NCBI RefSeq assembly: GCF_037975245.1 | Contig: NC_092580.1 | Coordinates: 8,346,501-8,410,500 of the forward strand | DNA: 64,000 bases | Source: Apostichopus japonicus | Lineage: Eukaryota; Echinodermata; Holothuroidea; Aspidochirotida; Stichopodidae | Reading direction: 5' to 3' | Part shown: positions 1 to 64,000 of the stretch, one piece after another | Numbering within the stretch: position 1 is the stretch's first letter | How the letters are laid out: each line of letters begins with the position of its first letter | Position numbers and translations under genes: made by a program | The notes under the pieces: generated by a model | Told to the model about the DNA's origin: nothing | The model's input: only the letters and a program-made list of their open reading frames with translations | The model's database searches: none

Positions 1-875
1 GCAGCACTGAACCAGATCAAACAGCCAATATTACATGTTAGTAATGTAACCAGCAGCATTGAACCAGATCAAACAGCCAGTATGACATAATGCTAGTAAT
101 GTAACCAGCAGCATTGAACCAGATCAAACAGCCAATAATACATAATGTTAGTAATGTAACCAGCAGCATTGAACCAGATCAAACAGCCAATATTACATGT
201 TAGTAATGTAACCAGCAGCATTGAACCAGATCAAACAGCCAGTATGACATAATGTTAGTAAAGTAACCAGCAGCATTGAACCAGATCAAACAGCCAGTAT
301 TACATTATCTTAGTAATGTAACCAGCAGCACTGAACCAGATCAAACAGCCAATATTACATGTTAGTAATGTAACCAGCAGCATTGAACCAGATCAAACAG
401 CCAGTAATGCTAGTAATGTAACCAGCAGCACTGAACCAGATCAAACAGCCAATATTACATAATGTTAGTAATGTAACCAGCAGCATTGAACCAGATCAAA
501 CAGCCAGTATTACATAATGTTAGTAATGTAACCAGCAGCATTGAACCAGATCAAACAGCCAGTATTACATAATGTTAGTAATGTAACCAGCAGCATTGAA
601 CCAGATCAAACAGCCAGTATTACATAATGTTAGTAATGTAACCAGCAGCATTGAACCAGATCAAACAGCCAGTATTACATAATGTTAGTAATGTAACCAG
701 CAGCATTGAACCAGATCAAACAGCCAATATTACATGTTAGTAATGTAACCAGCAGCATTGAACCAGATCAAACAGCCAGTATAACATAATGTTAGTAATG
801 TAACCAGCAGCATTGAACCAGATCAAACAGTCAGTATTACATAATGTTAGTAATGTAACCAGCAGCATTGAATCA
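1..875. repeat. Minisatellite, about 55-bp unit, in the last MCM2 intron
   Basis: About 16 copies of a unit beginning ACCAGCAGCATTGAACCAG, with 52- and 55-bp length variants. It runs from the window edge to about 14 bases from the exon 16 donor, so the array is larger than seen here. Confidence 0.97.
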
Positions 876-888
876 GTTTTACACAAAC

Positions 889-11403
<10,515 letters not shown>

Positions 11404-11582
11404 TACATCGATTAATATTAAGACGACGAAGCAACGCACGAATTTCTAACACGATACGTTTTCTTGTGGAAAAGCAACACTAGTGAGGCTATGATCTGAT
11501 AGTCGATTTCAGTGCCTGTTTGATGGTCAACCTCGACAAATTCGGTATTACAATAATAAATGCACCTTGTGTAGTTTATTTC

Positions 11583-11621
11583 TTCCCGCGATCCGAAAAG
11601 CATGATCAAAAAGCGCGGGAA
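11583..11621. promoter_or_regulatory. E2F-like sites upstream of MCM2
   Basis: TTCCCGCG at 11583-11590 and GCGCGGGAA at 11613-11621 match the E2F consensus TTTSSCGC core in opposite orientations. They lie about 180-218 bases upstream of the MCM2 ATG, consistent with G1/S control. Confidence 0.65.
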
Positions 11622-11652
11622 TAAAAATGAATATGCATATTGCTGTTTATAA

Positions 11653-11690
11653 TGACGTCATCAATCGCGATAACTTTTATCGTGACGTCA
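11653..11690. promoter_or_regulatory. Twin CRE/ATF palindromes
   Basis: Two identical TGACGTCA octamers 30 bases apart, separated by an AT-rich spacer with TCGCGATA. Family knowledge: this octamer is the consensus CREB/ATF site, and paired sites are common in bidirectional promoters. Confidence 0.75.
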
Positions 11691-11699
11691 CCTTCCTAC

Positions 11700-11748
11700 G
11701 GGAAAAGAAAACACAAGCAGCTTGGCAAATTACGGAAACTAGGCCATG
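11700..11748 (+). other. TPRA1: Candidate TPRA1 5' non-coding exon
   Basis: The next TPRA1 exon starts at 16068 with 25 untranslated bases, so at least one upstream exon is needed. GCCATG followed by GTACGT at 11749 is a good donor just downstream of the CRE pair. The 5' limit is a guess and splicing is not proven. Confidence 0.35.
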
Positions 11749-14700
11749 GTACGTTTAAGTACATGATGTATCTGCCATACATGATAGCCTGTTGTTAGGC
11801 TGTTACATGATTTGTTGTAATGATCTTTTACCCAAGATTGCGAAAGACAAATTTAACTCACATATACACGGTGGATAAAATCAACTGAACTTCTTATTGA
11901 ACTTCATCTCTTGTGCACGTATCCTGTACATTTACTGCTGAGTAAGTTTCGAACAACGTCGTGATTTCTAGATAAAGATTACCATAAACATGTATAGTTA
12001 GGCCTAACGTTAGGCTTACACTGTAGCTTCAGCTCGCCTAACTTAGGCCTATAGTATAGATACTATTACTAACTAGTAGTACTACTAGTACTACTACTAT
12101 AGTCAGTATTGCGAATTTCGGAACACTGCGAAGTTCGGACACCCCTAAGAAATACACGATTTCACCATGATAACCTACAGCAAGAGCCAATTTCACGAAA
12201 AATTACGAAGCTACAGTTATTTTCTCTCCAAAATGACTTGTTTGATAGCATGTAGTTGTACTTACATATTTGTCGATAAAAGCAAGTTATTGTTTTAGGC
12301 CTAGGGTGTTTTAAAGGGTGTGAAGACTCACGCAAAAAGAAACGTCTAATGCCGGTAATTTGACCTAGTTTCAAATGAGGTGTAAACAGAAGTGTTAAAC
12401 ACTACCATCGATTCCAGAAAATACACACACAGCTTGCTACCGTCAGTAATAAGACACTAGAGTACAGTTAGTACATACATCTGCGGTCAATACCCACAGC
12501 ACAATATACAAACGATACAGGGATGGACATCTCAGGTCCAGCTAAAAATAACAATTAAGGTATCATGTTTCATTACTGTCTGCATTTTGTAGCGACACGA
12601 ACAAAACGTCACTTGCAAGCAACAGAAAGTTAACTTTTGCAGATGGCGGCACACGGTTTGGGGAGAGTCTTCAATGCCTTTAAGGCTTAGGTTTCAGAAC
12701 TTCAAAGTGTCCATGCTACTAGTAGTAGTAGGATGGTGACTTCGAAGTTCGGCCACTTAAGACTTAAAACACCCCAAAACTAAATCTTCTGGTCTAAATC
12801 ACCAGAAAATATACTTCATATGGTGGGAGAATTGTGTTTTAGTACGATACACGGCCAAACTTTCTTTCCTGCAAACTGTTTTCACGTTGTTTTCCAAGAA
12901 AATTCTTCGTGATTGTGGAACTGGTATTTCTTGCTAGAGTATTGCGAAGTTCGGACACGCAACCTACAGTGTGGCGCTGGTAAAAATTGGTGGCGCTGTT
13001 GCTCTTTCAGTAATTATGACAGACTGTAAACATCCGGATGCTGGGAAGAGTTAATGAATGGCCCTGTATTCTATAATTGTACCAAAACTTGTTTGATTGA
13101 TGAAATACGAATGAAAAAATTCTTTCGTCGAATTTAAACTGAAATTATGGGATCAAAGTCCTACCTTAAAACAGTCGTTCTCGAATTTACCTCGGGCCTA
13201 TATATACTCTATAGGCTATACTTTGTGTAAGTCTAGCCTGAAGGCTGGCCTAAAATTAAGTTAGGCCAAGAGACAAGATTAAGTTCCTGTGAACATAGGC
13301 TTCCCACATAAATGGTAGAATCAGACCTGTGAAAGATGAGACTTGATCCAAGGTATACTTCAAAACATCCATGTGCTCGTGCTGAGAATATCCCTACTTA
13401 GTTGAAAATATTGTAAACGAGTATTCTAGGTTTGTTCAATTCAGTGTGCCTTTGGGTTAGCCACATGAAATTAATAATTATAATTAAAGCAAATTGTGGA
13501 AGCTGATCGCTCTTCTCTTGCTGCACAGTAAAGAATTTAGCCGTTTTTTTTTTCGTGCAAATCTTTATGCCAATACATTTACGGCAGCAAATGGTGTGAG
13601 GCTGTTGGAAAGTTCATGTTCTTGAAAAGCAATAGCTGTAAGCCCAGTTAATGCTCTTCACCTAGTCACAAAAGAAATTTTGATTGCAGTGAAACGACAA
13701 AAGCAGACATAGTTTCCAAAAAGCTGGACTGACAATCCTAAAAGAGTATTGAGAACTCATATGTTCTACTGAATCAGATGTAAGGTAAAACAAATGGCAT
13801 CTGCCTTTATTCAGTTAATGTTTCATCTTATTTTGTGACAAGAGTGTGATGATCTGGCATAATGTTACGACTTCTGGCTGCAGTACAACCAGCAAGTTAT
13901 GTTACCAAGAAAGTTTTTTGTGCATTTCATGTAGAAGGTAGACGGTAGCCACTCAGATACTGATTGAATGGTGTGAAGTTGACAGAACATATATTGTCAC
14001 ATTTCATTGGCTGAAATATCCAAAGCTAGTTCAGCATAAAAAGTTGCATCATAAGAAAATGGTTTGCAGATTCTGCTCAAAATAAAACAGAAGGTCCCTG
14101 TTAGAATGAGAAAAGATACTAACCACTCATAATCACAACAATCATCATGTATGATCTTCAAAATAAAAGGTTTTGAAACATTATCAGAACCTTACAAAGT
14201 CTTTTTGATGTACTGTAGGCTAGACCTATGTTATTACTAGTTTCCTATTTAGTCTTCTGTTTGTTTTTTCAACTTGCCTTGCCGCATGTTGTGGTAGTTG
14301 AGGAAGCAGCCATCTCTTGTTACACAATATATGGCCAATTTAACCTATCATGGGGGTAGTGTATGGCGTAAGACAGTCAGGTATCAAAAGTTTATCGAAC
14401 ATTGCCTGCCACACATGCTCTAATTCACATAAATTGTAGATTGAAAACATTGACTAACAAAAAGTTTGAGTGAGTTAATAAATTTTCCTGACAAATAAGA
14501 CCAGTTTTATGAGTGCAATTTGTTTTTAACACTTCCTGCGAAGAAAATATCGTACTCAGTTGGTCCAATTGTAGAACATTGTACAGATTTGATAAAATAA
14601 AATGAAGGCTATGTGAGGGAAATTGCTTATATTCATTTTCTTCATCTAGTCTACTTGTTATATTTCTCCTTAAATATACGTAGTGGCCCCTGGTTCTGTT

Positions 14701-16067
14701 TATTTCCTAACTCGAACCAACCCGCTCACACATTTTCTGTCCAAGTTACCGGGTGAGTTTGTTGCTGCCAATCCAACTTACAGTAGCCTTCGCCCATATT
14801 GACAGTACTTCGTACTATTTATTTGACCTTGGATAAGGTTACTAGTTGTCTAAAGGGAATGTGAAGTTTATAAAATACCAATACTTATGGTACATTCACA
14901 TGATGGATGCATCCAATTTTGGAGTTTAAAGTTAGACGTAAATTTTAAAGGGAAAACAAAACATTATTTTTCAGTGTGCAAAAATGACGTCACAACTGTT
15001 TGCTCCAAGTTCACTTTTGGTACGAAAGGTGGCAACTTCAACTGTCAATATCTCAAAACAGTACATAGGAATTGAATGCAAATTTCACCAGAATGCTTAG
15101 ATTATGTTTCTCTTAAAACATATCCAAAAGAAATTTTGACCTGGATTCCTGGACTATTCTTTAAAGTGGTTGATTGCATTCCACGCAGTAAGGTCACTTC
15201 TACACGGTACTGTAATTGGACAAAACACCACAATCCTGTTGATTAAGTACTCTAAGAAGTTTTGCCACAAATGACAGTGCTAGATGTCAAAGACCCCATA
15301 TTTAGTGCACGAACTGTGACCATACTGAGGAATGAGAAGGAATCTTGCACGTACTTGTTAAAACTTTACACCATAGTTTATGTGATCTCTCTTTTATAGG
15401 CCTACTGAACCATTATCAAAGCTGTCTTTATGGTTTCAGAAGTTCTGAAAGCAGTGTCTACTCTCAAACAACAATTGGTGAATTCTTGTACATGAAAGTA
15501 GCAACACTGGTACAAAACAACGTCATGAATACAGCATGACCCAAGATGAAGACATATAACAATGAAAAGATCACTTTTCTGACATTGAAGTGCCAAAGTG
15601 CATGTATTTGTGACCCTCCATACTACAGGGTCTGTAGCTGGTTTATCCAAGAATGTAGGAGTACAGTAGCTAAGGAAACTTAAATATATTTTTCTGACAG
15701 TCTCCGATTCACATGCATTATACACGTAAATCTTGACCACAAAATAACAACAACTTATAAAGTTTGCTTACATTGGAACAAATCTGCTGAGACCATAAAC
15801 CAAAATTACACCTCCGTTAAAGTCAGATTTTCGGACGACAAGCTTATAGTCATATTTTAATATCATGAGTAAACAAGGAACTGCCACATTCCTTATGAGC
15901 AAACTAATGTGTATATTACTCTTCACATCTAACATAAGTTGCTAATTAATTTTGCCAGGTTACAGTATATAAGAATATTACTAAAGTAAGTAGAATAAGG
16001 TTAATTCTGTATTATGTTAGGCTAAGTCCTTCACTTCACTTTTGTGTTAAAATTTTTTCTTTTGCAG
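11749..16067 (+). other. Probable TPRA1 intron 1, no gene recognised
   Basis: No coding exon recognised on either strand. It contains several copies of GCGAAGTTCGGACAC (near 12128 and 12943, with variants at 12112 and 12740), ACTAGTAGTAGTA palindromic patches near 12066-12103 and 12716-12731, and TTAGGCCTA-type motifs. From 13300 to 16000 I see nothing but unique AT-rich sequence. Confidence 0.5.
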
Positions 16068-16313
16068 GGAAAGGATCTAAGATTGGAGTAACATGGTTCT
16101 GGGACTCATTCCTGCACCCTCTACAAAACCACCGGATATATCCGTGGGTGGCAATGTTACAGAGAGTCTGATGAGTAGTACAGCACCACATAATGTAGAT
16201 GATATGGTATCCGCCACTCTGATCACTGGTCTGACAACGTTGTATACCGAGGCACCAGTAACACCAAATCCATTCTGTATACAAATATTGTATGAAACCA
16301 TTGGACATTCACA
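16068..16313 (+). CDS. TPRA1: TPRA1 first coding exon (CDS from 16093)
   Basis: Acceptor TTTTGCAG, 25 untranslated bases, then ATG at 16093; donor GTGAGC. Encodes the 73-residue extracellular N-tail ending QILYETIGHS, matching the family YEDIGTS element. Phase 2 end. Confidence 0.9.
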
Positions 16314-19300
16314 GTGAGCATTCTTTACTCATTCCACACTGTTTGCACTAGTACAGTAGTCTTTACTGGTCTGTTGAAGTGTACTGGTGCGGTTCACAGT
16401 CCTACCAGTTGTATCTAAAGTGCTACAGCTTGGTTAGAAAACATCATTCTGTTTCTAATGCATTCACTGTAATCAAGTATAATTTCAAAAATTGAACAGT
16501 CTGATTAGCCCATGTAGATTCAAATTTGTTGAGTGTTATCATAGTACTGATAGAGTTGTAGGCCCACACAGAAATATACTAGCCTAGAGAAGTATTATTC
16601 ATAGATAATGTAAATCACTAAGATGCCATTGAGTTTACTGGGAGAATGTTCAACATATACAGTATGTGTGTTCTACAAACTTTTCTACAATTCAGTATCA
16701 GGCCATTTAGCTTCTTTGTGTATTTTGAATTCAAAATTCCAACCGTAAGAATTTGAAAATGCTTTCTTAGAAATAGCACCAATCCACAAGCATTTGTGAG
16801 TATCAAGCTTCCTTGATAGTGATATCAATGAAGTTAACCTCAAAGTTGCCCATGATTGGGCGTAGTTAACCTGCATATCAGTGTGCAAGTATGACACCTT
16901 ATATTTGAGCATTCTTTGTCAAGTTGGTACTTAGTGTAAATTCTGGTAGGTTTCTTTCTTGTCAAATGACCTGGAATGGAACTTGAGTCATCTGAACTCT
17001 GAAGCAAAATTTAGTCAGGTCAAAAATGATCTGACAATGGTTAAAAAACCCATCCTTGAAAGGTTAACTGGTTGGGATGGCCCTGAAATTATCATTATTA
17101 GAAGTTATTATTAGGAACAAGCTCACACATTGTATGAGTTTCTGCACCATCGATGCTCTAGTATTGAGCCTTACTCAACACTTTGGATATAAGGTCACTT
17201 AACAGAAGAGCGAAAATTTACACTTTCTGCTGAATTTAAGCGTAAGCTGGAAAACTGAAATGGTAATTGATAGACAATGTGACTAGAGAAAACATTCTAA
17301 ACTTAGGTTGAAATCTCATTTCAGTATCTTGTTCCTATCTCCAGATATGTATGTTTGAATGTAAACAAGTTTTACCTGATTAGCTGTTCCATACTTCAGA
17401 AAGTGACTCGTGCATAAAGGGGTCTGTGATGTCATCATTACATATGTTTTAAAGCTTTACTTTCCTAGTTTCATTGGTGTTGATATTCTACAGTTTGATA
17501 CCTTCAGAACATTCCTGTAACTGTCAATTTACCTTCATTTAAAATTTCATCACTATGTATGCAACATGTTTGTAAGAACCTTGATCTTTCTCAGAAGCTA
17601 AATGAATTTTACATTTTGAAGAAAAACAGAGACCTTTTCCACCCCCCCCCCACTCCCCCTTTAAGAAAAGATCCATGATGACATCACTAACTCTGTTGTT
17701 TCCAGATTTAGTCACAAATTTAGAAATTAGGATGTGGTTTTGATATGCAACACACATATCACTACAGTGATTTTTGTCTATTTCTGTGAATTATTTCATA
17801 AAATGATTGTTAACCAGTTTATTTATCATTTCAGACAACTGTTTGTAATTGTTTTTTCTTGTTTTTTTTCATCTATACAGTGTTCGATACTGGGATTTAG
17901 CTTTACTTATACCAAATTTCTTTTTCCTGCTGTTTTTGCTGCTAAGATCAAGAATAGCAACCTTGAAACTCCGTCAGAGTAACAGACCAATCCTCTTCAC
18001 CTTTTATGCATTAGTAAGTCATTTTATGCATAATTAGTAAGTCATTTTATGCATTAGTATGTCATTTTATGCATTAGTAAGTCATTTTATGCATTAGTAA
18101 GTCATTTTATGCATTAGTAAGTCATTTTATGCATAATTAGTAAGTCATTTCATGCATTAGTATATATATCATTTTATGCATTAGTAAGTCATTTTATGCA
18201 TTAGTAAGTCATTTTTTGCATTAGTAAGTCATTTTATGCATTAGTAGTCATTTTATGCATAATTAGTAAGTCATTTTATGCATAGTTAGTAGGTCATTTT
18301 ATGCATTAGTAAGTCATTTTATGCATAATTAGTGAGTCATTTTATGCATTAGTAAGTCATTTTATGCATTAGTAAGGCATTTTATGCATTAGTAAGTCAT
18401 TTTATGCATTAGTAAGTCATTTTATGCATAATTAGTAAGTCATTTTATGTTTAATTAGTAAGTCATTTTTTGCATAATTAGTAAGTCATTTTATGCATTA
18501 GTAGGTCATTTTATGCATTAGTAGGTCATTTTATGCATAATTAGTAAGTCATTTTATGCATAATTAGTAAGTCATTTTATGCATTAGTAAGTCATTTTAT
18601 GCATTAGTAAGTCATTTTATGCATTAGTGCATTAGTAAATGCATTAGTGCATTAGTAAATCAGTAAGTGCATTAGTAAGTCATTAAAGGAACAGTTTTAT
18701 CAAGGAACTGCTCCTATTTTTGTTTCCTAAACGGTCATATACTGCTTGTATGTTTGTTAGTTTCAATGATTCAGATAGTTTCCTATCCGTATGACTTCTT
18801 TCCAGGTATTTACCGTCACTGTTGTGAGTGTTGCTCGGGCAGTGGTTTCTATGCTGGTAGATGCAAGGAAAGACGCAGGTGATATTGCAGACACAGTGAG
18901 TTTTACTTTCAATAGAACTTATCACTGCCAGTTCTAAGAATAGACCCATTTTCTTGAATTTTACAACGGTTTGTCACAAATAAAGGAGCACTAGAGTTAA
19001 GTATTGACTTAAATGTAACATCTTAACAGAAAATTGGCAGCTTAGAAAGGTTGCTTGTTTAAGAAGTTATCAAGATTATTTCTTTCACAGTCAATATCTG
19101 TCCTATCTCAGTCCTTGTTGACAAGAATTGCATGTCAAAAGATAATAATGTTATTTGTTTGTTTCCTACTGATGAAAGTGTTTGTACATTGTTTCAATTT
19201 CATGTACTGGTGAGACATGTGGGGGACAGTATACACTTGTCCTATCCCTGTAGTCATACCAGATGCTAATGGTGAAGGGATAGGTTGAACAAACATTACA

Positions 19301-22300
19301 GGACACACACTCGGAAAACATTCATGTTAGAAGTCTTATATTAGAACCAAGAGAAAAGTATATCTTCTTAACAAAGATATTATATAAGGAAGTCATACAG
19401 GCATAAAAGTAAACCGTTGACCAATCAGAGCAGCCTAGTAGTGGAGATTCTGCTACATTATGAAAGAATTTGAGACAAGAAAGAATTAGAGGAGTTTTCC
19501 TGCTAGTAAAAGGGCACTTGAACTATTTGTTTTTGACAAGCTGAGTGATACTTACACAGTATGCTTCTCTTACATTAGGGTTATAAAGAGTGCAGCTACT
19601 TCACACTCTAGGTTTCTCAAACAGTGAGGGGTACAGGTCAGGGTAATTATAGCATGTTCTAGGTTTCTCAAACAGTAAGGGGTACAGGACAGGGTAATTA
19701 TAGCATGTTCTAGGCTTCTCAAACAGCAAGGGGTACAGCGCAGGGTAATTATAGCATGTTCTATGTTTCTCAAACAGCAGGAGGTACAAGCATAGGCGTA
19801 GGAGGTGGGGGGGGGGGGCTGCAGCCTCCCAACCAAATATTTTTGTGAAAATTCGGGCAATATGCTGAGAATGTTTTGGGCACCTACTGAGAGAAAAATA
19901 ATTTGCAATGTGTTTTTCAATGGTTAAATGTATATTATTATTATTATCATTATTTTTGTAACAAATTCCCCAAATTATAACCAATATGGAAGGGTAATAA
20001 CACGGAAAATGATTCTATGTTATTGGCATGCGATGTTATAACCGATTCATGCCTATATGATATGATATGCACATTAACATGTTGAACGTGTGCGGAGCGC
20101 GCGAAAAAGTTTGGTTACATTTTTCGGGAAAATCGTTACAGCCCCCCAAATCAAATTGGGCTCCTACGGCTATGGATACAAGGCTAGACTCAAGGTAAAT
20201 TTCTTTATCCTGCTTGTAATATACAACACTTTCAGGTATGGACAATGGTTTGTTTCGTTTTTATTTTCAGCTCTTGTGGATTATAGTGAAGTTCTTTCTG
20301 GTTGGAGTGGAACTCTGTGTAGTCATTTTTGGTGTCGGTTTCAGCCATCTTGACAGCAATTCCAGCGTCATTAACATTATACTCATCACCTCAGTAGTCT
20401 CCCTAACATATTCCATAACTCAGGTATGAAGTATGACATTCATTCCATGTCTGTAATCTTAAACAAAAGGAGAAGCAAACCCGACTATTGTCATTATAAA
20501 TGTATTGTTGTAGAGATGTTGTTGTAGAGATATTGTTGTAGAGATGTTGTTGTAGAGATGTTGTTGTAGAGATGTTGTTGTAGAGATGTTGTTGTAGAGA
20601 TGTTGTTGTAGAGATGTTGTGGTAGAGATGTTGTGGTAGAGATGTTGTTGTAGAGATGTTGTTGTAGAGATATTGTTGTAGAGATATTGTTGTAGAGATG
20701 TTGTTGTAGAGATGTTGTTGTAGAGATGCTGTTGTAGAGATGTTGTTGTAGAGATGTTGTTGTAGAGATATTGTTGTAGAGATGTTGTTGTAGAGATGTT
20801 GTTGTAGAGATGTTGTTGTAGAGATGTTGTTGTAGAGATGTTGTGGTAGAGATGTTGTGGTAGAGATGTTGTTGTAGAGATGTTGTTGTAGAGATATTGT
20901 TGTAGAGATATTGTTGTAGAGATGTTGTTGTAGAGATGTTGTTGTAGAGATGCTGTTGTAGAGATGTTGTTGTAGAGATGTTGTTGTAGAGATATTGTTG
21001 TAGAGATGTTGTTGTAGAGATGTTGTTGTAGAGATATTGTTGTAGAGATGTTGTTGTAGAGATGTTGTTGTAGAGATATTGTTGTAGAGATGTTGTTGTA
21101 GAGATGTTGTTGTAGAGATGTTGTTGTAGAGATGTTGTTGTAGAGATGTTGTTGTAGAGATATTGTTGTGGAGATGTTGTTGTAGAGATGTTGTTGTAGA
21201 GATGTTGTTGTAGAGATATTGTTGTAGAGATGTTGTTGTAGAGATGTTTATAACTAGTACCCCCCCCCCCAAAGTATGAGGTGTAAAGTCTTGTTCTTGT
21301 TGGTATGTATCAGTTTTCAGAAGTCACTCATTGAACAACCATTTGTGTGTTAATGCCAATGTTTAGATTTGCTTCTTCTTTAATCAAAGAGTTATAGTGG
21401 AATTACTTACTCAGCATGTTGTTTATGCTCTGAAATATTAGACTTGTTTTCAGTTCGTCTTTCAGTTATCTTGTTACTGTACCCTTGCTACATTTATAAG
21501 ATGTAAAATAACTAGACCATTCGGGAGTAAAGAGTAAGAATGTCAATTAGTCGTAAAACTCACTGTTTATATTCTGATTATGCAATTTCATCATCAACAC
21601 CATAAAATCATCTGGAAAAAGCAGTTTGTTGCTTTAGATAACAACAGTCAACAGTTACTTCTACAATCACATTGGTGAACACTATGTGTACTGTATGTGT
21701 AAGAGGTATGTATTCCTGTATGATAATATGTAGGTACTTCTGAACAAGGTATCAAACTCTTGGAAAAATGACAAACTAAAAATGCAATTGATGCTCCATG
21801 TCTCGTATTGTACTGGCTTGGGGAGATGAAAGATTTGAGGTCAGCAGAGGTCAAACCATGTCATGTCATGTCTCATCTATGGAGCCAAATACTCAGAACA
21901 CTTCAAAACAAATCTCTAGCAAAGAAGATTTCCTCAGCAGAGTGTCTAATACTACTTACTCTCTCTAACTGTAAAGGAATGATTGGTATTTGCTGTTATT
22001 AGTCATTTAGCAATATGTTTGGTAGTGTGTAGTAGGCACAGTATTGTGTGGTTAACAGCTAGTACTAGGTAAACATATCAAGATAGCAATATAAATATGT
22101 ATTTGTTTACCTAAAGCCATCGACGGATTCTCAAATCCTTAATATGACATCATTGCATAATCCGCTATAGATGCAAAAGTTTAATATCCGTTTCAGGAAA
22201 GTCTCTTTGTAAGAAGAATTGACTTCCTATCTCTCTTTACTGTTTCTTGTAAACCAATGCACTTCCTGGGCTACCTTGTCCAACAAATTGGTATTTTTTT

Positions 22301-25300
22301 TTTTCCCCGTCATGGACCTCACACGTTGCATATTAGTATATTCAGTTATCTTCTTCATATTCAGCTGTGTCATTTGTCAGCAGTATGAATTGTAATATTA
22401 TAATGTAATATCCATTGCATTCACACTGACATAAATTGCAGATTGGCGGTTCTTTGACAAATTTGTGATATATTTAGTATGAAAAGAAAAGACTTCCACC
22501 AGACTGTTCCCCTCATCTGCATGTCATCCAGCCTTACCCAAATCCCCTTTCATTTAATCTGTTGTATGACGAGTTGAAGTGCCTGACATAATACTATTGT
22601 ATCTTGGCATTATTATTCTTATTATTGTTTGCATTATTTGTATACTTTGCAGGGTGTTTTGGAGTTGAAGTTCCCCGATGAACACTACATAAATCCGTAT
22701 GATATATACTCCCATGGGGGTATGCTATTTTGGTCCATAAGCTCTTTCATCTTTTTCCTGGTGAGTTCTTTTCCCATTGTTAGATTACAATAGGTTGAAG
22801 TAATGGTTAGGAATCAGTATGTGGCTGTGTATTACATACAATATTCTACTTCTCAAGACAGACCTACAGTAACATATGATACCACGAATGGTATTCCAGC
22901 ATTGCAATAAATTATAGGCCAATTGCTTGGTATGTTTAGAATATGGTTGATGTGGTACCTGTAGAGGTTTGTAAGTGGTAGAGAGGTTTGTATGTGGTTG
23001 AGAGGTTTTGCAGGTGGTAGAGAGGTAGGTGGTAGGAGGTATATAGGTGGTAGAGTTTGTAAGTGGTAGAGATGTTTTAAGGTGGTTGAGAGGTTTGTAG
23101 GTGGAAGGGGGTATGTAGGTGGTAGAGAGGTTTGTAAGTGGTTGAGAGGTTTGTAGGTGGAAGAGAGGTTTGTGAGAGGTAGAGATATTTGTAGTTTGTT
23201 GAGAAATTTGAGGTGGTTGAGAGGTTTGGAGGTGGTTAAGAGGTTTGTAGGTGGAAGAGAGGTTTGTGAGAGGTAGAGAGATTTGTAGGTGGTAGAGAGG
23301 TTTGACGGTGTTTGAGAGGTTTGGAGGTGGTTGAGAGGTTTGAAGGTGTTTGAGAGGTGTGGAGGTGGTTGAAAAGTTTTTAGGTGAAAGAGAGGTTTGT
23401 GAGAGGTAGAGAGATTTGTAGTTTGTTGAGAAATTTGAGGTGGTTGAGAGGTTTGTAGGTGGTAGAGAGGTTTGTGAGAGGTAGAGAGATTTGTAGTTTG
23501 TTGAGAAATTTGAGGTGGTTGAGAGGTTTGTAGGTGGTAGAGAGGTGTGTGAGAGGTAGAGAGATTTGTAGGTGGTAGAGAGGTTTGAAGGTGTTTGAGA
23601 GGTTTGAAGGTGTTTGAGAGGTTTGGAGGTGGTTGAGAGGTTTGTAGGTGGTAGAGAGGTTTGTGAGAGGTAGAGAGATTTGTAGGTGGTAGAGAGGTTG
23701 AAGGTGTTTGAGAGGTTTGGAGGTGGTTTAGAAGTTTGTAGGTGGTATAAAGTTTTGCCATACTGAATCCTTCTCTGAGAATGTAATCATGCTAAAGTCA
23801 AACCCTCATATCTTTCCCCGTTTCAACCAGATAGTGAATGAACTCTGGACCCTTAAATCACCTCGTAAACTGAGGGCAGTGACAGGAAGGCAGTCATTTA
23901 GTTTTCTGTAAACAAATGACATGAAATTATTACCACTTGCTGACAGTATTATTACATGATTTGTGTCGAACTAAAAAATAGTCTCAATGTTATGATTTGT
24001 TCATATCAACCATATAGTAGGTGTATCAGTTGTTGACAAATGAAATGTAACAATAACATTGATTGATGGTACCCCATAGTGTTTGTGTACCTTGTGTACA
24101 GTGTTTGCTTAAGTGCTGAGTTTGTTGAGGTGGACTATGAGCCAATCAAATCTCACAAAAGTATCTATTGACTTCTTGGGATATAAATCTCTGTATTATG
24201 ATGGTTGTCAGTCATGTGTTCAGCCCTGTGCAATTATTACATTATTAACACTTTACATGTTTAATGAAACATACATGTATCGGTTTAAGACTTAGATCAT
24301 ATTACCGTCTATTGCTGAAATATTGTAACATTGAACAAGTCTTTAGCTGGAAATTCTTTACTTGCATAGGAGTCTGATAATGATAATGTTTTCTCTTTGT
24401 TCCTTTGCAGTGTTATTTTACTGTACTTATATTACCATTAACTAAAGTCAGAGAGAGAATACAATTACCAGGTCAGTAGAACCATCAGTACTTATTTCAT
24501 AGGAAATTAATTGCTTCAAGAACTTGTGAAACCTTTAAGACTTGTTCCTGCTATCCTCTAATGTAGCAACATACAGCTACTGCACAGCTAGGCCATGATA
24601 TATTTGTGCAGGGAAAACCAGATAATTACTTCTGATTCCTTGCCGTAGGCAAGAGGAACTGTACAGTAATTCTGTATTAGTTAGTTTAAAGAAAATGATA
24701 GTTTCTCTTGAGGTCAAAGGTCATTTGAGGTCAACAGAGGTAAAAGTCTGAAAACCTTGTAAACATGAAAGTAAAAGTTGACTGATACTTCTACTCTGTA
24801 TGTGGATCCACCTTAGTCATTACAGGAGTCCTATTGTTTTAGGTGGCAATGAAAGGTTAAAAGGTCAATGCTCTTGTAAACATGATAACTTCAAAGGAAA
24901 GCTGGGATGAAGTTCATATATGCTATTTGGATCCACATTAGTGAGTACAAAAACCTATGGAGGTCAACAGGGGTTAAAATCTGAAAACATTGTAAGCAAA
25001 ACTTATTGAAATTCTGCAGTGTTGGGGTAAATATTCTCACTTGAAAAATTGCAATGAATCACTAAACAATTTGGCTTTCTGGTTGTTTGTAAGGATTGCC
25101 TTGGCTTGTGACAAACATATATATAATATGAACTAAGCTATCTGAAGTAGATAATAAGTATAGTAATATATTGATATAAAGTCAGTGCTCATTATAGTAT
25201 TCATCGGTTACTGTTTGACATATAAAGTCAGTGCTCATTATAGTATGCATTGGTTGGTTACTGTCTGACATATAAAGTCAGTGCTCATTATAGTATTCAT

Positions 25301-28300
25301 TGGTTGGTTACTGTCTGACATATAAAGTCAGTGCTCATTATAGTATGCATTGGTTACTGTTTGACATATAAAGTCAGTGCTCATTATAGTATTCAGCGGT
25401 TACTGTTTGACATATAAAGTCAGTGCTCATTATAGTATTCATTGGTTGGTTACTGTCTGACATATAAAGTCGGTGCTCATTATAGTATGCATTGGTTACT
25501 GTTTGACATATAAAGTCAGTGCTCATTATAGTATTCATTGGTTACTGTTTGACATATAAAGTCAGTGCTCATTATAGTATTCAGCGGTTACTGTTTGACA
25601 TATAAAGTCAGTGCTCATTATAGTATTCATCGGATACTGTTTGACATCCAATAAAAATGCAGTTTAGTAGCCAGAATTAGATGTTAATAAAATCTTTTCT
25701 CACTCCCTGTGAAATATTCAAGGAAACTCTAGTCTGAGACTTACTTCATTTCATAGGCTTTTAACAAGAAGTTTGTAAACATCTTTTTCAATCCTTTTTT
25801 AAATAGAGTATTACCTCTGAGTGGTAATTCACAGTATTCTAAACAGCTGTATTTGCTAAGGGTTTCTTCATACAACCATGTTTCATTGTTCCTCTGAGTG
25901 GTAATTCACAGCTGTATTTGCTAAGGGTTTCTTAATATACAACCATGTTTCATTGTTCCTCTGAGTGGTAATTCACAGCTGTATCTGCTAAGGGTTTCTT
26001 AATATACAACCATGTTTCATTGTTCCTCTGAGTGGTAATTCACAGCTGTATCTGCTAAGGGTTTCTTAATATACAACCATGTTTCATTGTTCCTCTGAGT
26101 GGTAATTCACAGCTGTATCTGCTAAGGGTTTCCTTGTACAACCATGTTTCATTGTTATGCTAGATATTTCTCTTGTTCATTGTTATGTTGTATGTTATTA
26201 ACATGGTGTTGTACATTGTATTTCTTTACAGTGAAGCATTCCTTTTATATTTATGTGGCTACACTAGCAGTACTCTACCTCTGCCAGGGAATTGCAAGTC
26301 TTCTGGTTTATTTGGATTTTGACGGAGGATCCTGGTAAGTCTTTGAGTGTGTAAGGTTATGTACATTGTGACCAGAACTGAACCTAGAATTGTGTTTTGA
26401 AATGGTGATATTTAATATTCTTCAACAAAGCACCTCATATCATAAAACTAGCTTATATGTAGGTTGTCCCCTGTTCCATTGGGATTACATGGCAAAGCTA
26501 TGTTCTTGCAAAGTGTAAGTCAGTTATAACATGAACCTTTGCAGAAAGAACTACAGTATTGCTACATAGGTTGTATAAGCATACATTTTAAATATGAAAT
26601 TAAGTCCTCATAGATACTCATAGATACATGAACAAACTTGTATCACTGCATACACATTGTGTAGGTCCTCATAGATACATAACCAAACTTGTGTAACCTC
26701 ATAACCATTGTGTAGGTCCTAATAGATACATAACCAAACTTGTGTAACCTCATAACCATTGTGTAGAGGTCCTTATAAATACTTTTAAGACTTCCTTTTG
26801 ATTGTTGTTTACTCATTTGAGGTTTGCTCAAAAGGCCAAGAATCGCAAACAGGTAAATCTTACAAACATACCTTAGTTTAATTCATACTTGACCTTTACT
26901 TATTGCAAGAACCATATTTTCATGTCAAAAACAATTAAAACCAAAATAGTTTGTCCAATGTTAACTTTTTATTTGAATCACTCCATAGGCATTGGCTTTC
27001 TGGTTGTGTAGCCATGTGAGTTAAATGTTTAGTTATCACTGAAGGACTTGACAGAGTTATGACTTTATTTTTATTTGTTTGTCTTTATATGTCTTTGTTT
27101 GTCTTTATTTGTCTTCATATGTCTTTATATGTCTCTATTTGTCTTCAACAGTGCAACAGATGTCACTACCTTCCTTTACTTCAGCTTCTTTGCTCCTCTC
27201 ATCTACCTGTCATTTTTACATAATTTTTTCAGGTAAGAGTTTGTATATTCAACCTTCTTCTTACATTTGTATTATCATACCCAGGATTCATCCCTTGTTT
27301 CTCAAATGGATTCTGGTCAGTTCTCTGTGGCAGTAGCAACATATCTTTGTTAGCCAAGAAATCACAAGTGGTAGAGTAGTATGGTTGGTAGAGTAACATG
27401 GTTGGTAGAGGAGCTTTGTTGGTAGAGAAGCATGGCTGATAGAGTAACATAGTTGGTAGAGTAACATGGTTGGTAGAGATGCATTGGTGGTAGGTTGGTA
27501 GATAGGCATGGTTGGTAGAGTAACATGGTTGAAAGAGTAACATGGTTGGTAGAGAAGCATGGCTGATAGAGTAACATGGTTGTAAGAGTAGCATGGTTGG
27601 TAGAGTAACATGGTTGAAAGAGTAACATGGTTGGTAGAGTAGCATGGTTGATAGTGTAACATGGTTGTAAGAGTAGCATGGTTGGTAGAGTAACATGGTT
27701 GGTAGAGGAGCTTTGTTGGTAGAGAAGCATGGCTGATAGAGTAACATGGTTGTAAGAGTAACATGGTTGAAAGAGTAACATGGTTGGTAGAGTAGCATGG
27801 TTGATAGTGTAACATGGTCGTAAGAGTAGCATGGTTGGTAGAGTAACATGGTTGGTAGAGGAGCTTTGTTGGTAGAGAAGCATGGCTGATAGAGTAACAT
27901 GGTTGGTAGACTAACGTGGTTGGTAGAGAAGCATGGCTGATAGAGTTACATGGTTGGTAGAGTAGCATGGCTGATAAAGTAACATAGTTGGTAGAGTAAC
28001 ATGGTTGGTAGACTAACATGGTCGGTAGAGAAGCATGGCTGATAGAGTTACATGGTTGGTAGAGAAGCATGGCTGATAAAGTAACATAGTTGGTAGAGTA
28101 ACATGGTTGGTAGACTAACATGGTTGGTAGAGTAGCATGGCTGATAAAGTAGCATAGTTGGTAGAGTAACATGGTTGGTAGAGAAGCATGGCTGATAGAG
28201 TTACATGGTTGGTAGAGTAGCATGGGTGATAAAGTAACATAGTTGGTAGAGAAGCATGGTTGGTAGAGAAGCATTGGTGGTAGGTTGGTAGAGAAGCATG

Positions 28301-29795
28301 GTTGGTAGAGTAACATGGTTGGTAGAGTAACATGGTTGGTAGAGAAGCATGGCTGATAGAGTTACATGGTTGGTAGAGTAGCATGGCTGATAAAGTAACA
28401 TAGTTGGTAGAGTAACATGGTTGGTAGACTAACATGGTTGGTAGAGAAGCATGGCTGATAGAGTTACATGGTTGGTAGAGAAGCATGGCTGATAAAGTAA
28501 CATAGTTGGTAGAGTAACATATTTGGTAGACTAACATGGTTGGTAGAGTAGCATGGTTGATAAAGTAGCATAGTTGGTAGAGTAACATGGTTGGTAGAGA
28601 AGCATGGCTGATAGAGTTACATGGTTGGTAGAGTAGCATGGGTGATAAAGTAACATAGTTGGTAGAGAAGCATGGTTGGTAGAGAAGCATTGGTGGTAGG
28701 TTGGTAGAGAAGCATGGTTGGTAGAGTAATATGGTTGGTAGAGTAACATGGTTGGTAGAGAAGCATGGCTGATAGAGTAACATGGTTGTTAGAGTAGCAT
28801 GGTCGGTAGTGTGACATGGTTGGTAGAGAAGCATGCTGACAGAGTGCTACTTTGGCAGCCGGTTGTGTAAATATTTCGCAGTGTATAAACAATGTCAGGT
28901 AACTCTCTTGTTTGGCAAGGAATCACAAAGGTAACTGGCGGTCTGTTTAGACTTGCTCAAGTCTTCAGTCTTATATAAGGAATTATATAAAGCAAGACAT
29001 GCTTAACACAATATCATTTTCTCCCTTTCTTGGGAAGTTTTGGATCAAAATGTTGTAGTTAATTGTAGTCATTTGGAACACCACAGCTTTCAGATCCAAC
29101 ATACTTGATGGCAAAGATGTAGTTGGTAGAGTAACATGGTTGGTAGAGTAGTAAAGATGGTAGAGAAACATGGTTGGTAGAGTAGTAAAGATGGTAGAGA
29201 AACATGGTTGGTATAGTACAATGTTTGGTAGAGAAACATGGTTGGTAGCAAATTCCAGTACTTTCTTCAATTTCTTTTCTCCACAAGAGACATCTTTTTC
29301 GGATAAAAGTTACTTTTAGGGCTTCGTTATTACTTTTTGATTGTTAATGTAAATGAGTTAGCTTTCCATTGTAGCATGATATTTTTGTTGCTGTGGCCTT
29401 CCTTAGATCAATTCTTAAACAGCCTCTCTTGCTATCATATGCTGGCCAGGATTAGGACATTGTTAATGTTAATGAGTAGCTTACCATTGTAACATGATAT
29501 TTTTGTTGTTTTGGCCTTCCTTAGATCAACCAAACAGCCTCTCTTGCTATCATATGCTGGCCAGGATGATGACACTGATGAAGTTCATCCTCTACCGACC
29601 CCACCCTTTGTAATTTCAAAGGAGGAGCCTGTTGTCAACAGACAGACCCCACCTTACCAATCTATCTATGATAGTACAGAATTCCTTCATGGTAGCCCAC
29701 CACAGATAACTGGACAGCTGGCATTCAGAGATGGCCAAGGTGATAATGAAGAAGAAACAACTGAGGGCAAACATGCTGTACCTACATTATCATAA
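16093..29795 (+). CDS. TPRA1: TPRA1-like seven-transmembrane protein (nine coding exons)
   Basis: Orthologue of transmembrane protein adipocyte-associated 1 (TPRA40/GPR175), an orphan 7TM membrane protein implicated in Hedgehog signalling and early embryonic cell cycles in mouse. Exons: 16093-16313, 17881-18013, 18806-18895, 20271-20423, 22653-22760, 24411-24471, 26232-26334, 27152-27232, 29525-29795; 406 residues plus stop in one frame. Extracellular N-tail with NVT glycosylation site at 21-23; TM1 about 79-96 after VRYWDL; TM2 109-138; TM3 149-172; TM4 181-198; TM5 223-247; TM6 256-280; TM7 291-316; acidic, Pro-rich cytosolic tail of about 90 residues. Family hallmarks are VRYWDLALLIPN, YSHGGMLFW and VTTFLYFSFFAPLIY. 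An in-frame TAA at 16078-16080 fixes the start. It is divergent from MCM2. The tail is longer than in the human protein and poorly conserved. Confidence 0.94.
17881..18013 (+). CDS. TPRA1: TPRA1 coding exon 2 (TM1)
   Basis: Acceptor CTATACAG, donor GTAAGTCA. Encodes VRYWDLALLIPNFFFLLFLL to FTFYAL. Its last 12 bases TTTTATGCATTA and the donor form the unit of the minisatellite that follows. Confidence 0.94.
18002..18680. repeat. Minisatellite with a splice donor in each unit, TPRA1 intron 2
   Basis: About 32 units of 20-23 bp, consensus GTAAGTCATTTTATGCATTA. The first unit overlaps the last 12 bases of exon 2 and the true donor, so the array has grown from the exon-intron border. Confidence 0.97.
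18806..18895 (+). CDS. TPRA1: TPRA1 coding exon 3 (TM2)
   Basis: Acceptor CTTTCCAG, donor GTGAGTTT; 30 codons. Encodes VFTVTVVSVARAVVSMLVDA and the KDAGDIADT loop, parallel to the human VGIARAVVSMTV segment. Confidence 0.93.
19605..19790. repeat. Tandem repeat, 51-bp unit, about 3.5 copies
   Basis: Unit contains GGTTTCTCAAACAGTAAGGG and GGGTAATTATAGCATG. The hAT-like element at 19791 is inserted in the last copy. Confidence 0.9.
19791..20174. mobile_element. Short hAT-like non-autonomous element
   Basis: Ends CATAGGCGTAGGAG and CTCCTACGGCTATG are near-perfect inverted repeats. Flanks GGTACAAG (19783-19790) and GATACAAG (20175-20182) form an 8-bp target duplication with one mismatch. The inside has C/G runs and CAAATTTGGG-type segments shared with 40021-41616. 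No coding capacity. The 8-bp duplication suggests hAT; family assignment is an inference. Confidence 0.75.
20271..20423 (+). CDS. TPRA1: TPRA1 coding exon 4 (TM3-TM4)
   Basis: Acceptor ATTTTCAG, donor GTATGAAG; 51 codons. Encodes FFLVGVELCVVIFGVGFSHL and VVSLTYSITQ, close to the human VELSVIILGLAFGHLES region. Confidence 0.95.
20510..21249. repeat. Minisatellite, 15-bp unit, TPRA1 intron 4
   Basis: About 49 copies of TTGTTGTAGAGATG(T/A) in register, followed by C10. Because 15 is a multiple of three, the minus strand stays open for 289 codons; this is not a gene. Confidence 0.98.
22653..22760 (+). CDS. TPRA1: TPRA1 coding exon 5
   Basis: Acceptor TTTGCAG, donor GTGAGTTC; 36 codons. Encodes GVLELKFPDEHYINPYDIYS then HGGMLFWSISSFIFFL. 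The IYGHGG-like loop is a family signature. Confidence 0.94.
22950..23760. repeat. Degenerate minisatellite, about 17-21-bp unit, TPRA1 intron 5
   Basis: About 45 diverged copies of GAGAGGTTTGTAGGTGGTA with local higher-order blocks, for example repeated GAGATTTGTAGTTTGTTGAG. Strong strand asymmetry (G and T on plus). Confidence 0.95.
24411..24471 (+). CDS. TPRA1: TPRA1 coding exon 6
   Basis: Acceptor CCTTTGCAG, donor GTCAGTAG. Encodes CYFTVLILPLTKVRERIQLP, too short for simple ORF calling but matching the human VVILPKTPLKERISLP. Phase 1 end. Confidence 0.92.
25190..25645. repeat. Minisatellite, 41-46-bp unit, TPRA1 intron 6
   Basis: About 10 copies of a unit containing ATATAAAGTCAGTGCTCATT and ending with GGTTACTG in two length classes. 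Confidence 0.96.
25815..26155. repeat. Tandem repeat, about 63-bp unit, TPRA1 intron 6
   Basis: Five copies of a unit containing CCTCTGAGTGGTAATTCACA and GCTAAGGGTTTCTTAATATA. The first copy has an extra internal segment. Confidence 0.95.
26232..26334 (+). CDS. TPRA1: TPRA1 coding exon 7 (TM6)
   Basis: Acceptor TTTACAG, donor GTAAGTC. Encodes VKHSFYIYVATLAVLYLCQG and IASLLVYLDFDGGS. Phase 2 end. Confidence 0.94.
26605..26780. repeat. Tandem repeat, about 55-bp unit, three copies
   Basis: Unit contains CATAACCATTGTGTAGGTCC and ACCAAACTTGTGTAACCT, in TPRA1 intron 7. Confidence 0.9.
27152..27232 (+). CDS. TPRA1: TPRA1 coding exon 8 (TM7)
   Basis: Acceptor TTCAACAG, donor GTAAGAG. Encodes CATDVTTFLYFSFFAPLIYL then SFLHNFFR, the most conserved TM segment of the family. 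Phase 2 end. Confidence 0.95.
27365..28850. repeat. Large minisatellite, 17-bp unit, TPRA1 intron 8
   Basis: About 87 copies of CATGGTTGGTAGAGTAA and variants, with longer duplicated blocks (for instance the region with CATTGGTGGTAGGTTGG recurs at 27480, 28270 and 28685). Three units equal 51 bp, which keeps several minus-strand frames open. Related units reappear at 29115-29250. Confidence 0.98.
29115..29252. repeat. Outlying copies of the 17-bp minisatellite
   Basis: About eight units of GTTGGTAGAGTAACATG and AAGATGGTAGAGAAACA, separated by about 260 bp of unique sequence from the main array. Confidence 0.9.
29340..29575 (+). repeat. Direct duplication of the intron 8 / exon 9 junction
   Basis: Copy 1 at 29340-29458 and copy 2 at 29459-29575, roughly 90 percent alike. 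Both include the polypyrimidine tract, TTCCTTAG acceptor and first 45 bases of exon 9. Copy 1 reads to an in-frame TAG at 29453-29455. Confidence 0.93.
29525..29795 (+). CDS. TPRA1: TPRA1 coding exon 9 (cytosolic tail, stop)
   Basis: Acceptor CTTCCTTAG after a T-rich tract; TAA at 29793-29795. Encodes the tail STKQPLLLSYAGQDDDTDEV with PPYQSIYDSTEF further on. The YSSTQFDS-like element of the human tail resembles the latter weakly. A near copy of the acceptor and exon start lies 118 bases upstream. Confidence 0.88.
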
Positions 29796-32700
29796 GTACA
29801 GTGTCACAGTTATGCATAAAACATTACAGTCATGAATATTCAACAGTTTGACTAGGCTAGTAGTCTAGGCTTTCATTCATAGTTGAGTTCATGTATAGGT
29901 TAACATATGTAGTGGTCTACATTGAATGATGATGCATGTTAGCCTAACATGTAAGAAGGTAAATCTAATGAGTGGACAGTGTATCTTGAGATTGGTGTTG
30001 TATTACGTACAGTACAGGAAAAACCCTCGCCATCTGGGGAAAGTACAGTGCACGCCCAGATTTCTGAGAACGGACTTAAAAGTCCATGAGACTGGAAAGA
30101 CTATTTTACCTGCTTCCAAATATTTCTCACCTTCTCAGGTTACCCACGCTCTATCCTGCCTACAGAACTCGCCAAAAGTTTTACTGAGCATAAGTTGATC
30201 ATGATATTCAGATACTGTCACGTTGGATGTAAAGGTTTACCTTCGTGTGAATGTAATTTGAGACTTGAGTAACTATTTGAACAGTTTTAGAAAGAGAATG
30301 TTAGGGGTAAACTGGGGTGCTTGTTAAGGTCATTCACTGATGATTTATCCAATTAGTGAAGTATTGATTTCCAAATACTGAATGTTCATGACCTTAGCTC
30401 ATACAAAACAGTTTAAGCTGAACTGAGGTGTGACTATAAATGTTACATAATTTTTTTTCTATTTTTAAATTTATTTTCCTTCGTAGCTGCCTAAAAGTTT
30501 AATTTACCAACGAGAATGCATTTAATGTTACTTCCATATATTTAAAATCAATGTTTGGTCATTTAGTTGTAGATTTTGTCAAATGAAGATCAGTCATGCA
30601 AACTGGAAAACTGATTGCGATGAACATGACCTGCAATTTTATCAACATTTTCAATTTCTATTTTGTGAGCTTTTGCAAAAGCATATATAATTACATAACT
30701 ATCATCTCTATGCTGTGTGACAAAGATGTTGCTGATGAATTCTTGAATTCTTGCTCAGCCCTACCCTCCACCCTTATCTCCAAATATGCTGATTAACAAC
30801 ATTAATTTGCATTTGGAAATTGGACTAAAATCATACAAAAGGTCTGCCATTTGTGATGTCACTTTGTAGTGTAACTTCTTAACTTCCTTTGATGTGTCAA
30901 GCACTACTGACTCTTTTTTGAGGTGATTTTTAATTCCTTGCTGAAAACAAACAGAATCATTGCAGTCATGATGCCATGTGTGTGTGTGTGTATGTGACGC
31001 TCAACTTGTAAACACGATAAATCAATATTCTTAAATTGGATGGACTTCAAAATTTGTATGTAGATGCACTACATTCAGTTTGCAGTGGCTATTGTTTTGG
31101 CTGGGATCAAAGGTCATACCAGGTCACCACAGGTCAAATTTTTTAGACACAATATCTCAAGAGGGGTAGATTCGATGAATCCCATAATTGATATGTGGAT
31201 GCCCCATATTAAGTAGAAGAATCCTACTGATTTTGGTGTAGGCCGATGATCATTTGAGGCCACCAGAGGTCAAACTGAAAACCTTGTAAACACAGTAAGT
31301 CAATATTACAAAGTTGGATGACTTCAAATTTGCCATGTACATGCAACATTCTCAGTTGCTATTGTTTTTGACTCGGATCAAAAGTCGTTTGGGTCGACAA
31401 AGGTCGAAGTCCGAAAACGAAAACATGGTTACTCAAAAAGCACTTGTTTGTTGAACTTCATACATAGTATGCAGATCCAGCTTGGTGGGTACAAGAAGCA
31501 TATTGAAATTGGTGGAGGTCAAAGGGCATTTGCAGTCAACATTCTAAGTCAGTTTCTGAAAATCTCAAGTCTTGCTTGAATTATCATAGTATGTATGTAG
31601 ATCCAACTCGGTGAGTGCAAGAACCCTACTGGAATTGGTAGAGGTTCAAAGGTCACATGAGTGTCAGGTGTCAAAGTCTGGAAACCTGAAGATGATAACT
31701 CCAAAATTAAAGCAACCATTAACTTGTGAATTCTCCTATGGTATGATTTTCTTTTAGTGAACATAGTTTGGTCAAATTCAGTTTAGGTTAGTTTTGTGAA
31801 GGGGCTCTATAGGTCTTCAACAAAATAGACAATCATCCAGGAAATAAAATCTGCTTTAAAGAGTGCATAACCTTGCTTTAACACACTCAGGAGGGCTCTT
31901 ATTCATTTCACCCCCCCCCCTCTTAAGATTGAAGGGGTCAACAGGTAATCTCAAGTGGTCTCAAAATTGGCCAGTTTCCTCTGTGATTATGCTAGATGAC
32001 TTTTGCTTTGGCAGTAGATTGTGAAAATACTTCACAGTGTATAAAACAAAGTCATGTAAAGCTCTCATTCATCAATAACAATTATTAAAGGGATGGTTCC
32101 AAGGTGACAAAACTGATTTGTTAGCTCAAACTTAGTGAAAGAAAATGTCCATTTGCTCATACATCTATGTGCCAATATTTCACATAGGAAGACTGCTCTT
32201 TCTGGATATTGACTCATTTTGAAATAAAAATTCTATACTGTAAAATCCTTACCAGTGGATGAAATGGTTATTGCTCCACAAGGGAGTGCTACAAATAAGA
32301 ATTGAAAATCTCTGATCTCTGAGTTGCAAATTGCAAAAATATAAAAACCTTGTAAAAGAGCTGTAGCATTATTTAATGGCAATGTTTGGTGGTAGGTACC
32401 CTACTACACTTTGGACAAAGGTCATTTAAGGTCAACTGAAAACTGTAAAACAAGCTAAATCAATAATTGTAACTATGATGAATGTATACTTGGTATGTAG
32501 GTGCCCCTTAATAAGTTCTCGGCTGCTTTCGTTATTGGGAATGGTCAAAGGTTATTTTAAGTCAATATATGTCAGAATCGGAAATTCTTGTAAACTTAAA
32601 ACTCCAATAGTAAAGCTGCAATGAACCTCATATTCAGAATGCTCATTCACCTTAGCGAGTGAAAGAACTGTGATGTTATTTGAAGAGGTCAAAGGTCACT

Positions 32701-33530
32701 TCAGTTCAGTTTGAGTCAGAGTCGGAAAACATCGTAAACATGGATGAACCTCATGCTTGGTACGACAGTGCCCCTCAATGAGTTCTCAGTTTCAGTAATG
32801 TTGTTTTGGTGAACAAAGGTTAGTCAGCTTCAAGGGGGCTCTCTATAAAAGACACAATTTCTGAAATACTCTTGAACATTGAACATTACATAGTCTGTCA
32901 GAAGATAAAATCTGTTTGTGAGACTTGCGTTCAGCGACTTCAACGTATTCGTCCCTCGTCACACTCTGAGCATCAAGTGGACACAGCAGGTTATCTCAAG
33001 TGCACTCAAAATTTGCCATATTCTCTCTCATAGATGGTTTTAGGAAATTGTCGAAATATTTCACAGTGAATAAACAAATGCTAGAACTGTCATACATTAA
33101 TAACAATTGTTAAAGGATTTGTTATCAGAGCTGATTTGTTAGGTCAAAGTAAATGTCCATGCATTCTCAGAGCATCCATGATACTGTTTTCCAATTCTTT
33201 ATTGATATTGATACATTATTGTATAAAAGTTGTATTCTAAAATCACTATCTGTGACTCAGTTGGTCGAGTGTTGTTGAGAGGTTGAGTGAGTATTGCGAT
33301 ATGTAATGGACTAAGGAATTTAAATTTCTGATCTTCTGGTTCTCACTTCCAAGTGAGTATTATAATATGTAATGGTTCAGGGAGTTGGAAAGAAGTGATC
33401 TTATAGGTCTCACTTTATAATTCTTGGGACAACTAATTTAAATTAACTTGTTCAACTAGCCCTAACAAGGAAATAATAGTTCTTATTACACAGTATAAAC
33501 TAATTCTTGATAGAAGAGTGTAATATCTAC
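29796..33530. other. TPRA1 3' UTR and intergenic sequence with AGGTCA-rich repeats
   Basis: The UTR limit is not resolved. From about 31000 to 33250 there are degenerate repeated blocks with CTTGTAAACA, AAGGTCATTTGAGGTCAA-type AGGTCA clusters and TTGGTGAGTACAAGAA-like phrases; the same family is seen at 24700-24990. A TG dinucleotide run lies at about 30978-30995. No coding exon is recognised. Confidence 0.6.
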
Positions 33531-33539
33531 AATATGACT

Positions 33540-34805
33540 AATTAATATTGTTATTGAAGTTCTTGATATGGCGATCCTGCACAATCAATGACTAGTTAAT
33601 ATACAATCTTGTTATTGAAGTTATTGATATGGCGATCCTGCACAATCAATGACTAGTTAATATACAATCTTGTTATTGAAGTTCTTGATATGGCGATCCT
33701 GCACAATCAATGACTAGTTAATATACAATCTTGTTATTGAAGTTCTTGATATGGCGATCCTGCACAATCTATGACTAGTTAATATACAATCTTGTTATTG
33801 AAGTTATTGATATGGCGATCCTGCACAATCAATGACTAGTTAATATACAATCTTGTTATTGAAGTTATTGATATGGCGATCCTGCACAATCAATGACTAG
33901 TTAATATACAATCTTGTTATTGAAGTTCTTGATATGGTGATCCTGCACAATCAATGACTAGTTAATATACAATCTTGTTATTGAAGTTCTTGATATGGTG
34001 ATCCTGCACAATCAATGACTAGTTAATATACAATCTTGTTATTGAAGTTCTTGATATGGTGATCCTGCACAATCAATGACTAGTTAATATACAATCTTGT
34101 TATTGAAGTTCTTGATATGGCGATCCTGCACAATCAATGACTAGTTAATATACAATCTTGTTATTGAAGTTCTTGATATGGCGATCCTGCACAATCAATG
34201 ACTAGTTAATATACAATCTTGTTATTGAAGTTATTGATATGGTGATCCTGCACAATCAATGACTAGTTAATATACAATCTTGTTATTGAAGTTCTTGATA
34301 TGGTGATCCTGCACAATCAATGACTAGTTAATATACAATCTTGTTATTGAAGTTCTTGATATGGCGATCCTGCACAATCAATGACTAGTTAATATACAAT
34401 CTTGTTATTGAAGTTCTTGATATTGCGATCCTGCACAATCAATGACTAGTTAATATACAATCTTGTTATTGAAGTTCTTGATATGGTGATCCTGCACAAT
34501 CAATGACTAGTTAATATACAATCTTGTTATTGAAGTTATTGATATGGTGATCCTGCACAATCAATGACTAGTTAATATACAATCTTGTTATTGAAGTTAT
34601 TGATATGGTGATCCTGCACAATCAATGACTAGTTAATATACAATCTTGTTATTGAAGTTATTGATATGGTGATCCTGCACAATCAATGACTAGTTAATAT
34701 ACAATCTTGTTATTGAAGTTATTGATATGGCGATCCTGCACAATCAATGACTAGTTAATATACAATCTTGTTATTGAAGTTATTGATATGGTGATCCTGC
34801 ACAAT
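33540..34805. repeat. Minisatellite, 61-bp unit
   Basis: About 21 nearly identical copies containing GATATGGCGATCCTGCACAA and GACTAGTTAATATACAATC. Only two sites vary freely: TTCTTG or TTATTG, and GGCGAT or GGTGAT. This indicates recent expansion. Confidence 0.98.
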
Positions 34806-34959
34806 TGTCAGCTGTTTCAATTTCACCATGTTGATCTTTTTGTCTGTCAGACATTATTGCCAAAATGAATTCTTTATTTTCAGCGTATTTATTATGATAA
34901 CTTGGTTAGTTTGCATCTATTATTTCTAACTGAAGTGTCAAACAATTCTCATAGTTTTG

Positions 34960-35145
34960 ATCCTAGATCCTGTAGCTTGTCTGCTGAGTTTGATACTGTA
35001 AGCTGTTTCTGGTTTAATTTGATCCTAGATCCTGTAGCTTGTCTGCTGAGTTTGATACTGTAAGCTGTTTCTGGTTTAATTTGATCCTAGATCCTGTAGC
35101 TTGTCTGCTGAGTTTGATACTGTAAGCTGTTTCTGGTTTAATTAT
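34960..35145. repeat. Tandem triplication, about 63-bp unit
   Basis: Three nearly exact copies of a unit with GATCCTAGATCCTGTAGCTT and TTTGATACTGTAAGCTG. Confidence 0.96.
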
Positions 35146-36435
35146 TTAGTTTTATTATGTTCCTGTGAAATTATCAACAGAAAGTTTCCACCTTTTGTTG
35201 TTTTTAAATATGCTTTCTTTAATATCACTGGCCTACTAACATGTTGATTGGGTGTAACATTGCATGTATGGTATATGAAGTAAGAGCATAATTACTTTTA
35301 CTGATTGCAGCTTCTAAGAGAATTTATAATGATGTACATATTTATATCAGTAGTAGTATCAATGTTACAATACAGATATTGGAAGATGAATCAGATTTGC
35401 TTTGTAAACTTTTCACATGAACTTGTTGACAGGGTTGCTTTATTCATACAAGGTGATCCCTCATATTCTATCTGTTTAATCAAGCATAATTCCATTGCAA
35501 GCCCAAATGTAGGCAAATACACCACCATTGTTTGAATGCCGTCTGTTATACTTGTATTACAATCATACACACATAGATACACACATACATACATACACAC
35601 ATACATATCAGTATCTCATCATAGTGGTATTACAGTACGTATCATTACTCAGCACGCCTACAGTACCACATGTATTGACAATGAACATTTGGTTTGAATA
35701 ATCAAAGGTGGATTTGAAAGACAGGAATTTGAAACTTACAGCTTCTTTACTCTTCTTTCAAAGGAAGTCACTTCAAACCCCAACTTGAAAGTCTTGGGTA
35801 TGAAATTAATTTGATGTTAACATTGCAAAGGAATCCGCTATCCAGTGTGGTGCACAAAGGGGCCTCTCGTGATCATCAGTTGTGGGTAAACGTCCTAGTC
35901 ATGATTTATTTACATTCATCTGGGGATCAACAAGTTAGACCACCGCTAATGGTGTACACCTACCCCGCTCCCCTGCCCCCTCTTCTTTTCATCCTCAACA
36001 TTGCATTACATATACAGCTACTTACAAATACCTAATTTATAGTCTGAATACGCCTCAGAATGCACCATGGGAAATTATTTCTGTGGGAGGACCCAGCTTC
36101 AGTGATCCCTTCTGCTGCAATGTCTCCTTTATAAAATCCTTGATTCATCTCAGGTTCTTTCATGAAGGTACCCCCTTAAATCAGTCAGGAATTTTGAATT
36201 TGGCAACATCCCTTGCCCTACCCCCATCCCCCCTCCCGCCTACCCCCATCCCCCCCAACCTGGTTATAAAGTGACAGTGTAATTTCAAATAATTCAAAAG
36301 AATATTATATGTTAACTTTGATCATTTAATCCCCAACAAGGATGCTTATGTAATTTTTACTTTGGTCTGAGCTTACTTTCATAGTAAGAGGCAGTTCTGA
36401 GTAATATAAGTAATAGTGGTAACAGTAATATAGCT
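35146..36435. other. Intergenic stretch without a recognised gene
   Basis: Small open frames here (for example at 35305-35535) show no recognisable family, no splice support and a biased composition. A short ACACATACAT microsatellite lies at 35566-35610, and a C-rich pyrimidine tract at 36215-36256. Confidence 0.5.
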
Positions 36436-36439
36436 AACC

Positions 36440-38345
36440 CTAACACATTGTCCGTATCACAGGACATGATGACAGTTTCACACTCAAATTACAGTATCAC
36501 ACAACACAATGACAATATCACAGGACATGACGAATGTACGTATCACACAAAAACATATTATCACAACACAATGACAGTATCACAAGATATGATGAAGTAT
36601 CACACAAAAACATATTATCACAACACAATGACAATATCACAGGACATGACGAATGTACGTATCACACAAAAACATAGTATCACAACACAATGACAGTATC
36701 ACAAGATATGATGAAGTATCACACAAAAAACATAGTATCACACAACACAATGACAGTATCACAGGACATGATGAATATATCACACAAAAACATAGTATCA
36801 CAAAACAATGAAAATATCACAGAACATTATGACAGTATCACCCAAAAACATAAAGTACCACACAACACAATGACATTATCACACAACATGAATGTATCAC
36901 ACAAAAACATATAGTATCGCACAACACAATGACAGTATCACAAGATATGAGTGTACCACACAAAAATATATAGTATCACACAACACAATGACAGTATCAC
37001 AGCTGGACATGATGAATGTATTACACATAAACATATAGTATCACACAACACAATGTCAGTATAACACAGGACATGATGAATGTATCACACATAAACATAT
37101 AGTACCACACAACACAGTGACCTTATCACACAGGACATGATGACAGTATCACAGCTGGACATGATGAATGTATTACACATAAACATATAGTATCACACAA
37201 CACAATGACAGTATCACAGGATATGATGACAGTATCACACACTATAATGACAGTATCACATGACATGATGAATGTATCACAAAAAAATACAGTACCACAC
37301 AACACAGTGTCAGTATAACACAGGACATGATGAATGTATCACACAACACAATGACAGTATCACACAACACAATGACAGTATCACAGGATATGATGACAGT
37401 ATCACACACTATAATGACAGTATCACATGACATGATGAATCTATCACAAAAAAATACAGTACCACACAACACAGTGTCAGTATAACACAGAACATGATGA
37501 ATGTATCACACATAAACATATAGTATCACACAACACAATGACAGTATCACAGGATATGATGACAGTATCACACACTATAATGACAGTATCACATGACATG
37601 ATGAATGTATCACAAAAAAATACAGTACCACACAACACAGTGTCAGTATAACACAGGACATGATGAATGTATCACACATAAACATATAGTACCACACAAC
37701 ACAGTGACCTTATCACACAGGACATGATGACAGTATCACAGCTGGACATGATGAATGTACCACACAAAAAAATACAGTAACACACAACACAGTGTCAGTA
37801 TAACACAGGACATGATGAATGTATCACACATAAACATATAGTATCACACAACACAGTGACCTTATCACACAGGACATGATGACAGTATCACAGCTGGACA
37901 TGATGAATGTACCACACAAAAAAATACAGTAACACACAACACAGTGTCAGTATAACACAGGACATGATGAATGTATCACACAAAAACATATAGTATCACA
38001 CAACACAGTGACCTTATCACACAGGACATGATGACAGTATCACAGGACATGATGAATGTACCACACAAAAAATACAGTATCACACAACACAATGACAGTA
38101 TCACAGGATATGATGACAGTATCACACACTATAATGACAGTATCACAGGACATGATGAATGTATCACAAAAAAATACAGTACCACACAACACAGTGACCT
38201 TATCACACAGGACATGATGAATGTATCACACATAAACATATAGTATCACACAACACAATGACAGTATCACAGGACATGATGAATGTATCAAACAAAAAAT
38301 ACAGCATCCCACAAAAATTGCAGTATCACATAACACAATAACATT
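36440..38345. repeat. Complex minisatellite with interleaved units
   Basis: About 1.9 kb of interleaved short units: ATGACAGTATCACAGGACAT, GATGAATGTATCACACA, AAACATATAGTATCACACA and CAACACAATGACAGTATCAC. Larger blocks recur, for example the segment around 37210-37300 at 37380-37470 and 37550-37640. Confidence 0.96.
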
Positions 38346-38988
38346 GACAATATAATCATATAGATAAACAGCCTCTCTATTCCTATAGCAGATAATTTGC
38401 AAAATACTTGAAAAATTGAAGAAAGTAGTTGTTGAGACTTGAGCATGTTACAATACTCAATGGTCAAGTTTGGCTTTCTCACAAAATCAACAATTCACCG
38501 TATGAAAGACAGTCATTTTGTATTTAATATAAACATGTTATCAGAAATGGGCAATCCAATCCGGCTTGGAACATCCAGTTTTTTTTTTTTGGTATTTTTT
38601 TTTGGGGTGGTACTTTTATGTCAAGCTTCATATCCCTGGCAGTGATGGTAAACGCAGTGTGCATACTCTATTACAATTAAAGTTAAGTTTGGAACTGCCA
38701 TACTGTCAGTCTCATTGCTTTGAACCATGAAAATGTACAGTTCAGAGTGATCTGCTTATTGTGTCAAGTCATAGACGACTATGGTTAAAACTTGAAATTG
38801 ATATAAAATAACATTAATTATTGCTTTATGAAAATGACAAAATATAAAAATACAAGCAAAATCTGCAAAAATGAACATTATTCCTAGATTGGTCGCTAGT
38901 GTTTTCACCAACTTCTTAATACACTTTCCATTACATAAAAAAAATATACTGATTCCTATGACACATACACAAAATATATCCATAAACT

Positions 38989-39197
38989 TTACTTGTTATA
39001 TCTGAAAGACATAAACATTGCAAGCATGAAAGTAGCAACCATCGACAGCAGGTGTATGCCGTGGCTAGTCTCGGCGCTGCTCGTCTTAGTGGTACGAATC
39101 GGTGGAATTGTTCGACCAGGTGGCAGTGGAGGAGAAAGAGATAGTGGGTATTGACTTGTATCACGGTCACTGCACCAAAGCTCTGGGTCTATTTCAG
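38989..39197 (-). CDS. Orphan gene exon 6 (stalk and C-terminal anchor)
   Basis: Acceptor CTTAACAG; TAA at 38989-38991. Encodes SEIDPELWCSDRD, a Pro/Thr-rich stalk and the hydrophobic HLLSMVATFMLAMFMSF end. Confidence 0.83.
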
Positions 39198-42100
39198 CTG
39201 TTAAGAAACACAGGGACAAAAAATGGTGTGTAAATCAGTCGAGTTGTAGATGATATACATGACCTCAATGTCTAGCCCTTACAGTAGGTGCAGATGTATG
39301 CTTGACAACAGAAAGGGAAAATCTCTCATTCATCTTGGCAAATATATAACAATGATTAAGTAAAGTGCACCCTGTTCAACTATACATATGATATTTAGTT
39401 TAACCTCTACATATACTGCCCATGTTGAAGAACTAACCACAAGCATGTACAATATGATGCTTGAGTAACCCTACTAACCAGGACAACTGCACTATCATCA
39501 TGTACAAATCACTTAATAATGTATAGATATGAGATTAAACTCACATGAAGGTGGACTGACAGTGAATCGAAAGAACATCTGGACATCATCAGCTTCACAG
39601 CTGTCTCCTACGCAGTAGAATTCATAGGTGGCAGAGTCTCCATTAGCTTGCTCACATTTATAGAGCTGAAAATATCATAACAAATATTTTGAAAAAAAAA
39701 CAATTATTTTCATACCTTTTTCTTGGGTTAGTTATCACATTGTTGTCTCATTTCCATTTTTTACTTTGGATTTCCATTTCCTTTTTAATAGTTTTTGAAT
39801 TTTTATACCAAATATCAAATGGTTCAAATTAGTTAACATAGAATGTCAAATTTCGAGAGCTAAAAGAAAGTTTTTCAATTCTATATTTCTGAAGCCCCTT
39901 CTGAGCCATTTCATGTTGGTAATCTACACTTACCATGTGTAAATCAGACACAACATGGTACTACTGTACAAGTTGACATGCTGTTAGAAATTCCTGGACC
40001 CAATTTATGAAGACTATATTCATAGACGTACGAGGCGGGGGGGCAGGGGGGGCAGACTGCCCCCCCAAATTTCCAGAGGACAAGAATTTTGGGCAAAAGT
40101 CCTGAAAAATTCGGGCAGCCTAAGAGGAGAAAAAAAAATTCTTCTTAGGCTGCCCGAATTTTTCAGGACTTTTGCCCGAATTTCTTGTCCTCTGGAAATA
40201 TATATATATATAAATATGCAGTAGCTTGTCCGAATCTTTTCAAACTTTTGCCCGACAATTCCATGATTTTCTTTATTTAGCATCATGATGCCCGAATATT
40301 TCCGTGTAATACCACCGTAATCGCAGTTCATCTGGGCTACCACGCTTTTTGCACGATCATTTTTTTGCTAACTAGTCAATTGTATACCTGGACCAAGGCC
40401 GGCGGAACCGGGGGGCACAGGGGGCACGTGCCCCCCTCTTTTCCTCAGGTTAAAAATGTGCCTTTTTGCTGCATAAAAATTGAGGTGCCTCAAGTTAGCA
40501 AGAGGCCAGGGAACCAGAATGAACACTCGGGGAGGGCCGTTTCCGGCCATCTGAGGGGTTTGTAAAACCAACAATTTTCTATTACGCTCCGCGCCAACCG
40601 ATGGTGGCGCTCCGCTCAGATAGTCGTGCATACAACTTTGCAAATCTTGGCTAAGCCCGTGACTTTTAATGAATTTCTGTGGGTCAAAGTCAAAGCTATT
40701 TCGAATGGAAAAAATTTGTTAAGATATTAACAAGAAAAAAAAACTCTAATTCGGAAGATTCCTACATTAGCAACTAGCATGATTTCAGCTCATTTTGTCT
40801 CAAAAGAAAACTTGTTCCTTGTTTCCCAATTTGCGCATTGGATATTGCAGTGCTAGTATGCATTTTTTCCCTTTGGGGGGGGGGAGGGGGCGTTGATGGA
40901 GTGATGTGTATACACAAAAAAGATAATACAATATAAGAGTTATAAAGGGTACTAATTATAAGGCTGCATCAGTCCAATTGAATTTCTGCAAAGTGCCCTT
41001 TGATGTCGGTTCCCCCTCCCCCAGATTAAAAGTGCTTCCGCCGCCCTTGACCTGGACATCCCCAACATGAGTGTATTATAAGAAACATTTTCTTTATCAT
41101 GGATGGTGGGGAGGGGGGGTGCCTACAAGCCTAGAAGTACAGGTTTATCATATTCTTTGTTATATTTTATACTTTTTTGTGAGACAAACTGCAGTCTCAC
41201 CCGACACAGCGACATTATCCCGCCTACGTGTCGTTGAACAATGTATATGTTTTTCTTGAGGTAGCTGAGTACTGTGTTTAAATAATAAATAAGGTAACTA
41301 AATAGGAGCTTAAAAATATACTGTCCCATTTTTCCCCTTCAAAGTGATGTTACCATTTTTTCTTCTTCTAATTTACCAAATTTTTGGGCAAGTGTTAATT
41401 TCTAAAACGTGAGATTATAAAATAAAGAATGTTTAGATGCAACTTGCAAGGCCCCAGAAGTGCCGTTTCCGGCAATCTGAGAGGCATTGTTTGCCAGAAA
41501 TTTTCTTGTACGCTACGCGCCAACCGATGGTGGCGCTCCACTTAGATAGTGTCACGGGAACTTTCGGGCACAAAAAGTTCTGCCCCCCCAAACTGAAATG
41601 GTCCTGTATGCCTATGACTATATTTATAAATAGTGGAGTGTTAGCTCAGTGGTTAACACCGGTGCCTTTCAATCATAAGGTCCCCGGTTCGAGTCACTCC
41701 CAGATTAATGTATGTCGTCCAGTTACAGAGTTGTTGACAATTAACAATTCATAATCATGGACGTTAAATATGAATGTGAGAGACTGACTTCGGTCAGCTT
41801 GCGGCTTTGATAAGCCAATTAGGCTTCTTCGCGAGTTCCTGCTTGCAGGAGGATCTAATATACATACATACATACAAATAGTACAATATGCAAACTAGCT
41901 TATTAGTATAGCAGGTGAGGATGACCCTAGCCTATGATATTTTTGCAGATATGTTTTCTATTTGTAAGATGAAGTAATGATGCTAATAGTATAACTGCAG
42001 AAGGGGGCATACTCACCGATGCCGCACAAACTCTGTTTCCATCTTGGGAGTCAATGCTGTTAATAAAAGACAGGGGTATCATGAGGAGTGCAGTACTATA

Positions 42101-45100
42101 GGTCAACCAGCAATGCCACTTCACTTCCCTCCCCACCCCCCCATCAAATAATTAAACCACATTTCACACTCTATGGACTATTATTTTACATAATGGGAAC
42201 TGCCACCACTTTGTCTTCACTTCTTGTAATAAAATACCAAAAACATAACTTAGTCATGAAGCAAGAGGCCATTTACAATTATTGGCCAAGATAAATAAAT
42301 TAATCAATTCTATTCAATTTATCAGCAATTTACCAGAAGAATGGACATTGTAACAAATAAACAAGCAATATAATACCATTCCTAGCATATAGTCCATACT
42401 GTATATAAGGAATACACTCGTAATACCATTCCTAGCATATAGTCCATATCTAAGGAATACACTCGTAATACCATTCCTAGCATATGTAGTAAAGTGAAAT
42501 TTTGTAGTGTGCAACCATTGTATTTACATGTATTATGTAATATGCCGTAACAGTCAGTTTCTTAGCGTTAGTTGGTTGCGTGTGTATTTCTTCAGTTCTG
42601 TATACGTCGTTTTAATGGCAGCATCGTCCCTGCAGAGCTCCGGGCTTCGCCTCGTCATCCCTTTGTATTTCCGTAATTTTTACTTAATCTCGGGTCGTCA
42701 ATAGCCCAGAGTTATTCATTATCTTTATTATCTGGAGTCCGTGAGGAGATGTCACCCTTCTCAGAGGTAGGATGCCTCAGGTTTTGAATGGTTCGGCTTC
42801 TGGCTCGAAGCCACTGGTTTCCCAAGATGGCGGACCTACCACAGTATCAGTATACAGCGAACTAGCGGCGATGGAGTCTTGATGTCCGCGAGCGTGGAGA
42901 GCTTCCTTTACCGCGAGCGTACAGTCCTCTTCTTCGTTTCCGCGAGCGAGCTGACTTCAGTATAGTAAGAGTTTAAGTCATAAATATTTAATGCCGTATG
43001 TACCCTTATTGTTTAATTGAATCGTAGTTTTTGAATTGTTGCCCCATTGGCTAGGTTGTACTTCACTGTACAAAGTACGTATGTTAGGTTGTATTTGGAC
43101 CTTGGTCCTATGGGTATATAACGTGTATTGTTAAACACGTGTGTTATATTGCGTACTTTTATACTGTAGTGTTACAGTACCTTGAGTTTCAGTATACAGA
43201 GAGCTATTAACAGTTACATGTATTGTACTGTATTGACAGTTCAGTTGTATTGAGTAAGATTTATTGTACCTGTATTTTGAGTATTGTACTGCTCGCAGTG
43301 TAAAGAGTGTACGTATTCGTATTTTGTATTTTGAACATGATTGTTACTTATAGAGTTGTCTCAGAGCTTGTCCTTTAATCTTAGCCTTTATGGATAGCTA
43401 TAGAGTGCCAAGTTTCTTGAGAGTTTGTGGGTTCAGGAGGTGGAAATTCCTGCTGTCTAGGAACAGTTTAGGTGAAAAGGCCTATAATGTGTTGCAGCTG
43501 GCATGTGTTGCCCTAGGCTGGCCATTACGAAGGTGTAAAATTCCTCGCCTGTTGGCAAACGTTTTATATTATTTATGCAGTTTATTTCATAATGGTCATT
43601 TTACATTTTTCCTTATACACTTTATGCATTGTTGTACAGTATTGTAAGAGTACAAGATTGATTGCGGTTATTGATTCTTTAATTGTATTCATGTCGTATG
43701 AATATTACTTAGTTTGAGCATAGGTTCTGTGAATATTTCATAGGTTGCGTATAGATTTTTCCCCGAGTCAGGATAGTTTTAATTAAGATAGTAAAGAGTC
43801 CATTAAGCCATTTAAGTTCAGTATGCCATTTGTTCATTTGTATATTTTCATTTTCATATTGTGTAGAGTTTGTAATAAAAGTCAGCCGTTGTTTCAACGC
43901 AAGAAAACTATTGCATCCTCATTGATCACTTATGAGTTCGAAGCGAAGGACCCCAAACCCGGTAATTTCCCCCGCCATCCGCGGCTCGCTTCACATATAG
44001 TCCATATATAAGGAATACACTCGTAATACCATTCCTAGCATATAGTCCATATATAAGGAATACACTCGTAATACCATTCCTAGCATATAGTCCATATAAG
44101 GAATACACTCATAATACCATTCCTAGCATATAGTCCATATATAAGGAATACACTCGTAATACCATTCCTAGCATATAGTCCATATAAGGAATACACTCGT
44201 AATACCATTCCTAGCATATAGTCCATATAAGGAATACACTCGTAATACCATTCCTAGCATATAGTCCATATATAAGGAATACACTCGTAATACCATTCCT
44301 AGCATATAGTCCATATATAAGGAATACACTCGTAATACCATTCCTAGCATATAGTCCATATAAGGAATACACTCATAATACCATTCCTAGCATATAGTCC
44401 ATATATAAGGAATACACTCGTAATACCATTCCTAGCATATAGTCCTTATATAAGGAATACACTCATAATACCATTCCTAGCATATAGTCCATATATAAGG
44501 AATACACTCGTAATACCATTCCTAGCATATAGTCCTTATATAAGGAATACACTCATAATACCATTCCTAGCATATAGTCCATATATAAGGAATACACTCG
44601 TAATACCATTCCTAGCATATAGTCCATATATAAGGAATACACTCGTAATACCATTCCTAGCATATAGTCCATATAAGGAATACACTCATAATACCATTCC
44701 TAGCATATAGTCCATATATAAGGAATACACTCGTAATACCATTCCTAGCATATAGTCCTTATATAAGGAATACACTCATAATACCATTCCTAGCATATAG
44801 TCCATATAAGGAATACACTCGTAATACCATTCCTAGCATATAGTCCTTATATAAGGAATACACTCATAATACCATTCCTAGCATATAGTCCATATATAAG
44901 GAATACACTCGTAATACCATTCCTAGCATATAGTCCATATATAAGGAATACACTCGTAATACCATTCCTAGCATATAGTCCATATATAAGGAATACACTC
45001 GTAATACCATTCCTAGCATATAGTCCATATATAAGGAATACACTCGTAATACCATTCCTAGCATATAGTCCATATAAGGAATACACTCATAATACCATTC

Positions 45101-48100
45101 CTAGCATATAGTCCATATATAAGGAATACACTCGTAATACCATTCCTAGCATATAGTCCATATAAGGAATACACTCGTAATACCATTCCTAGCATATAGT
45201 CCATATATAAGGAATACACTCGTATTACCATTCCTAGCATATAGTCCATATATAAGGAATACACTCGTAATACCATTCCTAGCATATAGTCCATATAAGG
45301 AATACACTCATAATACCATTCCTAGCATATAGTCCATATAAGGAATACACTCATAATACCATTCCTAGCATATAGTCCATATATAAGGAATACACTCGTA
45401 ATACCATTCCTAGCATATAGTCCTTATATAAGGAATACACTCATAATACCATTCCTAGCATATAGTCCATATAAGGAATACACTCGTAATACCATTCCTA
45501 GCATATAGTCCTTATATAAGGAATACACTCATAATACCATTCCTAGCATATAGTCCATATATAAGGAATACACTCGTAATACCATTCCTAGCATATAGTC
45601 CATATATAAGGAATACACTCGTAATACCATTCCTAGCATATAGTCCATATATAAGGAATACACTCGTAATACCATTCCTAGCATATAGTCCATATATAAG
45701 GAATACACTCGTAATACCATTCCTAGCATATAGTCCATATAAGGAATACACTCATAATACCATTCCTAGCATATAGTCCATATATAAGGAATACACTCGT
45801 AATACCATTCCTAGCATATAGTCCATATAAGGAATACACTCGTAATACCATTCCTAGCATATAGTCCATATATAAGGAATACACTCGTATTACCATTCCT
45901 AGCATATAGTCCATATATAAGGAATACACTCGTAATACCATTCCTAGCATATAGTCCATATAAGGAATACACTCATAATACCATTCCTAGCATATAGTCC
46001 ATATATAAGGAATACACTCGTAATACCATTCCTGGCATATAGTCCATATATAAGGAATACACTCGTAATACCATTCCTAGCATATAGTCCTTATATAAGG
46101 AATACACTCGTAATTTACCATTCCTAGCATATAGTCCATATAAGGAATACACTTGTAATACCATTTCTACAATATAGTCCATATAAGGTATACACTTATA
46201 ATTTACCATCTCTACAATATAGTCCATATAAGGTATACACTTATAATACCATTTCTACAATATGGTCCATATAAGGAATACACTCGTAATACCATTCCTA
46301 GCATATAGTCCATATATAAGGAATACACTCGTAATACCATTCCTAGCATATAGTCCATATATAAGGAATACACTCGTAATACCATTCCTAGCATATAGTC
46401 CATATAAGGAATACACTCATAATACCATTCCTAGCATATAGTCCATATATAAGGAATACACTCGTAATACCATTCCTAGCATATAGTCCATATAAGGAAT
46501 ACACTCGTAATACCATTCCTAGCATATAGTCCATATATAAGGAATACACTCGTAATACCATTCCTAGCATATAGTCCATATATAAGGAATACACTCGTAA
46601 TACCATTCCTAGCATATAGTCCATATAAGGAATACACTCATAATACCATTCCTAGCATATAGTCCATATATAAGGAATACACTCGTAATACCATTCCTGG
46701 CATATAGTCCATATATAAGGAATACACTCGTAATACCATTCCTAGCATATAGTCCTTATATAAGGAATACACTCGTAATTTACCATTCCTAGCATATAGT
46801 CCATATAAGGAATACACTTGTAATACCATTTCTACAATATATTCCATATAAGGTATACACTTATAATTTACCATCTCTACAATATAGTCCATATAAGGTA
46901 TACACTTATAATACCATTTCTACAATATAGTCCATATAAGGTATACACTTATAATTTACCATTTCTACAATATGGTCCATATAAGGTATACACTCGTAAT
47001 ACCATTCCTAGCATATAGTCCTTATATAAGGAATACACTCATAATACCATTCCTAGCATATAGTCCATATATAAGGAATACACTCGTAATACCATTCCTA
47101 GCATATAGTCCATATATAAGGAATACACTCGTAATACCATTCCTAGCATATAGTCCATATATAAGGAATACACTCGTAATACCATTTCTAGCATATAGTC
47201 CATATAAGGTATACACTTGTAATACCATTTCTACAATATAGTCCATATAAGGTATACACAAGTTTATAATTTACCATTTCTACAATATAGTCCATATAAG
47301 GTATACACTTATAATACCATTTCTGGGCAGGTCCAAGCTATTGTATCCCTAGAAGCCAAATATCAAACCTTACTGAAGCACCCTAAATGTGGTGTCATGT
47401 TAAAGCTGAATTATTGAAGTTTCAGATTTTCATAATTTTTTTGAATTTTTTTGCCTATTCAAATAATTACAGCCGGCTAATTTGCATAAATTCAAATTGC
47501 AGTGTGACGTACGGGACATTTGGAATCCTATTTCCCTGCCAGCAATATGAACTAATTGAATATAAGTTATGTGGGACATGATACACCCTTCCTTCCAATA
47601 ATTTTGACATATTATGTTTGGGGGTTCATCAATTAAATATGCTAATTAGCTAGTGTACAAATACTGATGTCCCGTACGTCACAATTTTCAGCACTTCTTT
47701 TCAAGTTTTGATATGGAGGAACAATTTTTTTTTTGTGATATTCTATAAAGTTCTAATAAAGAACATTGCTCAACAGAATCCAGCCCCAAAAAATCGAAAT
47801 AATATTCACTACAAATCTAATTATCAAAATTAAAAATGTGACGTACAGGACAAAACGTGACGTACGGGACATAGTGTGGTGGAAACCCTGTATTTATACA
47901 TAATAAACATGCATGGGCTCCAATGGGGACCTCTACTGGAAATCTTCCAATGCTTACAAATTTATTTTGTTGAAAGCTGGTAGTTGCAACTTATAATCCC
48001 CGATGCCTGAAGAGCACATCATGGCTTCAAATAAACTATTGACCGATGACCACCAACAGCCCAGGTGTTGTTCAATAAACTATCGGGAAGTCAATTGTGT

Positions 48101-51100
48101 GTGTGTGTGTGGGATACAGAATCATCTACAATGCTATTCAACATTGACATTGAATGAGGACAACTTCAAGAATGTTGAGTTTGCATTTCAACATTTCGTA
48201 GGCCTATTGTGAAGTGTGACTATCATGACCTTGCAACAATGTTCTTGTGTCCTGAACTTAGATAGTAGACATTGAGATTTTTAGTTACAAGTGTAGAGTT
48301 TCGCTCGCCCAATTTTTGCAGAGGACAATCACTCATGAGTGTGTCCAATAATCAGTATTAGGTCTATAGAGTTTTCTTTGTTGTACTAGTTTCAAAGACG
48401 GACATTACGTTGACGTTTCTGTGGACATTTTGGTATGTTTTGAATGGGATGGATCATATTTCAACTTCAGGGTCAATAGTGGGGAGTATGATATAGTGTT
48501 GTACAGTATATACCGAAACAGTTTTGCACCAAAACTTTGCATCTTGGATCATTTGTGATCTAACAAAGCTAGAATTGATGTTATGAGTATTTGGTCTGGT
48601 AACCAGTATTAGGTCTATAGAGTTTTCTTTGTTGTACTAGTTTCATAGATGGACATTACAGTACATGGACGTTACTGTGGACATTTTGGTATGTTTTGAA
48701 TGGGATGGATAATATTTCAACTTCAGGGTCAATAGTGGGGAGTATGATATAGTGTTGTACAGTATATACCAAAACAGTTTTGCACCAAGAACTTTGCATC
48801 TTGGATCATTTGTGGTCTAACAAAGCTAGAATTGATGTTATGAGTATATGTATGTGTAGAGTAGATTAATACTTTACGCATTCCATGTTTTATGTAGTGG
48901 AATGATCTCACAAGTACAGTCACTGCTCTTTTCGATCCCAGAAAGAAGGAAATATGGCATGAAATTACCAATGACATTGTTCTGGCATATCCAAATTAAT
49001 GTTTTTATGTAGAAATCAGCTTGATATGGTATATTCAGGAATAAAAATATGAGTTTTCATAGTCAATTTGTATATGGACAAATTGTCCCGTACGTCACAT
49101 GTCCCGTACGTCACATGTCCCGTACGTCACAGGACAATTTTCATTTGTGTAATCACTGTACTGGAATGGCTTCATATTTTTTTCTAATATGTTACAGCTT
49201 AGCTCTTGGAAGGTTAGGCTATTCACTAGTTATAACAGCTTGATCACTGCCCTCCTAATTTCAGAGGGATTTCAGCTTTGCTCTTTAGTAAAAAAAAACA
49301 CAAAATTCTCTGGTCCCATACGTCACACTGTACATTAATTAAGATGGGACCTAATTAAAGCAAGTGTAGGAAATCTTCATGAGTTTGTAATACAGTAGCA
49401 GCAATAACAAATATGAAAGCCTGAAAAAGTTTCTGGAAATAGATTTTTTATAACTTTTAGACACATTTAAGTCTCTGAAATGTCCCGTACGTCACAGTGC
49501 AAATAGCTTGGACCTGCCCTTCTACAATATAGTCCACATAAGGTATACACTTATAATTTACCATTTCTACAATATAGTCCACATAAGGTATACACTTGTA
49601 ATACCATTTCTAGAATATAGTCCATATAAAGAACACACTCATCATATCATTTCTAGCATAAAGTCCATATAGGGGTAGAAAGTTTTATAGTAACTAGACT
49701 TTAGTAGTACTTCAAAGAGGAAATTACCATACCTGGGGGGGGGGGGAGTAGCAGAGGAGGGGTAGATACAAATCAAAGAGTTTGTTGGGTGAAAAGAAGT
49801 ATATATTACAAATTAAAAACAGTTGTTTAATTGAAAATTGTTCTATTAGTGTTGGTTGAGAGAAAATAAATCTAGAAATACTTTAATAAAAATGGAATTG
49901 GTTCACATCTGGCCTAACCCTACAAACCTCTACACTTATGTTATTATACAGCAAGCTGCAGTGTGCTCATTCCGGTTTCAGTTTAGAAAGAATGAAATGT
50001 ATACCTTTAGAACACTTTGATATCAAAATAACCAATGTGTTTACCTTAGAAACGTTATATTTTAGCTGGTATTTGGAACTTATAAAAAGTGACAAAGAGC
50101 AGCAATTAACATTAATATCCCGCAATGTCATGAAAGTCTAACATGTATATCAACTTACCAGATATTAGAGCTCCCAGTTATAGATTGGGCCTGAAATTAG
50201 AGCAGAATTCAAGTGCTTGAAAACAATATATTTCACACAGACCTGCTAACCCCCCCCCCATCCCCTCCTCCACCAAAGGTGTAAAACTAAAAAAGTTCCA
50301 AAGAAAACCTGGAGACCATATACAGAATGTTCTAGAAATTCTAGAAACTCTTTAAACACAACTCCATAAAGATCTGCTTTACTTTGAGAGATGATATTTG
50401 GAGATCTCACTACAAGTTTCATCATAAAACCCTGGAGCACTTGCAGTTGTAGGTCCACAGAAGAAGAAATGTCCCATCCTTCCTGCCCTCAGGAACAAAT
50501 GTCATTTGCACCACTAGATACAACATAAACATTAATTATTCATTCATAGCCATCAGCAGTGTATAATTGTCTACAGTGTATAATTCCAAACACTCTATGC
50601 ACCCATTGAGTCATACTAACTTCATTAACTATGTGTTTGATTCATTCATAGCCATCAGCAGTGTTTAATTGTCTACATGCAGTGTATAATTCCAAACACT
50701 CTATGCACCCATTGAGTCATACTAACTTCATTAACTATGTGTTTGATTCATTCATAGCCATCAGCAGTGTATAATTGTCTACAGTGTATAACTCCAAACA
50801 CTCTATGCACCCAATGAGTCATACTAACTTCATTAACTATGGGTTGTATAATTGTCTACAGTGTATAATTCCAAACACTCTATGTACCCATTGAGTCATA
50901 CTAACTTCATTAACTATGTGTTTGATTCATTCATAGCCATCAGCAGTGTATATATTGTCTACAGTGTATAGCTCCAAACACTCTATGTACCCATTTAGTC
51001 ATACTAACTCCATTAACTATGTGTTTGATTCATTCATATATATACTCATCACTATCATGTACTATGTGCACCAGTCATTAATACTCACCACATCATTCTC

Positions 51101-54100
51101 ATTCATTCATTGTGTTGTGCTTATAATGCATTCATACTAACCAACAGTGTATAATTGCTTACCATGATTTCTATGCGTCTATCTGCTGTGTTCGGAATGG
51201 TAATGCAAGGGTTGGGTTGATTGTTCCCGATGTAAGGAAGGATGGTTCTATTGAATCCCAATGGTCTGCCATCTGGATCATTGATACTTGCATAACTCAT
51301 ATCGTACTCTTCTTCAGCAATGCCTTCCCAGACTACAGCATTGTTACACTGAGCAACTAAAAGTGCAAGCAAAATTTGGGATATGAAATAGAGTGACAAT
51401 GCAAGTTGAAAATATATAAGAAAAAGAGATAAGTTTGGGCATCTATAAGGATAGTGCAGGAGAGATATAGGCATGTGGTGTAAGGATCGGTATGCAGGTT
51501 TGTTCATGGGAAATAGCTAGGGTCTCTGGGTGGTAATGGAGGGCTGGGAGTGTGGTGTGAGGATCGGTATGCAGGTTTGTTCATGGGAAATACCTAGGGT
51601 CTCTGGATGGTAATGGAGGGCTGGGAGTGTGGTGTGAGGATCGGTATGCAGGTTTGTTCATGGGAAATACCTAGGGTCTCTGGATGGTAATGGAGGGCTG
51701 GGAGTGTGGTGTGAGGATCGGTATGCAGGTTTGTTCATGGGAAATACCTAGGGTCTCTGGGTGGTAATGGGGAGCTGGGCGTGTGGTGTAAGGATCCTAG
51801 CTGCAGACACCCAACAAAATGGTCAAACTGACAGTTAATCCGATAGTTTTTTTCATTGTCTAATGCATGGTTAGTTCTTTTCATATTGTAAACTGATTAA
51901 TTTTTTCTGCAGATGCCCATGCTTGCTCACAATAGATGGATCCCACAGTACTTTGTATGTACACAAGAAGCTGAGTTGCATGATATGTTCCAGTACAGTG
52001 CTATGGGTTGCAGGCTTCTATTCCCACACAGGTAATATCATGGGAAGAGTGAATTACTCTGCAAACCAGGAAGTGAGACGGCCTCAGCTGTCTCAAAAGC
52101 TGAAGGATTAGAGTCCTTCTCACTAAGCTATCACAAAGCTAGTTACTGATGACAGCTGCGGCTATAAGCAAACAATATAGGATTAGGCCTACAAATGTAA
52201 TAAGGACACTGCATAGTCACACCAGGAAATCCTGTGGAGCATCATTGACTACATATCTGTTCAAGAATTCTTGCTGAATTGCCAAAACCTAGTGTATAGA
52301 GATACCATGAATAACAAGTGCTTGATGTCTCATGCTTCCTCCTGATTACAGTAGAACCCTCAGACAATGGCATGCTGTGTGATCCATTCATACATGTTGT
52401 GTGTGTTTTTTCTTTCTCAGACTTAATGATATAATACCCTGAACAGCTTCCATTGATGTGACACTCTGGATATTAAAGACTTCAATATATATGCTTGTTC
52501 ATCTGTACACAGTATGAAATTAAGCAAATACACCTCACCAGGGAGTTGTGCCTTACATACAGATTAGCATAGCTAGCTCAGAAAGGCTTGTAAATTACAA
52601 ACATTACAGAAGCAGTTGCAAAATACCATGCAGTGTTTAATGAACAAGATAGTACACTGAGTAGATATAAATGTAACCCTAAGGTGACAATATTTTTCTC
52701 CAAATATTTGAGGACATGATGTTGATTTCCCCCTCCCCACCACCCATCTTCATCCCAGCCCCCTGCCATGTTGACATCTAGGGTTAGTGCCAACACTGTT
52801 AAAATGGAGGGTGGAATTTTTGAGCCTCTTATATCAGGGGCGTATCCAGGATTTTCTAACCCGGGGGGCGCAAATTATCTAAGCGGAGCGCCACCATCGG
52901 TTGGGCGGAGCGTACAAGAAAATTTCTGGTTTTGATACCCCCCAGATCACTGGAAATGGCACTTCTCGGGCTTGAAAATTACGAACCAGATGTACACTTT
53001 TGCAGGAGAACCAAGTATTTCCCAATAGTTTTTTTCCATCCATAACCTTTTTGAAGATTGTCACCAGTCACACATCATGTTCAACCTCATTGTATGTCCT
53101 GTGGATCATTCATTGCTTTTGTAAGTGATTCTACGTCACGGCCCACAATATCCGAAAGCTGCACTTTTCCAAGGTTTTAAGCCCATTAGTTGTTCAGAAT
53201 TTGAAAATTCACATTTCTCATGAATAAAATCACTTCAAAACAATTCATAATGTTGCACAAAATTCAATCTATGGAAAAACAATATAGAAAAACCTCCTTC
53301 AACCCCTAACAGACAGGTCAAAATTGCACTAGTAGAGGGAAGTATGATGAAGAATGTTGGTCAGGAAATTTTCAGTTAATTTATTGGTGTAAAAATATTA
53401 AAACTCCTTATTACGGCTATTATAAAACTTCGTTGAAGGAAATGAAAAATACCAGATATTTCCCAATATCTGATATTTCGAAACCATGAAGGGACAAACT
53501 GGTTAAACTGAAACAGGGCATTTCTATAATCCAAGGACCATCCATTAAAAATGGGACTGCGTCCAGAAATTGGGACTTGCATGATCCAGTTACTGTTAGT
53601 CAGATTAAGTGCCAGGGATCAAGCTACAGTACAGTTGAATAGTAGATATTCAGACCTGTTAACTCTGCCAGTTTTACCGGGAGTCTCCCGGTTTTCAGCC
53701 AATCTACCATTTTATCAAATTCCCAGCTCATGGTACCCATTGAATGTACTCATCAAATAATGGGTGTTACTAAAACCAATGACAATTTGTTACACATAAC
53801 GAATGACAATATGTTGTACACACTACAAAATTGCGTTGACTAAAACGAATGACAGTGAATGACAGCACAGACATTTGCTTCAACCGGATATCACAGTCCA
53901 GACTTCGTGGGTATATTAAAGCCACGCAAACCGAGTGGACGCGAAGTGCGTGGCTTACAGATCTAGTAAAGTACAGACAAGATACAAACGCACCTTATAG
54001 TAAGCGAAATTGAAAGTCTGATTTTAAAAAGTAAAGTTAACATCATTTTTCCGATATTAATTGTAAGAAACTAACAATACTATTATCCTGAAATGGCTAA

Positions 54101-55717
54101 CAATTTCAGGGAGAGTCCTTATATTGGACATTTCTTTGAAAAAAAAGATTTTTTTTTTAAGGGGGGGGGGGTGCAAAAGGGACTGGAAAAGGAGAAAATT
54201 TGCGCCAGTTATGGAGCTACTCTGAAACAGTGGCGTAGGAAAGGGGTTTCTATCCGTAAATTACACCAAAACCTTGCAACCACGTAACATGCGATTTTCC
54301 TCAAATCATTTTTGCGCAGAAAACCAATAGCAGCATTTACTCCACTCTGTTCATCATTCTATCTCCACTCACCACCGTCATTCGCTGTCATTCACGAATG
54401 ATAATTAACCCTGTACAAAGTCAATTGTCATTCGCTGTCATTCGTTTTAGTTTGTCCTCAAATAATTCCCCTATTGTAGAAAGTTTGGTGTGAAGTTGAC
54501 TGGTATTCAGTCAAAATGTCCCTTTACCAAAACGTCCCCGATTTTTTAAGACCAAAACGTCCCCGCTTTTATAATCAGTTGGAATGCAAGTGTGGATGTT
54601 TTCAGTTCAAATCAAAGAGTAAGGATAAGCTTGGAGGCCTATAGTTTAGGTTGAAAACACAGTTTTTAGGAGTGGGAAGTGCCGGTTATAAGGGCGGAAA
54701 CATTTTTGAGTATAATTTTCTGTGGTAAGATAATATAAATAGAAAATGGAATGCAAGAGGGCTGTAGGGTTATAGGATTTTTTTAAACACGAGTTGGTTT
54801 CTGAACGAATATATACGATATTGAGAGAAGGGAATAACAAAGTTTTTATTTTTGTTAAAGTTCAACAAGTTACTTTAAATTATAACTTAAAATTAATATA
54901 TATTCACAACTGTGAATAAATGTGATAGACGGGGACGATTTCACTTACGGGGACTTTTTGACCAACGGGGACGTTTTGACCAAAAGCGGGTACGTTTGGT
55001 ACGGGGACGTTTTGGTAAAGGGACGTTTTGACTGGTAATTCAGTTGACTAAATTACTACAATATGGACATATGATACTGCAGCATAATGGGTAAAATATA
55101 TCCAGTGGTAACTTAATTGATGCAAGCTTTATGTCTATAAGAACTGCAGTGTCAACATCTCAGTAACTAAAATAATACAGTGAGATTGGTGGTCAGTGCA
55201 TGAAGCATCAATTGTACATAGCACCTTTCATAGTAAGATATATTCATCATTGTAAATAACTGATATCACGTTTCAAGTGTAGTAGCGCAGGTCTGTCACC
55301 TACGTAGCACCCTGTTGAATCTACAGTAGCTCTGTAATTTAAACATTCATCCAAAATTCCAGTTACGATGTGCTAAACTCCCTATTTTCTCCTGAATTTC
55401 AATAATATTTTGCAAAAAATGTAAAATCTCACTAGTTTTATGATAAACTGACAGGTTGGCAGGTCTGAATATACCATGACTTACTCAACGCGCATTTTCT
55501 ATCGTTTATGCAATCTTGTTGCTGCAAAACAGACTATAAATTGTATCATAACTAAATGGCGTATTCCAAACAGTGACGATGAGATTTTGATCTAGTACTA
55601 GATCACGTCACTAGATACGTATTATACTGTAGTAGTATTTTACTTACCTGAGTTTCTAATTCTGTCAGCAAAGATGAAATAACTGAATGCCACGACGTAG
55701 GTTAGCAACGACTTCAT
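38989..55717 (-). CDS. Unrecognised secreted or membrane-anchored protein, six coding exons
   Basis: Coding exons: 55648-55717, 51163-51356, 50159-50190 (32 bases), 42017-42056 (40 bases), 39545-39665, 38989-39197, all GT..AG, intron phases 1,0,2,0,1, giving 221 residues and TAA. Signal peptide about 1-17 or 1-26 (MKSLLTYVVAFSYFIFA). Ectodomain has Cys27, 74, 99, 109, 116, 130, 135 and 161, enough for four disulfides, and a glycosylation sequon NRT at 59-61. A Pro/Ser/Thr-rich stalk (about 165-195) precedes a hydrophobic C-terminus (200-216) ending FRYNK, which could be a transmembrane anchor with a tiny tail or, less likely, a GPI signal. I do not recognise the family. The unbroken phase through two micro-exons and the secretory layout support a real gene. 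Introns total about 16 kb and are full of repeats. Confidence 0.78.
39545..39665 (-). CDS. Orphan gene exon 5
   Basis: Acceptor ATTTTCAG, donor GTGAGTTT. Encodes LYKCEQANGDSATYEFYC and VGDSCEADDVQMFFRFTV, carrying three of the eight cysteines. Confidence 0.83.
40021..41616. mobile_element. hAT-like composite element with perfect 8-bp target duplication
   Basis: Left end CATAGACGTACGAGG and right end complementary to CATAGGCATACAGGA form imperfect inverted repeats. ACTATATT is duplicated exactly at 40013-40020 and 41617-41624. The inside contains a long hairpin (40069-40199), C/G-rich fragments and two copies of the GCGCCAACCGATGGTGGCGC repeat. No transposase frame. Same end type as 19791-20174. 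Confidence 0.8.
40069..40199. repeat. Long near-perfect hairpin (57-bp arms)
   Basis: Arms 40069-40125 and 40143-40199 pair with two mismatches around a 17-base A-rich loop; key segment AAAAGTCCTGAAAAATTCGG. Confidence 0.95.
41635..41875 (+). mobile_element. tRNA-derived SINE with target duplication
   Basis: The tRNA-like head has A box TTAGCTCAGTGG and B box GGTTCGAGTC, with GGAGTG/CACTCC acceptor pairing but no proper T-stem, so it is not a working tRNA. The body ends with GCTTCTTCGCGAGTTCCTGC and an ATACATAC tail. A 7-bp duplication AAATAGT lies at 41628-41634 and 41876-41882. Confidence 0.85.
42017..42056 (-). CDS. Orphan gene exon 4 (40 bases)
   Basis: Acceptor ATTAACAG, donor GTGAGT. 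Completes Cys99 and encodes IDSQDGNRVCAAS; phase 0 end. The frame is open only with micro-exon 3 included. Confidence 0.75.
42360..47320. repeat. Large minisatellite, 43/45-bp unit, with higher-order repeats
   Basis: About 75 units, consensus TAATACCATTCCTAGCATAT plus AGTCCATA(TA)TAAGGAATAC, in orphan-gene intron 3. It is interrupted by the solo LTR (42485-43993) and resumes after the TIR element at 49520-49672. A 665-bp period is visible from about 44750 to 46900. The right end carries diverged units with TTTCTACAATATAGTCC. Confidence 0.97.
42485..43993 (+). mobile_element. Solo LTR of an LTR retrotransposon
   Basis: Begins TGTAGTAAAG and ends GCTCGCTTCA (TG..CA). A 4-bp duplication CATA (42481-42484 and 43994-43997) precisely restores the minisatellite unit when removed. 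An AATAAA signal at about 43873-43878 followed by about 115 bases fits R-U5 on the plus strand. No internal region, primer-binding site or gag-pol is present. Confidence 0.85.
48350..48850. repeat. 251-bp tandem duplication inside the TIR element
   Basis: Two copies about 95 percent alike, both with GGTCTATAGAGTTTTCTTTG and TGGGGAGTATGATATAGTG. The second copy runs up to the coding-like segment at 48898. Confidence 0.93.
48898..48999 (+). pseudogene. Coding-like 33-codon segment inside the TIR element
   Basis: After TTTTATGTAG the plus strand reads WNDLTSTVTALFDPRKKEIW and HEITNDIVLAYPN then TAA. The residue mix looks like real protein, unlike the surroundings. It could be a remnant of a transposase or a captured terminal exon. 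No family recognised. Confidence 0.3.
49084..49130. repeat. Triple tandem of the 15-bp element motif
   Basis: Three exact copies of TGTCCCGTACGTCAC with a 16-bp period at 49084, 49100 and 49116. Confidence 0.97.
49520..49672. repeat. Continuation of the 43/45-bp minisatellite
   Basis: Three or four diverged units with CATTTCTACAATATAGTCCA and AAGGTATACACTTATAAT, separated from the main array by the TIR element. Confidence 0.93.
50159..50190 (-). CDS. Orphan gene micro-exon 3 (32 bases)
   Basis: Acceptor AATTTCAG, donor GTAAGTTG. Encodes AQSITGSSNI plus two bases of a Cys codon. It is needed because joining exon 2 directly to exon 4 gives an immediate stop (CAT TGA). Confidence 0.7.
50530..51055. 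repeat. Tandem repeat, about 105-120-bp unit, orphan-gene intron 2
   Basis: Five copies with ATTCATAGCCATCAGCAGTG, CAAACACTCTATGCACCCA and ACTTCATTAACTATGTG. One copy lacks its first third. Confidence 0.95.
51163..51356 (-). CDS. Orphan gene exon 2
   Basis: Acceptor CTTTTAG, donor GTAAGC. Encodes VAQCNNAVVWEGIAEEEYDM, the NRT sequon and PNPCITIPNTADRRIEIM. The residue pattern is clearly protein-like, with no low complexity. Confidence 0.85.
51480..51800. repeat. Tandem repeat, about 85-bp unit, orphan-gene intron 1
   Basis: Four copies with GATCGGTATGCAGGTTTGTT and GGGAAATACCTAGGGTCTCT. It starts about 125 bases upstream (in gene sense) of the exon 2 acceptor. Confidence 0.95.
52834..53000. 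mobile_element. Transposon end of the CAGGGGCGTA type
   Basis: CAGGGGCGTATCCAGGATTT followed by a G/C run and the GCGCCACCATCGGTTG repeat in reverse orientation. The other end is not found, so it is probably truncated. Confidence 0.5.
53835..54460. mobile_element. Inner inverted-repeat element (GAATGACAG type)
   Basis: ACTAAAACGAATGACAGTGA near 53838 is mirrored by TCGCTGTCATTCGTTTTAGT near 54434; further copies of TGTCATTCGCTGTCATTC lie between. Borders are not sharp. Confidence 0.55.
54508..55034. mobile_element. Nested MITE with about 33-bp inverted ends
   Basis: Ends start CAGTCAAAATGTCCCTTTAC on both strands with one mismatch. Subterminal copies of CAAAACGTCCCCG repeat inward. 527 bp, non-coding, no clean target duplication. 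Confidence 0.85.
55648..55717 (-). CDS. Orphan gene exon 1 (signal peptide)
   Basis: ATG at 55715-55717 in context AATATGA, hydrophobic leader, donor GTAAGTA; phase 1. The upstream TSS is unresolved. Confidence 0.8.
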
Positions 55718-57470
55718 ATTGAACCAGTTTTGTGTTTACGATCTCTCACCCAACGAGTTTATCAATCTTCTCGTGAAGTTTCTCGCGACGTAAAAGTAGT
55801 TATACTTGATACTTGGAGCAGTCTAAGATCACAACACTTCGAGATGCAATGAATGCGGAAGTAATCTCTCACGGTAGATCGACTACTCTAAATAAAGTAA
55901 CGACGTGCAACTATACGGTGGCTTATTGGAGACATTAGAACATCTCCCTTTCTCAAAAAGTCACAATTTCGAGATCAAAATGTCATCCGTAATTTCAATT
56001 ATACACATAAATGTAAAGGTTTGCTGCAATTGACTAAAGAACATTACACCCCTGATTTTCAGCAATGAGACGTGCTAAATTAAACAATGACACAATACAA
56101 GGAACTATGCTTTAATCGTGACAGTAAAATCATGCTTGTGGAAATATGAACATGAATGACTTTATTATTTTATACATTTATAGGGTTTGTACAGCGACGG
56201 ATGCCAATATTTTCTCAAACCTCAGTACCCTAAGTCTGAACCTATGTGCATACACTGTGCTAACGTGGTATGACATTGCAAATTAGCTAATTCCAGTTTA
56301 ATATTCTTCAAGCCATGTTCAAAGCATACAAACACGGTAATCATCAGGGATTGAGTGTGACGCTGGGAGCTTGAAGCAAACTCCTGTGGAGGGGGGGGGG
56401 GGTGTCTGCCAGGGTATTCCCTGACAAACAAATTAATGTTAGACGTCAAATTGTGCATTCTTTGTCCATTTTGAGACTATAAATTTAGTCTATAACTAGG
56501 TCTGTGTTGTAAGTTGTTAATAACTATACTTCTGAGCTTTTGCGTGGAGGTGAGCGGGGAACGGGGGGGGGGGGTTCCACACACGCTGATCCGGCGCCAG
56601 ACGATGGATGATTTCTGTTCCATTCAATAAACAGTTGTAAAGCTCAAAATATATACGATAGCTAATATAATAGTAGATATCCATGCACAGACTGACCAAA
56701 GAGATATGGTAAGTCTAAACTCAGCTTAGGTTGAAAGGACGACGGTGATGTATATTGAGAGCATATATTAAAGGGATAGAGGGTATATGGCTTAATTAAT
56801 ATTAAGATCACGAAGCACTTCAATACGAAAGCATAACAAAAGGACACTTGAAACTATCAGTATACAAGTTCAGAAAATTAAAACAAAACCGATCGGGACT
56901 TAGGACTTACGTACTAAAGCATATGACCATATGTTGTTCATTTTAGGAATACAAAATGTCGTAAGTCTATCATCTTGGTTTTTATGTTTTATGTAATATT
57001 CTATTGGAACTATGCTGGTCACTCATAGGACTCACTTTAAGTCAATATGACGAAATATCTTAATTTTGAGTTTCCTATCTTCTTCATGTCACTAATGCAC
57101 CACTGTAGAAATGATTACGAGGTCAGAAAAGTAGAACGTAGACAGAGTGACTAAGATACTTACCACAATCGGTTTAGCGCGTCATGCACCATGACAATGC
57201 CATTTGTGAATGGATTAGTTATACGTTGAAAAGGTTAACCATTCTAACTGGAATCAACAAAGTGGCCTTCTTTCTTCCTGCTATTTTGCAGTCGTCGGAC
57301 CATATATGGTTTGAGCTCTTTCTAAGGTCTCACTAATCTCTGCACCCCCTCCCCACCCCCTGCGCGGCCGGCAGATTCACAAACACAGGTGAAAAAAATT
57401 GACAAATTGAACAAATTTGAAACAAATGCCATTGGAATAGCAAAGAACAATTGTGATCGTTTGGTTGGCT
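55718..57470. other. Sequence upstream of the orphan gene; promoter not resolved
   Basis: The orphan-gene promoter must lie in the first few hundred bases, but no diagnostic element is clear. The remainder is unique AT-rich sequence with G10-12 runs at 56391 and 56563 and no recognised gene. Confidence 0.45.
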
Positions 57471-57474
57471 CAGT

Positions 57475-57765
57475 GAGAAGTGGTCGACGCAGGGGGGCAG
57501 CCGCCCCCCCCCCTTGAGCATATTTTTAATTTTTTTTTTTAAATGTTTTTATGATATCGCTAGTATTTTCAAAAGAGAAAATGCTAAGATGCTACTTACA
57601 AGGCCTGGGAAGTGCCATTTCCAGCGATCTGGGAGGCATTTTTAGCCAAAATTTTCTTGGACGCTTCGCGCCAATCATGGTGGCGCTACGCTTAGATAGT
57701 TTGCAATGCCGAATCTACAGTTTCGCCCCTCCCTTGGCAAATTCCTGGCTACGCGCCTGGGTCAG
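57475..57765. mobile_element. DNA-transposon fragment with GGCGCGTAGCCAGGAAT end
   Basis: The right end reads as the complement of CCAGGCGCGTAGCCAGGAAT. It includes a GCGCCAATCATGGTGGCGC repeat copy at about 57668-57687 and a C10 run. Confidence 0.5.
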
Positions 57766-57769
57766 CATG

Positions 57770-57870
57770 CAGCATTTATAAGCCCATGAGGCTTCTTCGC
57801 GACTTCCTGCTTGCAGGAGGATCTAAAATACATACATACATACACACATACATACATACATACATACAGT
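57770..57870 (+). mobile_element. Truncated SINE/LINE 3' end with CATA tail
   Basis: Shares the 3' module GGCTTCTTCGCGACTTCCTG then GGAGGATCTAA and a CATACATA tail with the SINE at 41635-41875, but lacks the tRNA head. Either a 5'-truncated SINE or the partner LINE tail. Confidence 0.75.
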
Positions 57871-58659
57871 TAGGCTCTTGCTGAAATATGCTTTTGTTCT
57901 TTAAAGGCCCTACAAGAGAATACAAAATATCTCAAAATCCACAGTAATTTCATATCTCTTTTTAAAATTAACTTTGTGCTTTAAACACGGTACGAGAAAA
58001 CAAGGAATATTTGGAAACTGGTTGAGATTCCTGGGCTTTGCCCCTCAACCTCTATTAGAACCCCGAGATACATTACAGATAAATGTAAACATCGTGTGAT
58101 TCCTCTTCCTGCCTTGTAAATTTGCCCTCCAAACTCGCTAATAGAGGCGAACAAGAACTATCTAAAGGTAATGCAGCTTCTGGGCACAGCCTCCAATAAC
58201 AGTTGTAATGATAAAGAGAGTTGCCGCTTTTCGTGTTTGGTTTATTTTTTCGAAACGTTTCTCAGATATATAGTCACTGCAAGTCAGTCTCGAAATCGAT
58301 CAACATCCCTCTTGAAAATGGTTAATGTACGATCCTGGTTATGACATTAAAGTTTGTCACAGATTTGAATCTCATGTAAAAATGATGTTCACTGATTAAG
58401 CGTGGGATGGGGGCGAATTGGAAGTGATCCCTATCCCACTAAAGATTCCCGCGGTGTGCGCTTCATACAGGTGCGTTCATGCACTTCCCAAACTTTTATA
58501 CACCAAAGTTTTGCTTGCTTCCTCTCCCTCTCCTCCCCTGATCCACACAAATGGCGATGAGCCTAGGGGCCCGGCTCCTGGCCCAAAGGGGCCCCCTATC
58601 AGGATGTCCAATCAAGTGGGGGGGGGGGGGGGAATCAGTAGGTCAGGTAGGTGTAACAT

Positions 58660-58790
58660 GCTACTCGATACTATCTAAGCGGAGCGCCACCATCAGTTGG
58701 CGCGGAGCGTACCACGATTTTTTTTGTTGCCAAAAAATACTCCTAGATCGTCGGGAAAGACATTTCCCGGGCGTACACACATCGGTTATT
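58660..58790. repeat. Copy of the dispersed GCGCCACCATC-GTTGGCGC repeat
   Basis: Reverse-oriented copy ATCTAAGCGGAGCGCCACCA followed by the GGAAAGACATTTCCCGGGC module. The family also occurs at about 40515-40622, 41448-41552, 52875-52970 and 57600-57702, and its core can form a 6-bp stem. Confidence 0.8.
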
Positions 58791-58902
58791 TTGAGATCTC
58801 ATTTCTTAGGATTTTGACTTTCAATAATTTCAGTAATGCATTATGGGTCCGTATGCAATGAACATAACTAGAGAACTGTTGGTTGGGAGATCATTGAAAT
58901 CA

Positions 58903-59575
58903 GGGGCGTAGCGAAGTTTTTTTTTTGTTGGGGGGGGTGTGGAGAATTATTATTTGCCGACGGATCTGGAAGTGGTGACTGAAATGGGGGAGGGGTCTAA
59001 GGGGAGGGGGTGTCCCCCTCCCCTTTGACAATTTTTTAGTTTTGAAACGTCCTTAGATGCAATCTGGTGCATATTTTAAGTCAAATTTGATTTGCCGACG
59101 GATCTTGAAGTGGTGACTGAAATGGGGGAGGGGTCTAAGAAAATTTAAGAAAATCTAAGAAAATTTAAGAAAACTTTTAGTTTTGAAACGTCCTTAGATG
59201 CAATCTGGTGTATATTTTAAGTCAAATTTGATTTGCCGACGGATCTGGAAGTGGTGACTGAAATGGGGGAGGGGTCTAAGGGGAGGGGGTGTCCCCCTCT
59301 CCTTTGGCAATTTTTTAGTTCTGAAACGTCCTTAGATGCAATCTGGTGCATATTTTAAGTCAAATTTGATTTGCCGACGGATCTTGAAGTGGTGACTGAA
59401 ATGGGGGAGGGGTCTAAGGGGAGTGGGCGTCCCCCTCCCTTTTGGAAAATTTTTAGTTTTGAAACGTCCTTAGATGCAATCTGGTGCATATTTTAAGTCA
59501 AATTTGATTTGCCGGCGGATCTGGAAGTGGTGACTGGAATGGGGGAGGGGTCTAAGGGTAGGGGGTCTGTAGTGG
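58903..59575. repeat. Tandem repeat, about 120-150-bp unit, at a transposon end
   Basis: Starts with CAGGGGCGTAGCGAAG, then five copies of a unit with GCCGACGGATCTGGAAGTGG, GGGGGAGGGGTCTAAG and GAAACGTCCTTAGATGCAAT. It resembles an element whose terminal part was amplified. Confidence 0.88.
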
Positions 59576-60384
59576 CAGAGTTGCTTATTCCGCCTTCCAT
59601 AGAAAAGTTATTTTTATGTTTTCGGGTGTTGAAAGCCTACAAGCCAACACGGTATTTACGAGCTTAATTATCACCATTTGTGATCTACGAGTACGTTTAT
59701 ACGAGTACGTTTCGAGTATATAACCATTCTATAGCGTTTAGAGTGTATCATTCAACAGTTATTTTGTTTCCTTGTTTTTCGTGTTTTTTGTGAGGAACGG
59801 TGTAAATATCTCTGTAAATACAAGTTGTTTTATTACTTTACTACGGACTTTCGTCAGTGTGTGTTTTTATATTACGGATTTTCGTCTTCGTCTTCAGCTA
59901 ATTTTAGTCGGCTTTTCAGCTCCGTGCCCGGACATCACATGGTAAATACCTTGGTTATGTGTTTACGAAACCTTACGATGGACTGTTTATTTTATATGTT
60001 AACAATACGTTATGATTACGAACCTTTTTGTGACCCCTCGCTACTGATTGAAATGTGGATAGGCTATAGCGGAAGTAGGCAAAGCTATCTACTGTGTATG
60101 TAGTGCGCACAGTATCTAGGTTAGTTACAGTTCTCGTATAACGGGGCTACAGTTTTCAGTGAAAGCAGCGCGCGAGTGCCATCAGGGGTTGCAACTTTGA
60201 ACTTCTCCACCTCAGGGTAGATAATAACATGTAAATCAGTTGCGCCCACCAAAATAAGCTCCACCTAGCGGATAAAAGCGATACGGAAGCTTCGTGTGGA
60301 CTTTTATATAATGAAAGTCTTAATAGCTGTTTCTTTCTACAAAAAGGATGTATTTATTTAAGAGTCTGTTGAAAACAATTTACT
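59576..60384. other. Spacer before the satellite, no recognised gene
   Basis: A 92-codon open frame at 59825-60103 has no recognisable family. The string CCACCTCAGGGTAG at about 60208, also part of the satellite unit, occurs here as an isolated copy. Confidence 0.45.
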
Positions 60385-63300
60385 TATGACTCTTATGGAC
60401 CCGTTTATTTATTTTAAATAATGTTAAGTACACTGTGTATTATTTTCAGCAACATTTATGGACAATTTGGGTGTTTCTCGGGGTTAAAACTCCACCTCGA
60501 TTTTTTCCAAAATATTGCGATCACTTATGACTAATGGAACCGTTTACTTATTTTAGACGACTGTGTTAAACACACAATGTAGTAATTTCAGCTACATTGA
60601 TGGACAATTAGGGTGTTTCTCGGGGTTAAAACTCAGCTCCACCTCAGGGTAGCTCAGTAACGCGATTGATTTTGGAAAATTCAAAACTTCGATTTTTGAC
60701 CAAATTTAATACATTTTTACGAAAAATTGCGATAACTTATGACTCTAATGGACCTGTTTATTAATTGTAGACTATGTTAAATATACTATGTAGTAATTTC
60801 AGCTACATTGATGGACAATTAGGGTGTTTCTCGGGGTTAACACTCAGCTCCACCTCAGGGTAGCTCAGTAACGCGATTGATTTTGGAAAATTCAAAAATT
60901 CGATTTTTGACCAAATTTAATAAATTTTTACGAAAAATTGCGATAACTTATGACTCTAATGGACCCGGTTACTTATTGTAGACTATGTTCAATACACTAT
61001 GTATTAATTTCAGCTACATTGATGGACAATTAGGGTGTTTCTCGGGGTTAACACTCAGCTCCACCTCAGGGTAGCTCAGTAACGCGATTGATTTTGGAAA
61101 ATTCAAAACTTCGATTTTTGACCAAATTTAATACATTTTTACGAAAAATTGCGATAACGTATGACTCTAATGGACCCGTTTATTAATTGTAGACTATGTT
61201 CAATACACTATGTAGTAATTTCAGCTACATTGATGGACAATTAGGGTGTTTCTCGGGGTTAAAACTCAGCTCCACCTCAGGGTAGCTCAGTAACGCGATT
61301 GATTTTGGAAAATTCAAAACTTCGATTTTTGACCAAATTTAATACATTTTTACGAATAATTGCGATAACGTATGACTCTAATGGACCCGTTTATTAATTG
61401 TAGACTATGTTCAATACACTATGTAGTAATTTCAGCTACATTGATGGACAATTAGGGTGTTTCTCGGGGTTAACACTCAGCTCCACCTCAGGGTAGCTCA
61501 GTAACGCGATTGATTTTGGAAATTTTAAAAATTCGATTTTTGACCAAATTTAATACATTTTTACGAAAAATTGCGATAACGTATGACTCTAATGGACCCG
61601 TTTATTAATTGTAGACTATGTTCAATACACTATGTAGTAATTTCAGCTACATTGATGGACAATTAGGGTGTTTCTCGGGGTTAAAACTCAGCTCCACCTC
61701 AGGGTAGCTCAGTAACGCGATTGATTTTGGAAAATTCAAAACTTCGATTTTTGACCAAATTTAATACATTTTTACGAAAAATTGCGATAACTTATGACTC
61801 TAATGGACCCGGTTACTTATTGTAGACTATGTTCAATACACTATGTATTAATTTCAGCTACATTGATGGACAATTAGGGTGTTTCTCGGGGTTAACACTC
61901 AGCTCCACCTCAGGGTAGCTCAGTAACGCGATTGATTTTGGAAAATTCAAAACTTCGATTTTTGACCAAATTTAATACATTTTTACGAAAAATTGCGATA
62001 ACTTATGACTCTAATGGACCCGGTTACTTATTGTAGACTATGTTCAATACACTATGTATTAATTTCAGCTACATTGATGGACAATTAGGGTGTTTCTCGG
62101 GGTTAACACTCAGCTCCACCTCAGGGTAGCTCAGTAACGCGATTGATTTTGGAAAATTCAAAACTTCGATTTTTGACCAAATTTAATACATTTTTACGAA
62201 AAATTGCGATAACGTATGACTCTAATGGACCCGTTTATTAATTGTAGACTATGTTCAATACACTATGTATTAATTTCAGCTACATTGATGGACAATTAGG
62301 GTGTTTCTCGGGGTTAACACTCAGCTCCACCTCAGGGTAGCTCAGTAACGCGATTGATTTTGGAAATTTTAAAAATTCGATTTTTGACCAAATTTAATAC
62401 AGTTTTACGAAGAATTGCGATAACTCATGACTCTAATGGACCCGTTTATTAATTGAAGACTATGTTCAATACACTATGTAGTAATTTCAGCTACATTGAT
62501 GGACAATTAGGGTGTTTCTCGGGGTTAACACTCAGCTCCACCTCAGGGTAGCTCAGTAACGCGATTGATTTTGGAAATTTTAAAAATTCGATTTTTGACC
62601 AAATTTAATACATTTTTACGAAGAATTGCGATAACGTATGACTCTAATGGACCCGTTTATTAATTGTAGACTATGTTCAATACACTATGTAGTAATTTCA
62701 GCTACATTGATGGACAATTAGGGTGTTTCTCGGGGTTAAAACTCAGCTCCACCTCAGGGTAGCTCAGTAACGCGATTGATTTTGGAAAATTCAAAACTTC
62801 GATTTTTGACCAAATTTAATACATTTTTACGAAAAGTTGCGATAACGTATGACTCTAATGGACCCGTTTGTTAATTGTAGACTATGTTCAATACACTATG
62901 TAGTAATTTCAGCTACATTGATGGACAATTAGGGTGTTTCTCGGGGTTAACACTCAGCTCCACCTCAGGGTAGCTCAGTAACGCGATTGATTTTGGAACA
63001 TTCAAAAATTCGATTTTTGACCAAATTTAATACATTTTTACGAAAAATTGCGATAACGTATGACTCTAATGGACCTGTTTATTAATTGTAGACTATGTTC
63101 AATACACTATGTATTAATTTCAGCTACATTGATGGACAATTAGGGTGTTTCTCGGGGTTAACACTCAGCTCCACCTCAGGGTAGCTCAGTAACGCGATTG
63201 ATTTTGGAAATTTTAAAAATTCGATTTTTGACCAAATTTAATACAGTTTTACGAAGAATTGCGATAACTCATGACTCTAATGGACCCGTTTATTAATTGA

Positions 63301-63805
63301 AGACTATGTTCAATACACTATGTAGTAATTTCAGCTACATTGATGGACAATTAGGGTGTTTCTCGGGGTTAACACTCAGCTCCACCTCAGGGTAGCTCAG
63401 TAACGCGATTGATTTTGGAAATTTTAAAAATTCGATTTTTGACCAAATTTAATACATTTTTACGAAAAGTTGCGATAACGTATGACTCTAATGGACCCGT
63501 TTGTTAATTGTAGACTATGTTCAATACACTATGTATTAATTTCAGCTACATTGATGGACAATTAGGGTGTTTCTCGGGGTTAACACTCAGCTCCACCTCA
63601 GGGTAGCTCAGTAACGCGATTGATTTTGGAAAATTCAAAACTTCGATTTTTGACCAAATTTAATACATTTTTACGAAGAATTGCGATAACTTATGACTCT
63701 AATGGACACGTTTATTTTTTGTTTTTGGTCGACTGTGTTAAATACACTTTGTAGTAATGTTAGCCACATTTATGGATATTTTTGGTGTTTCTCGGGGTTA
63801 CAACT
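60385..63805. repeat. Satellite array, 211-bp unit
   Basis: About 16 units with TGGACAATTAGGGTGTTTCT, AGCTCCACCTCAGGGTAGCT and CGATTTTTGACCAAATTTAA. The core is very homogeneous and both edge units are diverged. Some variants recur every four units (about 844 bp). Confidence 0.98.
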
Positions 63806-64000
63806 GTTTTTTATAATATTTTTTTTACAAAAACAAACAAAGAAAACAGCGATGAAGTATAATTTAACCAGAATATATCGTTATCAAAATGTATGTAACT
63901 TTCACTGTATTAATTCATCACCTTTCCACCATCCAAGAAATAATGACTGAAATTTCACAAATCAACAGTGCGAGAACGATACTGATTATAAAAAGTTGCA

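Follow-up and report, generated by a model that had tools for sequence, protein, structure and literature searches.

Tandem copies of an exon–intron border in intron 2 of a TPRA1-like gene

The closest described relatives of the repeat reported here are the amphioxus "mirages", whose founding paper is reportedly that of Canestro et al. in 2002, and the minisatellite of human IFI6, which according to Turri et al. (1995) is said to provide several splice donors. The IFI6 unit is 12 bp long, in frame, and situated at the end of exon 2. According to two papers, mirages are tandem repeats that run across exon–intron boundaries, either on the donor or on the acceptor side, and they are found in amphioxus Adh3, the globin genes BflGb6 and BflGb9, troponin C and PGBD5, with units of 10-72 bp in Adh3 and of 150-160 bp in globin BflGb6 (PMC3087553, PMC3902484). 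The same papers report that the mirages of Adh, globin and troponin C leave regular splicing undisturbed, that mirage length is unstable at Adh3, and that the copy number differs between two globin-gene haplotypes (PMC3087553, PMC3902484); one of them also carries a model in which mirages are proposed as a possible route to new introns (PMC3087553). In human IFI6 (6-16, G1P3), two downstream repeat units act as donors and give rise to three mRNAs, according to PMC4526556, and PMC2812944 describes variable internal tandem repeats at the exon–intron borders of human segmental-duplication genes, which can alter intron structure. Among 166 matches for TPRA1/GPR175, the 15 titles listed make no mention of an array like the one described below, which is no proof of its absence in print.

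A minisatellite that begins inside exon 2

The window, i.e., the whole stretch of 64,000 bases of DNA that was analysed, carries a nine-exon gene on its + strand. GT/AG joining of the nine exons yields one 406-aa frame, and the predicted protein is matched by Pfam Tmemb_40 (PF10160) over residues 72-320 (E 3e-61, 207.5 bits against a cut-off of 25), a stretch that contains the exon 2/3 junction at residue 118/119. No solved structure matched the 406-aa protein up to E 1, and Rfam, searched at its gathering thresholds, gave no match anywhere in the 64,000-base window. The gene is called TPRA1 for its presumed resemblance to the human protein. Facing it head-to-head is an MCM2-like gene (889-10383, - strand): three of the five ORFs assigned to MCM2 bear Pfam matches (MCM, MCM_OB and MCM2_N), and the two without a Pfam match, as well as further MCM2 exons, were assigned by presumed similarity. 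The two genes are adjacent in human as well. As far as the Pfam domain, the MCM2 neighbour and the presumed similarity go, we agree with the earlier note on this DNA that the gene is TPRA1. Its layout, together with the array at the end of exon 2, is as follows (here and below, a slash inside a motif marks the splice junction).

16093-29795, + strand: coding span of the TPRA1-like gene; nine exons, 406 aa, the joined exons forming a single open frame
16093-16313, 17881-18013, 18806-18895, 20271-20423 and 22653-22760, + strand: exons 1-5
24411-24471, 26232-26334, 27152-27232 and 29525-29795, + strand: exons 6-9
17881-18013, + strand: exon 2, 133 nt; the final 12 nt (18002-18013) are a partial first repeat copy
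18806-18895, + strand: exon 3, phase 0
18002-18687, + strand: mirage-type minisatellite with a 20/23-bp unit and 34 TTA/GT junctions, 33 of them decoys
18014-18019, + strand: true donor GTAAGT, the sole GT of the 66 in 18014-18690 that gives the 406-aa frame
18628-18687, + strand: degenerate 3' end of the array

TRF describes the array as a 20-bp unit repeated 29.7 times at 18002-18628 with 87% matches, and degenerate rows continue from there to 18687. Cutting it at TTA/GT produces 34 units (19 of 20 bp, nine of 23 bp and six of other lengths), the last of which is clipped by the end set for cutting. Exon 2 ends at the first of these junctions, 18013/18014, and the array therefore starts inside the exon. 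The final 12 coding bases of exon 2, TTTTATGCATTA (codons F Y A L), recur as the closing 12 bases of the unit, whose remaining eight bases are GTAAGTCA; on the + strand of the window there are 12 copies of the complete 20-mer TTTTATGCATTAGTAAGTCA, all within the array and with the copy at the exon border counted. Since both the last bases of exon 2 and its donor lie within the repeat unit, the proposal of the earlier note that the unit is itself an exon–intron border is borne out. Its statement that the second half of the unit equals the exon end is correct as to the shared exonic bases, but these make up 12 of the 20, slightly above half.

The intron holds many donors that resemble the genuine one. 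The identical 9-mer TTA/GTAAGT is present at 22 of the 34 junctions, the true donor included, and 27 of the 34, again with the true one among them, score within 2 bits of the true donor or above it on a simple matrix. The claim of more than 25 near-identical donors thus agrees with the 26 decoys obtained by the 2-bit measure.

Reading frames and the choice of donor

The 66 GTs in 18014-18690 were joined to exon 3 one at a time, each serving in turn as the donor. The GT at 18014 alone gives 406 aa; the one at 18018 gives 144 aa, and the other 64 share a common 125-aa ORF that ends in LVSHFMHN. All 64 have this ORF in common because a stop codon is made at the junction of the first decoy with exon 3 and is then contained within all longer exons:

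18035-18037, + strand: in-frame TAG; the first decoy makes it where exon 3 is joined, and all longer versions of exon 2 include it

The earlier calculation that the first decoy adds 23 bases and creates a TAG is reproduced (donor 18037 extends the exon by 23 bases and reads TA/G at exon 3), as is the point that the locus must discriminate the first donor, given that 406 aa requires choosing the first among many equal ones. In-frame exon extension of the IFI6 type was not found among the array donors: 64 of the 65 decoys lead to 125 aa and the remaining one to 144 aa. Since the 64 decoy GTs produce the same truncated ORF, the length of the array cannot change the protein; what it could possibly affect is the fraction of productive transcripts only.

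We then considered what might single out the first donor. On a simple matrix, the source of all donor scores given here, the true donor reaches 4.11 and is the weakest of the eight in the gene (the other seven range from 6.45 to 11.44); 21 of the 33 decoy junctions carry its 9-mer, and one decoy (18332) outscores it. RNA folding barely separates the donors: the mean unpaired probability is 0.68 for the first donor vs 0.56 (sd 0.18) for the 33 decoys, and the decoys more open than the first number 7/33, 2/8 and 6/33 in the three folded stretches. With so little separation in these stretches, masking of the decoys by RNA structure was discarded as an explanation. The 9-mers being identical and the folding differences small, the donor sequence cannot explain why the first copy would be picked, and the choice would have to come from the flanking exon or from the order of transcription. 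When equal donors compete, the acceptor-proximal one is often favoured, a preference that would speak against first-donor use here and in favour of the decoys. Judging from the reading frame, the spliceosome probably uses the first donor (18014) for the most part.

The question of whether exon 2 might end elsewhere is raised by the four other GTs that it holds, one of which, at 17882, would as a donor remove nearly the whole exon and keep a 362-aa frame. These sites, however, score from -5.81 to 0.39 against 4.11 for the true donor, their frames amount to 362, 97, 129 and 131 aa and never to 406, and the PF10160 match to the 406-aa model is unbroken across the exon 2/3 junction. We consequently consider an error in the exon 2 model, with some other donor in use, hardly credible; the exon ends where the earlier note had predicted.

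If the decoy donors were of use to the gene, their hexamers might bear signs of being kept. For the conservation test, 28 of the 34 junction units were compared, with the one at 18014 and the five located beyond 18607 left aside; the units were anchored on TTA/GT, so that changes in those bases are invisible, and the copies are not independent. Changes were seen at 10 of 168 positions in the donor hexamer vs 7 of 422 elsewhere (Fisher P 0.011), or, when distinct kinds of change are counted, eight in the hexamers vs seven elsewhere (P 0.041). One awkwardly aligning 24-bp unit contributes four of the 17 events; without it the figures become 7/162 vs 6/405 (P 0.059), and with two like neighbouring changes also counted once the P value of the hexamer excess becomes 0.11. 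This excess is fragile under such corrections. Across the 28 decoy units there is no extra conservation of the donor hexamers over the rest of the unit, an outcome that fits neutrality.

Two functional readings are touched by these results. The copies could form a landing platform for U1 snRNP, which would support the weak first donor or protect the intron against premature polyadenylation, and the density of GTAAGT (23 occurrences in 677 array bases vs 16 across the rest of the + strand) would suit such a role; the extra hexamer conservation expected from it is absent, though, and the events lean the opposite way (10/168 vs 7/422), which leaves the platform very improbable. Alternatively, the array could be a dosage device in which decoy-spliced transcripts reach the early stop and are destroyed, its length setting the output of TPRA1. 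The 21 decoys with the true donor's 9-mer, the higher score of 18332, the weakness of the true donor among the gene's eight on the simple matrix and the convergence of all but one of the 65 decoy GTs in 18014-18690 on one 125-aa frame all speak for this reading, yet the decoy hexamers are without any sign of being kept and, for the mirages in the Adh, globin and troponin C genes of amphioxus, splicing is reported to proceed undisturbed (PMC3087553, PMC3902484). On balance we regard a dosage device as unlikely. A dependence of TPRA1 output on array length, which the earlier note tied to slippage between donors, finds no support in the single truncated ORF of nearly all decoys or in the published mirages.

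A second duplicated border and the other arrays of the window

To place the exon 2 border in context, 43 splice borders, those of the TPRA1-like gene and MCM2, were tested (the MCM2 borders near 9887, 8679 and 2919, where the sequence is GGTACAGC, TCCCATTA and GCCAGAAA, are uncertain or one base off and were retained in the counts). Among the 43, the 20-mer (donors) or 23-mer (acceptors) at the junction recurs in its own intron only for the exon 2 donor and the exon 9 acceptor, the former being present at 20 places at up to four mismatches and the latter at two places at up to five, in each case with itself included. By local alignment these are the clear top two self-copies, with scores of 100 for the exon 2 donor and 128 for the exon 9 acceptor, the best of 20 shuffled queries reaching 24 in both cases. 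Next come two MCM2 donors, 889 with a score of 51 and 5303 with 44, followed by the exon 8 acceptor 27152 with 42 (shuffled 22, 27 and 24); the flanks of all three merely touch an array. Three more borders are slightly above their shuffles (28, 25 and 24 vs 23, 23 and 22); the other 35 are not.

29341-29473, + strand: copy of the exon 9 acceptor border on its upstream side, comprising the end of the intron and the start of exon 9, with a decoy acceptor before 29407
29460-29588, + strand: genuine exon 9 acceptor border; exon 9 begins at 29525

The copies of the exon 9 border are a direct duplication, identical in 116 of 133 aligned columns and with a spacing of 118 bp between their acceptors. 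In the upstream copy the CCTTCCTTAG acceptor is unchanged, and its use is predicted to yield a protein of 332 aa whose tail is shortened. Two border duplications within one gene are new relative to the published cases. In a bolder scheme the array would be a length-tunable poison-splicing rheostat, in which the gene's weakest donor would compete with 21 copies of its own 9-mer, array donors from 18037 on would share one stop and allelic array length would set TPRA1 dosage, supplemented by a tail-less 332-aa isoform from the exon 9 duplication; we give it only a slim chance.

Tandem arrays are abundant throughout the window, where 33 of them, merged by hand from TRF output, occupy 19,478 of the 64,000 bases (~30%). 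They include an array of 45 bp and multiples at 43994-47321 and a 211-bp array at 60500-63800. A 10-bp array (CTTTATTTGT) at 27058-27147 stops 4 nt short of exon 8 and thereby forms the pyrimidine tract of the exon 8 acceptor, and the arrays at 1-876 and 4867-5284 begin 12 and 18 nt into the introns after the MCM2 donors (last exon bases 889 and 5303, - strand). In intron 3, the stretch 19790-20180 appears by eye to have roughly mirrored ends (GTAGGAGGT...CTCCTACGG) and is perhaps an inserted element.

Whether arrays crowd at splice sites in general was assessed with the 14 hand-merged arrays that lie in closed introns (1-876 was excluded, as its intron leaves the window). Two of the 14 come to 5 nt or less from the end of an intron vs 0.28 expected (P 0.028), three within 20 nt vs 1.0 (P 0.062) and four within 35 nt vs 1.7 (P 0.062); at the donor end alone, the same distances give one, two and three arrays vs 0.14, 0.50 and 0.85 expected (P 0.14, 0.08 and 0.04). 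Six tests were made and none is firm; the signal for a general crowding is weak. In a window so rich in arrays, one located near some splice site is unsurprising, and the three of 14 within 20 nt of an intron end vs 1.0 expected would be in keeping with a coincidence, an unrelated intronic minisatellite that adjoins exon 2. Against this, all 20 bases agree, as the unit comprises the last 12 coding bases without a mismatch together with the donor, and such an exact shared 20-mer rules out a chance match of the unit to the exon border; a coincidental neighbour is accordingly extremely improbable.

Origin of the array and comparison with known systems

We consider it likely that the array is a border amplification of the mirage kind, largely neutral and with the first donor in use. 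Tandem amplification would have started from the border between exon 2 and intron 2 of the TPRA1-like gene, with the exonic bases as its fixed, coding first copy, and slippage or unequal exchange may have spread ~30 copies into the intron. The spliceosome would mostly take the 5'-most donor, the one attached to the genuine exon, and occasional use of array donors from 18037 on would lead to a single truncated frame, a predicted target of nonsense-mediated decay. Because the array donors would all open onto this same frame, the decoys can be seen as largely neutral baggage.

The locus provides a clean natural test of how the spliceosome selects one donor among many identical 9-mers, and the frame makes the outcome readable, with the full protein arising from one donor choice alone. 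That one gene holds two border duplications is further support for the idea that minisatellite-rich genomes give rise to mirages repeatedly and, along the lines of the model in PMC3087553, that these offer a possible route to new introns. If the host is not amphioxus, the mirage kind is wider than the lineage for which the name was coined.

Like IFI6, the TPRA1-like gene has a minisatellite that offers multiple donors; unlike in IFI6, the unit is of 20/23 bp and no array donor gives a longer uninterrupted frame, those from 18037 on running into one stop. The cases in PMC2812944 are recent human paralogs with novel introns, whereas the old intron of the TPRA1-like gene seems to have been kept. 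Several traits are shared with mirages: the repeats span the exon–intron boundary at both the exon 2 donor and the exon 9 acceptor, the copies carry the AG/GT signals (34 TTA/GT junctions and the decoy acceptor before 29407), and the 20/23-bp unit falls within the 10-72 bp of Adh3, the 118-bp spacing of the exon 9 copy lying between the mirage ranges of 10-72 and 150-160 bp. The differences from the amphioxus examples are the gene concerned, the ~30 copies and the two border duplications in one gene, all known here from the DNA of one haplotype. Judged by this likeness, the array is not a new kind of structure, since amphioxus mirages have already been described.
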